From: an uncultured Ruminococcus sp.
GTDB lineage: Bacteria > Bacillota > Clostridia > Oscillospirales > Ruminococcaceae
Direction: 5' to 3'
NCBI GenBank assembly: GCA_934463425.1
Contig: CAKSJP010000005.1
Span: 1 to 64,000, forward strand
Length of the DNA: 64,000 nucleotides
The notes under the pieces were generated by a model. The model was not told the origin of the DNA. It made no database searches and worked only from the letters and a program-made list of their open reading frames with translations. Shown in pieces: positions 1 through 64,000 of this stretch; position 1 is the stretch's first letter; each line of letters begins with the position of its first letter. The position numbers were made by a program, and so were the translations under genes.

Positions 1-254
1 CCTTTATAATATTCTATCGCAGATAAAATATTATCGTCCAATTCTTCAGCTTCATTCAATGCTTGCTTAGAAAACATGGACCTAATTGCAACTTGGTCTC
101 CGTTCTCTAATGCTGTAACAATTTCTGACGCCCTATCATCTGCTATTTTATCTAAGCTTCTATCTTCCAACCAACTTTGGTGAGGATAAAAGGAACAGCC
201 TGTAAAAGAAAACAAGAACACAATTGCGGATGTAATAAAACTCAATAATTTCAT
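1..254 (-). CDS. Secreted lipoprotein, DUF5104-like, 3' end outside window
   Basis: Only the first 84 codons are in the window. The ATG at 254 follows an AAGGGTG ribosome site. The product starts with a lipoprotein signal peptide ending in the lipobox FTGC (Cys20). The mature part has a run of the type DKIADDRASEIVTAL followed by NGDQ and MFSKQAL, which I recall from DUF5104 lipoproteins of Firmicutes. It is the last gene of the minus-strand Rhs/immunity array. Proteins of this type often sit beside polymorphic-toxin genes, but the role is unknown, and the family call is from memory of motif style. Confidence 0.6.
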   Translation of the reverse strand, partial: MKLLSFITSAIVFLFSFTGCSFYPHQSWLEDRSLDKIADDRASEIVTALENGDQVAIRSMFSKQALNEAEELDDNILSAIEYYK

Positions 255-277
255 AATTTCATCACCCTTATAATACT

Positions 278-427
278 TTATTCTTCTAAGTAGTGGTTGC
301 CTTTCAAACGCATGGAGATTCCGAAGTCTTGGGTTATGATTTTTGTGATTCGTTGTCTTTCTTCTTTCATGGGTTTCAATTCTTTTTTGTCACTTGATAA
401 AGATTTTTGTTTCCAATTTACCAACAT
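278..427 (-). CDS. Possible small ORF between two array genes
   Basis: An open frame from ATG 427 to TAA 278 would encode 49 residues rich in Lys and Glu. The frame stays open upstream almost to the end of the preceding gene (stop at 471), giving a hydrophobic stretch (FLTAILQSPLML) before the charged part. No ribosome site is visible. It may be a remnant of a gene that lost its start, or chance. No family is recognised. Confidence 0.22.
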   Translation of the reverse strand: MLVNWKQKSLSSDKKELKPMKEERQRITKIITQDFGISMRLKGNHYLEE

Positions 428-470
428 TAAAGGCGATTGCAGTATAGCAGTCAAAAAATATATAAAGTCA

Positions 471-1187
471 TTAAAAATTTTGATTCATATTCTTTAATCT
501 TCTTTTTGTTGGAAGAATGACTTTTACAACAATAATAATCGCCATGATAGATAAGAATGTAACAACGCTCAACAAAAATAACAAAACATTCCGGGCAGCA
601 TGATTGTTTTTATACACAATTTCTTCATCACCTTGCGAGTCCATTCTTGTCAGCATCGTTTTTTTCTCTAAGCAATAGGTATAGTTACCAATGGACTCTT
701 CTCTTTCTTTCTCAAGTCGTGCTTCGACAATGGCATTATTGACCGAATATTCAAAATAATATGCAGAAACAATTGAACCATATTCATCTAAACCAAGAGC
801 AGTATTTCCACGATTAAATTTCACAATCACTTCATCTTCCTGCCAGAACCCAATTATTGTTGCATTGTAAGTAGTGTCTATACGATAACGCAATGAAAGA
901 TCTGAATTGTAAACATGAATCGTATTCTCTTTTAATGTAACTATAATACTGCCATCAGAAGAAACATCATAAGATAGAATATTTTTACGATCTGCTGCTT
1001 CATGAGAAATATGCACGGATTGAATATAGGAATCACTTACTTCACTTAAGGGAATTTCCTTCAGTTCGTAAACATAATTCGTGTGCCACTCGTTTTCTTT
1101 CGAAGAGGCATTTGCGACAAGAGGCGAGCACATCACCACATTGAAAAAGAATCCTGTTAATACTACTACGATCAATTGTTTACCCAC
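471..1187 (-). CDS. Membrane-anchored secreted protein of unknown function
   Basis: 238 residues starting at a GTG preceded by AAAGGGTG with suitable spacing. There is an N-terminal signal peptide ending near VANA (about residue 27), then an extracytoplasmic domain of about 165 residues with alternating beta-type patterns. A single transmembrane helix at about 200-225 and a short Lys/Arg-rich tail follow. The start lies inside the 3' end of a broken upstream reading frame (stop at 1172), so translation may once have been coupled. Given its place in a toxin/immunity array it could be a membrane immunity protein, but no family is recognised and this is inference. Confidence 0.6.
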   Translation of the reverse strand: MGKQLIVVVLTGFFFNVVMCSPLVANASSKENEWHTNYVYELKEIPLSEVSDSYIQSVHISHEAADRKNILSYDVSSDGSIIVTLKENTIHVYNSDLSLRYRIDTTYNATIIGFWQEDEVIVKFNRGNTALGLDEYGSIVSAYYFEYSVNNAIVEARLEKEREESIGNYTYCLEKKTMLTRMDSQGDEEIVYKNNHAARNVLLFLLSVVTFLSIMAIIIVVKVILPTKRRLKNMNQNF

Positions 1188-1584
1188 GCCATCACCCTTT
1201 CATAAAACTCATCATATTCATCAAAAATATTATAAGAATCCGTGGTCACCGTAAATCCCATACTTCCATGTCCCTCGAAATAAACTGCCCAATAGAAGCC
1301 TGATAGTACCTTGCTCTGAGGTAGATTGTTCCGGTTTCTGCATCAAAATATTCACCACAATACCGGAACGCATTCGTATCAGAGTCATTGATATTCTTCT
1401 CCACACCAAACGCATCATAGGTGTAGGACTTGGTAATTGCACCTGTCGCATCGGTCAAATTTACCACATCACCGTGTGCATTCTGAGTGTAATAGGTATA
1501 TCCGGACTTTTCTCCATCGGTAAAGCCAATCAGCTGATTCAGACCGTCATAGGTGTTGGTCTTAGTCTGGTTAAGCTTTCCATA
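1172..1584 (-). pseudogene. Broken Rhs/YD core fragment joined to a foreign 3' end
   Basis: From 1584 to 1246 the frame encodes YD-repeat and Rhs core sequence: YDGLNQLIGFTDGEKSGY, then YTQNAHGDVVNLTDA, FRYCGEYFDAETGTIYLRAR and GQFISRD. It has no start; a TAA lies immediately upstream at 1585. The core normally continues past FISRD, but here it stops abruptly. A different frame, 1258 to 1172, then encodes about 28 residues (containing DEYDEFYERVMAW) ending just inside the next gene. I read this as a recombination scar: an Rhs core fragment fused to the tail of a lost C-terminal toxin. Confidence 0.7.
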
Positions 1585-1604
1585 TTACTGAATAAAAGCT
1601 ATTT

Positions 1605-2003
1605 TTAGCTAATTATCACTGATTTGCATATTATTTTTAGATGGTCTCCGGAGTTGAGCAATATATCTATTCCAATATATTCTGATAAATCCATTATCGT
1701 ATTACTTTCAGAATTAGATTCTGCTTTTTCTATTCTGTCGATTCTCAATAACTTATCGAAAATTTCAGTTGTATCAAATTTTGACCAGCAAATCACATTA
1801 TATCCGCAGCCCCAAAAATCGCAACAAGTCATTTCATAATACAGCACTTCATGAAAGCTCAAATCATAATCAGTTTTTTCCCATTCACTTTCTAACTCAA
1901 CATTAATTACCTTATTGGAATGATTATAGATTACATTTTCAATATACGCATCATGCAAATTGATATTTTCAATTTCACGAATATTATTACATGATATAAT
2001 CAT
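1605..2003 (-). CDS. Small acidic protein, probable immunity protein
   Basis: 132 residues; ATG at 2003 is preceded by GGAGG at good spacing. No signal peptide or membrane segment is seen. It is acidic with several Cys (a CCDFWGC cluster near the middle) and a start (LHDAYIENVIYN) typical of small beta-rich cytoplasmic proteins. It lies between a HEAT-type protein and an Rhs fragment, the usual place for an immunity gene of a polymorphic toxin cassette. The immunity role comes from position only. Confidence 0.5.
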   Translation of the reverse strand: MIISCNNIREIENINLHDAYIENVIYNHSNKVINVELESEWEKTDYDLSFHEVLYYEMTCCDFWGCGYNVICWSKFDTTEIFDKLLRIDRIEKAESNSESNTIMDLSEYIGIDILLNSGDHLKIICKSVIIS

Positions 2004-2074
2004 ACAGCTTCCTCCATTTTTAAGTAATGTTCCACCGTTATTTTTATGAAAATTAGCATCTGGAGATAATACTT

Positions 2075-2722
2075 TTATCCAATTTCCTTTATCCTTTGTG
2101 TGATTAATTGGATTACAGCTTTATTTTTTTCTATATTCAAACGCTGTTCGAACGATTTCATAATGATACTTCTATTAGACTCATTTACTATATCAGATAA
2201 AAAATTAACTGCAGCAATTCTATAATTATATTTCTTTGAATCAAGTGAAGAAATGAGATCCGTCAAATAATTTTCATTTCCTAATCTATAAAATGATTGG
2301 AAATAGCACATACGAACCCATATGCTTTTCTCTTTGGGATATAACATGCTTAATTTTTCTGTAGAGAAATCGCTTTTCGAATTTATCGAGATATCTGCTA
2401 TAGATAACACTGCATAGCCTCGAACAAGGTATACATCATTTTTAGCTTTCTCAAATAATGTATCCAGAACATCTACGGATTCGCTCCAATAGATAGAATC
2501 ACACGCATTTGCACGTACTATATCGCTCTGATCAGAAATGAGTTGCAAAAGTAATTGCTCAGATTCTGCACTTTTATAATTCGCCAACTCAATAGATAAA
2601 AATAATCGTATTTCCTCATCTTCATCATAAGCCATATTCCAAATATATGGATTTTTATCAATTGGTATACTTTCAAATAAGCTCATTTTTTCATCAAAAT
2701 CGAATGAATCGTACTGTGTCAT
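2075..2722 (-). CDS. HEAT-repeat protein, probable immunity protein
   Basis: 215 residues built of tandem helical pairs. Repeats such as EIRLFLSIELANYKSAESEQ, VRANACDSIYWSESVDVL and YRIAAVNFLSDIVNES carry the Arg/Ala/Val spacing of HEAT repeats. There is no signal peptide. It begins 22 bases after the end of the Rhs-linked toxin-like frame at 2745, the position where cognate immunity proteins are found, and HEAT proteins are a known class of immunity protein. A pairing with that upstream toxin domain is inferred. Confidence 0.6.
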   Translation of the reverse strand: MTQYDSFDFDEKMSLFESIPIDKNPYIWNMAYDEDEEIRLFLSIELANYKSAESEQLLLQLISDQSDIVRANACDSIYWSESVDVLDTLFEKAKNDVYLVRGYAVLSIADISINSKSDFSTEKLSMLYPKEKSIWVRMCYFQSFYRLGNENYLTDLISSLDSKKYNYRIAAVNFLSDIVNESNRSIIMKSFEQRLNIEKNKAVIQLITQRIKEIG

Positions 2723-2744
2723 ACAACATCACCGCCATTATCCA

Positions 2745-3845
2745 TTATCCTGTAACCAAGCTGATTCCCTTTCCAATACCATATAAAGTTTCCGGAATCA
2801 ACATATCATCTGCCACGCCAACACCAGTTGCGTCATTTACCACAAGCCACGTTAAAGCAACTGCACTTCCTGCAATTAATATGGTTCCTTCCACAATATG
2901 TCTATTGTTACTTCTATCGGATGCAAAATCTATTGAAGTGTAGTTTTCAGTGCCGTATGGATCCGGCATTTGAATGTTACTTTGCCTCTTTTGCTTGTTT
3001 CTATAGCCACGGATTTTTTTCTTCCGTAATGAATCTTTTTCGTTCTTTTGGCGAAAGCGATTTATCACGAGCTTTTTTTGAAATTTCTTCATCTGAATAA
3101 TCAGCTAATCCAGAATCTCTTCTTGCAGTCCTTTTTTTCGAATAAAAGATCGCCTCATATGAAACTGATCCTGAATCATCTAACTCGATTGCTCCATCTT
3201 CACTATGTGTAAAGTTAGAATGAAAACTATCATTTTTTATTAGTATTGATTTTTTTACTTTATTAATAAAACTAGATATATCTTTCAGCGAAAGGTGACC
3301 ACTTGGATCTATATAAATCAACGGGTTGTTATAGCAATACGTATACAGATTTAAACTAAGTGGATCTTCTTTTTTACCTGCATACGAATCTCTCGAAATA
3401 AATCTACCAGTTGTAGGGTTATAATATCTAGCCCGCAGATAAATCGTGCCGCTTTCCGAATCGTAATATTCACCACAATACCGGAACGCATTCGTATCAG
3501 TGTCATCGATATTCTTCTCCACACCAAACGCATCGTATTTGTACGACTTTGTAATCGCACCCTGAGCATCTGTTAGATTCACCACATCGCCATGTGCATT
3601 CTGCGTATAATACTGATAAACCGTTTTGACGCCGCCACTCTGCTTGCTGAATTTCGCCAGCAGATTTGTACCACGAACATAAACCTCAGCACTGTACCAG
3701 TCGCTGTCATCCATGTCCACAACAATCTGCTTGTTGCCATCCCAGATATGATTGATTGTCTTGCCGTCGACTGTCTTACTCGTCCGCAGTCCATCTGCAT
3801 CAACTAATTTAGACGTTGAAAAACTTGCTTTTTTAATCTTATTAA
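2745..3845 (-). pseudogene. Rhs core plus C-terminal toxin-like domain, one frameshift
   Basis: The frame opens without a start at about 3845 and encodes YD repeats (DGNKQIVVDMDDSDWYSAEV), the Rhs core (YDAFGVEKN, IYLRARYYNPTTGRFISRD, NLYTYCYNNPL, IDPSGH), then a variable C-terminal region. The frame ends early at 3001 with EEKNPWL. With one A fewer in the A7 run at 3014-3020 it would read EEKIRGYRNKQKRQSN and continue to 2745. The basic GLRNKQKR-type end of that segment is familiar from Rhs C-terminal regions. The tail holds a hydrophobic stretch (TILIAGSAVALTWLV). The Rhs part is certain; activity of the tail is unknown. Confidence 0.75.
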
Positions 3846-3883
3846 ATTAAGCGGCAAACACCTATGAATGTTTAAAATAAATA

Positions 3884-4222
3884 TTATGTTCTACGTATAA
3901 TTAGCGAGTAATAACTATTATACTTATTACTGTAATTATTTATATATTTAATTGCAGTTTCTACGCTATGATTAACATTATGTTCCATAGTATCTACTAA
4001 ATCAACATTAAAGTACCAGTTCGCATAAGCAGCTTTTAAAACTCCATCTGACAGCGTATAAACATCACCTCCTAAAATAATTGTTTTCTTCTCCCATAAA
4101 TAATTTATAACTTTTAATATATAATTTCGATCCCATGCATATTCATTGATTCCTAGGTGCTTCAATGAATATGCATGACTGATAAATTCTTCTGGCAAAA
4201 AAGACTCAAGACTATTTATCAA
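3884..4222 (-). CDS. Immunity protein, Imm40-like
   Basis: 112 residues from a TTG start preceded by AAAGGAG. The segment HLGINEYAWDRNYILKVINY followed by IILGGDVYTL and YANWYFNVD matches my recollection of the Imm40 immunity family. It is cytoplasmic with no signal. It starts 2 bases after the stop of a truncated toxin tail at 4224, so translation is probably coupled. Its cognate toxin is now only a fragment, which makes this an orphan immunity gene that could protect against toxins of neighbouring strains. The family call is good; target specificity is unknown. Confidence 0.75.
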   Translation of the reverse strand: MINSLESFLPEEFISHAYSLKHLGINEYAWDRNYILKVINYLWEKKTIILGGDVYTLSDGVLKAAYANWYFNVDLVDTMEHNVNHSVETAIKYINNYSNKYNSYYSLIIRRT

Positions 4223-4223
4223 G

Positions 4224-4394
4224 TTATTCTCCTTTCATCTCATTAGATACAAAGCATCTATGGTTGCAAGTGATACCATCAGGTTCTATAATATATTGAA
4301 AAGCACCTTTCACACCATTCTGATAGTTATATGTTGCTACCAGATTTGTTCCGCGCAGATAGTAGTCTGCTTCATAGAACTCGCCTTGAAAAGC
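4224..4394 (-). pseudogene. Rhs fragment fused to a toxin tail
   Basis: A 57-codon open frame with no start. The first half is Rhs repeat (EFYEADYYLRGTNLVATYNY). The second half, GAFQYIIEPDGITCNHRCFV, resembles the extreme C-terminus of polymorphic nuclease toxins, where an Ile-rich strand and a His/Arg motif are common. It ends 2 bases before the Imm40-like gene. Almost the whole toxin body is missing, so this is a deletion scar that kept only the recombining Rhs segment and the last codons. Confidence 0.6.
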
Positions 4395-4578
4395 TTATTT
4401 CGCTCCTTAGGACATTGAATTATGCTTTTGCATACCCTTGTAAAGCAGTCTTACACATAGAACTTGCCAATTTACTTGAACTTTCTTTTGTAAATGTGCC
4501 CTTCGACATTGACTATAGCAGTTCAAATATATCAAGTCTATTATTTCAAGCATACATAATATTTGAAATGAGAATAGC
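4395..4578. other. AT-rich spacer in the array, no gene seen
   Basis: About 180 bases between the Rhs/toxin scar and the next small gene. Short open frames exist on both strands, but none has a ribosome site or recognisable product. Confidence 0.4.
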
Positions 4579-4815
4579 TTAATATATAGCATTTACGTCA
4601 ATGTCATCCCAAATGTCTATTAGATGCTTTCCATCAATTGTCGAAAACGCTATTAGATCTTGTATGCATTCATATTCTTGCTCATTTTGTGTGTTATAAT
4701 ATTCAGTTAAGTAGCATTTATCACCGCTAAAACTAATGGAGAATTTTTTTTGTTTATATAAGAATTCAATTTCTTCGCCTAATTTCAAATAACAAACGAA
4801 GTCTTCATATTTCAA
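4579..4815 (-). CDS. Small acidic protein, probable immunity protein
   Basis: 78 residues from a TTG start with GAAGGTG upstream. It is acidic and cytoplasmic, with a strand pattern LKLGEEIEFLYKQKKFSIS and a C-terminal GKHLIDIWDDIDVNAIY. Small proteins of this layout (a short receptor-like strand pair and an acidic tail) recur next to Rhs toxins, but I do not recognise a named family. It follows the Rhs/toxin scar at 4845-5110, whose toxin it may once have neutralised. Confidence 0.5.
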   Translation of the reverse strand: MKYEDFVCYLKLGEEIEFLYKQKKFSISFSGDKCYLTEYYNTQNEQEYECIQDLIAFSTIDGKHLIDIWDDIDVNAIY

Positions 4816-4844
4816 TTAATTCACCTTCTTAGCGCAAAATCTAT

Positions 4845-5110
4845 TTACGGTTTTTCTCCCGGTTGTCGAGACGGATTTTTCGTCCAATCCCATCTATGTT
4901 TATGAGGAACATATGGATGACGTTTTGATCCGTATAATCTATGTTGCCACAGTAGTAGCCGTTGCAACAATTGATGAACTTGCAGCTGTAGATTTGTACC
5001 ACGAACATAAACCTCAGCGCTGTACCAGTCGCTGTCATCCATGTCCACAACAATCTGCTTGTTGCCATCCCAGATATGGTTTGTGGTCTTTTCGTCGGAA
5101 GATTCAAGGC
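4845..5110 (-). pseudogene. Rhs fragment with toxin tail, frameshifted
   Basis: The frame from about 5107 encodes Rhs repeat (TNHIWDGNKQIVVDMDDSDW, then YSAEVYVRGTNL) almost identical in DNA to 3640-3760. After LRGTNL-type sequence it runs into unrelated sequence ending HPYVPHKHRWDW and a Pro/Lys-rich tail with stop at 4845; this His-rich end looks like the terminus of a lost nuclease toxin. Upstream, a NLIYDALN YD segment lies in another frame, so there are at least two junctions. Confidence 0.6.
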
Positions 5111-5168
5111 ATCATAAATGAGATTTTTTGCGCTAGTATCTAATTATAGGATTCATGATAAGGTAAGC

Positions 5169-5516
5169 CTAAACTTTAATCAAGATTTTTTTACCAGATT
5201 CCTCAATAGCTATAATCTCATTATCCCCTAATTGATATAATTTAGTAAAATACAATTCTTCTTTACAAAAGAATTTTCTCCACTGCTTACTTTTTTTATT
5301 ATAATCATATTCAACAAAAGGCTTATTTAGATAATACACAATTATCCCACAACCACACATTACGCAAAACTGATTATTTTTATCAAGTATTGCATCAAAT
5401 GGATCGCCATAAAATTGACCAATACAAACATATGAACTATTTGTTTTTTCTCTTAAATATACAGATTCATACTCATATTCAACAATATACTTTTTATTTT
5501 CACATAGAATTGTCAT
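5169..5516 (-). CDS. Beta-rich cytoplasmic protein, probable immunity partner of 5531-6049
   Basis: 115 residues, ATG at 5516, 14 bases after the upstream toxin-like gene, so probably co-transcribed. No signal peptide or membrane helix. The sequence alternates aromatic and charged residues (KKYIVEYEYESVYLREK, NKPFVEYDYNKKSKQW), suggesting a beta sheet protein. Its position suits a cognate immunity protein. No family recognised. Confidence 0.5.
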   Translation of the reverse strand: MTILCENKKYIVEYEYESVYLREKTNSSYVCIGQFYGDPFDAILDKNNQFCVMCGCGIIVYYLNKPFVEYDYNKKSKQWRKFFCKEELYFTKLYQLGDNEIIAIEESGKKILIKV

Positions 5517-5530
5517 ATTAAATCACAACC

Positions 5531-6049
5531 TTAAAACGGAAAATCTACATCTGTATTATTAAAATGTGTCATCCTATTATAATCGCCTTGAGATAAGCCT
5601 TTTTGTTTTCCATTTACAACGATATTATTTGGAATTTGGTTTCCATTTATATCTAAATATGTTCTTTTTCCAGACGATAAAGTATTTTGAATTCTAAAAT
5701 AATTTCCTTCAATATCGTAAACTACTTGTATTCCCGTATTTGTATTTGGATATATTAATTTTCCGCTTTCCGAAATATAAGGTTGGGAATTAGGAGCAAG
5801 ATCACGAACTGTTTCAAACATACTTCCATTTTGCCAATCATCTGAAAATTGTGCTGCACGAGCTTTTCCACCTTGAAGTGTTGGACTTACACTTGATACA
5901 GAGGTACTAAATTTGCTTATAATAGCTTCAGTAGCCAATTGAGTCGCACAAGTTTCACCAACTACAACAGTCGCACCACCCAATTGATGCGTTACACTAT
6001 CCCAATTCTTGTTATAACAGGACTTTCCAAAGTTAAATGAATACTTCAA
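5531..6049 (-). CDS. Orphan polymorphic toxin C-terminal domain
   Basis: 172 residues from a TTG at 6049 with AGGA upstream. The N-terminal 60 residues are a low-complexity linker. The C-terminal 110 residues carry SGKLIYPNTNTGIQVVYDIE, then GNYFRIQNT, KRTYLDINGNQIPNN and YNRMTHFNNTD. I recognise this VVYD..YFRI..THFNNTD arrangement from the C-termini of Rhs and other secreted toxins of Firmicutes, but I cannot name the fold. The usual N-terminal carrier is absent, so it is either an orphan cassette for recombination with a full Rhs gene or a remnant. Confidence 0.6.
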   Translation of the reverse strand: MKYSFNFGKSCYNKNWDSVTHQLGGATVVVGETCATQLATEAIISKFSTSVSSVSPTLQGGKARAAQFSDDWQNGSMFETVRDLAPNSQPYISESGKLIYPNTNTGIQVVYDIEGNYFRIQNTLSSGKRTYLDINGNQIPNNIVVNGKQKGLSQGDYNRMTHFNNTDVDFPF

Positions 6050-6261
6050 GTGAAAATCCTATAGTAATTATATCACTGTTAACAGGTGTATATGTGAAAC
6101 ATATATTTTATAAGTGTTTATAATTTTGTGCGCTTCGCAACGCTTTCTGGTTCGCACATAGATGAAAATCGGAAGCCTGCCGCATATACTGCGTCAACGA
6201 TGAAAACAATGACCCAAGCCGTTCAGCAGTACAGAATGGAAGGATTGATTTTTGAAGAAAG

Positions 6262-6305
6262 ACAACACCGTACAAAGCCGGTCTGTCAGCCTTGTACGGT
6301 GTTGT
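6262..6305 (-). terminator. Strong hairpin 3' of GH43 gene, member of a dispersed palindrome family
   Basis: Perfect 14-bp stem (ACAACACCGTACAA pairing with its reverse complement) lying 1 base past the GH43 stop. On the minus strand it is followed by CTTTCTT rather than a clean T run. It belongs to the dispersed CACCG..ACAAAG palindrome family seen many times in this window and may serve as terminator or mRNA 3' stabiliser. Confidence 0.6.
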
Positions 6306-6306
6306 T

Positions 6307-7953
6307 TCAGCAAACTGGTTTGCTTTCGTCCGCTTTATATTCAAAGAAGTCAAAATCAGCATAGTGCTGATGCTTTACCCGGTCAGCGCAGGTGATTCCC
6401 ACCATAGTTCCTGTAAATTCGCCGTATTTGCAGTACTCGTCGGAAAACTTTGTGGTGTCAAAGGGAATGCCGATCTTCTCATAATTCTCGCCGTCAAAGC
6501 TCCAATAGAACTGGGAGTGTCTGCCGTTTATCACTAAGCGGAAGTAAATCGGCACATCATCTACCGGAATCCGGGTGTTCACAAACTCGGTCTTTTCGCC
6601 GTTTTCCAGCTGAATGATCGAGATGGCACTCTGTCCCAGGGTTTCACTGTAATATTTCCGGAGGTTGATATAGTTCATGTTGTCGTAGTAAAGGATCAGT
6701 CCTGCGCTGTGCTGATGCACCTCCGGAACAAATTCCATTTTTGTGGTGATCTGTGCATAGACACTGGTCAGCTTTCTGGCAAGAATGCTGGTCTTGTTCA
6801 GAGAAGTTCTTGCCTCCTGTCCACGCAGTCTCACCCAACCCGGGCGCGCTGTCACATCTGCAAACCGCTGCGGCATGATGCGCGGTGCATAGTACCAGTT
6901 GCCCAACGTGTCGCTGTCGAAGTCATCGAAGTCCGGGATCTGCGGCACAGGATACTCCGGCAGCTTGCTCTCTTCACAGTATTCCTTTGCAATGTTTGTG
7001 CCGTCTGCCATGCGCAGCCAGCCGTCCTCTGTCCACATCATTTTCTGAATCGCAGTTTCTCTGCCCAGTGTGCAGCGCAGTTCCGGTGTAAAGGGACGGG
7101 AACAGAGATGCACCAGATAAACCTCACCCAGAGAAGTTTCCACATAGCTGCCGTGTCCTGCCTTTTGCAGCACAACATCCGGGTTGTAATACTTGGGCTT
7201 GAGGTGGTCGGGGTCATGACGTTCGTTGGAAACTGCCGGATTGGAAGTGACAATGGGGTTCTTCGGATCACCTGCATAAGGCCCCCATACATGTTCAGAA
7301 CGTCCCATGGTGACACAGTGATTATAGCCGGTTCCGCCCTCGGCACACATGATATAGTAATAGCCGTTTCGCTTGGTCAGATGCGGTGCCTCGATGCAGC
7401 CTCTGTCCGTACCGCCTTTCCAGATGCGTTTCGGATAGCCGATAATCTCTTTCTTCGCCGGATCATATTCCACCATGCAGATCGCACCGGGCTTTTCATA
7501 GCCGGCACGGGTCTCCCAGTCCAGGGAAACGATGTACTTTCTGCCGTCATCATCGTGGAGAATGGAGGCATCGAAGCCGGAGGAATGCAGATATACCGGC
7601 TCACTCCACGGTCCTTTGATGTCCTTCGCGGTAATAAGGAAATTGTCTACGTCAAAGTATCTGGCATTCATAGAGTTCATCACGCCATAGACCACATAGA
7701 ACAGATCTTCCTTTTCGCAGTAAGTCAGACACGGTGCCCAGATCCCTTTGGCAGAGGGCAGCTTTTTCAGATCTACCTTTTCGTCGTCTGTCAGCACATG
7801 GGTGTACAGTTCCCAGTTCTTCATATCTTTGGAGTGATAGACCGGAATACCGGGGAACCATTCAAAAGTGGAAACTGCCATGTAATAGTCATCGCCCTTG
7901 CGGCAGATGCACGGATCCGGATGAAAGCCCGGGAGAATCGGATTTTTAAGCAT
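6307..7953 (-). CDS. xynB: Glycoside hydrolase family 43 beta-xylosidase
   Basis: 548 residues, cytoplasmic (no signal peptide). The N-terminal five-bladed propeller has the catalytic base in NPILPGFHPDPC (Asp13), the pKa-modulating Asp in SSGFDASILHDDDG and the acid Glu in GCIEAPHLTKRNGYYY. A C-terminal beta-sandwich (about 340-545) completes the GH43 xylosidase layout of usual length. The ATG at 7953 is chosen over 7959 because GGAGG lies at proper distance from it. It overlaps the end of the transporter gene. It cleaves imported xylo-oligosaccharides to xylose; arabinofuranosidase side activity is possible. Confidence 0.9.
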   Translation of the reverse strand: MLKNPILPGFHPDPCICRKGDDYYMAVSTFEWFPGIPVYHSKDMKNWELYTHVLTDDEKVDLKKLPSAKGIWAPCLTYCEKEDLFYVVYGVMNSMNARYFDVDNFLITAKDIKGPWSEPVYLHSSGFDASILHDDDGRKYIVSLDWETRAGYEKPGAICMVEYDPAKKEIIGYPKRIWKGGTDRGCIEAPHLTKRNGYYYIMCAEGGTGYNHCVTMGRSEHVWGPYAGDPKNPIVTSNPAVSNERHDPDHLKPKYYNPDVVLQKAGHGSYVETSLGEVYLVHLCSRPFTPELRCTLGRETAIQKMMWTEDGWLRMADGTNIAKEYCEESKLPEYPVPQIPDFDDFDSDTLGNWYYAPRIMPQRFADVTARPGWVRLRGQEARTSLNKTSILARKLTSVYAQITTKMEFVPEVHQHSAGLILYYDNMNYINLRKYYSETLGQSAISIIQLENGEKTEFVNTRIPVDDVPIYFRLVINGRHSQFYWSFDGENYEKIGIPFDTTKFSDEYCKYGEFTGTMVGITCADRVKHQHYADFDFFEYKADESKPVC

Positions 7954-9280
7954 TTTCATTTCCTCCTTCGTTTGCGAGTTCCTTTACGATGCCGTCATAT
8001 TCCTTGTCCAGCTTGTAGAACAGCATTACTGCTACCTGTGCTGCGCAGAGGATTGCCGGAATCCAGATAAAGGTAATCTCAGAACCTACGCTTGTGCCGG
8101 CTGCACCGATGACCCAGCCCAGGATCGCAGAACCCAGACCATTTCCGACCTTAAAGCCAAAGCTGGATGCAGAGTTGATGAGACCTTCGGTACGATAGCC
8201 GTTCTTCCACTCACCGTATTCAATGGTGTCGGATACAATAGCGAACATGCAGGAAGAGATGCCGGCATTGCCGATGCCCTTGAGGACGCAGGCGGTGATG
8301 ATGCCAGCCATATTTGTGCCGACAAAGCCGAACATTGCGAAGCCGATGCCATAAACAATTGCGCCGATGATCAGCATATTCCGCTTGCCGATCTTCTTGA
8401 TGAGGAATGCGGTAAAGAACATGACACCGATCTGTACCAGGTTTGCAACCAGGTTCATGGTGCCGACCATATTCTCATTGTGAAGGATATTTTTTGCGTA
8501 ATAAACCGCTGCGCCGCCGTTCAGGGAGTAGTTGATGAAGATGAATACCAGGGTCACGGTAATCATGATCCAATACTTGTTCTTGAACAACAAACCAATT
8601 CCTTTCAGAAACGGCACTTTTTCCTGCTTGGTTTCCTTTGCCGGTGCAACACGTTCTTTTGTTCCGGTAAAGGTGATCATAAATACGATCACTGCCAGGA
8701 TGCCGAATACAGCGAAGGTCTTTGTCCATGCAGAGAGGTTGTCGCCGAAAAACTGTACCAACGGCAGAGTCAGGTTGGTGATGAGCAGTGTGCCGGTGGT
8801 TGCGAGAATCATACGGAAGATGCTGAGAACAGAACGTTCGTACTGATTCTGTGTAATCAGTGCATTCAGCGTTGCATAAGGTACATTGATGGCTGTGTAC
8901 ACCACGGAAGAAACGAGGTTATAGGTGATGAAGATGTACACCAGTTTAGAGGTTTCACCCAGTCCGGAGGGGACGGAGAACAGCAGGATTCCGGCGAGGG
9001 CAAAGGGGATTGCCATGCGCAGGATCCACGGGCGGCACTTGCCGAACCGGGACTTGGTTCTGTCTACAATAACGCCCATGATTAGGTCAGTGATACCGTC
9101 GAATACTCTTGACAGCAACATAATGGTGCCGATGGTGACAGCACTGACATGAACATAATCGGTATAATAAAAGAGCAGGAATGCGGACATTGCGGAGTAG
9201 ATGATGTTACAGCCCAGATCTCCGCAGCCATAGGAAAAACGTTCCCAGAAGCTGATTTTTGTTTTTGAAGCGGAAGCCAT
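7946..9280 (-). CDS. GPH-family sugar:cation symporter (xyloside transporter)
   Basis: 444 residues with about 12 membrane helices. The GPH signature region (FERFSYGCGDLGCNIIYSAM at the start, then DGITDLIMGVIVDRTKSRFG, KCRPWILR) is clear, as in MelB, XylP and XynP. ATG at 9280 has AAAGGAGG upstream. Its stop overlaps the start of the GH43 gene, so the two are one operon: import of xylobiose or longer xylosides, then cleavage in the cytoplasm. Confidence 0.9.
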   Translation of the reverse strand: MASASKTKISFWERFSYGCGDLGCNIIYSAMSAFLLFYYTDYVHVSAVTIGTIMLLSRVFDGITDLIMGVIVDRTKSRFGKCRPWILRMAIPFALAGILLFSVPSGLGETSKLVYIFITYNLVSSVVYTAINVPYATLNALITQNQYERSVLSIFRMILATTGTLLITNLTLPLVQFFGDNLSAWTKTFAVFGILAVIVFMITFTGTKERVAPAKETKQEKVPFLKGIGLLFKNKYWIMITVTLVFIFINYSLNGGAAVYYAKNILHNENMVGTMNLVANLVQIGVMFFTAFLIKKIGKRNMLIIGAIVYGIGFAMFGFVGTNMAGIITACVLKGIGNAGISSCMFAIVSDTIEYGEWKNGYRTEGLINSASSFGFKVGNGLGSAILGWVIGAAGTSVGSEITFIWIPAILCAAQVAVMLFYKLDKEYDGIVKELANEGGNENA

Positions 9281-9301
9281 TTCGGTTTCCTCCTTTCGTG
9301 T

Positions 9302-9364
9302 TTTTGTTGTCTCTATTATAACCGATATTCCGACAGCTGAAAAGGCGGTATTCAGACAACAAAA
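9302..9364 (-). promoter_or_regulatory. Promoter of xyloside operon enclosed by an 11-bp inverted repeat
   Basis: On the minus strand TATAAT is preceded at 17 bp by a weak -35 (TTTTCA). A perfect inverted repeat, TTTTGTTGTCT at 9302-9312 and AGACAACAAAA at 9354-9364, encloses this core promoter. A weak -35 with flanking repeats suits control by an activator, possibly the AraC protein encoded just upstream. The binding factor is inferred. Confidence 0.55.
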
Positions 9365-9460
9365 TAGGGCAAATCCGACATTTGTGCAGATTTACCCATA
9401 GATAACCTATTTTAGGAAGTATCGCCCGAAGTTCGCCTGACAGTCCTGAACAACTTTGTT

Positions 9461-10309
9461 TTAATTCCGAAATTCCCGCCGTTTTTCTTTTGGCGTGCAG
9501 TGATAACGCTCCTTGAACAGCTGCATGGCATACTTATAATTGGTGCAGCCATGATCCTCAAAAATTGTTCCGATGCTGTGATCTGTTTCCTGCAGATCCC
9601 GGACAACCTTGTGCAGACGTATCTCATACAAATATTGCATTACCGTAAGTCCCAGCTGTTTCTTGAAAAGCTTGGACAAATAGTCCGGATTATAGCCGAA
9701 ATGCGCTGCGATGTCCTCCATCACGATTTTTTCGCTGTGATGATCTTCGATATACCGCATGATGTTCTTGACCTTATTGATAGAACGATTCCGCTTATTG
9801 ACTGCCTTATCCGTCAGCCGGATGGAATAGGAATGCACCAGCGTATACAACAGATCATAGAGCAGACTGTTGAACTTGAGCAGATATGCATCCGGACGCA
9901 CATCATAGACGATATACATGTCCGTAAAGATCTTCTTGATGCGTTCCAGACGTGTGACATCTACCGGATTTTCGGGGTGCATATCCACATGAAATTCCAA
10001 TAAGTCATATGCCGGAATGTATTTTTCCAGCACAGCGCTGGGAATCAGCAGTACGAGCGCCTTGTTTTTCTGTGCCGTCACCGAGTGGATCACTCTGGGA
10101 TTGACGATGGAAAATTCCCCGGGGTGCAGTGTCTGCCGGACGTTGTTTTCAAACTGGGTCACCATGCTCCCCTCGATCATGTACACTAGTTCCAGGCTGT
10201 TGTGCCAGTGGGGTGCAACATAGCTGCCGCTGTCCTCAGACAAATAAAACCGCACATCGATATCAGGATTGCTGGACACGATCTCGTGCCGAATGCCGTT
10301 GTTTTCCAT
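9461..10309 (-). CDS. AraC-family transcriptional regulator
   Basis: 282 residues. The N-terminal cupin-like sensor (SGSYVAPHWHNSLELVYMIE) is followed by a C-terminal double helix-turn-helix (about 185-280: IMRYIEDHHSEKIVMEDIAA, GYNPDYLSKLFKKQ, then GYKYAMQLFKERYHCTPKEKR-like). ATG 10309 has GGAGG at proper distance, so the upstream extension is not used. It lies 180 bp upstream of the xyloside operon on the same strand and probably senses xylose or a xyloside and activates that operon. Confidence 0.88.
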   Translation of the reverse strand: MENNGIRHEIVSSNPDIDVRFYLSEDSGSYVAPHWHNSLELVYMIEGSMVTQFENNVRQTLHPGEFSIVNPRVIHSVTAQKNKALVLLIPSAVLEKYIPAYDLLEFHVDMHPENPVDVTRLERIKKIFTDMYIVYDVRPDAYLLKFNSLLYDLLYTLVHSYSIRLTDKAVNKRNRSINKVKNIMRYIEDHHSEKIVMEDIAAHFGYNPDYLSKLFKKQLGLTVMQYLYEIRLHKVVRDLQETDHSIGTIFEDHGCTNYKYAMQLFKERYHCTPKEKRREFRN

Positions 10310-10404
10310 TTTCGCCTCCGGTATGTTTCTGTTCGTTTTATGTGGATATGTTGTAAGGCAATACCGCGAAAGCACATCTGGTTGTTTTGTGCGATATTTC
10401 CCTA

Positions 10405-10433
10405 ATTATAGCATATTATCTGAGATAATACAA
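10405..10433 (-). promoter_or_regulatory. AraC gene promoter with palindrome in the spacer
   Basis: Minus-strand -35 TTGTAT, 17-bp spacer, -10 TATAAT. The spacer and part of the -35 are covered by the palindrome ATTATCTGAGATAAT (10415-10429), 7-bp arms around one base. A protein bound there would block RNA polymerase, so autoregulation or repression is likely. Confidence 0.6.
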
Positions 10434-10490
10434 TAGCGGTTTTCCCATTTTCTGTATGTGTGAAAGTACATTGCCGCTGCATCCCGCTAC

Positions 10491-10519
10491 TTGACATCTA
10501 ATTCCAATCGAAGTATAAT
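10491..10519 (+). promoter_or_regulatory. Consensus sigma-A promoter of ugd
   Basis: TTGACA, 17-bp spacer, TATAAT: a full consensus pair 125 bases before the chosen ugd start. Confidence 0.85.
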
Positions 10520-10535
10520 ATAAAATAGGAGAATG

Positions 10536-10563
10536 CCGCAAAAATCAAGATGGCGTTTTGCGG
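10536..10563 (+). promoter_or_regulatory. Hairpin in ugd leader
   Basis: CCGCAAAA and TTTTGCGG form a perfect 8-bp stem in the transcribed leader about 15 bases after the promoter. No T run follows. It resembles a shortened copy of the dispersed palindrome family. Confidence 0.4.
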
Positions 10564-10643
10564 TCAAATCATGAGCATGCCGAAACGATGTTTTTATGGG
10601 AATCTGTTTCGTCAGACATGCAGTTATGGAAAGGAAAAAGCAA

Positions 10644-11894
10644 GTGAATCCAAAAAAGACAATTGCGATTGCCGGAACAGGCTATGTTGGTCTGTCCAAC
10701 GCGATTTTGCTGGCACAGCACAATAAAGTTTATGCAGTAGACATTATACCGGAAAAGGTAGAATGCATCAATCAGAAAAAATCACCGATCGTCGATCCGG
10801 AGATCGAGACCTATCTGGCAGAAAAAGAATTGGATCTGACAGCCACACTGGATGCTGAAGAGGCATACCGCCAGGCGGATTTTGTGGTGATTGCTGCACC
10901 CACCAATTATGACAGTCAGAAAAACTTCTTTGATACCTCTGCGGTGGAAGCAGTCATTCAGTTGGTTTTGCAATACAATCCTCATGCGATGATGGTTATA
11001 AAGTCCACCATCCCGGTTGGCTATACAGAATCCGTCCGCAAAAAGTTTGGAACGGAAAATATTCTGTTCAGCCCTGAATTTTTGCGGGAGGGCCGCGCCC
11101 TGTATGATAACCTCTATCCTTCCCGGATCATTGTGGGAACGGATTTGAAAAATCCGCTCCTGGCAGAAGCTGCGCATACTTTTGCCAGCCTTTTGCAGGA
11201 AGGTGCGCTGAAGGAACAGATCGATACGCTGTTTATGGGATTTACGGAAGCAGAAGCCGTAAAACTGTTTGCCAATACCTATCTGGCTCTGCGTGTCAGC
11301 TATTTCAATGAACTGGACACCTATGCAGAAATGAAAGGTCTGGACACCAAGCAGATCATTGACGGCGTGTGCTTAGATCCCAGAATCGGCAGTCACTACA
11401 ACAACCCCAGTTTTGGCTACGGCGGCTACTGCCTGCCCAAGGATACCAAACAGCTTCTGGCAAACTACGCTGACGTTCCGGAAAACCTGATCGAAGCTAT
11501 CGTTGCGGCCAACAGCACCCGCAAAGATTTTATTGCAGACCGCGTTCTCCAAAAGGCAGGCTACTATAGCTATGATGAGAATAATACCTATGACTGCGGA
11601 AAAGAAAAGCCGGTTGTTGTCGGCGTTTATCGCCTGACCATGAAAGCAAACAGCGATAATTTCCGGCAGTCCAGCATTCAGGGCGTAATGAAGCGGATCA
11701 AGGCAAAAGGAGCGCGTGTGGTGATCTATGAGCCGACGCTGAAGGATGGCAGTACCTTTTTCGGCAGCCAGGTAATCAATGACCTGGAGACCTTTAAGAA
11801 CACCTGCCAGGCGATCATTGCCAACCGTTATGACGCCTGCCTGGATGACGTCAAGGACAAGGTGTACACACGGGATATTTTCAGAAGAGATTAA
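10644..11894 (+). CDS. ugd: UDP-glucose 6-dehydrogenase
   Basis: 416 residues. The N-terminal Rossmann fold has [10 protein letters not shown] (Gly11, Gly13, Gly16) and the central helix carries [20 protein letters not shown]. The catalytic Cys lies in [13 protein letters not shown]. It oxidises UDP-glucose to UDP-glucuronate with 2 NAD+, for surface polysaccharide synthesis. The GTG at 10644 is preferred because GGAAAGGA precedes it; an in-frame ATG at 10626 has no ribosome site. It is monocistronic, between its own promoter and a strong terminator. Confidence 0.93.
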
Positions 11895-11951
11895 GGTAAT
11901 ACCGCAAGTCTGTAGCAGAAGATTCGGTGAAATAACCCAACCGCAAAAAAC

Positions 11952-11986
11952 AAATGCGTATCGGAAAAAAACTCCGATACGCATTT
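11952..11986. terminator. Bidirectional terminator between ugd and oleate hydratase
   Basis: Perfect 14-bp stem AAATGCGTATCGGA with its complement and a 7-base loop. T-rich flanks lie on both strands, so it can end both convergent transcripts. Confidence 0.9.
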
Positions 11987-12007
11987 TTTCGATGGGAGAG
12001 CATACGG

Positions 12008-13801
12008 TTATTCGATCAGACCGCTGTTTTTCAGCAGAATTTCAATATCCGTGCCCTTTACTTTTTTCAGAACGATTTTGAGCAGCTTCTTTTCCACAAA
12101 GGAAAGATTTTCGTCTGTGAGCGGCTTTTTGTCGATGGCATAATAGCAGGCGCGCAGCAGCTCCCGTACATCATACTTGCTGCCCCAGACTTCGGGGACA
12201 CCGCGGTCAATGTCCAACAGGGTATAGACAGACTCCATACCGGTACGCATGGAATATTCCGTGGTGAAGATCGTGTCCCTAGGCGTTTCGGCAAATTGTC
12301 CGATAAAGGCAAAGTTGACAGCACCCTCCGGAACGACACGAGGCCGGTCGCTCTCTTTTCGCGGCTGGAAAAAGGCGTTGATATACGGCATAAAGCAAGT
12401 AGTCGTATTGCAGGCGTTTTTTGCCAGACCGGCGATCTTTTCTTCCGGGATGCCGATGTGATAGAGCCACTCCTGACAAATCTCTTCACCGGTGCAGTCC
12501 CGCATGGCTTTTTTCACATAGTTTCCGGGTTTGTTGGTATTCAGAGAATACAGCCATACCAGAACCATATTTTTATCCTGCGACTTAAACTGCGGCTGGC
12601 GGTTGATGGTCCAGGAGAGATACCAGTTGTCGGTGCTGTCTTTTACGGTGACGATACCGCCGGTAGTGACCTTTCCGGCGCGGGGATCACGCTTGCATAC
12701 ACCGATAATGTGCTGAATGATCTCTTCGTCTGAGGTGGCGACAGTGGCACTCATCCAGTTTGTGGCATCAATGTCACTGCAAAATACCTCCGGCTTGCCG
12801 TATTCGCCGTGTTCTGCCTGTGCCGCAATGGCGTTCCACAGATCCCAGGATTCGCCGCTGCCGTTTTTGAGATGAGACAGATCCGGCGCGTGCGTCTGGT
12901 CGCCATAGCAGGAAGTATCTGTGCAGCAGCCATTGGTGATAAAGACCAGATCATCCTCGATCAGGTCGATGGTTTGTTCCCTGCCGTCCTTGCGGTATAC
13001 GATCTGCTTGGCAATCTTCTTGCTGCCGACCGTCTCAATGATTACATTTTTGACATCCATGCCGTATTCGATTCGGACACCGTGGGATTCCAGATACTTC
13101 ACCAGCGGCAGGATCATGCTCTCATACTGATTGTACTTGGTGAAGCGCAGTGCGCTGAAGTCCGGCAGTCCGTCGATGTGATGGACATAGCGGCACAGAT
13201 ACCGTTTCATTTCCAGTGCACTGGACCAGCGCTGAAATGCAAACATGGTCTGCCAGTACAGCCAGAAGTTGGTTTCCCAGAACGAATCCGGCAGAACATC
13301 GGAGATCTTCTTATCTTCCAGATCCTTTTCCGGTGTCAGAAACAGCTTGGAAAGCGCCATTGCCGATGCCTTGTCCAATGCAAACTTCTTGTCTGTATGG
13401 GCATCCTTGCCGCGGTCGATAGAGGCGCGGCAGAGGGAATAGTTCGGATCGTGTTTGTTCAGCCAGTAATATTCATCCAGGACAGAAACATTCGGTGTTT
13501 CGATGGAGGGAACATCCCGGAATGTATCCCACATCACTTCAAAATGGTTGTCCATTTCACGGCCGCCGCGCATGAAGAAGCCCTTGGTAATGTCCTTTCG
13601 TCCGTCACAGCTGCCGCCGGCGAGTTCCAGCTTTTCCAGCAAATGAATGTGTTCGCCCTTCATCTGACCGTCGCGAACCAGATAGAAAGCTGCGGTAAGA
13701 CCAGCGAGACCGGTGCCGATGATATAAGCCGATTTTTTGTCCACGTCCTTGGGCTTTTCCGGATGTGCAAATGATTCATAAGTTCCTGCGGAATAATACA
13801 T
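12008..13801 (-). CDS. ohyA: Oleate hydratase (FAD-dependent, myosin-cross-reactive antigen family)
   Basis: 597 residues. The FAD-binding motif YIIGTGLAGLTAAFYLVRDG is near residue 25, followed by the family blocks LLEKLELAGGSCDG and FMRGGREMDNHFEVMWD, and the later block FVFITNGCCTDTSCYGDQ-type sequence. ATG 13801 has AAGGAGG. It hydrates oleate and related unsaturated fatty acids to 10-hydroxy acids, a detoxification step at the membrane face. It lies downstream of a TetR gene and a bile salt hydrolase gene but has its own promoter and follows a terminator. Confidence 0.95.
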   Translation of the reverse strand: MYYSAGTYESFAHPEKPKDVDKKSAYIIGTGLAGLTAAFYLVRDGQMKGEHIHLLEKLELAGGSCDGRKDITKGFFMRGGREMDNHFEVMWDTFRDVPSIETPNVSVLDEYYWLNKHDPNYSLCRASIDRGKDAHTDKKFALDKASAMALSKLFLTPEKDLEDKKISDVLPDSFWETNFWLYWQTMFAFQRWSSALEMKRYLCRYVHHIDGLPDFSALRFTKYNQYESMILPLVKYLESHGVRIEYGMDVKNVIIETVGSKKIAKQIVYRKDGREQTIDLIEDDLVFITNGCCTDTSCYGDQTHAPDLSHLKNGSGESWDLWNAIAAQAEHGEYGKPEVFCSDIDATNWMSATVATSDEEIIQHIIGVCKRDPRAGKVTTGGIVTVKDSTDNWYLSWTINRQPQFKSQDKNMVLVWLYSLNTNKPGNYVKKAMRDCTGEEICQEWLYHIGIPEEKIAGLAKNACNTTTCFMPYINAFFQPRKESDRPRVVPEGAVNFAFIGQFAETPRDTIFTTEYSMRTGMESVYTLLDIDRGVPEVWGSKYDVRELLRACYYAIDKKPLTDENLSFVEKKLLKIVLKKVKGTDIEILLKNSGLIE

Positions 13802-13893
13802 AACGATTCCTCCTTGTGTCAGTGTTTGAAATTGGATTCCCATAAAAACTGCATGCATTTTTATGCGGATTTTGTTTTTATTGGTATGATTTT

Positions 13894-13921
13894 ATTATAC
13901 CCGAATTTTTAAAAATCACAA
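13894..13921 (-). promoter_or_regulatory. Oleate hydratase promoter with overlapping dyad
   Basis: Minus-strand -35 TTGTGA, 16-bp spacer, -10 TATAAT. GGTAT...ATACC dyad arms (about 13883-13901) overlap the -10 and are a candidate operator for the neighbouring TetR protein. Confidence 0.55.
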
Positions 13922-13932
13922 TCAGCAAAAAA

Positions 13933-13963
13933 GGCTCTGTGATAAAAAACTTATCACAGAGCC
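13933..13963 (-). terminator. Terminator of the bsh-tetR operon
   Basis: Perfect 13-bp stem GGCTCTGTGATAA with 5-base loop, followed on the minus strand by TTTTTT. It separates the TetR gene from the oleate hydratase promoter. Confidence 0.9.
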
Positions 13964-14060
13964 GAAAGGTGTAAAAAAATCCATCAAAACCGCCGCAATG
14001 ATAAAAAAATGACATCGCGTCTTGCATGTGTTTTTGCATTGCTGTCCGAGAAGATCATAT

Positions 14061-14615
14061 TCAAAGCCGGAATCGTGAAATTGCAGCAGAGATCGAACCC
14101 TGCAGCAGCTTTCCAAGCCGCGCAACAATTTCCTGCGGTGCTTCCCGCATATCGTTCTTGATCCAGTCCAGCATCACGCCGATAAAAATATAGGCGTAAA
14201 TTTTGGCGATAAACTGCTTGTCTTCGTCGCGAAGTGTCATGCCGGCAGATTCCTCATCGATCACATCCAGCAGCAGCTGATCTACCAGCGGCTGAAGATA
14301 CTTTTCCACCTGTTCCCGGTGGACGCAGCGGTAGACATTCAGGATAAAGGGCTTGTTTTCCTGCACTGCCGCAAAGATCTGCAAAAGTCCCTGCTGCCAG
14401 GTATCATAGGTCTTTTTCTTGTCTAATGCACGTTTGGCATCCTCCAGGCATGCCCATTCCACAAGGTCATAAATATCTTTGAAATGGTAGTAAAAAGTCA
14501 TGCGGTTGATGCCGCAGTCCTCGGTGATATCTCCAATGGTGATTTTGGTCAGCGGTTTTTTTAGCAGTAGATTTTTCAGAGATTGTTCCAGTGCGCGCTT
14601 GGTTACGTTTGACAT
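14061..14615 (-). CDS. TetR/AcrR-family regulator
   Basis: 184 residues. N-terminal HTH (about 8-52): ALEQSLKNLLLKKPLTKITI, DITEDCGINRMTFYYHFKD, typical of TetR proteins. The C-terminal effector domain resembles the DhaS-like TetR_C type. AAGGAGG precedes ATG 14615; it starts 20 bases after the bile salt hydrolase stop and is therefore co-transcribed with it. The likely targets are its own operon and oleate hydratase next door, with a fatty acid or bile acid as effector; the ligand is inference. Confidence 0.88.
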   Translation of the reverse strand: MSNVTKRALEQSLKNLLLKKPLTKITIGDITEDCGINRMTFYYHFKDIYDLVEWACLEDAKRALDKKKTYDTWQQGLLQIFAAVQENKPFILNVYRCVHREQVEKYLQPLVDQLLLDVIDEESAGMTLRDEDKQFIAKIYAYIFIGVMLDWIKNDMREAPQEIVARLGKLLQGSISAAISRFRL

Positions 14616-14635
14616 GGGGGATGTGCCGCCTCCTT

Positions 14636-15610
14636 TCAGTTTTGATGGCAGATTTGTTCCTGTGTCTGCATGGGATAGCAGACAAGCTGACTGCTGTCCA
14701 GATCTTCGTGGTGCATGTGAACCGCAGAGATCTGGTGATTGTTGTAGGTGCTGTAGTAATAGATGCCCCTGTCCGCATTGCAGCAGGAAGTGTAAATGGT
14801 GATCTCATACTGTTCGTCTCTCACTTCGCAGCATCCGCGCTGTTGATCGACTGCACCGAGAATGTGGAAAAATTGGCTGACGCTTTCTGTTTCTGAGTCA
14901 CCGGAAATCGCATTTGCCCGGACAAATGCTGCCCGTATAAAACGTGACTGGGACGACAGGTCACCGGGGAGTCCCAATGCACCCATGCCTCTGCTGTATG
15001 ACCGCAGCGGCAGCTCCTTTGAAAAAAGATTTTCGGGCTGTCTGGGAGAGAGATGCATATAGTCATTGAGCCGGAACATCTGTTCCGGAAAGGGTGGATT
15101 GTTTGTCAGCACACCGGCAGGATTTTCATAGACGTGGATTCCGTCTGCCGTGGCTTCCACCGTAATGGCCTGCGTTTTGTCGGCAATGATCCAATGCAGC
15201 TGTGCCGCCGGCATCTCCGCATGAAACGGTGTATCCAGGAGATTGAGCCGCCGGATCCGTTCTCTTGCTTCGGCAGCAGTGGCACACTGACTGAGAATCC
15301 ATGGGATAAATTCGTATTGTGCGACATTTTCCCTGTCATCTGGTTTGTTGGAATAGTGTGCATTTCCGACAAAGTTCAGCCCTGCCATGCAAAGCCCCTT
15401 TTCATTGACAGCATCATAGAAAAGCGGATATCCATTGGCAACATGCGCAGTACCAATCACTGCATAGTGCTGTTCTGATACGCTCATATGCAGAAATGGT
15501 AGCTTGTACTTTCGCGGAAGAATGACGATTTCTTCGCCGTATGAACTTTCATAGTCTAAGGTTCTGCCAAAATAAAAGTCTTTGGTTTGATAGGTTGCAG
15601 CAGTACACAT
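14636..15610 (-). CDS. bsh: Choloylglycine hydrolase family enzyme, probable bile salt hydrolase
   Basis: 324 residues. An Ntn hydrolase whose mature form begins at Cys2 (MCTAATY), with Arg16 and Asp19 in GRTLDY, Asn79 in NEKGLCMAGLNF, Asn170-171 in GVLTNNPPF and Arg223 in SSQSRFIRAAF. These are the catalytic set of bile salt hydrolases and penicillin V acylases. Length and the NEKGL..AGLNF block favour bile salt hydrolase. ATG 15610 follows AAAGGAG; no signal peptide. It is first gene of an operon with tetR. Substrate (taurine or glycine conjugates) cannot be read from sequence. Confidence 0.88.
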   Translation of the reverse strand: MCTAATYQTKDFYFGRTLDYESSYGEEIVILPRKYKLPFLHMSVSEQHYAVIGTAHVANGYPLFYDAVNEKGLCMAGLNFVGNAHYSNKPDDRENVAQYEFIPWILSQCATAAEARERIRRLNLLDTPFHAEMPAAQLHWIIADKTQAITVEATADGIHVYENPAGVLTNNPPFPEQMFRLNDYMHLSPRQPENLFSKELPLRSYSRGMGALGLPGDLSSQSRFIRAAFVRANAISGDSETESVSQFFHILGAVDQQRGCCEVRDEQYEITIYTSCCNADRGIYYYSTYNNHQISAVHMHHEDLDSSQLVCYPMQTQEQICHQN

Positions 15611-15630
15611 TTGCAAGCTCCTTTCAGGGA

Positions 15631-15672
15631 TATGATGAATCATATTATAACATAAAATTGCGAAAAATGCAA
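15631..15672 (-). promoter_or_regulatory. bsh promoter and candidate operator
   Basis: Minus-strand -35 TTGCAT, 17-bp spacer, -10 TATAAT (15644-15649). Just downstream, TATGATGAATCATA (15631-15644) is a 6+6 dyad between -10 and ribosome site, a plausible TetR operator. Confidence 0.6.
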
Positions 15673-15725
15673 ATGGGTATTTGCTATAGTTTTAAATTAT
15701 GCCTATAGATTGCAAAAAACATTTT

Positions 15726-15800
15726 AAACCTGTCTTTACAAAAAATATGCATGAACTTTCGAGTGTAATTATGCTGCGGACAAGAGAGGAAAAGTAGCAT
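15726..15800 (+). repeat. Partial copy of the 170-bp MITE-like element
   Basis: AACCTGTCTTTACA, then TTTCGAGTGTAATTATGCTG, then GGACAAG..GGAAAAGT match the left half of the elements at 38739-38910 and 39178-39345. The right half is replaced by a CACCA..ACTTTGTGTGGTGTTG palindrome at about 15804-15842. The rest of the 15611-16071 gap holds a short hairpin (GTCATCC/GGATGGC near 15867-15892) and the promoter region of the next gene. Confidence 0.6.
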
Positions 15801-16071
15801 GCAGCACCAGGTCCGCCTGACTACTTTGTGTGGTGTTGCTTTATGTGGATTTTCATAAACGTCAAAAGTCATCCTCTGACGTGGGGGATGGCTTTTCTGT
15901 GTTCGGATGCGGCGGCTTTCTGATTTTAAATTTTGTTTAACTCTGGTTTATGCGTATTTATGGCAGAACGGATACACTAGAAGTATAGAAACAGCACTGC
16001 ATGGGCGCATTGATGTGAGTCTGCTTCAAGGCAGTGTTGATAAAATACGCTGACAGAAAGGAAGTTTATCC

Positions 16072-18360
16072 ATGAAATCCAAAGAAACCGCAGCCAAAAC
16101 CACAGCACAGATTTTTCGGGATAATATCTGTACCCTGTTTAACCTGCTGAATCTGCTGATTGCCATTGCATTGGTCTGGGTTCATGCGTGGTCGAATCTG
16201 TTCTTTGTGCCGGTGGTCGCCTTAAACACCATCATTGGCATTGCACAGGAACTGAAGGCCAAGCGGCTCATTGAAAAACTGACCCTGCTGTCGCAGCCAA
16301 GCGCCCGTGTGGAACGAAACGGAGAGATACGATCTATCCCCATTGCAGAGGTTCAGGAACAGGATATGCTGCTGTTGGAGAGCGGCTGTCAGATCTGTGC
16401 AGATGCAGTTGTTGCTGAGGGCGGCATCGAGGTGAATGAATCCCTGCTTACTGGTGAATCGGATGCCATTTTCAAAAAGCCTGGTGATTCTCTGCTGTCC
16501 GGCAGTTCTGTTATCAGCGGCACTTGCAAAGCTTCTGTGCTCCGTGTCGGCGGTGACAGCTATGCTGCAAAGCTGACCAAGGAGGCCAAGAAAACAAAGG
16601 CAATGCATTCAGAACTGGTCGGCTCTATGCGAAAGGTCACGCGTCTGACTAGCTTTTGCATTGTACCGCTGGGGATTCTGCTGTTTGTAGAGGCATTGCT
16701 TCTCCGGGACAGTTCGCTCTATGATGCTGTTGTCGGCACATCCGCCGGATTGTTGGGAATGCTGCCAAAGGGATTGTATTTGCTGATTAGCATTAGCCTG
16801 GCGGCAGGCATCATTGCGCTTTCCAAGAAGAATGTATTGGTACAGGATCTTTACTCTTTAGAAAACCTTGCTCACGTGGATGTGCTTTGTCTGGATAAGA
16901 CCGGCACACTGACTGAGGGCAAGATGCAGGTGGAAACGGCAGAACTGCTTCCGGGAACAGATGCAGATCTGTTTCAGGAGTGGATGGGAAATTTCCTGAC
17001 CCATACCCAGGACAACAATGCCACATTCCAGGCGATGCATGCGTACTTCAGCGGTATGGATACGCTGCATGTCACAGAGCAGATCCCATTTTCTTCTGAC
17101 CGCAAGTGGAGCGCCATGGCATTTTCCGGAGCGGGAACATTCGTGATCGGCGCACCGGAAAAGCTTTGTCCCGATGCAATGCCGCCGAAAATCATGACCT
17201 ATCAGAAGGACGGAAAACGTGTGCTTCTGGCAGGTATTACACAACAGCCCATACAGAAAGAACAGCCGCTTCCGGAGATTCAGCTTCTGGCGATCATTGT
17301 TCTGACAGATCCGCTTCGTGCCAATGCAGCGAAAACCATAGCCGATTTCCAGAGAGAAGGGGTTTCTGTCAAGCTGATCTCCGGTGACAACCCGGTCACA
17401 GCTTCTGCCATTGCACAGCAGGCTGGCATTTTCCACGGGGAACGATGGGTGGATATGCGTACTGTAGAACCGTCAGAAATCGATGCCGCCGCACAGCGCT
17501 ATACAGTTTTCGGCAGAGTAACGCCGCAGCAAAAGAAGCAGCTGATCCAGGCGTTCCATCGACAGAAGCATACAGTTGCCATGACCGGAGACGGTGTAAA
17601 CGATCTGCTGGCGCTAAAAGAAGCTGACTGCAGTATCTCTGTCGGACAGGGCAGCGATGCCGCACGCCAGACTGCACAATTGGTACTGCTGGATTCTGAT
17701 TTTGCCGTGCTGAAAGACATCTTGCTGGAAGGTCGGCGTGTTGTGCATAATGTAACGCGCTCTGCTGGTGTCTTTTTCATTAAAACGCTGTACTCTATTT
17801 TATTGTGCGCGATTTGTCTGCTGACAAATACGCCGTTCCCGTTTGTCCCTATCCAGATCACTCTGATTGATCTGGTGATCGAAGGGTATCCGTCCTTTTT
17901 CCTGTCGTTTTTGCCGGATTCCCGTCCGGTTCATACCCGGTTTCTGCCGGAGGCCATCCGAAGGGCTGCACCCAACGCCATTGCCATTGGAGTATGTTTC
18001 CTGTTCTTTTTGATTTTGCATGCAATGGGCATATTTGGCTTGCCCGGAGAACAGACACAGGCAAATGCACTGCTGTTCCTGCTGATCGGTACTGTCGGAC
18101 TTATAGGTGTTTTCAAAATGTGTCATCCATTCACAAAAACAAAAGCATTTTTTGCTGTGACTTCTGCTGTTGGTTTTTATGCATCTATTGCCCTTTGTCT
18201 GTGGATGCAGGAACATCTGCTGCATCTCGATATTCTGCATCTGGCTGTGCCGACTACTGCAACGCTGCTGTTCTTTGTGCTGTTTGTGATTCTGGCAGTT
18301 CTGACAGAACGGATCCTGTCGCGGACAGTATTTCGGGCGAGGCAGAAAATTGACGAATAA
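16072..18360 (+). CDS. Cation-translocating P-type ATPase
   Basis: 762 residues. Actuator loop NESLLTGESDAIFKKPGD, phosphorylation site CLDKTGTLTEG (Asp275), hinge TGDGVNDLLALKEADCSI, about 8-10 membrane helices. There is no N-terminal metal-binding domain or CPC motif, so it is of the calcium/magnesium-like type (closest in style to CtpE-like pumps). Membrane helix 4 reads GMLPKGLYLL, with Lys233 where calcium pumps have Glu (PEGL), so ion identity is uncertain. It is followed after 46 bases by a histidine kinase and response regulator, which may respond to envelope stress or ions and control it. Confidence 0.88.
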   Translation: MKSKETAAKTTAQIFRDNICTLFNLLNLLIAIALVWVHAWSNLFFVPVVALNTIIGIAQELKAKRLIEKLTLLSQPSARVERNGEIRSIPIAEVQEQDMLLLESGCQICADAVVAEGGIEVNESLLTGESDAIFKKPGDSLLSGSSVISGTCKASVLRVGGDSYAAKLTKEAKKTKAMHSELVGSMRKVTRLTSFCIVPLGILLFVEALLLRDSSLYDAVVGTSAGLLGMLPKGLYLLISISLAAGIIALSKKNVLVQDLYSLENLAHVDVLCLDKTGTLTEGKMQVETAELLPGTDADLFQEWMGNFLTHTQDNNATFQAMHAYFSGMDTLHVTEQIPFSSDRKWSAMAFSGAGTFVIGAPEKLCPDAMPPKIMTYQKDGKRVLLAGITQQPIQKEQPLPEIQLLAIIVLTDPLRANAAKTIADFQREGVSVKLISGDNPVTASAIAQQAGIFHGERWVDMRTVEPSEIDAAAQRYTVFGRVTPQQKKQLIQAFHRQKHTVAMTGDGVNDLLALKEADCSISVGQGSDAARQTAQLVLLDSDFAVLKDILLEGRRVVHNVTRSAGVFFIKTLYSILLCAICLLTNTPFPFVPIQITLIDLVIEGYPSFFLSFLPDSRPVHTRFLPEAIRRAAPNAIAIGVCFLFFLILHAMGIFGLPGEQTQANALLFLLIGTVGLIGVFKMCHPFTKTKAFFAVTSAVGFYASIALCLWMQEHLLHLDILHLAVPTTATLLFFVLFVILAVLTERILSRTVFRARQKIDE

Positions 18361-18406
18361 GCTGTGATGTGCTATAATAATATGCACAGGAAAGGAGTGA
18401 TGCAGG

Positions 18407-19831
18407 TTGACCATAAAAAAACGGCTGTTTCTCTCCAATTTATTTATGCTGCTGATCCCGGCACTTGTCAGTGTTCTGATCCTGGCGATTTCCATGCTGC
18501 TGTTTGTGAATCTGTTCTATAAGCAGGTCATGGATGAAACGGTACACGGAGAAAACACGGTATACCTGGAGCATCTGCTGGTAAAACAGGCGGAAGAATT
18601 TCTGCAAACGGATCATAAGGTGCTTTCGGATTCCCACCTGTATCAGACTGTGGATAAATATGTGCAGACCCAGAGCATTCAATTGCAGATCTACGATGGA
18701 GATGCCCTGGTTTGTTCCATGGGCAACCGGAACGAAGATCTGGCAGATATGCCGTTGTCCATGCTTTCTAACGGCAATGTCTATGTAGAATCGATCACCG
18801 CCAACCAGACGGATTATACGATCTACATTGCCTTTTTTGCGCCGGTGCAGGAAAGCGCATGGAATGAAACAGTCGTAAAATACCTGATTGTGGTATTGGT
18901 GGTTTTGATCGTTGCCGCAGTATTGGTCACAAACCGGTTTTTGACAAAGTTCGTATTTCGCAAGATCGAAAAGCCGCTGGATATTCTGACTTCCGGTGTA
19001 CAAGAGATTCGGGACGGCAATCTGGCATACCGAATCGACTATCAGACAAAAGACGAATTTCTTCCGGTTTGCGAAAATTTTAACCATATGGCAGCGCGTT
19101 TGCAGCAGTCTGTTGAGCAGACTGCGCGGGAAGAACGCAGCCGAAAAGAACTGATTGCAGGCATTTCTCACGATTTGCGGACGCCGCTGACTTCCATCAA
19201 GGCATATGTGGAAGGACTGATCGAGGGGATTGCGCAGACACCGGAACGGCAGCAGAAGTATATGCAGACCATCCGGGAAAAGGCAAATGATATTGATCGC
19301 ATGGTAGATAAGCTCTTCCTGTTTTCCAAACTGGATCTGGGAGACAGCCCTTTTTATCCGGAACCTATCCCGGTGGCAGAGGCGCTGCACAGCCTGATCG
19401 CTGCCAATGCAGAGGCTTACGCAAAAGAGGGAATGACTGTTACAGTGGATGCAATCCCGGCGGACTGTGTTGTCTGCGCCGATCCGGTACAGTTTCGGAA
19501 CGCCATTACCAACTTGCTGGAAAACAGTCTGAAATATAAGGACGCACCGGAAGTCCGGGTACATATCAGCTGCACAGAAACTGCATCAGATGCCACGATC
19601 TCCGTGACAGATAATGGCCCTGGTGTGTCGGAAGAGGCGCTGCCAAAGCTGTTCGATGTGTTTTACCGCAGCGACCCGTCCCGGAGCAATCCGCAAAAGG
19701 GAAGCGGACTGGGACTTGCAATCACAGCCAAGATCCTGGAGCGGTTTGGCGGTTCAATTCGTGCGGAAAATGCTGCGCCGAAAGGGTTGCGCATTTTGCT
19801 GACCATTCCAAAGGAGGTGTCTGAAAAATGA
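18407..19831 (+). CDS. Sensor histidine kinase
   Basis: 474 residues from a TTG with GGAAAGGAG upstream. First membrane helix about 10-35, an extracytoplasmic sensor of about 120 residues, second helix about 160-182, HAMP domain (about 185-240), HisKA with ISHDLRTPLTSIKAYVEGL, then HATPase with NLLENSLKYKD, VTDNGPGVSEEALPKLF and GSGLGLAI. Stop overlaps the response regulator start (ATGA). The signal is unknown; the pairing with the regulator is clear from overlap. Confidence 0.93.
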   Translation: MTIKKRLFLSNLFMLLIPALVSVLILAISMLLFVNLFYKQVMDETVHGENTVYLEHLLVKQAEEFLQTDHKVLSDSHLYQTVDKYVQTQSIQLQIYDGDALVCSMGNRNEDLADMPLSMLSNGNVYVESITANQTDYTIYIAFFAPVQESAWNETVVKYLIVVLVVLIVAAVLVTNRFLTKFVFRKIEKPLDILTSGVQEIRDGNLAYRIDYQTKDEFLPVCENFNHMAARLQQSVEQTAREERSRKELIAGISHDLRTPLTSIKAYVEGLIEGIAQTPERQQKYMQTIREKANDIDRMVDKLFLFSKLDLGDSPFYPEPIPVAEALHSLIAANAEAYAKEGMTVTVDAIPADCVVCADPVQFRNAITNLLENSLKYKDAPEVRVHISCTETASDATISVTDNGPGVSEEALPKLFDVFYRSDPSRSNPQKGSGLGLAITAKILERFGGSIRAENAAPKGLRILLTIPKEVSEK

Positions 19832-20514
19832 GTCATATCTGTATCATTGAAGATGATGCGGCAATTGCTGAAATCGAACGGGACTATTTGGAAATCAACG
19901 GCTTTACCGTATCGATTGCAACAGACGGCGTATCCGGGCTGAATCTGACAAAGGAGGAGAAATTTGATCTGATTTTGTTGGATCTGATGCTGCCGCAGCT
20001 GGACGGCTTTACCCTTTGCCGAAAGCTGCGGGAGCGGCTGGATATTCCGATTCTTATGGTGACAGCCAAAAAGGAGGACATCGACAAGATCCGCGGACTG
20101 GGTCTTGGTGCAGATGATTACATTGTCAAGCCCTTTTCACCGGGAGAACTGGTGGCAAGAGTGCAGGCGCATATTGCCACCTATAAGCGGCTGAAAGCAC
20201 CGCAGGAAGTACAGGAGGACATTGTGGCAGGCACACTTCGGATCTGTCCCAAATCGCATCGTGTATTTGTACGGGAACGGGAGATCGTCCTGAAGAATAA
20301 GGAGTATGAACTGCTGCTGTTTCTGGTGACCAATGCTGATACTGTATTTGATCGGGAAACGCTGTACGAGCGCATTTGGGGCATGGATGCCATGGGAGAC
20401 AATGCTACCGTTGCAGTACATATCAATCGGCTTCGGGATAAGTTGGAGGAAGATCCTTCTCATCCGAAGTATATCGAAACAGTGTGGGGCGCAGGATATC
20501 GTTTTCATGCCTGA
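19828..20514 (+). CDS. OmpR/PhoB-family response regulator
   Basis: 228 residues. Receiver domain with acidic pocket IIEDDAA, phospho-acceptor in LILLDLMLP and Lys in DDYIVKPFSPGEL; C-terminal winged helix (about 130-226) with LLLFLVTNADTVFDRETLYE and TVAVHINRLRDKLEEDP. ATGA overlap with the kinase gene. It ends before a hairpin at 20537. It may regulate the P-type ATPase upstream. Confidence 0.94.
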   Translation: MSHICIIEDDAAIAEIERDYLEINGFTVSIATDGVSGLNLTKEEKFDLILLDLMLPQLDGFTLCRKLRERLDIPILMVTAKKEDIDKIRGLGLGADDYIVKPFSPGELVARVQAHIATYKRLKAPQEVQEDIVAGTLRICPKSHRVFVREREIVLKNKEYELLLFLVTNADTVFDRETLYERIWGMDAMGDNATVAVHINRLRDKLEEDPSHPKYIETVWGAGYRFHA

Positions 20515-20536
20515 TGCAATGTGCCGCATAGAGAAA

Positions 20537-20567
20537 AAAGCGTCTGAACAGGTGGTTCAGGCGCTTT
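20537..20567 (+). terminator. Hairpin terminator after response regulator
   Basis: 13-bp stem AAAGCGTCTGAAC with GTTCAGGCGCTTT (one G-T pair), 5-base loop, ending in TTT; a short T run makes it moderate. Confidence 0.65.
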
Positions 20568-20576
20568 GATCGTTAA

Positions 20577-20669
20577 GGCTTGTTTGAAAAATCCGGACAT
20601 TTGTCAAAATACCTATAAACCATTGTCTGTGCATTTTTTCAAACAGCGCTGTTTTTCAAATAACCCCTA
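20577..20669. repeat. Small MITE-like repeat (93 bp)
   Basis: The ends are inverted copies of GGNTTRTTTGAAAAA (GGCTTGTTTGAAAAA on the left, GGGGTTATTTGAAAAAC as reverse complement on the right). Related sequence recurs at 46520-46690, 47886-47945, 43505-43550 and weakly near 63865. It is non-coding. The rest of 20670-20878 shows no gene. Confidence 0.55.
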
Positions 20670-20878
20670 GGAAGAATGGAATGGGTGATGGTATTTTGGC
20701 TGACAACCGGAATGCATTTACTGGTGCTGTGATCGCCAATTTTGTGCTCCAGCACAAGAAACAGATTTTGACCGCACAGATTTTATGGTTTGTCACAAAA
20801 TATCTATCACGCTTTTATGTAAAAATCCAGCAGAAACAGAATGATCATTGGAACATCTGATAAATCTGCACAAAACGA

Positions 20879-20907
20879 TTGACACCGAATACGCAGCATG
20901 GTATACT
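20879..20907 (+). promoter_or_regulatory. Promoter of the pyrimidine cluster
   Basis: TTGACA, 17-bp spacer, TATACT; start of a roughly 145-nt leader before the first gene. Confidence 0.85.
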
Positions 20908-20999
20908 AAATACATCAAAGGAAAACAAAACAAAACAAATGAAAAGAAAGCGCTGAATGCAAATACTTGATGCGCGATCAAAATGAAACAGAATGATAT

Positions 21000-21044
21000 A
21001 AAGCGGCAATGGGGCTGTAACAAGTTCCCGTTGTCGCTTTTTTT
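21000..21044 (+). terminator. Intrinsic terminator in the leader of the pyrimidine cluster (attenuator)
   Basis: About 15 pairs between AAAGCGGCAATGGGG and TTCCCGTTGTCGCTTT, including G-T pairs, followed directly by T7. It sits between the promoter at 20879 and the first start codon at 21064, so full-length transcription of the cluster needs readthrough. The 90-nt leader before it holds GCGC/GCGC pairing (about 20950-20976) that could form an alternative structure. No known riboswitch class is recognised. Confidence 0.7.
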
Positions 21045-21063
21045 GATTTAGGAGATGAGCATT

Positions 21064-21843
21064 ATGGCAGAACTGCAAAACAAAGTTGAAATCCACATGG
21101 AACACATCGGGATGGTTTATCCTGCCGACGGAAAAGAGGTCACTGCACTGACGGATGTGACACTGGACATTCAAAAAGGTGAGTTTGTTTCCCTGGTCGG
21201 CCCTTCCGGATGCGGTAAAACAACGCTTTTGCGAATCATGGCGGATCTGCTTCAGCCGACATCCGGCGTGATTACCGTCGGCGGCACATCTCCTCGTGAA
21301 GCAAGATTAAAGCGGCGCTATGGTATTGTGTTCCAGGGTGCGGTACTATATGACTGGCGGACTGTTCAAAAAAATGTGGAAATGCCTCTGGAGATCATGA
21401 AGATTCCAAAGGCAGACCGGGTAAAGCAAGCAAAGAAAATGCTGGAGCTTGTCAATCTGACAGAATTCGCCGATCATTATCCGAAACAGCTTTCCGGCGG
21501 CATGCAGCAGCGTGTGGGAATTGCCAGAGCTCTTGCGATCCAGCCGGAGATCCTGCTGATGGATGAACCGTTTTCCGCATTGGATGAGTTCACACGGGAA
21601 AAGCTTCACGATGACCTGTTGAGTATTTGGCGAAAGACCAACAAGACGATCATTTTCGTAACCCATAACATTGCAGAAGCGGTGTATTTGTCTGATAAGA
21701 TCTGCGTCCTTTCACCGCATCCCGGCAGACTTTCCGCCGTTGTTCCAGTGAACCTGCCGCGTCCGCGCACCAAGGCGATGAAGGACACCATGGAGTTTAC
21801 CGATCTGGTGGCAAAGGTGCGGAACAGCTTTGAGGGTGTATGA
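21064..21843 (+). CDS. ABC transporter ATPase, nitrate/taurine/THI5-type, pyrimidine cluster
   Basis: 259 residues. Walker A GPSGCGKTTLL, signature LSGGMQQRVGIARALA, Walker B EILLMDEPFSAL, H-loop VTHNIAEAV. ATG 21064 chosen over 21055 because AGGAG abuts the latter. It is the energy subunit for the two permeases and the binding protein that follow and is of the SsuB/TauB/ThiZ type. Cluster context points to uptake of a pyrimidine or a degradation intermediate. Confidence 0.92.
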   Translation: MAELQNKVEIHMEHIGMVYPADGKEVTALTDVTLDIQKGEFVSLVGPSGCGKTTLLRIMADLLQPTSGVITVGGTSPREARLKRRYGIVFQGAVLYDWRTVQKNVEMPLEIMKIPKADRVKQAKKMLELVNLTEFADHYPKQLSGGMQQRVGIARALAIQPEILLMDEPFSALDEFTREKLHDDLLSIWRKTNKTIIFVTHNIAEAVYLSDKICVLSPHPGRLSAVVPVNLPRPRTKAMKDTMEFTDLVAKVRNSFEGV

Positions 21844-21859
21844 TAAAGGAAGTGATACC

Positions 21860-22708
21860 ATGAAAAAGATTCGCCGTATCTTAGAGGCAAAATGGCTGGT
21901 CATGCTGGTTTGGCTGGCAGGCGTTGCCGTAGTCTGGGAGGTATTTGCTTTCCGCGTAGAAGCGGTGAAGCGAACACCGGAAAACATCATGCCGCATATC
22001 TGGCAGATCGTTCAGGCGATCTTCAGTACTGATACTGTAACACGAGATCAGACTGCATTGCAGGTTGTGCTGACAAGCGCCGGACAGACGCTGGAACGTG
22101 CAGCTTTGGGATTTCTGATCGGAACGATTTTGGGATTTGCCCTGGCACTGCTGATGCATCTGTTCCGAGGCGTGGAAAAAACCGTTTCGCCGTATCTGAT
22201 TATCATTCAGGTTATTCCGATCCTGGGTATGGCACCGATTGTTTTGGCGATCACCGGAGATATTGGTGTATCCCGAATCGTCATTGCAGCGATCCTGACA
22301 TTCTATCCGGTGGCTGCCAATACGCTTTCCGGATTCCGGGCAACGGAGCGGGAGAAAAAAGAGCTGATGTATTCTTATGCAGCCAATAAGTTTCAGCTGT
22401 ATACCAAAACCTATATTCCCAACTGTATTCCCTATTTTTTCACAGGCTTGAAAATTTCAGCACCGATGGCAATTACCGCATCGATCCTGGTGGATACTCT
22501 GCAGGGCGACGGCGGTCTGGGGTGTATGCTTTCACAGGCGCAAAAGCACGCGATGTCCATTTATGTATTCTGGCTGATCGTCCTGTTCAGCGCCTGTATC
22601 GGTATCCTTAGCTTTACCGTAATGGGATGGCTGGAAAATGCAGCATGTCCTTATCGGCGCACCGGAACGCACAGGAGAGGGGGAAAACGACATGGCAAGA
22701 AAAAATAA
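21860..22708 (+). CDS. ABC transporter permease 1 (pyrimidine cluster)
   Basis: 282 residues, about 6 membrane helices, with the inner-membrane coupling loop EREKKELMYSYAANKFQLYT. ATG 21860 follows AAGGAAG. The 3' end overlaps the next permease by 17 bases. A basic C-terminal tail is encoded in the overlap. It forms the heterodimeric channel with the next gene product. Confidence 0.9.
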   Translation: MKKIRRILEAKWLVMLVWLAGVAVVWEVFAFRVEAVKRTPENIMPHIWQIVQAIFSTDTVTRDQTALQVVLTSAGQTLERAALGFLIGTILGFALALLMHLFRGVEKTVSPYLIIIQVIPILGMAPIVLAITGDIGVSRIVIAAILTFYPVAANTLSGFRATEREKKELMYSYAANKFQLYTKTYIPNCIPYFFTGLKISAPMAITASILVDTLQGDGGLGCMLSQAQKHAMSIYVFWLIVLFSACIGILSFTVMGWLENAACPYRRTGTHRRGGKRHGKKK

Positions 22709-23501
22709 AAACCGGAAACGGTGGGATGCTGTGACAACAGTTGTTTATCCGCTTCTGTTTGCAGTCCTGCTGATCGCAGCCTGGCAGACAAAGCTTTTAC
22801 ACCGTCTGCTGCATGTGGACACCTTTATTTTGCCCATTCCCACGCGAATCCTGACGATTATCCAGGAAAACTGGGGAGCGATCGCAGAGAATCTACAGTC
22901 TACTGTGATCGTGATCGTAATCGGATTGCTGGCTGGATCTCTGCTGGGATACCTCATTGCGCTGATCGCAGCTGCTTTTCCGCACTGGGGCGCCGGCGGT
23001 CTGACCATTGTGTCATGTTTCAACGCGGTGCCTGTGGTTGCACTGGCACCGGTTATCATCAACTGGACCAGAGATGTGAGCAGCGATGTGGCATTCCGCA
23101 GTATGGTGGCGAAATGCATTGTGGTTATGATTTTCTGTACTGCGACCATGAGCATCAACGCATTTCGGGGACTGACAGAAGTGAAACCCTTTTCAGAAGA
23201 TCTGATGCGTTCTTATGCAGCAAACCGTTTTACAGTTTTCTGGAAGCTGCGGCTGCCGAACAGTATTCCCTATATCTTTACCGCGCTGCATGTCAGTGTG
23301 CCGCTGGCAGTCATTACTGCAGTGGTCAGCGAATACTTTGCCGAGTACATTATCGGTGTAGGCAGAATGATTCGCGAAAATATCGTCACTGCACAGTACG
23401 CGACAGCATGGGCATATATTATTGTTGCCTGTATTCTGGGTATTGGAATGTACCTGATCTCAATTTTATTGGAACGTCTGTTCCTGCGGAAGCATAAGTA
23501 A
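22692..23501 (+). CDS. ABC transporter permease 2 (pyrimidine cluster)
   Basis: 269 residues; ATG 22692 with GAGAGGGGG upstream, inside the end of permease 1. About 6 helices and coupling loop EDLMRSYAANRFTVFWKLRL, closely parallel to permease 1, so the pair arose by duplication. It is followed after 66 bases by the binding protein. Confidence 0.9.
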   Translation: MARKNKNRKRWDAVTTVVYPLLFAVLLIAAWQTKLLHRLLHVDTFILPIPTRILTIIQENWGAIAENLQSTVIVIVIGLLAGSLLGYLIALIAAAFPHWGAGGLTIVSCFNAVPVVALAPVIINWTRDVSSDVAFRSMVAKCIVVMIFCTATMSINAFRGLTEVKPFSEDLMRSYAANRFTVFWKLRLPNSIPYIFTALHVSVPLAVITAVVSEYFAEYIIGVGRMIRENIVTAQYATAWAYIIVACILGIGMYLISILLERLFLRKHK

Positions 23502-23567
23502 GCATTCCGCAGTGTGATAGAAAAAAGTAGTATTGGGCAAAACGCCCGCACCATGAAAGGATGATGG

Positions 23568-24695
23568 ATGATGAAAAAGCAGATGAGAGCAATTGCCATT
23601 TTTTGCGCAGCCGTATTGATGACCGTTTCCGCAACCGCATGCGGCAGCAGCAGTAAGGATTCTTCGGGCAGCAGCAGTGCTTCAAAGGGGAATTATTTCG
23701 ACCCCGGCACTTCGTCGGAGGATATCATCAAGGCAGCTTCTGCCGCCGGAAAGATCGGCAACTGGGGCATCGGCAATGAATATGAACTGCTTGCCCTGCT
23801 TACCAAGTATGACCTGCCCAATGAATTTGTCAGCCAGGCGTTCGACATGGATAGCTTTGATGATGATTCTCTGATGCTGGCATCTGCCATGACTTATAAT
23901 GAGCTGGGATTAGTCAAGAACGACTATGACGGCGGCTATGGCTATGGTGATACGGTCGGTACGATCGATATGAACGATGAGGGAGTAGCTATGCTGGAGG
24001 ACAACATTTTCTGCACCAAGGCATTTGCAGAGGAAAATCCGAACACAGTGGCAGCATTTATTTCTGCCTCCATGAAGGGCTGGGAATACGCTTGTGAGAA
24101 TCCCGATGAGGCAGCAGAGATCGTGTTCAACTATGGCTCTTCGGTTTCTCCAGAGCACCAGAAGTATATGGCAAGTGAAGTGGCAAAGCTGGTTACCACA
24201 GATATGTCCGGCAGCGCAGTGAGTCTGGACGATCTGGGCCAAATGGAAGAAACGGCAATGCAGCAGACCTTGGATCTGGCAAAACAGTATATTAAGCTGG
24301 ATGACTCTGCAGCAGCAGAAAAGCTGGGTACACTGACACTGGATGATGTGCGGGATACTTCTTATTGGGAGACAGCAACCTCGGAGAGCTTCAGTGCTCC
24401 GGAAAAGACAGATGTCACCGTTCAGCTGAAGTGGCTGCCACAGGCACAGTTTATGGGTTACTATGTAGCTCTGGACAAGGGCTATTACAATGATGTTGGT
24501 CTGAATGTAACCATCACACCGGGCGGCGGTGACATTTCGGAAACCACAGCAGTATATAACGGCACAGTAGACTTTGGCGTTACCTGGTTCTGCAATCTGA
24601 TTTCTGCAGATGCTGCCGGCATGGAACTGACAGAAGTTGCACAGGTTTATCAGCGTTCTGGTCTGGAATTGGTTTATAAGCTGAATCAGGATTAA
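23568..24695 (+). CDS. NMT1/THI5-type solute-binding lipoprotein with circularly permuted halves
   Basis: 375 residues. Signal peptide with lipobox SATAC (Cys25) and a Ser-rich linker. Residues 50-265 (GKIGNWGIGNEYELLALL, ASAMTYNELG, NDEGVAMLEDNIF, FISASMKGWEYACENPDEAA) match what is normally the second part of NMT1-type proteins. Residues 283-371 (VTVQLKWLPQAQFMGYYVAL, GYYNDVGLNVTI, TPGGGDISETTA, VDFGVTW, AQVYQRSGLELV) match what is normally the first part, and the protein ends there. The order is therefore swapped, with the break at the first crossover between lobes. Its place after the permeases shows it should be the cognate receptor. Recognition of both halves is firm; the ligand is inferred. 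Confidence 0.88.
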   Translation: MMKKQMRAIAIFCAAVLMTVSATACGSSSKDSSGSSSASKGNYFDPGTSSEDIIKAASAAGKIGNWGIGNEYELLALLTKYDLPNEFVSQAFDMDSFDDDSLMLASAMTYNELGLVKNDYDGGYGYGDTVGTIDMNDEGVAMLEDNIFCTKAFAEENPNTVAAFISASMKGWEYACENPDEAAEIVFNYGSSVSPEHQKYMASEVAKLVTTDMSGSAVSLDDLGQMEETAMQQTLDLAKQYIKLDDSAAAEKLGTLTLDDVRDTSYWETATSESFSAPEKTDVTVQLKWLPQAQFMGYYVALDKGYYNDVGLNVTITPGGGDISETTAVYNGTVDFGVTWFCNLISADAAGMELTEVAQVYQRSGLELVYKLNQD

Positions 24696-24712
24696 GATGG
24701 AGGTGTAGGAAT

Positions 24713-26068
24713 ATGCGTACTCTGATACAGCACGGTACTGTAGTTACCGCAAGCGAAACGTTTTTGGCGGATGTTGCGATTGACGGCGAAACCATCGTGG
24801 AGATCGGAAAGGACATCTCGCCGGAGGGGTTTGACAAGGTGGTAGATGCCAGCGGAAAGCTGGTGCTGCCGGGGGCGATTGATGCGCATACACATCTGGC
24901 GATGCCGTTCGGCGGAACGGTCTCCTCGGATGGCTACTTTGCTGGTACGAGAGCAGCTGCCTGCGGCGGTACGACCACTGTGTTTGACTTTATTCTCCAG
25001 GATTTCGGCGAAACTATGGTGGATGCTATCAAGCGCCGGGACGCTCTTTGCGCACCGGAAGCAGCCGTGGATTATTCCTTCCATGTGGCAGTCAAGGATG
25101 TCAGCGGTGAACTGCTGGACACCATCGGCGATGCCGTGGACTACGGTGTGCCATCGTTTAAAGTATTTATGGTATATGATTTCGGCGTGACAGACGGCGT
25201 GTTTTACCAGGTGCTGCAAAAGGCAAAAGAGGTCGGCGCACTGATCGAGGTGCACGCTGAGAATAATGAGATCATTAACACACTTACAAAGGAGTTTCTG
25301 GCAGAGGGAAAGACGGATGCCTGGTATCATTACGCATCCCGTCCGGAATTTGTGGAAGAAGAAGCAGACAAGCGTGCAATCGCCTGGGCGAAAGCGACCG
25401 GTGCGCCGCTGTATATCGTCCATCTGGCGAACAAAGGCGGCGTAGAAGCTGTGACACAGGCAAAGGATGAGGGCTATCCCATCTATGCAGAGACCTGCCC
25501 GCAGTATCTGGAATTCACCAGCGATGTGTATAAGTTAGAGAATGCACGAAACTTTGTTTGCTCACCGCCGATGAAGGGCGAGGAGAGCCGCCAGGCACTC
25601 TGGGCAGCCATCCGCCGGGGCGATATCGATACCATTGCGACTGACCACTGTCCGTTCCAGTCCTACGAAAAGGATTGGGGCAAGGATGATTTCACAAAGA
25701 TCCCCAACGGCTGTGCCGGCATCGAGAATATGTACCCGTACATGCTCTCTGCGGCAAACAATGGAGAGATCACCTTTGAACAGGCAGTGGCGCTTTGCTC
25801 CACCAATCCGGCACGGATCTTCGGCTGCCAGAAGAAGGGCGCAATCGCTGTGGGAATGGATGCAGATCTGGTGGTCTACGATCCGGAAATGGATTTCGTG
25901 ATTACCAATGACAAGATGCATTCCGACTGTGACCATACCATCTGGGAGGGCTGCAAGCTGCATGGCTATCCGGTACAGACCTATTCCAGAGGCAGACTGG
26001 TCTATGAGAACGGTGCGTTCCTGGGCGAAGCAGGCTGGGGCAATTTTGTAAAATGTAAGTTGAAATAA
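24713..26068 (+). CDS. hydA: Dihydropyrimidinase
   Basis: 451 residues, amidohydrolase fold. Metal ligands in GAIDAHTHLAMPFGG, the carboxylated Lys in VPSFKVFMVYDFG, His residues in LIEVHAENNEII and PLYIVHLANKGG, Asp in TIATDHCPFQ. These match the D-hydantoinase/dihydropyrimidinase group. It opens dihydrouracil or dihydrothymine to the N-carbamoyl-beta-amino acid. AGGTG upstream; 17 bases after the binding protein, so one operon. It acts after the dehydrogenase encoded next. Confidence 0.93.
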   Translation: MRTLIQHGTVVTASETFLADVAIDGETIVEIGKDISPEGFDKVVDASGKLVLPGAIDAHTHLAMPFGGTVSSDGYFAGTRAAACGGTTTVFDFILQDFGETMVDAIKRRDALCAPEAAVDYSFHVAVKDVSGELLDTIGDAVDYGVPSFKVFMVYDFGVTDGVFYQVLQKAKEVGALIEVHAENNEIINTLTKEFLAEGKTDAWYHYASRPEFVEEEADKRAIAWAKATGAPLYIVHLANKGGVEAVTQAKDEGYPIYAETCPQYLEFTSDVYKLENARNFVCSPPMKGEESRQALWAAIRRGDIDTIATDHCPFQSYEKDWGKDDFTKIPNGCAGIENMYPYMLSAANNGEITFEQAVALCSTNPARIFGCQKKGAIAVGMDADLVVYDPEMDFVITNDKMHSDCDHTIWEGCKLHGYPVQTYSRGRLVYENGAFLGEAGWGNFVKCKLK

Positions 26069-26086
26069 CGAGAGGGGGCATATGTT

Positions 26087-27577
26087 ATGGCAGAGATGAG
26101 CCGGTGCATGCAGATCAGACTGGAGCAGCAGGCATCACAGTGTATGCTGTGCTATGATGCACCATGTACAGCTGCCTGTGGTGCAGGTGCAGATCCGGCT
26201 GCAATGGTGCGGAGCATTCGTTTTGAAAATCTATCCGGGGCAGCGGAAGCAATGAGAACGGCGGACTGTGCAGCTTGTGCACGCAGCTGTGAACGCGCTT
26301 GTTCCCGAAAGATGCCGCTTGCAGAGATGGCAGCGGCACTTCCGAAAGCCACTGCATCAAAACCGGCGGATCTCTCCATTTCGTTTTGCGGCGTGCCGTG
26401 TATCAATCCCTTTTTCCTATCCTCCTCCGTTGTGGCGAGCAACTATGAAATGTGCGCCAGAGCGTTGGAACAGGGCTGGGGCGGCATTGTATTCAAGACC
26501 ATTGGCTTTTATCAGCCGAAAGAGGTTTCTCCGCGGTTTGATACCGTAAGCCGGGAGGGCTACCCGTTTCTGGGATTCCGGAATCTGGAGCAGATCTCCG
26601 ATCATACATTGGAGGAAAACCTGGAGTGTCTGCGGCGGCTGAAACAGAATTATCCCGATCGTGTGATCGTGGCTTCCATCATGGGAGAAACAGAGGACGA
26701 GTGGACAAAGCTGGCGCAAATGGTAACTGATGTCGGATGCGACATCATCGAGTGCAATTTCTCCTGTCCGCAAATGACGGTAGAGGGCATGGGCAGTGAT
26801 GTGGGAACGAATGTACAGTTGGTAAAAGCATTCACTGCGGCGGTAAAGCGTGGAACGACATTGCCGGTGCTGGCAAAGATGACTCCGAACATTACTGATA
26901 TGACCGTGCCGGCAGTCGCTGCGGTAGAAGCAGGGGCAGATGGCCTGGCAGCGATCAATACCATCAAGAGTATCACCGGCATTGACGAAGAGACCATGCA
27001 GGCGCATCCTGGCGTAATGGGAAAGACCGCAGTCAGCGGTTATTCCGGAAAGGCAGTGAAGCCTATTGCACTGCGCCATATTTACGATATGGCATCTTGT
27101 CCGGCACTGAAAGATGTTCCCATCAGCGGCATGGGCGGCATCGAGACCTGGCGGGATGCGGTACAGTTCCTGGCACTGGGCTGCAGCAATATCCAGATCA
27201 CCACAGCGGTGATGCAGTACGGCTATCGGATCATCACGGATCTGATCGGCGGTCTGACGGATTATATGAATCGTCATGGAATTGCCGCTCTGCAGGAGAT
27301 CGTTGGCGCAGGGCTGGATGCCATGACAACGCCGGAGAAGCTGAACCGCAGTTCTGTTTGTTATCCGAAGTTCCTGCGGCAGGATTGTTCCGGATGCGGC
27401 AGATGTTACATTTCCTGTATGGATGCGGGGCATCAGGCGATCCGGTTCGATGCCGCGGCGCGAAAGCCGACTTTGATCGGAAAAAAGTGTGTGGGCTGTC
27501 TGCTTTGCACGCTGGTCTGTCCTGTAGGCGCGATCACGTCAGGGACGAGGCACTCTGTAAATACTGAGAAGAGGTGA
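26087..27577 (+). CDS. preA: NAD-dependent dihydropyrimidine dehydrogenase, PreA with a PreT-like N-terminal Fe-S domain
   Basis: 496 residues. Residues 1-90 hold eight Cys in two groups (19, 22, 27, 31 and 61, 64, 68, 72), like the N-terminal Fe-S domain of PreT or of human DPYD domain I. Residues about 96-420 are the FMN barrel (GWGGIVFKTIGFYQPKEVSP, IECNFSCPQM, VLAKMTPNITDM, PISGMGGIETWRDA). Residues about 430-490 carry two [4Fe-4S] motifs, CSGCGRCYISCMD and CVGCLLCTLVCPVGA. The FAD/NADPH domains of PreT are absent, and no separate preT lies in the cluster. It reduces uracil or thymine to the dihydro form. Confidence 0.92.
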   Translation: MAEMSRCMQIRLEQQASQCMLCYDAPCTAACGAGADPAAMVRSIRFENLSGAAEAMRTADCAACARSCERACSRKMPLAEMAAALPKATASKPADLSISFCGVPCINPFFLSSSVVASNYEMCARALEQGWGGIVFKTIGFYQPKEVSPRFDTVSREGYPFLGFRNLEQISDHTLEENLECLRRLKQNYPDRVIVASIMGETEDEWTKLAQMVTDVGCDIIECNFSCPQMTVEGMGSDVGTNVQLVKAFTAAVKRGTTLPVLAKMTPNITDMTVPAVAAVEAGADGLAAINTIKSITGIDEETMQAHPGVMGKTAVSGYSGKAVKPIALRHIYDMASCPALKDVPISGMGGIETWRDAVQFLALGCSNIQITTAVMQYGYRIITDLIGGLTDYMNRHGIAALQEIVGAGLDAMTTPEKLNRSSVCYPKFLRQDCSGCGRCYISCMDAGHQAIRFDAAARKPTLIGKKCVGCLLCTLVCPVGAITSGTRHSVNTEKR

Positions 27578-27583
27578 GGTACT

Positions 27584-28729
27584 ATGGCATTAACGCTTTC
27601 ACAGCTTTGTGTCAATGCAGAAAAAACATATCAGCTGAAGCTGATTGCCGGCGAGGATGGCATGGACAATGTGGTGCGTTGGGTGCATATCATCGAAGAT
27701 GTGGAAGTATCTCACTTTATTGAAGGACAGGAATTGGTTTTTACCACAGGTATTGCACAGCATGGTGTCAACTGGCTGATGCCATACGCTGAACAGCTGC
27801 TTCGGCATGGTGCGGTGGGTCTTGTGGTCAATCTTGGTCCGTATATCGAAAAAGTCCCGCCGCAGCTGATCGTCTGGTGCAACACTCACGCGTTTCCGCT
27901 GTTGGTGCTGCCCTGGTCGGTGCATATCATTGATGTGACATATGACTTTTGTCACCGCATCATTCAGAGCGAAAAGCACGAGCGCAGCATTGCATCGGCA
28001 TTCAGCACCTGGATCTTCACCCCGGAAAAAGGGGAGTCTTATTCAGGCATTTTACAGCGTGCAGGATTCCAGGAGAACGGCAGATATCAGGTGATGCTTC
28101 TGCATTTGCAGGGAAAGGAACACCAGCTGACAGATCTGGAGTGGGAACAATTACAGTTTCGGGTCTATCGTGCTCTTCGTAAGACACATTTGTCTATCTG
28201 TATTTTCCGGCTGGAGCAGAGCATCTGCCTGGTGGGACAGAATACCAGGGAAAAACTGCGGCAGTACGTCGAGCAGGTATCCCAGATCTTGTCAGAACGA
28301 GGAAACGTATACTGCGGGATCTCGGAAGAACAGATCGGTTATACGGCATTGTCGGCGCTGTATCTTCAGGCAAAAGCGGCGGATGCAGTCTGTCGGATTC
28401 GGAAAAAGCAGGTGCTCTGTTATTCCGATCTTGGCGTATATCAGATTTTGTTTGGCGTAAAGGATCGAAAGATCCTGGAACAGTTTTCAGAATCGGTGTT
28501 GGGGGCACTGGTGCAATACGATGCCCGGAATCATACAGATTATCTGGAAGTGCTGTACCGCTACCTTTCCACAGAATGCAGCGTGCAGCAAACGGCAGAT
28601 CAGATGCAGGTGCATCGAAATACCATTAACTATAAACTGCGGCAGATTCGTGAGATCTTACAGACTGATCTGGGGCAGGAAGCAAGAGTGCAGATTTATC
28701 TGGCATATCTCATTCGGGATATGCTGTAA
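27584..28729 (+). CDS. pucR: PucR-family transcriptional regulator
   Basis: 381 residues. N-terminal PucR ligand domain (VRWVHIIEDVEVSHFIEGQE, LVFTTGIAQ), a central GGDEF-like fold region, and the C-terminal helix-turn-helix typical of the family (YLSTECSVQQTADQMQVHRN, TINYKLRQIREIL). PucR proteins control purine and pyrimidine catabolism; its place inside the operon, 6 bases after preA, indicates control of this cluster. Confidence 0.9.
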   Translation: MALTLSQLCVNAEKTYQLKLIAGEDGMDNVVRWVHIIEDVEVSHFIEGQELVFTTGIAQHGVNWLMPYAEQLLRHGAVGLVVNLGPYIEKVPPQLIVWCNTHAFPLLVLPWSVHIIDVTYDFCHRIIQSEKHERSIASAFSTWIFTPEKGESYSGILQRAGFQENGRYQVMLLHLQGKEHQLTDLEWEQLQFRVYRALRKTHLSICIFRLEQSICLVGQNTREKLRQYVEQVSQILSERGNVYCGISEEQIGYTALSALYLQAKAADAVCRIRKKQVLCYSDLGVYQILFGVKDRKILEQFSESVLGALVQYDARNHTDYLEVLYRYLSTECSVQQTADQMQVHRNTINYKLRQIREILQTDLGQEARVQIYLAYLIRDML

Positions 28730-28753
28730 TCAATAAAACTGGAGGAATTCAAA

Positions 28754-30082
28754 ATGACAGGCGAAGAGATTCAAAAGATGCAAACTACGTATACCATGCA
28801 GTCCTGGAGCAAGCAGAAGGGTCTGAAACCCATTCCGGTAGAGCGGTCAGAGGGCATTTACTTCTATGATTACAGCGGCAAGCGATATGCGGATATGTCC
28901 TCACAGCAGGTCAATGTCAACCTGGGCTACGGCAACAAGGCGATCGGTGATGCCATTAAGGCTAAGGTGGACAAGTATTGCTACATCGGGCCGTCTTTCG
29001 GTGACGAAGATCGTGCAAAACTGGGCAAGGCGATCATCGACCTGCTGCCGGATACTTTCGGCAAGGTTTTCTTTACCAATGCAGGTGCAGATGCCAACGA
29101 AAACGCCATTAAGATCGCCAGAATGTATACCGGCAGAAACAAGGTATTCAGCCGGTATCGGAGCTATCACGGCTCTTCGTTCGGTGCCGGAAACCTGACC
29201 GGTGAGCCGAGACGCTATCCGCTGGAACCGGGCATTCCTGGATTTATTAAGTTCTTTGATCCGTATATCTACCGGGAACCGCTGGAATTTGCATCCGAAG
29301 AAGAGGCGACCAAGTATTATCTGGCAAAGCTGCGGGAACAGGTGATCTACGAGGGCGCAGATCGCATCGCTGCCATTGAAGTGGAGACCATCACCGGTTC
29401 TAACGGCATTATCATTCCGCCGAAGGGGTATCTGCCGGGCATCCGGAAGATCTGTGACGAGTTTGGCATCGTGATGATCTGCGATGAGGTCATGGCTGGT
29501 TTCGGCAGAACCGGTAAGATGTTTGCCTTTGAAAACTTCGATGTAGTGCCGGACATCATCACCTTTGCAAAGGGTGTGACCTGCGGCTATATCCAGCTGG
29601 GCGGCGTGGCAGTCAGCAAGAAGATCGCAGCGTACTTTGATGAACATTACCTGTCCTGCGGTCTGACCTACAGTGCACATCCGCTGGCGTGCGCCGCCGG
29701 TGTTGCCTGCGTCAACTATTATCAGGAAGCTAACATTCTGGACAATGTGGCAGTATCCGGCAAGGTGCTGGGAGAACTGCTGGAGGATCTGAAAGCAAAG
29801 CATGCCTGCGTGGGTGATGTGCGCTACATCGGTTTGTTCTCCGGCGTAGAACTGGTAAAGGATAAGGCCACCAAAGAACCCCTTGTACCGTATGGAAAAG
29901 ACCCGGACGGCATCATGGGCGGCATTTGCAAAAAATTGATGGCAAAGGGCTTTTCCACCTACAGCCACGAAAACGTAATCATTGTCGCACCGCCGCTGAT
30001 TATCACTCCAGAGCAGCTCCGGGAAGAGATGCAGAAGCTGGATGAGGTACTGGGAGAAGTCGATGCAGCCATTGCCGGCTGA
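28754..30082 (+). CDS. Class III aminotransferase, probable beta-alanine transaminase
   Basis: 442 residues. PLP fold class III blocks: VFFTNAGADANENAIKIAR, FGIVMICDEVMAGFGRTGKM, and the PLP Lys in IITFAKGVTCGYIQLGG. GGAGG precedes ATG. In the reductive pyrimidine pathway beta-alanine or beta-aminoisobutyrate is transaminated to malonate or methylmalonate semialdehyde; position between preA and the carbamoyl amidase supports that role. Substrate is inferred from context. Confidence 0.88.
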   Translation: MTGEEIQKMQTTYTMQSWSKQKGLKPIPVERSEGIYFYDYSGKRYADMSSQQVNVNLGYGNKAIGDAIKAKVDKYCYIGPSFGDEDRAKLGKAIIDLLPDTFGKVFFTNAGADANENAIKIARMYTGRNKVFSRYRSYHGSSFGAGNLTGEPRRYPLEPGIPGFIKFFDPYIYREPLEFASEEEATKYYLAKLREQVIYEGADRIAAIEVETITGSNGIIIPPKGYLPGIRKICDEFGIVMICDEVMAGFGRTGKMFAFENFDVVPDIITFAKGVTCGYIQLGGVAVSKKIAAYFDEHYLSCGLTYSAHPLACAAGVACVNYYQEANILDNVAVSGKVLGELLEDLKAKHACVGDVRYIGLFSGVELVKDKATKEPLVPYGKDPDGIMGGICKKLMAKGFSTYSHENVIIVAPPLIITPEQLREEMQKLDEVLGEVDAAIAG

Positions 30083-30099
30083 AAAAGGAGATGAAGTCA

Positions 30100-30543
30100 A
30101 TGGTATCCGGACATTATGCGAATATCGAGCAAGGGATTCCGCTGCGGTCGCTGCTGCCGGCTGACCGATTTCGCACCGTCTCTCAGGAGACGCGGGACAC
30201 GGTTCCGCTGACACCCAATGAGGTGGCGGTAACTGTGGTCATGAAGCCGGCATTTGTGAAGCGGCTGCACTTTCCGGTATCCTGGGACGGGATCTTGTAT
30301 GGTGTGGTGCGAAAGCCGGAACAGCTCCAGCAGATGGGAACCGATGCAAACGGCACATTCTGGGTGAAGTCGATTTCCTGTAACGACTGGGACGATCGGT
30401 TTCTGCTGGTGCTGGAATCAGATGATCCAGAACACTATCGTGCTTTTTATGTGATGGCAGATGAGGTGTATGATCTTCTGGAAAACTGTCTGCGGATTCC
30501 GGAGCAGACGAACGAAAATGAAAATCCGAACCTGTTTGTATAA
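30100..30543 (+). CDS. Uncharacterised protein of the pyrimidine cluster
   Basis: 147 residues, no signal peptide or membrane helix. ATG 30100 is chosen because AAAAGGAG lies 9 bases upstream; ATG 30091 is too close. The predicted core has beta strands (NEVAVTVVMKPAFVKRLHFP, FWVKSISCNDWDDRFLLVLE) and an acidic Asn-rich end. I recognise no family. Its fixed place between the transaminase and the amidase suggests a part in the pathway, as enzyme, chaperone or sensor. Confidence 0.7.
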   Translation: MVSGHYANIEQGIPLRSLLPADRFRTVSQETRDTVPLTPNEVAVTVVMKPAFVKRLHFPVSWDGILYGVVRKPEQLQQMGTDANGTFWVKSISCNDWDDRFLLVLESDDPEHYRAFYVMADEVYDLLENCLRIPEQTNENENPNLFV

Positions 30544-30609
30544 GCGTTTGAACAGGTTTTTAGGGAAAATAAAAGGAAAGACTGGATTTAGAAAGGAAGC
30601 GCATGGTTT

Positions 30610-31872
30610 ATGTATACTTGCAGTTTGGAACGGATGAAGGATAAGATCGCAACATTTTCAAAGTTCGGTGATGCCGGACACGGCGGTATTACCCGGTATT
30701 CTCTGTCAGAGGCTGCCATTCAGGCACGAAATGAATTTCGGAAGCGCATGGAAGCAATCGGTGCTGTGATCGAGATCGATGATGTGGCGAATATGTATGC
30801 CACACTTCCCGGCAGTGATCCGAATGCAAAGCGAATCGTGATGGCATCCCATGTGGATTCTGTGAAGAACGGCGGTAACTATGACGGTATTCTGGGTGTA
30901 ATGTCTGCCATGGAAGTATTGGAGACCGTGCACGAAAAGAAAATTCCCCATAAGCATCCGCTGACAGCAATGATCTGGACCAATGAGGAAGGTTCGCTTT
31001 ATCCTCCGGCAATGATGTGTTCCGGTATTGTCTGCTATGACTATCTGCCGGAGGATATCCGCGCGAAGTTTGTCTATGAGGACATGATGCAGTCCAAGAG
31101 CATTCTGGACTGCAAGAGCACCTTTGGCGAAGCACTGGCAAAGTCCGGCTTCCAGGGGGATAAGAAGTATCGCCTGAACCCCGAACAGTATCAGTACATG
31201 TTTGAAACACACATTGAACAGGGCCCGATCCTGGAGGATGCCGGAAATGATATCGGCGTAGTAGACTGCGTTCTGGGTATGTTCAACTATCGCATCCAGT
31301 TCTACGGGCAGACCACCCACGCCGGCACATTCCCTATGCCGAAGCGAAAGGATGCCCTTTATGCAGCGTCTGAAGCATTGTGCTATCTGCATCAGGAAAT
31401 CGATAAGCTGGGTTACGGCGATCTGGTATATACCACTGGTGAGATCGTTTGCCATCCTTGTGTACACACCTGTGTGCCGGATTTCGTGGACTTCTCCTTT
31501 GATGCAAGACATGAAGACCCCAAGGTTCTGGAACAGGTCCTGGCAATTGTCAAGAGCTGTGCCGATAAGGAATGGCACGGCTGCACCTGCAAGGTAGAAA
31601 AGGCGTGGAATCGGGATACAGTTTACTGGGATAAGAAGCTAGTAAGCTATGTGAAAGCGGCAGCAGAGGAATGCGGTATTTCCCATCAGTATATCCACTC
31701 CGGCGCAGGTCACGATGCACAGTTTGCATCATATATGCTGCCCACAACCATGATCTTTGTACAGTCCAAGGATGGACTTTCTCACTGTGAGCCGGAGTAT
31801 TCCAAGCCGGAACACTGCACCGAGGGCGCAACAGTCATGCTGAACGCAGTGCTTCGTGCAGATGAGGATTGA
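30610..31872 (+). CDS. hyuC: M20-family carbamoyl-amino acid amidase, probable beta-ureidopropionase
   Basis: 420 residues. Metal ligands in ASHVDSVKNGGNYDGILG and WTNEEGSLYP, the dimer-bridging block FETHIEQGPILEDAG, THAGTFPMPKRKDAL and SGAGHDAQFAS, all as in N-carbamoyl-L-amino acid/beta-alanine amidases (HyuC, AllC relatives). It releases NH3 and CO2 from N-carbamoyl-beta-alanine. GAAAGGAAG upstream. It ends in front of a hairpin at 31901. Confidence 0.92.
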   Translation: MYTCSLERMKDKIATFSKFGDAGHGGITRYSLSEAAIQARNEFRKRMEAIGAVIEIDDVANMYATLPGSDPNAKRIVMASHVDSVKNGGNYDGILGVMSAMEVLETVHEKKIPHKHPLTAMIWTNEEGSLYPPAMMCSGIVCYDYLPEDIRAKFVYEDMMQSKSILDCKSTFGEALAKSGFQGDKKYRLNPEQYQYMFETHIEQGPILEDAGNDIGVVDCVLGMFNYRIQFYGQTTHAGTFPMPKRKDALYAASEALCYLHQEIDKLGYGDLVYTTGEIVCHPCVHTCVPDFVDFSFDARHEDPKVLEQVLAIVKSCADKEWHGCTCKVEKAWNRDTVYWDKKLVSYVKAAAEECGISHQYIHSGAGHDAQFASYMLPTTMIFVQSKDGLSHCEPEYSKPEHCTEGATVMLNAVLRADED

Positions 31873-31900
31873 CCAATTTGCAGGAATGTGATATGATAAA

Positions 31901-31939
31901 AACGTGCTGGCGCATCTTGTTTGCATGCGCCAGCACGTT
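31901..31939 (+). terminator. Hairpin after hyuC
   Basis: Perfect 15-bp stem AACGTGCTGGCGCAT with 9-base loop, 28 bases after the stop; little T run follows, so partial readthrough into the alcohol dehydrogenase gene is possible. It is followed at about 31953-31998 by a degenerate copy of the GCACCA..ACAAAG palindrome. Confidence 0.75.
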
Positions 31940-32028
31940 CTAAGGAAAATCTAAGGCAGCACCATACAAAGCCGTCAGGCGTGCTTGGTGTGATGCGGCC
32001 TTGCAGGAAAGGCACAGGGAAAAATATC

Positions 32029-33183
32029 ATGGTCAAGAAATTTACCACAGCACAAACTATTTTTACCGGGTGGGGCGCTTTGCAGGAGAGCGGCGCTGCG
32101 GTTTCGGAACTGGGGGAGAAGCCGTTGGTGGTGACTTCTGCCGGTACCTGGAAGCGTATGGGAACGCAGCTGAATGAGCTGTTTTCCAAGTGCTTTTCAG
32201 CATATGCTGTATGTGACTGTATCAACACAGAGCCGACGGATACCATGATCGCAGAGGGCTTAGAAGTCTATCAGAAAAACGGCTGTGACTGTTTAATCGG
32301 CATCGGCGGCGGCAGTCCGTTGGATGCAATGAAGGCCATCGCCGTGGGTACAACCAGTTCTGCACCCCTTGCTTCTTATATGGGTAAGGAAATCAGCGGA
32401 GTGATTCCGCCCATGGCAGCCATTCCTACCACGGCCGGAACTGGCTCTGAAGTGACAAAGTTCACCATTATCACGGATACCAAAACTGATGTGAAAATGC
32501 TGTTGAAAGGCGAGGTGCTCTTGCCAAAGCTTGCAATTGTAGATGCCAGTCTGTCAGAAAGCACACCACAGTCTGTGACAGCTGCCACCGGATTGGATGC
32601 GCTGACACATGCCATTGAGGCGTATACCTCGAAACAGGCACAGCCACTGACCGATGCCTTGGCAATATCTGCGGTAAAGCGTATTTTTCAGTACCTGCCG
32701 CTGGCATATCAGGATGGAAAAAACAGAGAAGCGCGAGAGGAAATGGCGGCAGCAGCTTTGGAAGCAGGCATTTGCATCAACAATTCCAGTGTTACCATTG
32801 TGCACGGCATGAGCCGACCCATCGGAGCACTGTTTCATGTGCCGCACGGCTTGTCCAACGCGATGCTGTTGGAAAAGTGCCTGCAATTCGCACTGCCGGG
32901 CTGTTATGAACGCTTCGGGGCACTGGGACGCGCCATTGGCGCAGCATCAGCGGACAGTACCGATCAGGAAGCAGCAGATGCACTGCTGCAAGCCGTTAAG
33001 CTGCTGTGTCAAACCTGTGAAGTGCCGACACCGGAGCAATATGGCATTGCAAAAACGGCATTTTTCAACGCAGTGGAAAAAATGGCGGCAGATGCCATCA
33101 CCAGCGGCAGCCCCGGAAATACCCGGCGCGAAGTGACTGCAGAGGACTGCGCTGCAATTTATCGCAGCCTTTGGGAAAACTGA
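32029..33183 (+). CDS. Iron-containing alcohol dehydrogenase, probable malonate semialdehyde reductase
   Basis: 384 residues. Nucleotide motif CLIGIGGGSPLDAMKAIA; iron ligands in TGLDALTHAIEAYTS (Asp, His) and VHGMSRPIGALFHVPHG (two His). ATG 32029 chosen for GGAAAGGCACAGGG upstream. It is last in the pyrimidine cluster, where an NAD(P)H reductase is needed to convert malonate semialdehyde to 3-hydroxypropionate; that role is inferred from place. Confidence 0.85.
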   Translation: MVKKFTTAQTIFTGWGALQESGAAVSELGEKPLVVTSAGTWKRMGTQLNELFSKCFSAYAVCDCINTEPTDTMIAEGLEVYQKNGCDCLIGIGGGSPLDAMKAIAVGTTSSAPLASYMGKEISGVIPPMAAIPTTAGTGSEVTKFTIITDTKTDVKMLLKGEVLLPKLAIVDASLSESTPQSVTAATGLDALTHAIEAYTSKQAQPLTDALAISAVKRIFQYLPLAYQDGKNREAREEMAAAALEAGICINNSSVTIVHGMSRPIGALFHVPHGLSNAMLLEKCLQFALPGCYERFGALGRAIGAASADSTDQEAADALLQAVKLLCQTCEVPTPEQYGIAKTAFFNAVEKMAADAITSGSPGNTRREVTAEDCAAIYRSLWEN

Positions 33184-33207
33184 CATTTTCGGATCCATAA
33201 CCTTTTT

Positions 33208-33245
33208 GAAATCGTGCACAGAGCTTTTGCTTTGTGCACGATTTC
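33208..33245. terminator. Bidirectional hairpin between adh and lysR
   Basis: 13-bp perfect stem GAAATCGTGCACA; convergent genes on both sides. No strong T run. Confidence 0.6.
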
Positions 33246-33258
33246 CATTGTATGGAGT

Positions 33259-34170
33259 TTATTTGGTATAGCTGGAAATATAGCTTCGGAGATGTTCCAG
33301 ATAGCGCTGTGCCAATTGGCTCAACGGACGGTCGGCGGCATGAATATACCCAATTTCCATGATCTCAGCGCTTTCCAGTGGTATGGAGACGATGTCAGTT
33401 CCATTCAGATCACTGCTGAGAATGCCGGAGGAGATCGTATAGCCGTCCAGTCCGATCAGCAGATTAAACAGAGTGGCACGATCTGATACAACAATGCTCT
33501 TGGGACTTTCATCCGTGCTGTGCAGTTCCTCTGAAAAATAAAAGGAGTTATTTATCCCCTGGTCATATGTCAGACGCGGATACTCCATCAGATCTTTCCG
33601 GGTGACAGAGGTTCGGCTCGCCAGCGGATTGCTGCGGCTGACAAAAACATGCGGCTTTGCCGTAAACTCCGGAACAAACTGCAGTTCCTTATTTTTTAAA
33701 AGACGCAGAAGCACCTCGCGGTTGAAGTTGCTCAGAAAGAGAATCCCCAGTTCAGAACGTTGGGTATAGACGTCTTCAATAATATCATTTGTGCGCAGTT
33801 CACGGAGTGAAAACTCATATTTTTGTTTTCCATACTCTTTGACCAGTGCTACAAAGGCATTTACTGCAAAGGCGTAATGCTGTGAAGAAACTGCGAAAAT
33901 GCGTTTGACTGGCTCGCCGTACTTATAGGTCTGTTCCAGGAGCTCTGCCTGTTCCACGACCTGCCGGGCATAGGCAAGGAATTTCGTCCCTTCTTCGGAC
34001 AGCGTTACACCCCGGTTGCTTCGCAGAAAAATGGTGATCCCCATCTCCTGTTCCAATTCTGAAATAGCTTTGGAGAGGCTTGGCTGCGTGATATATAGTT
34101 TTTGTGCAGCCATGGTGATTGAACCGCATTGTACGATCTGGATTACATATTTTAACTGCTGTAATGTCAT
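33259..34170 (-). CDS. LysR-family transcriptional regulator
   Basis: 303 residues. N-terminal winged HTH MTLQQLKYVIQIVQCGSITM, AAQKLYITQPSLSKAISELE; the rest is the periplasmic-protein-like effector domain (about 90-295). It is convergent with the alcohol dehydrogenase and has the deformylase operon behind it, so its target is not fixed by context. Family is certain. Confidence 0.93.
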   Translation of the reverse strand: MTLQQLKYVIQIVQCGSITMAAQKLYITQPSLSKAISELEQEMGITIFLRSNRGVTLSEEGTKFLAYARQVVEQAELLEQTYKYGEPVKRIFAVSSQHYAFAVNAFVALVKEYGKQKYEFSLRELRTNDIIEDVYTQRSELGILFLSNFNREVLLRLLKNKELQFVPEFTAKPHVFVSRSNPLASRTSVTRKDLMEYPRLTYDQGINNSFYFSEELHSTDESPKSIVVSDRATLFNLLIGLDGYTISSGILSSDLNGTDIVSIPLESAEIMEIGYIHAADRPLSQLAQRYLEHLRSYISSYTK

Positions 34171-34204
34171 AGAAATTCCCTCCTTGTTTCCACATCCGCA
34201 TTTT

Positions 34205-34313
34205 GCGCATCATAATTACGGCAGTACTGCGAAGAGACTGCCTGACAGCCTTGTAGGCAATCTGCCGAAAAATCCGGCTGCGTATCTTACACACAAGCTT
34301 GTGCGACAGTGCC
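34205..34313. repeat. Palindromic repeat cluster upstream of lysR
   Basis: Contains GGCAGTACTGCGAAGAGACT, TGACAGCCTTGTAGG and CACAAGCTTGTG (about 34290-34301): diverged members of the dispersed GCACAAAG palindrome family. No gene. Confidence 0.45.
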
Positions 34314-34727
34314 TTAAATCAAAATTCCTTGAAAATGATCCATTTCGTGTTGAATGATCTGTGCCTCAAATCCTCGGAAAGTTTGTTTTTTGTGTTTAAA
34401 TCTTCTGTCCAGATATTCTACCGTGATCTCGCTGTAACGGCTGACTTTTCGCTGTCCGGGCAGTGAAAGACAGCTCTCTTCGGTCTCATAGCTCTGATTG
34501 GAATGCGCAACCATTTTGGGATTGACCATGATCGCATAATCAGTTCCGATCTGTGCTGCCAAGATGGTTTTTCGCACACCGATCATGTTGGCAGCCATCC
34601 CCACGCAGCGGTCAGCGTTGGCACGGATGGTATCCAGCAGATCCTGTATCACCTGGCGATCCTCCCGGGTTGCCGGTACGGATTTCTGACTGAGAAAAAA
34701 TGTATCTTTGATAATTTCACGGATCAT
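34314..34727 (-). CDS. def: Peptide deformylase-like protein
   Basis: 137 residues, short type. Motif 1 VGMAANMIG (usual GxGLAAxQ), motif 2 EESCLSLPG (usual EGCLS), motif 3 QIIQHEMDHFQGILI with the metal HExxD/H pattern intact. Metal ligands (Cys, two His, catalytic Glu) are present. ATG follows AAGGAG; 21 bases after sbcC, so third in the sbcD-sbcC operon. It removes formyl groups from nascent proteins or acts as a secondary deformylase. Confidence 0.85.
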   Translation of the reverse strand: MIREIIKDTFFLSQKSVPATREDRQVIQDLLDTIRANADRCVGMAANMIGVRKTILAAQIGTDYAIMVNPKMVAHSNQSYETEESCLSLPGQRKVSRYSEITVEYLDRRFKHKKQTFRGFEAQIIQHEMDHFQGILI

Positions 34728-34748
34728 CCTGCTGCTCCTTTTTCTCTA

Positions 34749-37544
34749 TTATTCATAATGGCAGACTATGTGGCTGCCAGTCTCGCTCTTCTGCACCCGA
34801 AGCTGTGCATCAAACCGCTCTGCCAATTCAGAAACATGCGAGATAATACCGATGGTTCGCTGATGATCGGACAGCTGCTGTAACACCTGTACTGCATTGT
34901 CCAGCGCGGTGCTGTCCAACGACCCAAAGCCTTCATCAATAAACATAGCATTCAGCCGAATGCCGCCGCTCTGCTGCTGTACTGTATCAGAAAGGCCCAG
35001 CGCCAGCGCCAGAGAGGCAAGGAAGGTTTCACCGCCGGAAAGTGTTTCCACACTTCTGGATTTTCCGGTATACTGATCCAGCACATCCAGATTTAGTCCG
35101 GCAGAAATGTTATGCGTCGTCTCTTCCTGCCGCCGCAGGAACTGATATCTGCCGTTGGAAAGCTGATAAAGCTTCTGATTGGCGAACAGCAAAACCCGAT
35201 TGAAATAATAAGTCTGCACATAGCGTTCAAACGAAATACGTTCCCCTTTTTTCAGCATGCCGGTCAGCATTTTGTACAGTGTTTCCATGTCCTTCTCGCA
35301 TTTTGCTTCGCTTTCCCAGGAATGGTATAATTTCTGTACTGCTCCGACGATATGCATGCACTGCTGCGCCACTTGACTGAATTGCTGACACTGTCGTTCA
35401 GTCTGATTTTTTTCACCGCGTTTTTTCAGCAGCATCTGTTCTGCCGCCTGCACATCATATGCCGGCTTGTCCGCTGCGGTCTCCTGCAAATGCTGCACCA
35501 GTTTTTGCAGAGAAGAAACGTGTTCTTTCTGCTGCTGCCATTTCTGTGCTGCGTGCTGCTGTGTCTGCTCCAACTGACGGATGGTATTCTGAAGCTGTTC
35601 CAGCTGTTTTTGGGCAAGCGCCAGCGAAGCATAGGGCAGTCCCTCCTGACATTGTCTGCGTTCTGCGGATTTGACAGCCAGTTCCTGTTTTAGCTGTTCC
35701 AACTGCTCATGGATGCCTTCGTATGCTGCCTGCAATTGCGGCAACACTGCCTGCTGCTGTTCCAGTTGTTTTTTCTTTTGCTGTTCCGCCTGCAGCTGCG
35801 CCTTTCGCTCTGCCAGAACCCGGCGGTTCTGGGTGATTGCTGTTTGCAGCGCCAAGGAGAGCTGCTGTACTTCTTCCGGCAGGAGCTCTTTTTTCATGCC
35901 ACAGACCGCAAGCTGTTGTTGTACCTGCTGCATCAGCATGCGGCAGTGCTCTTCCTGTTGCGCAAGAGATTTTCGGCAGTTTTCCAATTGCTGCAGCGCC
36001 TCCTGCTGCTTCTCTTTTGCTTTTTGAAATTGCGTTTCTGTCACATGGTCGGCTGTTTGCTGTGCCGGATCGGGATGTTCTAACGCCCCGCAGACCGGAC
36101 ACGGCTTCTTTTCCTCCAATTGCTGCGCCAGATTTCCTGCCATGCTTCGGAAAAAGCAGCGCTCTGTCTGATCGTATGCCGGTTTTTCCTCTGTAAAATA
36201 CCGCATTTCTTCCTGCTGCGCCAGCTGCTTACAATGCTGTAATTCTTTTTGCGCTTTTTGCTGTTCTCCCAGGAGCTTTTGCAACTCCTGAATGTGCTGC
36301 ATCTGCTGTGTATCTTTTTCAATGCTGTGCTCCAGATTGGCACAATCCAAAGCGAAGTCTGTATGGTTTTCCAGTGCCTTGGACAGCTGCTGACAGCTGG
36401 TGCTCGTCTGTTCCCAACGCATTTTTGCTTCTGCGCACGCCTGCTCCTGTACTTTTTGCTTTTGCAGCAAGGCAGACTCTTCCGTTTGCAGCACCGCAAC
36501 GGTTTCATATTGCGGCAGGCTGTATTGCAGCAGTGTCACCTGTTCCTGTAATACCGGGACCTTTTCCGCGTCAGCATCCGCCTTTTTCGCCGCAGCTTCA
36601 CAAATCTCCAGCTGCATGACACTTTTCAGCTGCTCCTGTGCTGCTTGGCGCAGCTGCTCCAGAACAGCATTATGCTGTTTTCCCTGCTCGATTTCCTGCA
36701 GCAGGGATTCCACAGCTTTCTGCTGCAGCTGCATCTGTTTCGCCAATGCCGCCGCCTGTTCCGACAATGTTCCTGCCGTTGTTTTCAGCATATCACAAAG
36801 CTCTTCTGCCGCTGCCACACCGGAAAATTGCAGCCGCGCTTCATAGATCTCTTTCTGTTTTGGCTCAACCGGTGTCACCTGATGCAGCAGTGTCAGCATT
36901 TGCGTTTCCCGTTCTTTGGTCTGCGTTCTCTGCTTGTCCAGCTGCTCTTTCAAGATCTGCTGAATCCTGTCACAGTTCTGCGTATGAAACAGCTGCCGCA
37001 AAATTTTTCCTTTTTCCACAGAACTGGAAAGCAGAAATTTCCGAAACTCTCCCTGCGCGATCATTACGATCTGACGAAATTGTTTGCCGTCCATACCGGT
37101 CAGTTCTTCGATCTTATCCGTGACTGCCTGCGGGCCGGAACAAACAATGTGTTTGGCAGCGTTGTCTGATCCTTCGTCCGGAAATATCTCCCAGAGTTCC
37201 GCTTCTGCTTTCTGCTCCACCATACCGCTGCCGCGAAGTGCAGCACGCAGATACGGCGGTGTGCGTTTTACCAGATACTGCTGGTTTCCGCAGGAAAAAC
37301 GCAGTTCGACGCATGTTATCTGCTTAGGTTCGGCATACTGACTGCGGAACTGCTTCGGATCCCGCACATCGCCGCTTGCCGTTCCATAAAGGGCATAACA
37401 AATCGCATCAAAAATAGTTGTCTTTCCGGCACCAGTCTCTCCGGTGATCAAATAGATTCCGGATTTGTCAAATGGTTCAAAATCGATTCGGCACGCTTCA
37501 GCGAATGCGCCGAATGCCTTCATATACAGCTGCTGCGGTTTCAT
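34749..37544 (-). CDS. sbcC: Exonuclease SbcCD subunit C
   Basis: 931 residues. Walker A GETGAGKTTIFDAI near the N-terminus, long Gln/Glu/Lys-rich coiled coils (about 180-780) with a zinc hook KPCPVCGALEHPD in the middle, then LSGGETFLASLALALG and Walker B FIDEGFGSLD at the C-terminus. It is the ATPase arm that tethers and processes DNA ends and hairpins with SbcD; ATGA overlap with sbcD. Confidence 0.95.
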   Translation of the reverse strand: MKPQQLYMKAFGAFAEACRIDFEPFDKSGIYLITGETGAGKTTIFDAICYALYGTASGDVRDPKQFRSQYAEPKQITCVELRFSCGNQQYLVKRTPPYLRAALRGSGMVEQKAEAELWEIFPDEGSDNAAKHIVCSGPQAVTDKIEELTGMDGKQFRQIVMIAQGEFRKFLLSSSVEKGKILRQLFHTQNCDRIQQILKEQLDKQRTQTKERETQMLTLLHQVTPVEPKQKEIYEARLQFSGVAAAEELCDMLKTTAGTLSEQAAALAKQMQLQQKAVESLLQEIEQGKQHNAVLEQLRQAAQEQLKSVMQLEICEAAAKKADADAEKVPVLQEQVTLLQYSLPQYETVAVLQTEESALLQKQKVQEQACAEAKMRWEQTSTSCQQLSKALENHTDFALDCANLEHSIEKDTQQMQHIQELQKLLGEQQKAQKELQHCKQLAQQEEMRYFTEEKPAYDQTERCFFRSMAGNLAQQLEEKKPCPVCGALEHPDPAQQTADHVTETQFQKAKEKQQEALQQLENCRKSLAQQEEHCRMLMQQVQQQLAVCGMKKELLPEEVQQLSLALQTAITQNRRVLAERKAQLQAEQQKKKQLEQQQAVLPQLQAAYEGIHEQLEQLKQELAVKSAERRQCQEGLPYASLALAQKQLEQLQNTIRQLEQTQQHAAQKWQQQKEHVSSLQKLVQHLQETAADKPAYDVQAAEQMLLKKRGEKNQTERQCQQFSQVAQQCMHIVGAVQKLYHSWESEAKCEKDMETLYKMLTGMLKKGERISFERYVQTYYFNRVLLFANQKLYQLSNGRYQFLRRQEETTHNISAGLNLDVLDQYTGKSRSVETLSGGETFLASLALALGLSDTVQQQSGGIRLNAMFIDEGFGSLDSTALDNAVQVLQQLSDHQRTIGIISHVSELAERFDAQLRVQKSETGSHIVCHYE

Positions 37545-38677
37545 TTTTCCTGTTCCGCCTCCTTACAGATCTTTGTCATTAACTGATATGCTTCTGGATT
37601 TTCATCCAGTTTATACTGGTACACACCGTCCAGAAATCCGCCTAACAGTTCCAGCAGCGATTGCTCCGGCACTAGCTCCACTTCTGTGTTGCTGGCGGCA
37701 ATGCGTTCTTCCTGATAGAGATACACCAACTCCATGAGGTTCGGATAAGACATCCGCAGTTTTTCCAATGCATAGGGAATCAGCGTTTTGTCGGTCAGTT
37801 CCACGCGAATCCAGTCTTCAGACGGCTCTGCAAACTCCAGCAAATTCTGTAAGGAACCGCGAATGACGCGCATATCCAATTCCGGCTGCAGGGGGATCGT
37901 TGTCACTGTCAGATTATCCTTTTCCTTCCAATCCAACAGTGTGATGCTCTTGTCCTGCAGACTCTCTGAAAACGAATACTTCATCAGTGAGCCGCTGTAG
38001 CGAATCCTGCCGCTTTTTACCCACTGCGGCTTATGGATGTGTCCCAATGCCACATAGTCAAAAGGAGAAAAAACAGATGCCTCTACCAGCTGCGTTCCGC
38101 CCAACTGCAGTTCGGATTCTGACAGATCAGGCGCAATGCCGTCGTGCAGCACAAAGCCGTGATACATCAGCAGATTTCGGTCATTTGCAGACAAGAGTGT
38201 CTGTTGGATCACATGAGAGATTCCTTCCGACAAGCTTCGGAAATTTTCATTCGGGTAGAAATCATTCAGTGTCGATTGCTTTACAAACGGCAGCAGGCAC
38301 AAATGCACCTTTCCATAGTCATCCTCCAGGTCATAGGTCTGCATTTTCCCGGTAAATGTTCCGGCAATATATACCTGCTGATGCTCCAGCAGCTGACTGC
38401 CAAACTGCAGCCGCTCTGGGGAGTCATGGTTGCCGCTGATGAGAAATACCGGGATATGCCGCAGAGACAGTGCTGTCAAAAACTCGTCTAACACTGTCAC
38501 AGCTTCTGCAGCCGGTACATTTTTATCATAAATATCTCCTGCCAGAAGAACTGCCTGTACGCTGTATTTTTCGGCAATAGCAACGACATGTTTCAACAAT
38601 TTTTCCTGCTGCGGCAAAAATGCATAGTGATACATTTTCCGCCCCAGGTGCAGATCGCTGAGATGTAAGATCTTCAT
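37541..38677 (-). CDS. sbcD: Exonuclease SbcCD subunit D (nuclease)
   Basis: 378 residues. Calcineurin-like phosphoesterase: LHLSDLHLGRKMYH, LLAGDIYDKN, LISGNHDSPE, ALGHIHKPQ. ATG 38677 is the natural start directly before KILHLSD; an upstream in-frame extension is not protein-like. Overlaps sbcC by 4 bases. Together they cut hairpins and palindromic DNA, relevant to the many palindromes in this window. Confidence 0.95.
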   Translation of the reverse strand: MKILHLSDLHLGRKMYHYAFLPQQEKLLKHVVAIAEKYSVQAVLLAGDIYDKNVPAAEAVTVLDEFLTALSLRHIPVFLISGNHDSPERLQFGSQLLEHQQVYIAGTFTGKMQTYDLEDDYGKVHLCLLPFVKQSTLNDFYPNENFRSLSEGISHVIQQTLLSANDRNLLMYHGFVLHDGIAPDLSESELQLGGTQLVEASVFSPFDYVALGHIHKPQWVKSGRIRYSGSLMKYSFSESLQDKSITLLDWKEKDNLTVTTIPLQPELDMRVIRGSLQNLLEFAEPSEDWIRVELTDKTLIPYALEKLRMSYPNLMELVYLYQEERIAASNTEVELVPEQSLLELLGGFLDGVYQYKLDENPEAYQLMTKICKEAEQEK

Positions 38678-38738
38678 AAAAGAACCCCTTTCTGTGATTA
38701 TCGGCATCATTTTTTGAGATACTGATATATTATTTTCT

Positions 38739-38910
38739 GAGAACCTGTCTTTATTTTTACAAGGAAATATAGATAGGCTTTCGAGCATTATTTTGTTGCA
38801 GAAAAGGCGGAAATGTACAGGTGAGCTGTCACACAACAAGTACTTTTCATGCAGTAAGCAGCAAAATTTGCCGAACAGACACATGTATCTGTTTGTAAAG
38901 ACGAGCTTTG
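38739..38910 (+). repeat. MITE-like element, copy 1 of an inverted pair
   Basis: Begins AACCTGTCTTTA, contains TTTCGAGCATTATTTTGTTG, GGCGGAAATGTACAGGTGAG and CTGTCACACAACAAGT, and ends near TGTAAAGACGAG, which is roughly the inverse of its start. It matches the reverse complement of 39178-39345 over about 130 bp. Non-coding; the open frames here look random. Confidence 0.7.
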
Positions 38911-39177
38911 ATAGAAATAAATCTGCAAGCAGATTGCGGCAAAGTCCATAGGTAGGCTTTGTGTGGTATTGTCTAAAGCTTTTTTGAAAAGCAAAATGCA
39001 TGGAAGTATCTGCTTTTCACATATTGTAAAATCATATTTTATTATAGCATATTGTCTGTGAAATTGCAATTGTTTTAAACGGTTGAATATAAATAAGGCA
39101 ACACTGCACAAGCTTGGGGTGGTGTCTCCATAAAGAAAAGCGGCTGAGATTGCTCTCAACCGCTTCGCTTTATTTTA

Positions 39178-39345
39178 GAACCTGTCTTCACATGCGTATA
39201 CAAGTGTCTTTTCGGCTAATTGTGATGCATACTGCGTAAAAAGCACTTGTTGTGTGACAGCTCACCTGTACATTTCCGCCTTGTCTGCAATAAAATTATG
39301 CTCGAAAATCCACATGCATTTCTTATGAAGACGTTTTTTTAGAAA
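39178..39345 (-). repeat. MITE-like element, copy 2 (inverted)
   Basis: Reverse complement matches copy 1 at 38739-38910, including an almost exact block of about 60 bp (CTGTCACACAACAAGT, TACAGGTGAG). The terminal repeat AACCTGTCTTCACA is at its left edge. Between the copies (38911-39177) lie a diverged CTTTGTGTGGTATTG palindrome (about 38955), a TATAG promoter-like stretch and a 12-bp hairpin (AAGCGGCTGAGA, 39138-39165). No gene. Confidence 0.7.
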
Positions 39346-39379
39346 TAGACTCACTTTGTTGAATGAAATGGTGCTGCCT

Positions 39380-40264
39380 TTATTTTTGAGAATCCTTTGC
39401 GATAACTTCGTCGATCGTATTTTGGAGTGCACTGAGATTTTCATCATTATCAATGCCGCCCAGAAGTGCTTCTCCCACGATATTGCCGTTTCTGTCGATG
39501 ACATAAGTTGTCGGGAATGCAGTTACACTCAGTGCAAAATTCCCGGCATCGCTGTCAGAATCAAAATAGATATTCCGATAGTTTGCGCCCTTTGTTTCGA
39601 GGATCTGTTTTGCAGCTGCAATGATCTGCTCATCACCGTCAAGTGTGCCGACATTTACACCAATCACTTCTCCGCCTTGTTCTTGGAGACGATCATTCAA
39701 AGCGTTCATTTCACTGAGTTCCTCTACGCAGGGTTTGCATTCGTTGAACCAAAAATTCACTACCGTTACAGCGTTCTCTGAAAAAACACTGCTGTCTACC
39801 TTGTTTCCATCCAGATCCTTTCCCTCAAACTGCGGAAAAGCAGTGCCGGATGCATCGCTGGTCTGCGCATCGGAAGAATCGGTCGGAAGTGCTGCGATCT
39901 CTTCTTCGATTTTGCGGATCTGTTCTGCATCTGACTTCAGCGTTTCATATTCTGTATCAGAAAACTGATCCTTTGCGCCCTCCACAGCTGCCATAAGTAC
40001 ATCGCCATAGTTGGAGCTCAGCGTGTCCTCTGTGACATTTTTGCTCATGGATGCAAACACCTTTTCCCACAAGTCATTGTTTTTGGCCATGATTGCATTT
40101 TCTTCATCCAAAAGTTCCTGTTCGGATTTTCCGGATGCTTCTGCTTCGCTGGACACTTCACTGGACACATTCGAGGAAGTGTCCTTTGCCGTATTGCCGC
40201 ATCCGCTGAGCGGGATCGAAAATGCCAGACAAGCTGCTAATGTAATTATCAGGTTTTTTTTCAT
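39380..40264 (-). CDS. Thioredoxin-fold lipoprotein (TlpA/redoxin type)
   Basis: 294 residues. Lipobox LSGC (Cys22), an acidic helical region (about 45-130), then a thioredoxin domain (about 143-290) with active site FWFNECKPCVEEL (Cys176, Cys179) and the cis-Pro region SVTAFPTTYVIDRNG. It reduces disulfides outside the membrane. Its start overlaps the stop of the polyferredoxin membrane protein (ATGA), which probably feeds it electrons. Confidence 0.9.
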   Translation of the reverse strand: MKKNLIITLAACLAFSIPLSGCGNTAKDTSSNVSSEVSSEAEASGKSEQELLDEENAIMAKNNDLWEKVFASMSKNVTEDTLSSNYGDVLMAAVEGAKDQFSDTEYETLKSDAEQIRKIEEEIAALPTDSSDAQTSDASGTAFPQFEGKDLDGNKVDSSVFSENAVTVVNFWFNECKPCVEELSEMNALNDRLQEQGGEVIGVNVGTLDGDEQIIAAAKQILETKGANYRNIYFDSDSDAGNFALSVTAFPTTYVIDRNGNIVGEALLGGIDNDENLSALQNTIDEVIAKDSQK

Positions 40265-41166
40265 TTTTTAAGCTCCTTTTTTTCTGTTGTAATTTCGTTT
40301 GCCTTTGATAGATCTCCAAAGCCATATTTATAACATATAGCCTGGGTTGGACAGGATTTCATGCATGCACCGCAGCGGATACACTCCGCATGGTTCGGAT
40401 GCTTTGTGATATCCACATCCATTTTGCAAGCCTTTGCACAGGCTCCGCAGGATACACATTTGTCTTTGTCCACCTTCATTTGAAAAAGTGACACTCGATT
40501 CAAGAGCGCATAGAATGCTCCCAGCGGGCACAGCCACTTGCAGAACGGGCGGTATAAAAATACACTGCCGAGTATCACTGTCAGCAGGACAAATGCTTTC
40601 CATGAAAAAAGTACACCAAGTGCCGTGCGAATTCCTTCATTGGTGATCGACAATGGAATCGCACCTTCCAGTACGCCTTGCGGGCAAAGGTATTTGCAGA
40701 AGAACGGGTCTCCCATTCCCAGATCATTGACAACGATCATCGGAAGAAGAATCACCATCACCAGTAAAATTCCATATTTTAGATAGCGTAATGGTTTTAG
40801 CTTTTTGGTGGAAAATTTGGGAGATGGGATCTTATGCAGAAGTTCTTGAAACCAGCCAAATGGACAGAGAAATCCGCAGATAACTCTTCCTAGTAAAACA
40901 CCAAGCAGTATCAGTATTCCGGTGATATAGTAGGAAAACTTGAATTTCGATGAACCTATGACTGCCTGAAAGGCACCAATGGGACAAGAGCCCGCTGCTC
41001 CCGGACAGGAATAGCAATTCAATCCCGGCACACAGGCGTATTTTCCTTTTCCCCGATTTAACGAACCACTGAGAAAATTCGGCAGATGCAAATTTGTCAG
41101 AAGTGCTGCACCAGCCTGGATCCAGCCACGGAATCGCGCAAGAACGTGTATTTGTTTTTTTCGCAT
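40261..41166 (-). CDS. Polyferredoxin membrane protein, NapH/NosR-like
   Basis: About 301 residues. Five or six membrane helices with Cys motifs CYSCPGAAGSCPIGA, CGFLCPFGW, CKYLCPQG and CKWLCPLGA at helix ends, then two [4Fe-4S] motifs CVSCGACAKACKMDV and CIRCGACMKSCPTQAI. It carries electrons across or along the membrane. ATG 41166 is taken; a TTG at 41184 is possible. It lies 10 bases after the tiny CXXC protein and overlaps the redoxin gene, so the three make one unit. Confidence 0.88.
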   Translation of the reverse strand: MRKKQIHVLARFRGWIQAGAALLTNLHLPNFLSGSLNRGKGKYACVPGLNCYSCPGAAGSCPIGAFQAVIGSSKFKFSYYITGILILLGVLLGRVICGFLCPFGWFQELLHKIPSPKFSTKKLKPLRYLKYGILLVMVILLPMIVVNDLGMGDPFFCKYLCPQGVLEGAIPLSITNEGIRTALGVLFSWKAFVLLTVILGSVFLYRPFCKWLCPLGAFYALLNRVSLFQMKVDKDKCVSCGACAKACKMDVDITKHPNHAECIRCGACMKSCPTQAICYKYGFGDLSKANEITTEKKELKK

Positions 41167-41176
41167 CTGTTTTTTC

Positions 41177-41320
41177 TTAGCCAATTCCAACACACTCCAT
41201 GCACAAGCGGATCGCCTTTGAAAAAACTGTTTCGGCTTCGCCGCGCCAGATTCCAAAAACGAGCATTGCCACTCCGGTCAACAGAAAAAGGATCTGTACC
41301 GGTGCTTTTTTTACTGTCAT
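41177..41320 (-). CDS. Tiny CXXC membrane protein, CD1871A-like
   Basis: 47 residues: MTVKKAPVQILFLLTGVAML starts it, one membrane helix at about 8-24, a short loop, and a C-terminal RLCMECVGIG with Cys40 and Cys43. ATG 41320 has a GGAGGG ribosome site. It matches my recollection of the small CD1871A-type CXXC proteins that accompany 4Fe-4S membrane proteins. It probably binds iron-sulfur or shuttles thiols for the polyferredoxin-redoxin unit. Confidence 0.75.
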   Translation of the reverse strand: MTVKKAPVQILFLLTGVAMLVFGIWRGEAETVFSKAIRLCMECVGIG

Positions 41321-41380
41321 ATATTTTTCCCTCCAATGCTTTGATGACATCAGTATACACCATGCAGGATAAAATCTGCG

Positions 41381-41423
41381 TTAAGAGAAAATTAACACGG
41401 ATTTTATCCGCATATGCTATAAT
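41381..41423 (+). promoter_or_regulatory. Candidate response regulator site and promoter between divergent units
   Basis: TTAA at 41381-41384 and again at 41392-41395, one helical turn apart, as in OmpR/PhoB-family sites. They lie at about -36 to -50 of a TATAAT (41418-41423) that has no good -35, as expected of an activated promoter for the two-component genes. On the other strand TATACT (near 41353) could serve the redox operon. Autoregulation is inferred. Confidence 0.45.
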
Positions 41424-41439
41424 AAAAAAAGAATAAGGG

Positions 41440-41484
41440 TATCACCACATAGAGTCGGCCTAGCGGCTTTGTGCGGTGTTGTTT
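41440..41484. repeat. Dispersed palindrome copy in leader of response regulator gene
   Basis: ATCACCACATAGAG and CGGCTTTGTGCGGTGTTG form an imperfect hairpin just before the AAGGAGG of the next gene; same family as 6262, 43464, 50357. Confidence 0.55.
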
Positions 41485-41496
41485 AAGGAGGATGCC

Positions 41497-42174
41497 ATGA
41501 GACTTTTGGTAATAGAAGATGAGCAGTCCTTGCAGGAAGATATTACAAAGAAATTAAAGCACTCGGGCTATGAAGTGGACGCCTGCGGTGACGGTGAAAC
41601 AGCTTCAGAATACCTATCTGTTGAATACTATGATCTGATACTGCTGGATCTGAATTTGCCGAAAATCGATGGAATGACGCTTCTCCGTCATTTTCGCAGA
41701 GAAAATCAGGAAACGCCTGTGCTGATTTTGTCGGCACGAAGCGAAATCTCTGACAAGGTGGAGGGACTGGATGCCGGTGCAAATGACTATCTTTCCAAGC
41801 CGTTTCATCTTGCAGAACTGGAAGCCAGAATTCGCAGTCTCACACGCCGACAGTTTATTCAGCAGAATGTTCGTCTGCAATGCGGACAAATCACATATGA
41901 TACCAAAAGCCGGATTGCCGCAGTAAACGGCGTTGCGATCAACTTGACACGCAAGGAAACCGGGGTATTGGAATACCTGATGCTGCATCAGGGCAGACCA
42001 ATCAGTCAGGAGGAACTGATCGAGCATGTATGGGACAGCAGTGTAGACAGCTTCAGCAACTCTATCCGTGTTCACATTTCATCTCTCCGAAAGAAACTCC
42101 GCACCGCACTCGGCTATGATCCGATTCGGAATCGGATCGGAGAGGGCTATGAGATTGGGGGCGAGTCGAAATGA
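41497..42174 (+). CDS. OmpR/PhoB-family response regulator
   Basis: 225 residues. Receiver domain with VIEDEQS, LILLDLNLPKIDGM and NDYLSKPFHLAEL; C-terminal winged helix with LTRKETGVLEYLMLHQGRP, and SNSIRVHISSLRKKLR. ATG 41497 follows AAGGAGG. Overlaps the kinase by ATGA. The facing redox operon is the likely target. Confidence 0.94.
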   Translation: MRLLVIEDEQSLQEDITKKLKHSGYEVDACGDGETASEYLSVEYYDLILLDLNLPKIDGMTLLRHFRRENQETPVLILSARSEISDKVEGLDAGANDYLSKPFHLAELEARIRSLTRRQFIQQNVRLQCGQITYDTKSRIAAVNGVAINLTRKETGVLEYLMLHQGRPISQEELIEHVWDSSVDSFSNSIRVHISSLRKKLRTALGYDPIRNRIGEGYEIGGESK

Positions 42175-43328
42175 AGAAAAAGCATCTGTCCTTTCAGTGG
42201 AGAATCACATTGCTGACGGCCATTTTAATTGCCGGAACCTGCGTGTGCCTGAATCTTTTGCTCTATCGTTCGGGCGCCGTTGGCATGGATTCACTGAATG
42301 GCTTTGTTACAGAGTATGACTCTGAAAATTCTGCTGTTCTGAAAATTGAAATTGACGATTCGCAAATGTCCGCATTTCTCAATCAATTTTCGCAGGAAAT
42401 TTATGATGTCAAAGCGGATTTTGGCAGAAAATGCTGGTACATTACAGCTGCAGTTACGCTGATCAGTGCGGCAATTGCGTATTTTGTAAGCGGCAGAGCA
42501 CTCAAACCGCTAAAACAATTTTCGCAGCAAACAGAAAAAATCAATCAGGATAATCTTACCAGTACACGTCTCAATGAAAATACTGCAGCAGAATTTCAGC
42601 AGCTTAGCTGCTCTGTCAATCATATGCTTGATCGATTGGCACTTTCCTTTGACTTACAGCGTCAGTTTGCCGGAAATGCTGCCCACGAACTGCGCACCCC
42701 ACTGGCTGTTATGCAGACAAAATTGGAACTGTTCGCCGAAGAACACTCGGATATCCAAGCAGAAACCGCGGAGCTTGTGCAATTTCAGATCGATCAGGTA
42801 GACCGTTTGACTGCTCTTGTCCGTACGCTTTTGGAGATGAGTAATCTACAGTCGGTCTCACGTTCTGATGAGATTGCACTGGCACCCCTGGTTGATGAGA
42901 TTCTGACAGATCTCGCCACGCTTGCGGAACAGAAAAATATTCGCTTGCATCAAAAATGCGAAGACGTTTGCATGATCGGAAGCGATACACTGATTTACAG
43001 ACTGTTATTTAATCTCATTGAGAATGCAATCAAATATAATCATGCAGGCGGCAGTGTAGCCGTTTCTGTTCAGCAAAAGAATGGACAGGCCTTGCTGCTT
43101 GTCACAGATACGGGAAGCGGGATTCCGGAAGAGTGCAGAGAGAGTATTTTTCAACCATTTTTTCGGGTAGATAAGTCAAGAAGCAGACAAATGGGCGGCG
43201 TTGGTCTGGGACTCGCGCTTGTGAGAGAAATTGCAGTGCTGCATGGCGGAAATGTTTGTGTGGAGTCGAGTTCAGAAAACGGAACCACCTTTGCTGTGAA
43301 ATTGCCGTTGACTGCAAAGATAAATTGA
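42171..43328 (+). CDS. Sensor histidine kinase
   Basis: 385 residues. Helix about 12-32, short outer loop of about 55 residues, helix about 90-108, HAMP, HisKA FAGNAAHELRTPLAVMQTKL, HATPase NLIENAIKYNHAGG, VTDTGSGIPEE and GVGLGLALV. The small outer loop suggests it senses the membrane or a partner. Ends before a terminator at 43464. Confidence 0.93.
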   Translation: MKKKHLSFQWRITLLTAILIAGTCVCLNLLLYRSGAVGMDSLNGFVTEYDSENSAVLKIEIDDSQMSAFLNQFSQEIYDVKADFGRKCWYITAAVTLISAAIAYFVSGRALKPLKQFSQQTEKINQDNLTSTRLNENTAAEFQQLSCSVNHMLDRLALSFDLQRQFAGNAAHELRTPLAVMQTKLELFAEEHSDIQAETAELVQFQIDQVDRLTALVRTLLEMSNLQSVSRSDEIALAPLVDEILTDLATLAEQKNIRLHQKCEDVCMIGSDTLIYRLLFNLIENAIKYNHAGGSVAVSVQQKNGQALLLVTDTGSGIPEECRESIFQPFFRVDKSRSRQMGGVGLGLALVREIAVLHGGNVCVESSSENGTTFAVKLPLTAKIN

Positions 43329-43463
43329 ACATTTTTTTGCAGAACTTGATATGCAGGGAATCATTCCTTTGGCAAAAGAAATTCCGGAAAATGATCCGCT
43401 GTGAAAAAGTGAGCATTGTGAGCAATGAGATGCACAGATCCTATCGTTTTTTATAGCATACAG

Positions 43464-43495
43464 AAACACCGCACAGAGCTTGTGCGGTGTTTTTT
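43464..43495 (+). terminator. Terminator after histidine kinase, palindrome family
   Basis: AACACCGCACA / TGTGCGGTGTT perfect 11-bp stem, 5-base loop, followed by TTTT. This copy shows the family can act as a true terminator. Confidence 0.85.
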
Positions 43496-43597
43496 AGAGT
43501 GTGTCCACATAAAATGTATGTGCGGATTTTCCAAACAAGCCCTAGTTATGCGAAAAAAATTTTAGGGCAACACGAAAATACAGACAGATCTGGTGCA

Positions 43598-45880
43598 TTA
43601 TTTTCCATATTTCCGGCGCAGCGATTTGGCAGCGGCAACCAGATTTTTCAGACTGGGGATCGTTTCAGCATTGCTTCTTGTTTTCAGTCCGCAGTCCGGG
43701 TTGACCCACAGCTTTTCTGCCGGGAGCTTGTCCAGCATTTTCTGCAGAGCCGTCTGAATCTCTTCCACAGATGGAATACGCGGCGAGTGGATGTCGTATA
43801 CACCGGGGCCGACTTCTGTCCGGAAGTGATTTTCTTTCAGAGCATCCAGAATGGTCAGATCAGAGCGGCTTGCTTCAAAGGTGATCACATCTGCATCCAT
43901 GTCATCAATTTCTTGAATGATATCAGTAAATTCACTGTAGCACATATGTGTGTGAATCTGCGTATCCGGTTTTACACCGCTGTGCACCAGTCGGAATGCC
44001 GGAATCGCCCAGTCCAGATAGTCGCTTTTCCAGTCGGATTTCCGAAGCGGCAGTTTTTCACGCAGTGCAGCTTCATCTACCTGGATCATGTGAATGCCGT
44101 TGGCTTCCAGATCGAGCACTTCTTCCCGAATGGCAAGAGCGATCTGATATGCACTTTCCTTCAGGGAAATGTCCTCCCGCGGGAATGACCAGTTCAAAAT
44201 TGTGACCGGCCCGGTCAGCATGCCTTTCATTGGCTTGTCCGTGAGACTTTGAGCATAGACAGACCATTTCACCGTCATTGGTTTTGCCCGGGAGATGTCT
44301 CCCCAGATTACCGGCGGTTTTACGCAGCGTGTTCCGTAAGACTGTACCCATGCCTTTTCTGTGAAAAGATAACCGTCCAGGCATTCTCCGAAGTATTCAA
44401 CCATGTCATTTCGTTCAAATTCACCATGTACCAGGACATCCAGACCGATTTCTTCCTGTAATGCAACACAGTCTGCAATACGCTGCTTCATATCTGCATC
44501 GTATTGTTCCTCAGAAAGCTCGCCCTTGCGGAATGCCGCGCGCGTCTTTCTGACATCCGCAGTCTGCGGGAAAGAACCGATGGTTGTAGTAGGGAAGAGC
44601 GGCAGCTGGAATGCTTCTTTTTGCAGTTTTTCCCGTTCTGCAAATGCCGGGCATCTGACAAAATCAGCATTGGACAGTGCTGCAACACGTTCCTGTACCG
44701 CAGCGTTTTTGCCGCTTCTGGGTTCTGTAAACAGGCGCAGATTTTCCTGGTATTCTGCAGTTTCTGCGGGAACAGATGCCGTGAGAATCTTTTTGAGGGC
44801 GGCAAGCTCCGCAAGCTTTTCTTCTGCATAGGCAAAGTACTTTTTGTAGCAGTCAGAGAGCTTTGTTTCATTTTTCAGGGTGTACGGCACATGCAGGAGT
44901 GAGCAGGAAGTATTGAGTACGATCTCACAACCGCATTTTTGCAGTGCTGCGATGGTATGCAGCGTGTTGGCATAGTGATTTTTCCAGATGTTTTTTCCGT
45001 TGACCACACCGGCGAAGAGCACTTTCTCCTTTGGAAAACCGTTTTTCTCGACGAGTGCGAGACTTTTCTTGCCCTCTGTAAAGTCCAGACCGATTCCATC
45101 GAAATCCAATGCACAAGCTTCAGAGTAGCAGTCACGGATATCTCCAAAATAGGTTTGCAGCAGCACCTTGACATTTTGCTTTTCCGAGAGGATCTTCTGA
45201 TAAAGCTGAATGAAGAGAGCCTTATCCTCTGCCGTCATATCCATGACCAGGCACGGCTCATCGATCTGCACCCATTCTGTGCCCAGTGATGCGAACTGCT
45301 TCAGAATCTCACAATAAGCATTAGCAGTATCGGCTGCAAAGTCTGCTGCTGTCTTTTTGCCCGTGTACTTTGCAAGCTTTAAAAACGTATAAGCGCCGAT
45401 AATGACCGGCTTGGTGACAACTCCATTTTCCTTTGCTTCCTGGAACAGCACAAAGGGCTTGCTGCCGGAAAGCCGGATTACTGTGTCATCGTCTATTTCA
45501 GGAACCATGTAGTGATAGTTGGTATTAAACCACTTTTTCATGGCAAACGCGCGGACATCGCCGGCTTCTCCCTGATATCCTCTTGCCATTGCAAAGTAGG
45601 TGTCCAGCTCTGACAAGTGCAGATCTTGATATCGTTTTGGAACAGCGTGCAGCAGGATCGCAGTGTCCAGCATGCCGTCATAGAAAGAAAAATCGTTCGA
45701 CGGAATCAGATCCAGTCCGCTGCTTTTTTGTGCGTTTAAATTTTTCAGACGGAGTGCTGCTGCAGTTTCCTGCAGTGCAGAAGCAGTCAGCTCTCCTCTA
45801 AAATATTTTTCACATGCAAATTTTAGTTCTCTGAGAGAACCGATTCTGGGATAACCCACAATAGAAGTTTTCATAGCCAT
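43598..45880 (-). CDS. metE: Cobalamin-independent methionine synthase
   Basis: 760 residues, the usual length. The zinc and substrate motifs are HGEFERNDMVEYFGE, IHTHMCYSEF and NPDCGLKTRS in the C-terminal barrel; the N-terminal barrel starts TSIVGYPRIGSLRELKFACE. It methylates homocysteine from 5-methyltetrahydrofolate-triglutamate. A TATAAT lies just upstream on the minus strand (about 45909), with no SAM riboswitch visible in the short leader. Confidence 0.96.
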   Translation of the reverse strand: MAMKTSIVGYPRIGSLRELKFACEKYFRGELTASALQETAAALRLKNLNAQKSSGLDLIPSNDFSFYDGMLDTAILLHAVPKRYQDLHLSELDTYFAMARGYQGEAGDVRAFAMKKWFNTNYHYMVPEIDDDTVIRLSGSKPFVLFQEAKENGVVTKPVIIGAYTFLKLAKYTGKKTAADFAADTANAYCEILKQFASLGTEWVQIDEPCLVMDMTAEDKALFIQLYQKILSEKQNVKVLLQTYFGDIRDCYSEACALDFDGIGLDFTEGKKSLALVEKNGFPKEKVLFAGVVNGKNIWKNHYANTLHTIAALQKCGCEIVLNTSCSLLHVPYTLKNETKLSDCYKKYFAYAEEKLAELAALKKILTASVPAETAEYQENLRLFTEPRSGKNAAVQERVAALSNADFVRCPAFAEREKLQKEAFQLPLFPTTTIGSFPQTADVRKTRAAFRKGELSEEQYDADMKQRIADCVALQEEIGLDVLVHGEFERNDMVEYFGECLDGYLFTEKAWVQSYGTRCVKPPVIWGDISRAKPMTVKWSVYAQSLTDKPMKGMLTGPVTILNWSFPREDISLKESAYQIALAIREEVLDLEANGIHMIQVDEAALREKLPLRKSDWKSDYLDWAIPAFRLVHSGVKPDTQIHTHMCYSEFTDIIQEIDDMDADVITFEASRSDLTILDALKENHFRTEVGPGVYDIHSPRIPSVEEIQTALQKMLDKLPAEKLWVNPDCGLKTRSNAETIPSLKNLVAAAKSLRRKYGK

Positions 45881-45970
45881 TGTCCTTTCCGCTTTAAGCT
45901 GTATTTATTATAGCATAAACATATGGCTATGTGGTAACTCCTGTTTTTTATTGCTGGCAATAGAAAAAAG

Positions 45971-46306
45971 CTATGCTGAATCGCGGCACCTTTTCTTTAC
46001 CGTATCTGCTGCCAGATAGATCAATTCGGAATTGGATGGCTTTCCTTGTGTGCTTGAAAAGTGCTGATTCAGATGGTTTTGAACATATGTTTTGTCAATG
46101 GCATAACGAATGGCACGTTCTATACTGGGGCAGCTGCAATTGTGTGCAGCTGCAATATTTTGTAAAATCGGCATGATTGGCTGAATTGGATCCTGCAGCA
46201 CCAGCAATACGGCTTCCTTCAGATAACCGCATCCCTTTAAATGCGGTAAAATGGAAAATTCCCTTTCGATTACCTCAGAAATTGTAGAATAAAGATACGG
46301 ATTCAT
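45971..46306 (-). CDS. Stand-alone Spo0A C-terminal DNA-binding domain protein
   Basis: 111 residues, all corresponding to the Spo0A output domain: LPHLKGCGYLKEAVLLVLQD, the recognition helix region SCPSIERAIRYAIDKTY and QGKPSNSELIYLAADTV (Spo0A has TPSRVERAIRHAIE and GKPTNSEFIA). There is no receiver domain. ATG 46306 is chosen for GGAG at 6-bp distance. It may bind 0A-box-like DNA without phosphorylation control. Confidence 0.82.
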   Translation of the reverse strand: MNPYLYSTISEVIEREFSILPHLKGCGYLKEAVLLVLQDPIQPIMPILQNIAAAHNCSCPSIERAIRYAIDKTYVQNHLNQHFSSTQGKPSNSELIYLAADTVKKRCRDSA

Positions 46307-46323
46307 ATACATCTCCACAAAAG

Positions 46324-46355
46324 CAGAAGAAGCACATGGCTGTGTGCTTCTTCTG
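46324..46355 (-). promoter_or_regulatory. Perfect hairpin in the leader of the Spo0A_C gene
   Basis: 13-bp perfect stem CAGAAGAAGCACA with 6-base loop ending about 17 bases before the start codon, next to the ribosome site. It has no T run, so translation control or an mRNA end is more likely than termination. Confidence 0.5.
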
Positions 46356-46392
46356 TCACGTTTCATTTTTTCATTTTTCTCTCTACAAGAGC

Positions 46393-46822
46393 ATACCCAG
46401 GCGATACTGCACAAAGCTTTATACAGTATTGCTCTTTATAAATTATATCGCAATTTTTGTCAGAAATCAATACCAAATCCCCCAAATGACAGTTTTAGTC
46501 CCCCAAATGCATTGCTTCGTTAGAACTTGTATGGAAAATTCATACATTTGTCAAAACATCCCTAGATCACTGTCTTTGTCGTCGAAAAAACTTGTCAAGC
46601 GATAGCCTGTCTGCAGGTTCGCTCCTAACATACAATCATTTCTGTGCATTCTTCAAACATCATCGTTTTTCAAACGATTCCTAAAACCTATAAAAACATT
46701 TTTTGAAAGAGATCTTATGGTAGAATACTCTTGATTTCTCCTGCCGTAAGGGACGCTAGAAGCCGGATTCGTATGTCAGGAGCAATACCATATCAAACCC
46801 GCCTGTGCGGTGCTGCTCCTGG
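46393..46822. repeat. Repeat-rich intergenic stretch
   Basis: Holds a GATACTGCACAAAGC palindrome (46393-46432), a long degenerate copy of the GGNTTRTTTGAAAAA element (about 46520-46690: ACATTTGTCAAAACATCCCT, CTGTGCATTCTTCAAACA, GTTTTTCAAACGATTCCTA) and a GGAGCAATACC...GGTGCTGCTCC hairpin (46781-46822). No gene. Confidence 0.5.
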
Positions 46823-46856
46823 TATTATTGCTTCGTGCCGATGCGCCGAAATGCAT

Positions 46857-46885
46857 TTGACATTTCGGAGACCCTGTGCTACAAT
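46857..46885 (+). promoter_or_regulatory. Promoter of CobW-family gene
   Basis: TTGACA, 17-bp spacer, TACAAT, 27 bases before the start codon. Confidence 0.8.
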
Positions 46886-46911
46886 AAAAGAAAATAGAAA
46901 GGATGAGCAAT

Positions 46912-47889
46912 ATGACGAAAATCGACTTGATCACAGGTATTCTCGGCTCTGGAAAAAGTACACTGATTCATCATTATGCAGAACATCTGATCCGGCAGGG
47001 AAAACGCATTGCCATTTTGGAAAATGATTTTGGCGCAGTGAATGTGGATATGGTCATGTTTCAAGATTTGAAAGGAGAGAATTGTCAGTTGGAGATGATC
47101 GCCGGCGGCGGAGATCCCTGTTGTCATAAACGGCGATTTAAGACACAGTTGATTTCCCTTGGAATGCAGCATTTTGATCGTGTCATTCTTGAACCGTCAG
47201 GGATTTTTGATATGGATGAATTTTTTGATACGCTATATGAATCTCCACTGGATCGTTGGTTTGAAATCGGCAGCATTCTGACTGTGCTCGATGCAGAAAC
47301 ACCGGAGATTCTCTCTGCCCAGATGGAGTATTTATTAGCATCTGAGGCTGCCTGCTGCGGAAAGCTGGTTTTGAGCAAATGGCAGGAGCTGAAGCGTGAA
47401 ACGCCGGAGCAGATTACAGAGCGCCTTTTAAATCATTTGAACCGCGCTCTGACAGGCATTCAATGCAAGCGTCAGTTTTGCACGAAGGATGTCTGGGTGC
47501 GGGATTGGAACGTTTTGACAGAGGCAGATTATGAAATGCTTCAGACTGCCGGCTATTGTAATTATAGTTATGTAAAGCAATTTCGCACCGAGACGATTCA
47601 GAGTGAGGTGCATTATTTTATGCATCTTGCTATTCCGGAGACAGAGATCCAGCCGTTAATGCATCAGATCATGTCAGATCCCTCTTGTGGGAAAATCTAT
47701 CGGATCAAAGGGGCGCTTCCGACAAAGGATGGCTGGCTGAAGATCAATGCTACTGCGGAAAAAACGGAAATATCTCCGATTCCGGATGGCCAGGCAGTGC
47801 TGATCGTAATCGGAGATAATGTTCAAAAGGAAAAAATTGACGGCTATTTGCAGTCCTTGAATACGGATGAAAAATATATTTCCATTTAG
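46912..47889 (+). CDS. CobW/COG0523-family GTPase (metal chaperone type)
   Basis: 325 residues. Walker A ITGILGSGKSTLIHHYA, AILENDFGAVNVD, Walker B region VILEPSGIFDMDE, and a CobW C-terminal domain (about 225-320). The family's CXCC metal motif is reduced to GGGDPCCHK and the guanine motif NKxD reads LSKW. It should load a metal (zinc, nickel or cobalt) into a client; which one cannot be told. ATG 46912 follows AAAGGATG. Confidence 0.85.
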   Translation: MTKIDLITGILGSGKSTLIHHYAEHLIRQGKRIAILENDFGAVNVDMVMFQDLKGENCQLEMIAGGGDPCCHKRRFKTQLISLGMQHFDRVILEPSGIFDMDEFFDTLYESPLDRWFEIGSILTVLDAETPEILSAQMEYLLASEAACCGKLVLSKWQELKRETPEQITERLLNHLNRALTGIQCKRQFCTKDVWVRDWNVLTEADYEMLQTAGYCNYSYVKQFRTETIQSEVHYFMHLAIPETEIQPLMHQIMSDPSCGKIYRIKGALPTKDGWLKINATAEKTEISPIPDGQAVLIVIGDNVQKEKIDGYLQSLNTDEKYISI

Positions 47890-47956
47890 GGGTTGTTTGA
47901 AACAGCGATGTTTGAAAAAAAGCCAGACAGTGATTTCTGGCAAAACTGCAAAAAGC

Positions 47957-47995
47957 AAAAAGAGCGTATCGAAGCCGTTTCGATACGCTCTTTTT
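47957..47995. terminator. Bidirectional terminator after CobW gene
   Basis: 17-bp perfect stem AAAAAGAGCGTATCGAA with 5-base loop; T5 on either strand ends both the CobW and the facing ABC transporter transcripts. It lies just after a partial GGGGTTGTTTGAAA repeat (47886-47945). Confidence 0.92.
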
Positions 47996-48085
47996 GGCAC
48001 AAACAATATGTGCTGGATGAATCATAATACTTTCAGCGATAATCTGCAAACATGACTTGACAAGCCATACAAGGGGAGAAGCAGC

Positions 48086-48811
48086 TTACAACACCTTGGA
48101 AAGAAATTCCCGGAGACGGGGATTTTGAGGATTGCTGAAAAATTCCTGTGGTTCATTTTCTTCTACAATTCTGCCGCTGTCCATAAACATTACGCGAGAG
48201 GCAACTTCTTTAGCAAATCCCATCTCATGAGTGACTACTACCATGGTCATGCCGTCATCTGCCAGCTCTCTCATTAAGCTTAATACCTCGCCGACCATTT
48301 CCGGGTCTAGTGCTGAGGTGGGCTCGTCGAAAAGCATTACATCCGGATTCATAGCAAGTGCACGGGCAATTGCAATACGCTGTTTTTGGCCGCCGGAAAG
48401 CTGATTCGGATACTGATTGGCTTTGTCAGAAAGACCTACTTTTTTCAGCAGTTCTACGGCTTTCTGGTCAGCTTCTTCTTTTGTGAGACGTTTAAGCTTT
48501 ACTGGCGCAAGGGTAATGTTTTTCTGGATTGTCAGATGTGGAAATAAATGAAAATGCTGAAAAACCATGCCCATTTTCTGCCGCACAGCATAAAGCTGAC
48601 GGTCGGACATGCTTGTCAGATCTTGCTCTTCAAACAGAATCTGGCCGCTGCTGGGCTGCTCCAAACGATTCAGACATCGAAGAAATGTACTCTTACCAGA
48701 ACCGGAAGGTCCGATGATAACAACCTTTTCGCCCTTTTCAATATTGGTGGAAATATCCTTCAAAATGTGAAGATCTCCAAAGGATTTATTCAGATGTTTA
48801 ACCTCGATCAC
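48086..48811 (-). CDS. Polar amino acid ABC transporter ATPase
   Basis: 241 residues. Walker [16 protein letters not shown], signature [16 protein letters not shown], Walker [18 protein letters not shown]-loop VVTHEMGFA. GlnQ/HisP type. Overlaps the permease gene by 14 bases. Third gene of the minus-strand operon. Confidence 0.94.
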
Positions 48812-49505
48812 TTCGAGCCAGCCTCCTTTCCAGACGCGTTACCAGAGAACTCAGGATCATGACCATGATCAAATAGATCAGCGCAACTGCGATCAGCGGC
48901 AGAAAAGCCTCATAGGTCTGGCTTCGGATAATATCGCCGCCCTTGGTCAGGTCGATTACCGCAATATATCCGGCAACTGAAGTTTCTTTCAGCAAAACGA
49001 TGCATTCGTTTGCCAGCGCCGGCAACACATTTTTGAATGCCTGGGGCAGGATGACAGAAAGCAGCGTTTTGGGATAGTTCAAGCCCAGACTGGAGCTTGC
49101 TTCAAACTGTCCGTTATCAATGGACATGATGCCGGAGCGCACGATCTCTGCCACATACGCCGCAGAGTTCAGACCGAACGCCAGCACTGCCACAAAGGTT
49201 TTCCCCACATTTACCGAGGCAAAAATGACGAAGTAGATGATCAGCAGCTGTACAACAACAGGCGTTCCGCGAATTACCGTCAAATAGATCCGTGCCAGAA
49301 CATTCAAAAAGCTCAGCTTTCCGGTCTTGTCATGGGTCGAACGGATAATTGCGATGAGAAATCCCAGCACCATACCCAGGATTACTGCAAAAAAGGTAAT
49401 CAACAGCGTGGTTTTTAAACCGTCCAGCAGGTACAGCCAACGGTCTTTTTCAATAAGCGTAGAATGGAATTTATTTATAAAATTATCAATAAAACTCACA
49501 GTCAT
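48798..49505 (-). CDS. Polar amino acid ABC transporter permease
   Basis: 235 residues, about 5 helices, with [28 protein letters not shown] and the coupling loop [22 protein letters not shown] (shortened here) that marks the HisMQ family. ATG after GGAGATA. Nine bases after the binding protein gene. Confidence 0.93.
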
Positions 49506-49514
49506 TATCTCCTG

Positions 49515-50300
49515 TTAGTCTTTCCGGACGATGATAACCTGTGTGGTCGTTGCATAGCCCTGTGTGAAGGATACGTTTTCCTCACGATCCGGTGTGACAG
49601 TCATGCCGGCTACACCCACATCTGCCTTGCCGGACTGTACAGCAGCGATGATGGAGTCAAATTCCATGTTCTCCACTTTCAGTTCCATGCCGATCTCGTC
49701 GCAGACTGCCTGCATCATATCTACATCAACGCCGACAATTGCATCACCGTCTACGCTCTCGTACGGCGGAAATTCCGCATTGGTTGCCATAACCAGCGTG
49801 CCGGTACGCTCCACGCTGTCATCCGGTGTATAGGACTTCTGGTCTGCGCTGTCGCCGATCCAATGGCTGACAATCTCATCCAGTGTGCCGTCCTCTTTCA
49901 GTTTGGTCAGAGCATCATCCAGCTTCTGTCCCAGTTCATCGTTGCCCTTCTTGTAAGCGATGGCGTATTCTTCCTCTGCAAAGGGGTCGTCCAGAATTTT
50001 CAGGGTGTCATTCTTTGCCACAAAAGCTTTTGCCGGCTCGCTGTCGATGATAACCGCGTCCAGCTTGCCCTGTTTCAGTGCCTGTACGGCATCTGCACCC
50101 TTGTTGTACGGTTCAACCTTGGCATCTTCTACATCACCTGCATAAATATAACCGGTTGTACCCAGTTGTGCACCGATGGTCTTTCCTTTCAGGTCATCGG
50201 CGCTGAACACGGTGTTGGCCGGTGTGCCGCAGGCGGTCATAGATACAGCGAGCATTGTACTTGCTGCCAGGAGTGCAATTGTTTTCGTTGCTTTTTTCAT
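49515..50300 (-). CDS. Amino acid-binding lipoprotein (SBP_bac_3) with circularly permuted halves
   Basis: 261 residues. Lipobox MTAC (Cys24). Residues 33-149 (SADDLKGKTIGAQLGTTGYI, VEPYNKGADAVQALKQGKLD, ILDDPFAEEEYAIAYKKGND, LDEIVSHWIG) are the normal second part of the family. A linker (150-167) leads to 168-261 (TLVMATNAEFPPYESVDGDA, IVGVDVDMMQAVCDEIGMEL, FDSIIAAVQSGKADVGVAGM, TVTPDREENVSF, TTQVIIVRKD), the normal first part, where the protein ends. The usual order is the reverse. It is first gene of the transporter operon and has a good ribosome site, so it is probably functional. Confidence 0.9.
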   Translation of the reverse strand: MKKATKTIALLAASTMLAVSMTACGTPANTVFSADDLKGKTIGAQLGTTGYIYAGDVEDAKVEPYNKGADAVQALKQGKLDAVIIDSEPAKAFVAKNDTLKILDDPFAEEEYAIAYKKGNDELGQKLDDALTKLKEDGTLDEIVSHWIGDSADQKSYTPDDSVERTGTLVMATNAEFPPYESVDGDAIVGVDVDMMQAVCDEIGMELKVENMEFDSIIAAVQSGKADVGVAGMTVTPDREENVSFTQGYATTTQVIIVRKD

Positions 50301-50356
50301 ACAAAAACTTCCTTTCTGTCAGTTTTTTTGCTGACTTGGCTTTTATTGCTGATATG

Positions 50357-50402
50357 CAGGGAAACACCGCACAAAGCTGATGTGACGGCTTTGTGCGGTA
50401 TT
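50357..50402 (-). repeat. Dispersed palindrome copy in the leader of the minus-strand ABC operon
   Basis: ACCGCACAAAGC and GCTTTGTGCGGT form a perfect 12-bp stem between promoter and start codon; no T run follows on the minus strand. Could act as an mRNA processing or attenuation hairpin. Confidence 0.65.
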
Positions 50403-50418
50403 GCCGCAATTCTTTTCT

Positions 50419-50447
50419 ATTATAATCGAAAATCAGAAAGAATGCAA
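50419..50447 (-). promoter_or_regulatory. Promoter of minus-strand amino acid ABC operon
   Basis: Minus-strand TTGCAT, 17-bp spacer, TATAAT. Confidence 0.75.
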
Positions 50448-50530
50448 GTCATTTTCAACCTTTTTTGATTTTTTTGCGTTTTTGATATGTTATGTTGATA
50501 AATTCTTTCATTTTCTATGTTGAAATCCGG

Positions 50531-50559
50531 TTGACAGAACTGAAAAACCATGCTATAAT
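50531..50559 (+). promoter_or_regulatory. Promoter of plus-strand amino acid ABC operon
   Basis: TTGACA, 17-bp spacer, TATAAT; full consensus, 74 bases before the start of the binding protein. Confidence 0.85.
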
Positions 50560-50632
50560 AGAAATTGTTTTTTTATAATAGTGTATTAGTGCTGTAAAGT
50601 GCTGATAGATGAGAAAAAAGGAGAGTTTTTGT

Positions 50633-51436
50633 ATGAAACAGAATTGGATGACTCGTTTGCTGGCTGGAGCTGCAGCAGGAACAATGACATTTGCATTGGC
50701 AGGCTGTGGAAATGGTGCTGACAACAAAAAAAGTGCCGACAAGGAAAAGTTCATTGTTGGCTTTGACGCAGCATTTCCGCCTTATGGCTATCAGGATGAA
50801 AACGGCGAGTATGTCGGCTTCGACCTGGATCTGGCTGCAGAAGTCTGCAAGCGGAACGACTGGGAACTGGTGAAGCAGCCCATCGACTGGAATGCCAAGG
50901 ACATGGAACTGAACTCCGGCACGATCAGCTGCATCTGGAACGGCTTTACCATGAATGGCCGTGAGGATGAATATGCTTGGACTGATCCGTATGTGGACAA
51001 CTCTCAGGTATTTGTAGTCAAGGAAGACAGCGGCGTTGCCACATTTGCTGACCTTGCAGGAAAGAGCGTTGCTGTACAGACAGACTCCTCTGCAGAGGCA
51101 GCCCTCAATGAAGATGATAATAAGGAATTGAAGGATTCTTTTAAGGAACTCGTTGTTGTTTCTGATTACAATACCGCATTTATGAATCTGGATTCCAATG
51201 CAGTTGATGCGATCGCCATGGACGTCGGCGTTGCAAAATATCAGATGGAATCCCGTGACGGTTCCTATAAGATCCTGGATGATGTTCTGTCTGCAGAACA
51301 GTATGCAGTTGGTTTTGCAAAGGACAATACCGAACTGCGGGACAAGGTGCAGAAAACACTGGATGAGATGCGGAAAGACGGTAAATTTGCAGAAATTGCA
51401 GAAAAGTGGGGTCTGACAGACTCTGTGATCGATTAA
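50633..51436 (+). CDS. Amino acid-binding lipoprotein, normal domain order
   Basis: 267 residues. Lipobox LAGC (Cys25). The first part EKFIVGFDAAFPPYGYQDEN, YVGFDLDLAAEVCKRN leads to the crossover SQVFVVKEDS, ADLAGKSVAVQTDSSAE, and ends with EIAEKWGLTD. This is the ordinary SBP_bac_3 order, in contrast to its divergent neighbour at 49515-50300. ATG 50633 after GGAGAG. The ligand is a polar amino acid, not further defined. Confidence 0.93.
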   Translation: MKQNWMTRLLAGAAAGTMTFALAGCGNGADNKKSADKEKFIVGFDAAFPPYGYQDENGEYVGFDLDLAAEVCKRNDWELVKQPIDWNAKDMELNSGTISCIWNGFTMNGREDEYAWTDPYVDNSQVFVVKEDSGVATFADLAGKSVAVQTDSSAEAALNEDDNKELKDSFKELVVVSDYNTAFMNLDSNAVDAIAMDVGVAKYQMESRDGSYKILDDVLSAEQYAVGFAKDNTELRDKVQKTLDEMRKDGKFAEIAEKWGLTDSVID

Positions 51437-51459
51437 ATCTCCGAAAGGAAGCTTTGGAT

Positions 51460-52113
51460 ATGTCTTTTTTTGATATTGTTGCACAGCTGAGCGACAGTAT
51501 GCTGCGTTCTACCGTGATCTTTCTGCTGACGCTGATATTCTCTATGCCTCTCGGCCTTTTGATCTGTATCGCACGAATGTACGCCTGGAAGCCGGTGCAG
51601 TGGCTGATGAAATTTTATATTTCTGTTGTCCGCGGCACGCCGCTGATGCTCCAACTGTTGGTGATCTACTTCGGCAAATACTTCTTATTTGGGCTGCCTC
51701 TGACCACGAGCTATCGCTTTTGGGCTGTTATCATTGCGTTTTCGCTGAACTATGCCGCATATTTTGCAGAAATTTTCCGAAGCGGCATTCAGTCGATTCC
51801 CATCGGGCAGCATGAAGCTGCAAAAATTTTGGGATACGGCCGTATGCAGAAATTCCTGCGGATCATTACACCGCAGATGATCAAGCGCGTTCTGCCTGCT
51901 GTAACCAACGAGTCGATTACTCTGGTCAAGGATACGTCTCTTGCGTTTGCAATTTCCTACATTGAATTGTTTACGGAAACGCAGATGATCGCCGCCGCAC
52001 AAACTTCGATGCTGCCTTATCTGGCTGCTGCGATTTTCTACTATGCTTTCAATCTGATTGTTGCAGGACTGATGTCTCTGTTGGAGAAAAAGCTGAACTA
52101 CTACAAGATTTAA
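51460..52113 (+). CDS. Polar amino acid ABC transporter permease
   Basis: 217 residues, about 5 helices; [20 protein letters not shown] and [20 protein letters not shown] mark the HisMQ family. ATG 51460 follows GAAAGGAAG. Central gene of the plus-strand operon. Confidence 0.93.
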
Positions 52114-52124
52114 GAGGTGCCGCA

Positions 52125-52883
52125 TTGAATTACTTAGAAGTTGAACACCTGCAAAAGCATTTTGGAGAAGTGCAGGTTTTGAAAGACATTTCCTTTTCTG
52201 TAAAGCCTGGAGAAGTTGTTTCGATCATCGGACCTTCTGGCTCAGGAAAATCTACGCTGCTTCGCTGCTGCACATTTCTGGAAACACTTTCCAGCGGCAG
52301 CATTTCCTATATGGGACAAGAAGCAGTCAGTGCAGAAGAGGGACGGAAACCGGTATATGCACCGAAAAATGAATTTCGCAAGATCCAGCATTATTTCGGG
52401 CTGGTATTCCAGAATTTTAATTTGTTTCCGCATTATTCTGTACTGCGGAATGTTACAGAGGCACCACGGCTGATCTTAAAGAAAAGCCGCGCAGAAGCAG
52501 AACGTACCGCCATGGAGCTTTTGGAAAAAGTGGGCTTGGCAGACAAGGCGAAGGCATATCCCTGTGAACTGTCCGGCGGTCAGCAGCAGCGTGTGGCAAT
52601 TGTACGCGCACTGGCAATGGCACCGTCGATCTTGTTTTTTGACGAGCCGACTTCTGCACTGGATCCAGAATTGACGGGAGAAATTTTAGAAGTTATCCGG
52701 CTTTTGGCAGATGACCATATGACCATGGTAATTGTGACCCATGAAATGAGTTTTGCAAAAGCGATTTCCAACCGTGTGATCTTTATGGCAGATGGGTATA
52801 TCGTAGAAGAAGGTGCTCCAGAACAGATTTTTGAGCGTCCAATGCAGGAACGTACCAAGCAGTTTTTGGCACATTATCAGTAA
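52125..52883 (+). CDS. Polar amino acid ABC transporter ATPase
   Basis: 252 residues from a TTG with AAGAGGTG upstream. Walker [16 protein letters not shown], signature [16 protein letters not shown], Walker [17 protein letters not shown]-loop VTHEMSFA. GlnQ type; slightly longer than its paralogue at 48086 through an insert after Walker A. Confidence 0.94.
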
Positions 52884-52925
52884 TTTTACAAATATGCATC
52901 AGGCAGGATATCTGCTTGATGCGAA

Positions 52926-52965
52926 ACAGCCGCAGACAGTATTTTCACTGTCTGCGGCTGTTTTT
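52926..52965. terminator. Bidirectional terminator between ABC ATPase and XRE gene
   Basis: Perfect 15-bp stem ACAGCCGCAGACAGT, loop ATTTTC, followed by TTTTT on the plus strand and overlapping the end of the convergent XRE gene. Confidence 0.92.
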
Positions 52966-54430
52966 ATTGTTTTATTTTGTTTGATGTCTGTATTTTTTCG
53001 TTTTTCGATTCCCGAAGCATTTTCTGATGAATCTGACACTGTTTTTGCAGAAGTGCTTCTGCCGTCTGTGGGTCGCTGAGAACTTTCATTTCCTCCAGAT
53101 ATTGCAGGTATGCCAGAATCGCCGAGGCGATGGATTTTTCCTGCAGTGTGATCAGGAGAAATTCGTTGTGAAAATTCATGATCAGAAGTATAGACCCTTC
53201 GCTCCAAATATCTATACCGTGGATATTTGTACGATCCATCAGCGTATCATGGATTAGTTGAAATTGACGGCGGCCGCTGTTGTGCGTCAGGATTTCTGAA
53301 AGCATCGCATAGCGCCGTTCTTTGCTCAAAGGCAAAGAAATGGACTCGGAGTATTCATAATAAATATCTTGCTGAAAAAACTCCTGCATTCCTTGTTCGG
53401 AAAAGATAATGTTTTCTCGTTTGGCCCGGGTAATGTATTCAATCAAATAGGAATAACAGATGTTGGCATTACAGCTCTCGTCCTCTGAAAGATACAGTGT
53501 CTGCAGATCGCGTTCTGAGATGCCGCTGGTAATACAAGGGTGCTTGGTGAGTACATATAGTTCTTCTCCAGTTCTTTCATTCAGCAGACCTCTTGTGCGG
53601 CTGAGAAATGAGAAGAAGTCTGTTATAGTTTGAAACCGCTGGCAAAAGGCATTGCTTTTCTGGAAGAGCGCCTCATATTGTTTTTCATATAACGCGATCA
53701 GATCCGGTTGGCTGAACCAGACCGCTTTGGTGCAGTCTCTGGAGATCGTTAATACGCCGTGCTCTGAAATTATGAAAAACGGAAAAAGCTGCTGCTCCAG
53801 CAATTCCGGTAAATGTCCGTAAATATAGCGGATTTCAGAATTGCCTGCACAGACAAATGGAAGCGCGTGTGAAAAAATATCCAGATTTACTGCAGAGACG
53901 CATCCGTTTTCCGGCTGTTCCATCCAGAACAGCCAATGCAGCACAGTGTTGTTTTTACAGGATGCAGCACAGCGGCCGAGGATGTCCATTAGATCGGTAT
54001 CCTCTGGCTGTACGGCCATATGTATACAGTTTGCATGACGGCAGAGACTTTGTACTACTGTAAGAACAGACATTTTGTCTGTATATATGTGCCCGTTTTC
54101 TGCGAAGCTTACCGGCTGCGATGCTTCTTCTGTTTGATATGGCTTTGGCTTTTGTACCTGGTACAGGCGTTCGATCGACATTTCGATCTGTTCGTAGGTG
54201 TGCCCGAATTTTGACATTTGATAAGAGAGACAAAGTTCTTTTTTGTCTCGTGGATTCAGCGCCATTGCTTCGGCAATCTGTTCTATCAGATCAAAATTCG
54301 GTGGTAGGATACCGCCGTTTTTGATTTTACTAAAACGTGATTTTCGGATGGAGAGCGCTTCGCACAATGTGATGGATTTGATGTGCTGCTGCTTCATAAG
54401 GCGATTCAGTGTTTCGCTGAAATGTGACAT
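52964..54430 (-). CDS. Large XRE-type transcriptional regulator
   Basis: 488 residues. The N-terminal helix-turn-helix (about 5-65: ETLNRLMKQQHIKSITLCEA, LSIRKSRFSKIKNGG) is XRE-like. The remaining 400 residues have no domain I recognise; they alternate helical and strand segments and contain a tail KNEKIQTSNKIKQ. A large effector or protein-binding region is likely. It lies downstream of the GH9 gene but has its own promoter. Confidence 0.75.
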   Translation of the reverse strand: MSHFSETLNRLMKQQHIKSITLCEALSIRKSRFSKIKNGGILPPNFDLIEQIAEAMALNPRDKKELCLSYQMSKFGHTYEQIEMSIERLYQVQKPKPYQTEEASQPVSFAENGHIYTDKMSVLTVVQSLCRHANCIHMAVQPEDTDLMDILGRCAASCKNNTVLHWLFWMEQPENGCVSAVNLDIFSHALPFVCAGNSEIRYIYGHLPELLEQQLFPFFIISEHGVLTISRDCTKAVWFSQPDLIALYEKQYEALFQKSNAFCQRFQTITDFFSFLSRTRGLLNERTGEELYVLTKHPCITSGISERDLQTLYLSEDESCNANICYSYLIEYITRAKRENIIFSEQGMQEFFQQDIYYEYSESISLPLSKERRYAMLSEILTHNSGRRQFQLIHDTLMDRTNIHGIDIWSEGSILLIMNFHNEFLLITLQEKSIASAILAYLQYLEEMKVLSDPQTAEALLQKQCQIHQKMLRESKNEKIQTSNKIKQ

Positions 54431-54475
54431 CTTTTCACTTCCGTTTTTCTGTGATCATTATTTTATCTGCCTTAC

Positions 54476-54504
54476 ATTATAGCATGTCCTCATTTCCTTC
54501 ACAA
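54476..54504 (-). promoter_or_regulatory. Promoter of XRE gene
   Basis: Minus-strand TTGTGA, 17-bp spacer, TATAAT, 45 bases before the start. Confidence 0.75.
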
Positions 54505-54524
54505 GACTTTTTAAGAATGTTTCC

Positions 54525-57173
54525 TTATCTTTTGCCATTTGAAGAAACTTTTTTCTTTCGCTTGATGATTTTGTAAATGAAAATTTCTACAAAGATTGCT
54601 CCCAGCAGCACAGCACCGAGTGTGATAACCAATGGTATTGGAAAACCAATGCTGTCTGCACTGCCGGAAACTGCATTCTTGCTGTGTTTTGATGCTTTTT
54701 TTGCAGTATCTGTGTTTTGCGCAGAAGGTGAGCTGCTTTCATTCGGATTACCGGCAGCTTCCAGAGATTCCTGTGCTGCTGATGCTGCACCGATTACGAT
54801 GCCGCCGTTGGTATCACAGAGGAATGCACTGAGCCATGCGAGAGGCGCATTCCAGTTAATGGTGCACTCGTTGACAGACCACGCTTCGATATTGTCCATG
54901 TAGCACTTTGCAGGTGCGATCTCGCCTTTTTTCCAACCGCTGCCTTTGACCCAGGGATCCTGCATGCCGGAGTTAGGGCCGCCGACCAATACGCCTGCTG
55001 GAGCTTCCGGATATTCTTCGGCGATCTGATGCGCCCAGTAGCGGTGGTGCGGATACTGTACCGAGTGGTCGCCATAGCCGGTAACATAGGAGATATCCAT
55101 CGGGTTGCGTCCCAGCAAATAGTCCGCAGCACTCATGACGCCGTCCAGATATTTCTGCTCGCCGGTGAGATCATAGGCGGCAGCTAGGATAATTGCGTTG
55201 TCGGCCACGAAGGAGTTGGAACCCCATACATATCCCTCATCGCTGTCAGAATTGCTTAGCTTGCTCTGTTCGTACGGCTGACCATATCCCTGTGCCGTTT
55301 CGCGTTCCAGGTGAACATCTGCGGCTTCGGATACTGCTTTTGCCGCTTTCTCCGAGAGCTTTTTGTCGGCATCCAGCGTCAGTGTCAGTGTGCCCAGAGC
55401 CGCCACATTGCCCCAATCGAAGCTGCCCGCTGTGCCGGAGTCCTCGCCGCCGGAGAGGGAGGTGGGTACAGAAAGGTAGTGGTCAGACTTTTCCATGTCG
55501 CTCTGATAGGATTTGTCGCCGGTGGTGCGGTACAGTTCGCATGCTGCCCAGTAAAACTCATCGGTGGCATCGTCATCCCCGTAAGGGCCGCCGCCGATGG
55601 ACTGATCCAGCGGGGCATAAAGGGCAGGGTTCTTTTTTGCAGCGGCATATGCTTTTTCCGCGGCATCCAGGCAGGTTTTTGCGAAGTCTTTATCATAGCT
55701 TTCCCAAAGCCGGGATGCCTGTGCCGCGCATGCTGCTAGATTCAATGTGGCGCACGTTGTAGGCGGCTTGATGATTCGCTCTTCGGTGTCGTCTGCCGGC
55801 GCCATCCCCAAGGCTGTCCACTTGATGTCATGCACCTTGTGGTATGCCATGTCCTTGTATTCGCCGTCCTGAACGATCATTTTCAGCATCCATTCCATTT
55901 CATAACGTGCTTCGTCCAGCAGATCCGGATAACCGTTATCCTGTTCCGGGAGCGACATAGTGCCGTCGGCGTAGGCATCTTCTGTGCCTTGGGAGACTGC
56001 GCGCTCATACTGGTTCTGCATCATCCATAGGGCAATGCCGCCGTTGACAACGTACTTTCCGTGGTCGCCGGCGTCATACCATCCGCCTGTGACATCCTGT
56101 GTGCCGCCGCTGCTCTGGAGATCATCCCAGTCTGTTGTGATTCGCGCAGTATCATTGGTATGACCTGCGGCATGTGCCAGTTTTTCTGCATCGCCGGAGG
56201 TGATATACTGACTTTCGATTTCCATTCCGCTGCGGTTCTGATAGAAATAATTCAGGGCATCATAGAGCATGCCGGAATAAGTATCCGTGCTGCCAATGGT
56301 GAAAGAACGGCTTACGGCATCGCCGGCTTTGAGGGTATATGTGCCTTCTTCTTTTACTTCTGAAAAGTCCAGTTTGTGCACCTTGTCACCGGAATCGGCA
56401 TCTTCTCCCATGGGTTCCGATTTCCCGGAATACACTTCTTTGCCGCTTTCGTCCAGGACAGAGAAGGAAATGGGTTTCTCAGAATCAGAGAGCAGCGTGG
56501 CACATTTTGCCGTGTACGGGAAATAACCGACCTGGTTCAGCACAATGTCAGAACGCTCCCATGCAGCAGGTGCAGCATAGTCGTACTTGTCGCTGTCCTT
56601 GCAGATCAAAGACATATTGTCAAAGGTGAATACTGTTCCTGCCGGGACGGTGTCACCGCCGATGTGAAATGCCCACTCCACTTCGGCAGTACGTTTTGCC
56701 GTGAAAGTTCCTTTTACAGAGACAGTCTGGTTTGCGGTGAGGCTTTGTACGTTCCAGTAGGCATCAAATTGACTGTCATCCGGGTTGCCGTGCCAGTCCT
56801 CGGTGAACGGCTCTGCCATATCGCCGATCTTGGTGTAATAGGTGCAGTTGTTGCTGGCAGTGATCTCGTATGCGACTTCATAAGTACAGCCGGACTCGAT
56901 GGTGAGCCCGCGGTGGCGGAACTGACAGTCCCAGCGATCCTCGCCGCCGTTGGATGCGCCGCCGGGGTTGACGATGGTGATCTGATAAACACCGTCTGTC
57001 ACTTCAAATTCCATTTTTCCGGGCGCAGATTCGCAGACGTGCCAGGGCAGTCCAACGCCGTTTTCAAAATCGGTTTGCCCCAACAGCTGTCCTGCGGAGA
57101 CCGGCAGCGCAGAAAGCGTTCCTGCTGCCAGAATGCCTGCCGTGACAGCACATAATATACGGTTTTGTTTCAT
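54525..57173 (-). CDS. GH9 endoglucanase with CBM4-like and Ig-like domains and a membrane anchor
   Basis: 882 residues. Signal peptide to about residue 28; CBM4/9-like module (about 30-190: LLGQTDFENGVGLPWHVCES, ending FDNMSLI); CelD-type Ig-like domain (about 205-295: IVLNQVGYFPYTAKCATL); GH9 catalytic domain (about 300-790) with the base Asp in GGWYDAGDHGKYVVNGG, the His block NPMDISYVTGYGDHSVQ and YPHHRYW, and the acid Glu in NECTINWNAPLAWL. Then a Ser/Asn-rich linker, one membrane helix (about 840-865) and a Lys-rich tail. ATG 57173 is chosen for GGAGG at 10 bp. It cuts cellulose while anchored to the cell. No dockerin is present. Confidence 0.94.
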   Translation of the reverse strand: MKQNRILCAVTAGILAAGTLSALPVSAGQLLGQTDFENGVGLPWHVCESAPGKMEFEVTDGVYQITIVNPGGASNGGEDRWDCQFRHRGLTIESGCTYEVAYEITASNNCTYYTKIGDMAEPFTEDWHGNPDDSQFDAYWNVQSLTANQTVSVKGTFTAKRTAEVEWAFHIGGDTVPAGTVFTFDNMSLICKDSDKYDYAAPAAWERSDIVLNQVGYFPYTAKCATLLSDSEKPISFSVLDESGKEVYSGKSEPMGEDADSGDKVHKLDFSEVKEEGTYTLKAGDAVSRSFTIGSTDTYSGMLYDALNYFYQNRSGMEIESQYITSGDAEKLAHAAGHTNDTARITTDWDDLQSSGGTQDVTGGWYDAGDHGKYVVNGGIALWMMQNQYERAVSQGTEDAYADGTMSLPEQDNGYPDLLDEARYEMEWMLKMIVQDGEYKDMAYHKVHDIKWTALGMAPADDTEERIIKPPTTCATLNLAACAAQASRLWESYDKDFAKTCLDAAEKAYAAAKKNPALYAPLDQSIGGGPYGDDDATDEFYWAACELYRTTGDKSYQSDMEKSDHYLSVPTSLSGGEDSGTAGSFDWGNVAALGTLTLTLDADKKLSEKAAKAVSEAADVHLERETAQGYGQPYEQSKLSNSDSDEGYVWGSNSFVADNAIILAAAYDLTGEQKYLDGVMSAADYLLGRNPMDISYVTGYGDHSVQYPHHRYWAHQIAEEYPEAPAGVLVGGPNSGMQDPWVKGSGWKKGEIAPAKCYMDNIEAWSVNECTINWNAPLAWLSAFLCDTNGGIVIGAASAAQESLEAAGNPNESSSPSAQNTDTAKKASKHSKNAVSGSADSIGFPIPLVITLGAVLLGAIFVEIFIYKIIKRKKKVSSNGKR

Positions 57174-57312
57174 TTTTTGCATTCCTCCTTTATGTTGTAC
57201 CATTCGCTTTAGAATGTTTTTCTGCAAGTGTATGTTTGTGTATTTTTTGCTTCAGCGGTGTGTGGTCAGATCGTACATCTTACACACAAGCTTTGTACAA
57301 TGTTGCTCCTCA

Positions 57313-57342
57313 ATTATAACATGCTTGCGGCACTTCTGTCAA
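57313..57342 (-). promoter_or_regulatory. Promoter of GH9 gene
   Basis: Minus-strand TTGACA, 18-bp spacer, TATAAT. The leader contains a degenerate ACACAAGCTTTGTAC palindrome (about 57270-57300). Confidence 0.75.
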
Positions 57343-57499
57343 TGCGGAGATTTCAGAGAGCATCGCAATATTTTTTCGTTGTGAAGAAACAAACCGTAAA
57401 TTTAACAGATCTGCCGGATTCTCTATTTCGCTTTGTTTGTTCAAAAACAAAAGAAACAGATACTTCATCAAAACAAATGTAAATTCTCGCCGAAAAAGC

Positions 57500-57528
57500 T
57501 AGACAATTCCACCGAAAAATTGTATAAT
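57500..57528 (+). promoter_or_regulatory. Promoter of the fucose operon
   Basis: TAGACA, 17-bp spacer, TATAAT, 158 bases before fucA. Confidence 0.75.
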
Positions 57529-57539
57529 GATATGTGACA

Positions 57540-57670
57540 GCACCGTGTTGAACCGTTTGGCGGTTTTGCGCGGCGTTTTGTGCTGTTTCAAAGCATGGCT
57601 TTTGAAGCAGGTTCTCACATGCCGGTTTTAGAATGTTTCCGGCATCAGACGAGACTCACGGGGTCTCATA
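57540..57670 (+). promoter_or_regulatory. Structured leader of the fucose operon
   Basis: Contains a 7-bp stem ATGCCGG/CCGGCAT (57619-57645) and a small GAGAC/GTCTC stem (57651-57667) just before the ribosome site CAGGAGG. Also a CCGTTTGGCGGTTTTG stretch like the dispersed palindrome. No T run; translation control is possible but unproved. Confidence 0.35.
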
Positions 57671-57685
57671 ACACAGGAGGTTCAT

Positions 57686-58375
57686 ATGAACGAGCAGGAA
57701 ATCAAAGAACAGCTCTGCGATGTCTGCCATAAAATGTGGCAGCTGGGCTGGGTGGCGGCAAATGACGGCAACGTTTCTGTAAAATTGGAGGACGGCACCT
57801 TTTTTGCAACGCCGACCGGTATGAGCAAGAGCTTTATCACACCGGACAAGCTGGTGCGGATCAACGACAAAGGCGAGGTACTGGAGGGCGCGCCGGGACT
57901 GCGGCCGTCCTCAGAGATCAAGATGCATCTCTGCTGCTATCGGGAACGTCCGGATGTAGGCGCAGTGCTGCACGCACATCCGCCGGTAGCTACCGGCTAT
58001 GCGGTGGCTAACAAAGCACTGGATGAATACACTATGATCGAATCGGTCATTGCTATCGGCTCTGTTCCGGTAACGCCTTACGGCACGCCTTCTACCGATG
58101 AAGTGCCCGAGGCAATCAAGCCGTATCTCCAGGAGCATGATGTCATGCTGCTGCAAAATCACGGTGCATTGACTGTAGGCGCAGATCTCATCACGGCATA
58201 TTACCGGATGGAAACCCTGGAGCTGTTTGCAAAGATCTCTCTGAATGCACACCTGCTGGGCGGCGCACAGGAGATCTCCCGGGAAAATATCGACCGTCTG
58301 TGCAGCATGCGCGCACAGTACGGCGTGACCGGAAAGCACCCGGGTTATAAAAAATATCCCAACGGACAGAACTGA
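57686..58375 (+). CDS. fucA: Class II aldolase, L-fuculose-phosphate aldolase
   Basis: 229 residues. Class II aldolase fold: NDGNVSVKLEDGTFFATPTG, zinc His pair in VLHAHPPVATGYA and third His in LLQNHGALTVGAD; acid Glu in SEIKMHL. It splits L-fuculose-1-phosphate into dihydroxyacetone phosphate and L-lactaldehyde. First gene of the operon, AGGAGG before ATG. Confidence 0.9.
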   Translation: MNEQEIKEQLCDVCHKMWQLGWVAANDGNVSVKLEDGTFFATPTGMSKSFITPDKLVRINDKGEVLEGAPGLRPSSEIKMHLCCYRERPDVGAVLHAHPPVATGYAVANKALDEYTMIESVIAIGSVPVTPYGTPSTDEVPEAIKPYLQEHDVMLLQNHGALTVGADLITAYYRMETLELFAKISLNAHLLGGAQEISRENIDRLCSMRAQYGVTGKHPGYKKYPNGQN

Positions 58376-58389
58376 GCGGAGGTCGGATT

Positions 58390-58833
58390 ATGCTGAAACA
58401 CATTCCGGCAATTTTGACACCAGAGCTGTTGAAAGTGCTGATGGAAATGGGACACGGGGATGAGATCGTGATCGCAGACGGCAATTTTCCTGGTGCTGCC
58501 ATTGCGCAGCGGCTGATTCGTCTGGATGGTCATGGCGTACCAGAGATCCTGGATGCCGTAATGCGCTTTTTTCCCTTGGACAGTTACACCGATAAGCCGG
58601 TAGGGCTGATGGCGGTTGTGCCGGGCGATCCGGTGAGACCCACGATCTGGGACGATTACCGGCGCATTCTGGACAAATACGAACCGAAACATGCCGAAAT
58701 TGAATACATTGAGCGCTTTGCATTTTATGAACGTGCGAAAAAAGCCTATGCTGTGATTGCTACAGGAGAAACGGCGATCTATGCCAACATCCTGCTGAAA
58801 AAGGGCGTTGTCCTTCCGGAGGAAGACGCATGA
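58390..58833 (+). CDS. fucU: L-fucose mutarotase
   Basis: 147 residues of the RbsD/FucU family: HIPAILTPELLKVLMEMGHG, DEIVIADGNFPGAAIAQRLI with the conserved His and Asp. It speeds anomer exchange of fucose. Starts 14 bases after fucA and overlaps the kinase gene by ATGA. Confidence 0.9.
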   Translation: MLKHIPAILTPELLKVLMEMGHGDEIVIADGNFPGAAIAQRLIRLDGHGVPEILDAVMRFFPLDSYTDKPVGLMAVVPGDPVRPTIWDDYRRILDKYEPKHAEIEYIERFAFYERAKKAYAVIATGETAIYANILLKKGVVLPEEDA

Positions 58834-60257
58834 TGCGCTATGTGCTGGCGCTGGATCTGGGCGCGTCTTCGGGAAGAGCTATGCTGGCAGGCTACGATGA
58901 AAAAACTATCACACTTCAGGAAGTGCACCGCTTTTCCAATGATCCCATCGTCAGGGATGGCAGGCTGTACTGGAACATCCCTCAACTGATGAAAGAGATC
59001 GAACAGGGAATGCAGGAGGCTTATGCAATCGCACCATATGAAAGCGTTGCTGTGGATACCTGGGGCGTGGATTACGGAATGCTAAAAGCAGACGGTACCC
59101 TCCTGGAATTGCCGCGGCATTATCGGGACAGCAGAACGAATGGCATTCTGGAGAAGGTTTCCGATGTGCTCTCACCGGAGGAACTCTATCGCCGGACAGG
59201 AACACAGGTCATGGAGATCAATACGCTGTTTCAGCTGATCTGTCAGCGGGACAACGGCGGTTTTGATGCCTGTGACAAGATCTTGCTGATGCCGGATCTG
59301 TTTGCCTATCTGTTGACCGGGACCATTTCCGCAGAGCGCTCTATTGCCAGTACAACGCAGATGCTTTCCGCGAAAACCGGTACATGGGACACTGCACTTC
59401 TGGAGCTTTTCCACATTCCTTCTCGCATTTTGCCGAAAATTGTGGAAAGCGGTTCAGATAAGGGTACTCTTTCGTCCGAAATGCAGAAAAAGCTGGGACT
59501 TCCGGCAATTCGGGTGACAGCAATCTGTGGTCATGATACCCAGTGTGCGGCTTTTGCTGCACCGGCAAAAACTGCGCAGCATATCTTTTTGAGCTGCGGT
59601 ACCTGGTCGCTGTTTGGAACAGAACTGGCTCAGCCGGTTTTGTCGGAACAGGCTGCTTCGCTGGCGCTGTCCAACGAGGTAGGATATGAGAAATGTGTGA
59701 CATTTCTCAAGAATATTATCGGATTATGGCTTCTGCAGGAATCGCGCCGGGAATATGCCCGTCAGGGACAGGCTTACAGCTTTGCAGAAATCGAATCCAT
59801 GGCGCGTCTGTCTCATGAACCGTCCGGTATCATTGACCCGGATGATCCGGTGTTTGTGCCGCCGGGAGATATTCCGGGCCGTATTCAGGCATACTGCCGT
59901 AAAACAGGGCAGCATGTTCCGGAAACACCGGGAGCGGTTTTTCGGTGCATCTATGAAAGCTTAGCGCGAAAGTACCAGAAGGCGTTGGAAGAACTGGAAA
60001 CCTGCACTGGAGAGACCTACCCGGTGATCCATATCATGGGCGGCGGCGTGAAGGATAGTCTGCTCTGCCAGATGACTGCGGATTTTTGTCAGCGTCTTGT
60101 GATTGCCGGCCCGGTAGAAGCTACTGTGTACGGCAATGCGGCGATCCAGTTTTTGACTTTAGGCGCAATTGCATCGCCCAAGGCGGCACATGACTGTATC
60201 GCCGCCTCTGAAACAATACAAAAATACCATCCGGGTGTTTTTCCCGGAGTGAACTGA
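58830..60257 (+). CDS. fucK: FGGY-family sugar kinase, rhamnulokinase-like; fuculokinase by context
   Basis: 475 residues. ATP domain LALDLGASSGRAMLAGYD, substrate domain WGVDYGMLKADGTLLELPRH, YRDSR, and VIHIMGGGVKDSLLCQMTAD. The sequence is more like RhaB than FucK, but it sits between fucU and fucI, so it probably phosphorylates L-fuculose. GGAGG seven bases before ATG 58830. Confidence 0.88.
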   Translation: MMRYVLALDLGASSGRAMLAGYDEKTITLQEVHRFSNDPIVRDGRLYWNIPQLMKEIEQGMQEAYAIAPYESVAVDTWGVDYGMLKADGTLLELPRHYRDSRTNGILEKVSDVLSPEELYRRTGTQVMEINTLFQLICQRDNGGFDACDKILLMPDLFAYLLTGTISAERSIASTTQMLSAKTGTWDTALLELFHIPSRILPKIVESGSDKGTLSSEMQKKLGLPAIRVTAICGHDTQCAAFAAPAKTAQHIFLSCGTWSLFGTELAQPVLSEQAASLALSNEVGYEKCVTFLKNIIGLWLLQESRREYARQGQAYSFAEIESMARLSHEPSGIIDPDDPVFVPPGDIPGRIQAYCRKTGQHVPETPGAVFRCIYESLARKYQKALEELETCTGETYPVIHIMGGGVKDSLLCQMTADFCQRLVIAGPVEATVYGNAAIQFLTLGAIASPKAAHDCIAASETIQKYHPGVFPGVN

Positions 60258-60277
60258 ATAAGAAATGAGGAAATGAC

Positions 60278-62077
60278 ATGTATCCTAGAATTGGTATTCG
60301 TCCCGTAATTGACGGCAGACAATTTGGCGTTCGGGAGGATCTGGAAGAACAGACCATGAACATGGCATACGCTGCCAAGGAACTGATCGAATCGAATCTG
60401 CGCTATCCTGATGGGACAAAGGTGGAGTGTGTGATCGCTCCCACCACCATTGGCGGCGGCGCAGAAGCATATGAATGCGAAACCTTTTTCCAGACCCAGA
60501 ATGTCTGCGCGACCTTGTCTGTCACGCCATGCTGGTGCTACGGCAGTGAGACCATGGATCTGAACCCGCTGACCATTAAGGCAGTCTGGGGCTTTAACGG
60601 AACAGAGCGTCCGGGCGCGGTTTATCTGGCTGCCTGCATGGCAGCACATGCACAGCGTGGTCTCCCGGCATTTTCCATCTATGGACATGATGTACAGGAT
60701 AAGGACGATCAGAATATTCCGGCAGATGTTCGGGAAAAGATCCTGCGCTTCGCAAAGTGCGCTGTTGCCGTTGGCGTAATGCGCAATAAAGCATATGTAG
60801 GACTGGGCGGTGTTTCCATGGGCATTGCCGGCTCGTACTGCAACTCCGACTTTTTTCAGAAGTACCTGGGCATTCGCGCCGAGTGGGTAGACCTGACAGA
60901 GATCCTGCGCCGCATCCATCTGGGAATTTACGATCACGATGAATATGAAAAGGCATTGGCATGGGTCAAGGAGAATTGTCCGGAGGGCTATGACGTCAAC
61001 AAAGATGTGCCCGAAGATAAAGAGATCGATCCATTTGGCATCAAGAAGCCCCGGACACCGGAAGAAAAGGCAAAGGAATGGGAATTTATTGTCAAGTTCA
61101 CACTGATCGTGCAGGACATTTTCTATGGCAATCCCAAGCTTTTGGAAATGGGCTGGGAAGAAGAGAGCCACGGCAGAAATGCCATTTTGGGCGGATTCCA
61201 GGGGCAGCGCATGTGGACAGACTGGCTTCCCAATGGCGACTTTACCGAAGCCATTCTCAACTCCAGCTTTGACTGGAACGGAAAGAAAGAACCGACCATT
61301 CTGGCGACAGAGAACGACGGCCTGAATGGTACTGCCATGTTGTTCGGCAAGCTGCTGACCGGTACGGCAACTATTTTTGCTGATGTCCGCACCTATTGGA
61401 GTCCGGAGGCAGTAAAGCGTGTGACAGGCGTAACGCCTACGGGAAAGGCTGCAAACGGCTTTATCCATCTCATCAACAGCGGTGCGGCTGCACTGGACGG
61501 CACTGGTGTCTGCAAGGATACAGACGGAAACGGTGTCATGAAGCCCTGGTGGAATGTGACAGATCCGGATATTCAGGCGATGCTGAAAGCCACAGACTGG
61601 GCACCGGCAAACCTGGGCTATTTCCGGGGCGGCGGTTTCTCCTCGCATTACCGCACTCGCGCGGAAATGCCGGTGACAATGATCCGTTTGAATATTCTCA
61701 ATGGTACACAGCCGCTGCTGCAAATTGCAGAGGGCTATACTGTTGATCTGCCGGATGAAATCCATAAGCCGCTGGATGAGCGTACCGACAAGACCTGGCC
61801 GACCACCTGGTTTGTGCCGAATCTTACCGGTGAGGGCGCATTTGCAGATGTGTATCATGTGATGGCAAACTGGGGTGCAAACCACGGCTGCCTGGCATAT
61901 GGACATATTGGTGCTGATCTGATTACGTTGGCAAGCATGCTGCGGATTCCGGTTTCCATGCATAATGTACCGGAAGAACGGATCTATCGTCCACACACCT
62001 GGAGCGCTTATGGCACAAAGAATCTGGAGGCAGCTGACTATCGCGCCTGCGCAGATTACGGCCCGATTTATCGATAA
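60278..62077 (+). CDS. fucI: L-fucose isomerase
   Basis: 599 residues, the usual size. [20 protein letters not shown] start; NACSDF-type metal blocks are represented by [37 protein letters not shown] and [17 protein letters not shown]. It converts L-fucose to L-fuculose using Mn2+. Last gene of the operon. No fucose transporter or regulator lies in the window. Confidence 0.95.
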
Positions 62078-62342
62078 TTCCAATTTTTCTGCATGTACTT
62101 GCGGAATGCTGTTGGTGCGTTTTGTTTAGAGGCATCAACAAACTCTAAGAAGCTGGATACCGTACCTTCGGGGCGGATTCCATAAATTTCAGTTGCGCAT
62201 AGAAAGCCGTTCCCGGGATGCACCCTGGGGACGGCTTTCGCATTGCTTTGACTGCGGAGGATTCCGGCAGCGGCGGCATTTGCTGCAGTGCGGCGCAGGT
62301 CAACGCAGCAGCGGCAAGTTTACGTTTCCAAATGGGATGCAA
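62068..62342 (-). pseudogene. Frameshifted gene for a small secreted protein
   Basis: A TTG at 62342 with AAAGGAG upstream opens MHPIWKRKLAAAALTCAAL, a signal peptide. After a one-base shift near 62286 the next frame reads AAAAGILRSQSNAKAVPRVH, GNGFLCATEIYGIRPEGTVS and SFLEFVDASKQNAPTAFRKY, ending with stop at 62068 inside fucI's end. The two pieces join into a coherent secreted protein of about 88 residues. It is read as a frameshift mutation or a sequence error. The fucI terminator hairpin lies inside it. Confidence 0.45.
62202..62239 (+). terminator. Hairpin 3' of fucI
   Basis: GAAAGCCGTTCCC pairs with GGGGACGGCTTTC (one mismatch or wobble), loop of 12 bases. No clear T run; it may also be coding for the small minus-strand protein. 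Confidence 0.5.
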
Positions 62343-62440
62343 GAAGGCAGCACTCCTTTCGGGGCAGATTTATAGGCTTTCTGTATAGTATATTATGAAA
62401 TGCGCTGTAATATGTTCACGGCTGCCAGCGTTTCTGTCTG

Positions 62441-62469
62441 TTGACAAACTGTGTGCCAGGTGTTATAAT
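62441..62469 (+). promoter_or_regulatory. Promoter of deacetylase-cobA operon
   Basis: TTGACA, 17-bp spacer, TATAAT: full consensus, 97 bases before the start. Confidence 0.85.
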
Positions 62470-62566
62470 GACAGCAGTCATAAGAACTCGTCTGCGCAGG
62501 CATTTTCCGCACATATTTCTTGCGGAAACGCGTTCTAAAACCGAAAAATGTAAAAGGAGCATGCAT

Positions 62567-63274
62567 ATGGATTGGAAAAAGAAGTATAAAAAAGCACTGA
62601 CATTCAGCTATGATGACGGCAATGAACAAGACAAAAAGCTGTTGGAGATCCTGAACCGCTATGGCATGAAATGCACTTTTAATGTCAATACCGGATTGGA
62701 TTACGATCACGGCACTTGGATGTACCGGGATGTTCTGGAAGTGCATCGGCTGAATCTGGCGGAGTGTCCGGATTTGTATGACGGGCACGAGATGGCAGTG
62801 CATGGGGTATGTCATTATAACCTGACTGAACTCTCTCCGGCGGAGCTGACCGCAGAATTGCAGGGGAACGCTGATGCGATCCAAAAGATCTACGGAACAG
62901 CTCCTGTGGGAATGGCGTATCCATATGGTGTCTACAACGATGCGGTTATTGCAGAACTGCGTCGAATGGGAATCGGCTATGCCCACGGGGTAGAGAGTTC
63001 CCATTCCTTTGCAGTGCAGGATGACTTGATGCGATTTCGTCCTACCTGTCACCACGATGATCCGATGCTGTTTGATCTGGCGGAACAGTTTTTGCAGTCG
63101 GAATCGGAGACATCGCAGATTTTTTATGTCTGGGGACACAGCTATGAACTGGAAGGACAACAGAACTGGGATCGATTGGAGCGGTTCTGCGAGATGATGG
63201 CCGGGAAAGCGGATGTTTTTTACGGTACTAACCGGGAAGTCTTGCTGCCGGAATGGGAGAATCGGGAAAAATGA
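62567..63274 (+). CDS. NodB-type polysaccharide deacetylase family protein
   Basis: 235 residues, no signal peptide. NodB motifs: LTFSYDDGNEQDKKLL (Asp-Asp), AVHGVCHYNL (His..His), AYPYGVYND and the late WGHSYEL. ATG 62567 follows AAAAGGAG. It would remove N-acetyl or O-acetyl groups from a cytoplasmic or imported sugar, since it lacks an export signal. The stop overlaps cobA by ATGA, so the two are translated together; the link between functions is unclear. Confidence 0.85.
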   Translation: MDWKKKYKKALTFSYDDGNEQDKKLLEILNRYGMKCTFNVNTGLDYDHGTWMYRDVLEVHRLNLAECPDLYDGHEMAVHGVCHYNLTELSPAELTAELQGNADAIQKIYGTAPVGMAYPYGVYNDAVIAELRRMGIGYAHGVESSHSFAVQDDLMRFRPTCHHDDPMLFDLAEQFLQSESETSQIFYVWGHSYELEGQQNWDRLERFCEMMAGKADVFYGTNREVLLPEWENREK

Positions 63275-63795
63275 GTGGCCTGGTACATGTTTACTGCGGA
63301 GATGGCAAAGGAAAAACAACGGCGGCAATGGGACTGGCGCTGCGCTGCGCCGGCTGGCAAAAGGCTGTGCTTGTGGCACAGTTTATGAAACAGGATCATT
63401 CCGGAGAGCGGCGTATATTGGAACAGCTGCCGCAGGTGACGCTCTGGGAAACCTATCCCAGCGCAAAGTTTTCATTTCGCATGACAGCGGAGGAAAAGCA
63501 GGCGGCAGCGGCGTGGTATCAGACACAGTTTCGGGAAATCATCAGTATGATACAGCAGGGCTCGTTTTGTCTTTTGGTGCTGGATGAGCTGCTTTCCTGT
63601 ATTTCCTGCGGCTTTTTGCCGGAGCAGGAGGTATTGGATTTTGTTGAAAGCCGTCCGGAGGAACTGGAAGTTGTCATAACGGGCAGAAATCCCAGTCCGG
63701 CGCTGCTGGAACGAGCGGACTATGTTACAGAGATGCTGCCGCGGAAACATCCTTATGAAAAGGGGATTTCGGCACGAAAAGGGATAGAATATTAA
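63271..63795 (+). CDS. cobA: Corrinoid (cob(I)yrinic acid a,c-diamide) adenosyltransferase
   Basis: 174 residues. P-loop GDGKGKTTAAMGLALRCAG, then LVLDELLSCISCG and VVITGRNPSPALLERADYVTE, as in CobA/BtuR. It transfers the 5'-deoxyadenosyl group of ATP to Co(I) corrinoids. It ends before a terminator. Confidence 0.93.
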   Translation: MSGLVHVYCGDGKGKTTAAMGLALRCAGWQKAVLVAQFMKQDHSGERRILEQLPQVTLWETYPSAKFSFRMTAEEKQAAAAWYQTQFREIISMIQQGSFCLLVLDELLSCISCGFLPEQEVLDFVESRPEELEVVITGRNPSPALLERADYVTEMLPRKHPYEKGISARKGIEY

Positions 63796-63796
63796 G

Positions 63797-63860
63797 GCCT
63801 GTTCCGTATCCGTTCGCACAAGATTTGTGCGGTGCTACTCCAGATACCGAACAGGCTTTT
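63797..63860 (+). terminator. Terminator after cobA, containing a dispersed palindrome copy
   Basis: Outer stem GCCTGTTC/GAACAGGC followed by TTTT encloses CGCACAAGATTTGTGCG. This nested form shows how the palindrome family occurs inside terminators. Confidence 0.8.
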
Positions 63861-63936
63861 CGTATGTGCGGCGATAAAATGCATGTGTGAAAATTTCTTC
63901 CCAAGACATGTATCTTATTTTATCCACAACTGTTTT

Positions 63937-64000
63937 TTAACGAATAAAATTTGTACCGATACGCGGCTCTTTTTCCGGCAGGCCATATTTTTCCTTGCCG
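63937..64000 (-). CDS. 3' end of a gene running off the right edge
   Basis: The last 20 codons read KEKYGLPEKEPRIGTNFIR and then TAA at 63937. The conserved look of EPRIGTNFIR suggests a real protein, but the family cannot be told from this piece. Confidence 0.5.
   Translation of the reverse strand, partial: GKEKYGLPEKEPRIGTNFIR

Follow-up and report, generated by a model that had tools for sequence, protein, structure and literature searches.

A circularly permuted NMT1/THI5-type binding lipoprotein at a pyrimidine degradation locus of an uncultured Ruminococcus

The gene at 23568–24695 on the forward strand of the window, the whole 64,000-nucleotide stretch of DNA that was analysed, encodes a circularly permuted NMT1/THI5-type substrate-binding lipoprotein of 375 residues, as identified from the Pfam family PF09084, structure matches, rotation scans and 80 loci. 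The swapping of its halves, proposed by a sequence-only reading of the same DNA, is real. With a probability of about 0.88, the protein is the receptor of a pyrimidine-base ABC importer that feeds Pyd degradation, and derives from a normal-order NMT1-type receptor by a single circular permutation. The permuted order, its single origin and its link to the operon are results of the computation; the ligand and the mechanical consequences are read from gene neighbourhood and from the known fold.

Swapped halves and the new junction

The open reading frame is correct in frame, strand and coordinates, with the stop codon at 24693–24695. PF09084 is the sole Pfam family in the protein at E 0.001 and matches at 1.6e-27 and 97.3 bits (cut-off 20.5), in agreement with the NMT1/THI5 identity already read from the letters. 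The search recommended along with that identity, a PF09084 profile permitted to split, yields two stretches in swapped order in place of one collinear domain. The better stretch, residues 293–371, corresponds to profile positions 2–80 of 216, so that the start of the profile lies at the end of the protein. A PDB sequence search with the window protein returns distant relatives only, and these match in the same reversed order. In 4nmy, residues 281–345 correspond to chain positions 6–69 and residues 137–203 to positions 186–256; in 3ix1, which is of the ThiY type, residues 283–366 correspond to 5–87 and residues 130–188 to 175–234. A profile of the permuted family also matches 4nmy in two stretches.

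The protein consists of a signal peptide, two rearranged blocks and a junction between them, all on the forward strand. The signal peptide with its lipobox cysteine, assigned from the sequence and the alignment, covers residues 1–25 (23568–23642). The lipobox is intact, as had been claimed: Cys25 is invariant across 64 aligned rows, and 63 of the 64 fit the lipobox pattern. Residues 61–271 (23748–24380), delimited by structure matches and alignments, form the normally C-terminal block, which by analogy with the known fold would comprise lobe 2, the second crossover and the C-terminal part of lobe 1. Residues 272–282 (SESFSAPEKTD; 24381–24413) form the new junction, located by alignment with the normal-order proteins G507, G591, G199, G661 and G645. 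The normally N-terminal block follows at residues 283–371 (24414–24680), placed by Pfam, PDB matches and alignments; it is the first half of lobe 1, closed near the C-terminus by the first crossover strand. In the predicted structure, lobe 2 is of modest confidence, with block means of 64–77 over residues 81–130.

The break lies at the first crossover between the lobes, where the sequence-only reading had placed it, and alignment to G661 sets it between the SGLELVYKLNQD strand and the SSEDIIKAASAAGKIGNW segment. The permuted protein ends in ...SGLELVYKLNQD, the crossover strand, and its fold begins with SSEDIIKAASAAGKIGNWGIGNEYE. The normal-order G661 protein reads ...SGLLLVSKKSAGIDSSAKITKATKVGNWGLGNEYE... 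across this point, and the break matches the boundary between LLLVSKKSAGI and DSSAKITKATKVGNW in that protein. Across the junction the permuted protein runs DTSYWETATSESFSAPEKTDVTVQLKW, with about eleven residues linking the former C-terminus (...DTSYWETAT) with the former mature N-terminus (VTVQLKW...). Normal-order C-termini read SKYWEQAAAK (G507), DTSYWEAATK (G199) and DKYLKLAAK (G661), and the first strands of normal-order proteins start with DKITLQLKW (G507) and DELTIHLKW (G661). The spacing between positions 265 and 285 is 19–23 residues in the 64 rows.

Rotation of the mature sequence restores collinearity. The local alignment score rises from 347 to 600 against G507, from 489 to 732 against G661 and from 495 to 739 against G645, and in all three the optimum places the first residue within 267–279, so that the peaks of these closest relatives sit at the junction. 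The more distant G591, Qingshengfaniella, D. taeanensis and Sinorhizobium proteins form broader plateaus with wider optima, their scores rising from 220–323 to 407–477. Against G507, the best of 200 shuffles scores 64, and four normal-order controls peak at no rotation or at most 3 points from it. Once the swap is undone, the window protein aligns in one piece over 320 residues with G661 and G645 at 48–49% identity; identity is 41% to G507 and about 34–39% to plasmid-borne relatives. A single full-length alignment to the binding proteins of Pyd clusters is thereby recovered, as defines a circular permutant. At least 80% of the query is covered in 30 of 60 plasmid records with the de-permuted query, versus none of 45 with the natural order. 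In the protein database, nine entries picked for long coverage or short length from the matches listed for the de-permuted query are all permuted; the normal-order relatives came from the plasmid collection and from genome searches, not from this protein-database search.

Among the 39 of 74 open reading frames of at least 150 residues that were scanned with Pfam, no second permuted binding protein, at which the ‘again’ of the sequence-only reading hints, was found in the window. These 39 include one further ABC binding protein, at 50609–51436, which is collinear with amino-acid receptors and was rejected as a candidate.

Operon context and normal-order counterparts

The operon position described from the letters is borne out: an ATPase and two permeases lie ahead of the gene, and a dihydropyrimidinase comes after it. 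The ATPase of the same transporter (21055–21843, PF00005), permease 1 (21830–22708, PF00528) and permease 2 (22638–23501, PF00528), all on the forward strand, recur in 77, 79 and 80 of the 80 permuted loci, respectively. The lipobox combined with this position beside two permeases and an ATPase characterizes the product as the binding lipoprotein of an ABC importer.

Downstream, also on the forward strand, lies a set of genes for reductive pyrimidine degradation. The dihydropyrimidinase (PydB, 24713–26068) scores 487 bits with TIGR02033 (cut-off 393) and is nearby in 77 of the 80 loci, a conserved Pyd linkage of the kind expected for the receptor of a pyrimidine importer; the three loci lacking it are contigs of 7.0, 6.6 and 4.7 kb, and some other contigs are short too. 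It is followed by a PydAc-like dihydropyrimidine dehydrogenase (26087–27577; NF006183, DHO_dh and Fe-S domains; 73 of 80), which contains two Fe-S parts and an FMN domain without FAD/NADPH domains, the same make-up as that given for the ferredoxin-dependent PydAc of Clostridium chromiireducens in passages of PMC7332683. A PucR-type regulator (27584–28729; PF07905, PF13556; 60 of 80) and a class III aminotransferase (28754–30082; PF00202; 65 of 80) come next, the latter probably a PydD-like beta-alanine aminotransferase by comparison with the Pyd clusters in those passages. The series ends with a PydC-like amidase of the hydantoinase/carbamoylase family (30610–31872; TIGR01879, 328 bits, cut-off 204; 64 of 80) and an iron-containing alcohol dehydrogenase (31921–33183; PF00465/PF25137; 62 of 80), a putative PydE-like malonic semialdehyde reductase. 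In these PydAc-like, PydB, PydC-, PydD- and PydE-like genes, the window cluster resembles the Clostridial cluster with ferredoxin-dependent PydAc set out in that part of PMC7332683. The words ‘transporter’ and ‘substrate-binding’ are absent from the main text of that paper, whereas the window cluster has a transporter. Judged from synteny, the ligand of the receptor is most likely a uracil/thymine-type pyrimidine.

Several other features of the window were recorded. A 150-residue open reading frame at 30091–30543, without a Pfam or NCBIfam match, is shared by 19 of the 80 Pyd loci; two Treponema-family Pyd loci have it as well. Upstream of the ATPase, positions 20879–20907 fit a sigma-70-like promoter strongly (11 of 12, with TG before the second hexamer); the scan of 20500–24800 found 4 promoters versus 6.0 expected, and because this count is below expectation, promoter matches are not taken as evidence. 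An Rfam scan of the window gave no match at gathering scores. The product of 14636–15643 scores above the NCBIfam cut-off as a bile salt hydrolase (choloylglycine hydrolase), which fits a gut bacterium.

Beyond what the sequence-only reading had described, the swap is family-wide, and normal-order orthologues are present at the same locus. Pyd loci with the order ATPase, permease, permease and binding protein, in which the binding protein has the normal order, occur in Treponema-family, Clostridial, alphaproteobacterial and Deinococcus records. These proteins occupy the same gene slot as the window protein, with like neighbours, but their halves are not swapped; judging from the known fold, they would have two covalent connections between the lobes, unlike the permuted form. 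The closest, G661, G645 and G671, belong to the same family as the Treponema seed. G661 and G645 have the neighbour genes that flank the window protein, minus PucR, with the alcohol dehydrogenase preceding the amidase, and the G671 contig stops inside the dehydrogenase gene. Among the Clostridia, G507 and G614 have a normal-order protein at Pyd loci, and G591 and G575 have one beside a 2-thiouracil desulfurase-like gene with no Pyd genes in view; PF04463 was tested on the neighbours of G507 and G591. G575 carries both the normal and the permuted gene. A 2-thiouracil desulfurase (PF04463) directly follows normal-order sister proteins at L178 (8932–9402) and L180 (10120–10713), an arrangement that suggests a thiopyrimidine/uracil uptake cassette.

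In the plasmid records with the higher-scoring type, six of seven annotated regions (Qingshengfaniella, Roseinatronobacter, two Deinococcus, Thalassospira and Sinorhizobium) have a dihydropyrimidinase beside the ATPase, two permeases and binding protein, with an extra open reading frame after the ATPase in the Sinorhizobium and D. psychrotolerans regions. In the seventh, from Azospirillum (L119), no dihydropyrimidinase lies beside the transporter genes. Of two unannotated records, a similarity search located a dihydropyrimidinase in one (L123) but not in the other (L121). The operons of two distant normal-order relatives, L122 (Rhizobium) and L124 (Neorhizobium), are without Pyd genes; the first lies near a phosphopentomutase and the second near a nucleoside hydrolase, neighbours that hint at nucleoside or base uptake. 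L119, L121, L122 and L124, like the Clostridial G591 and G575 copies, are thus normal-order relatives with no Pyd gene in view, a point that weighs against the proposed role. In the Spirochaete phylum, L152–L156 contain normal-order NMT1 domains within open frames of 531–876 residues, as parts of larger fused proteins.

Distribution and origin of the permuted family

A protein search finds 3590 relatives at E 0.001, the best 120 of which cover 78–100% of the query at 66–96% identity. In every one of 80 loci, taken as the best 80 of 230 one-genome-per-species matches, the C block comes ahead of the N block; because these loci are best matches to a permuted query, the count demonstrates recurrence, not absence of the normal order. 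They belong mainly to Clostridia and also to Spirochaetes (by record title), and several come from isolates. Mean column identity over the 64 aligned rows is 67%, and the 295 fetched proteins comprise 174 permuted, 118 normal and 3 with the C half only.

An artefact, whether misassembly, frameshift or chimeric gene, retains a negligible probability. The family does include odd entries, P0002 with an internal duplication (430 residues) and P0011 with an internal deletion (314 residues), yet the recurrence of the swapped order in all 80 loci excludes chance and assembly error, several of these loci are from isolates by title, and column identity is kept at the level given above. Both odd changes lie inside the C block; each is a single-member entry, perhaps an assembly chimera or a product of recombination between repeated QAF motifs.

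The distribution of the permuted form is patchy. Within one class, 5 of 291 genomes have a full-length permuted match, the seed among them, and in a further genome (G193) the match is spread over two contigs. Of 145 genomes in the Treponema seed's family, 5 have permuted matches, again including the seed; across the Spirochaete phylum, the only full-length permuted match in 198 genomes is the seed itself.

In a 78-row tree, the permuted rows form one clade (100/99) on a long branch (0.62), sister to three Treponema-family normal rows (99/97); the normal rows from Clostridia, Deinococcus and alphaproteobacteria branch outside this pair. A single order change suffices for this topology, and the swap apparently had one origin among normal-order relatives. 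From the 80 permuted rows available, 32 and then, in the 78-row tree, 34 were used, and 26 in the trees of the halves; from the 78-row tree on, long branches or redundancy led to the removal of L150_out, L086_out and six normal-order rows. The permuted rows from Spirochaetes are scattered over three positions within the Clostridial ones, one of the joins being weak (87/63), a pattern that suggests repeated transfer of the permuted gene into Spirochaetes.

The two halves were also placed separately. The C-half tree groups the permuted clade with the Treponema-family rows (98/94), whereas the N-half tree (89 columns) puts it outside the pair of Treponema-family and Clostridial rows (95/89). This discordance is what a fusion of halves from different parent genes, as opposed to permutation of one gene, might leave behind. 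Such a fusion is nonetheless very improbable: an AU test on the N half does not reject the sister placement to the Treponema-family rows (p 0.596), mean identity to these same proteins is the highest of five groups for both halves (55.5% for the N half, 52.2% for the C half), and both old termini are kept at the junction. No tandem-duplication intermediate with two N halves was found among 155 open reading frames or 295 proteins.

The long branch also bears on function. A receptor that lost or changed its job, to dihydropyrimidines, carbamoyl compounds or a non-pyrimidine ligand, with the permutation accompanying the change, could have evolved along it, and the PDB titles of 4nmy and 3ix1 give thiamin or a formylaminopyrimidine as the ligand of relatives in the wider family. 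We consider this unlikely, as the permuted and normal forms fill the same slot in Pyd clusters and share conserved blocks, among them LKWLPQxQFMGYYVA and MTYNE.

Proposed mechanism and comparison with known permuted receptors

As an importer receptor, the window protein would bind uracil/thymine, perhaps dihydropyrimidines, and supply the adjacent reductive pyrimidine degradation pathway. The ancestral event was probably an in-frame tandem duplication followed by loss of the outer halves. In that event, the old C-terminus would have been joined to the old mature N-terminus by a short linker, new ends would have opened in the first lobe-to-lobe crossover, and the new N-terminus would have retained the lipoprotein signal. 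Both lobes and the cleft between them should persist, leaving the Venus-flytrap mechanism unchanged. In the type II receptor topology, cutting the first crossover would leave one covalent lobe connection. The remaining connection, one instead of two, is predicted near residues 146–152; the old crossover strand would now be a free C-terminus, and the lipid anchor would lead into lobe 2, not lobe 1.

To our knowledge, most natural circular permutations have been deduced by comparing distant proteins. In this case the permuted form and its normal counterpart share one operon slot in related bacteria at about 49% identity and make an unusually clean pair of before and after states, so that the effect of the hinge cut on closure, affinity and permease docking is directly measurable. 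Such a permuted family can slip past fold searches that follow sequence order. The protein is also a receptor candidate for the pyrimidine importer of anaerobes, which may extend to uptake of 5-fluorouracil.

Permuted binding proteins are already known, but a permuted NMT1-type pyrimidine receptor was not found described. A literature search, which covered few subscription papers, found no report of a permuted NMT1-type or pyrimidine receptor; its precedents for natural permutation are TpMglB-2 and CPSARST. Passages of PMC11036815, on 5-FU in Anaerostipes, do not treat a pyrimidine transporter with a permuted receptor, and the OpuAC/ProX papers PMC2861598 and PMC10087775 do not mention permutation. 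The reservation attached to the original observation, that the swapped order might be the common form of a distinct family already described, is thus half borne out: a large collinear family does have this order as its usual form, but a description of that family was not found.

TpMglB-2 (Tp0684), termed ‘Type Ic / Cluster Bc’, is described in part of PMC4990184 as an ABC binding lipoprotein with a natural circular permutation, of a type reported in treponemes and Gram-positive gut bacteria, and its authors held fusion of different parent genes possible. It has a Type I fold, binds glucose and belongs to a family unrelated to that of the window protein. TpMglB-2 gains a fourth lobe crossover, whereas the window protein would have one of two cut. 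For the moved part, the authors of the TpMglB-2 study report 13% identity to E. coli MglB; in the window protein it is 56–57% identical to G661/G645. Since PF09084 alone is matched at E 0.001, the window protein lies outside both the Type I, MglB-related sequences of ‘Cluster Bc’ and the OpuAC family. The idea offered for TpMglB-2, that its anchor adapted to a Gram-positive or tethered way of life, is insufficient alone here, because the normal-order G507 and G661 proteins also have a lipobox-like sequence; G645 has none.

OpuAC is a natural permutant relative to ProX, as stated in part of PMC2395249. The B. subtilis protein (2b4m, 5nxx, 2b4l, 3chg) belongs to another ligand family, and the best structural rows follow sequence order with an rmsd above 5 Å. 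A likeness of the window protein to OpuAC in block order would point to a separate permutation event at a comparable position of the fold. More doubtfully, the permutation may have cut one hinge and moved the anchor from lobe 1 to lobe 2 in an OpuAC-like convergence, and the permuted gene may have spread in Clostridia and repeatedly entered Spirochaetes owing to a better or altered performance of the rewired receptor in its transporter.
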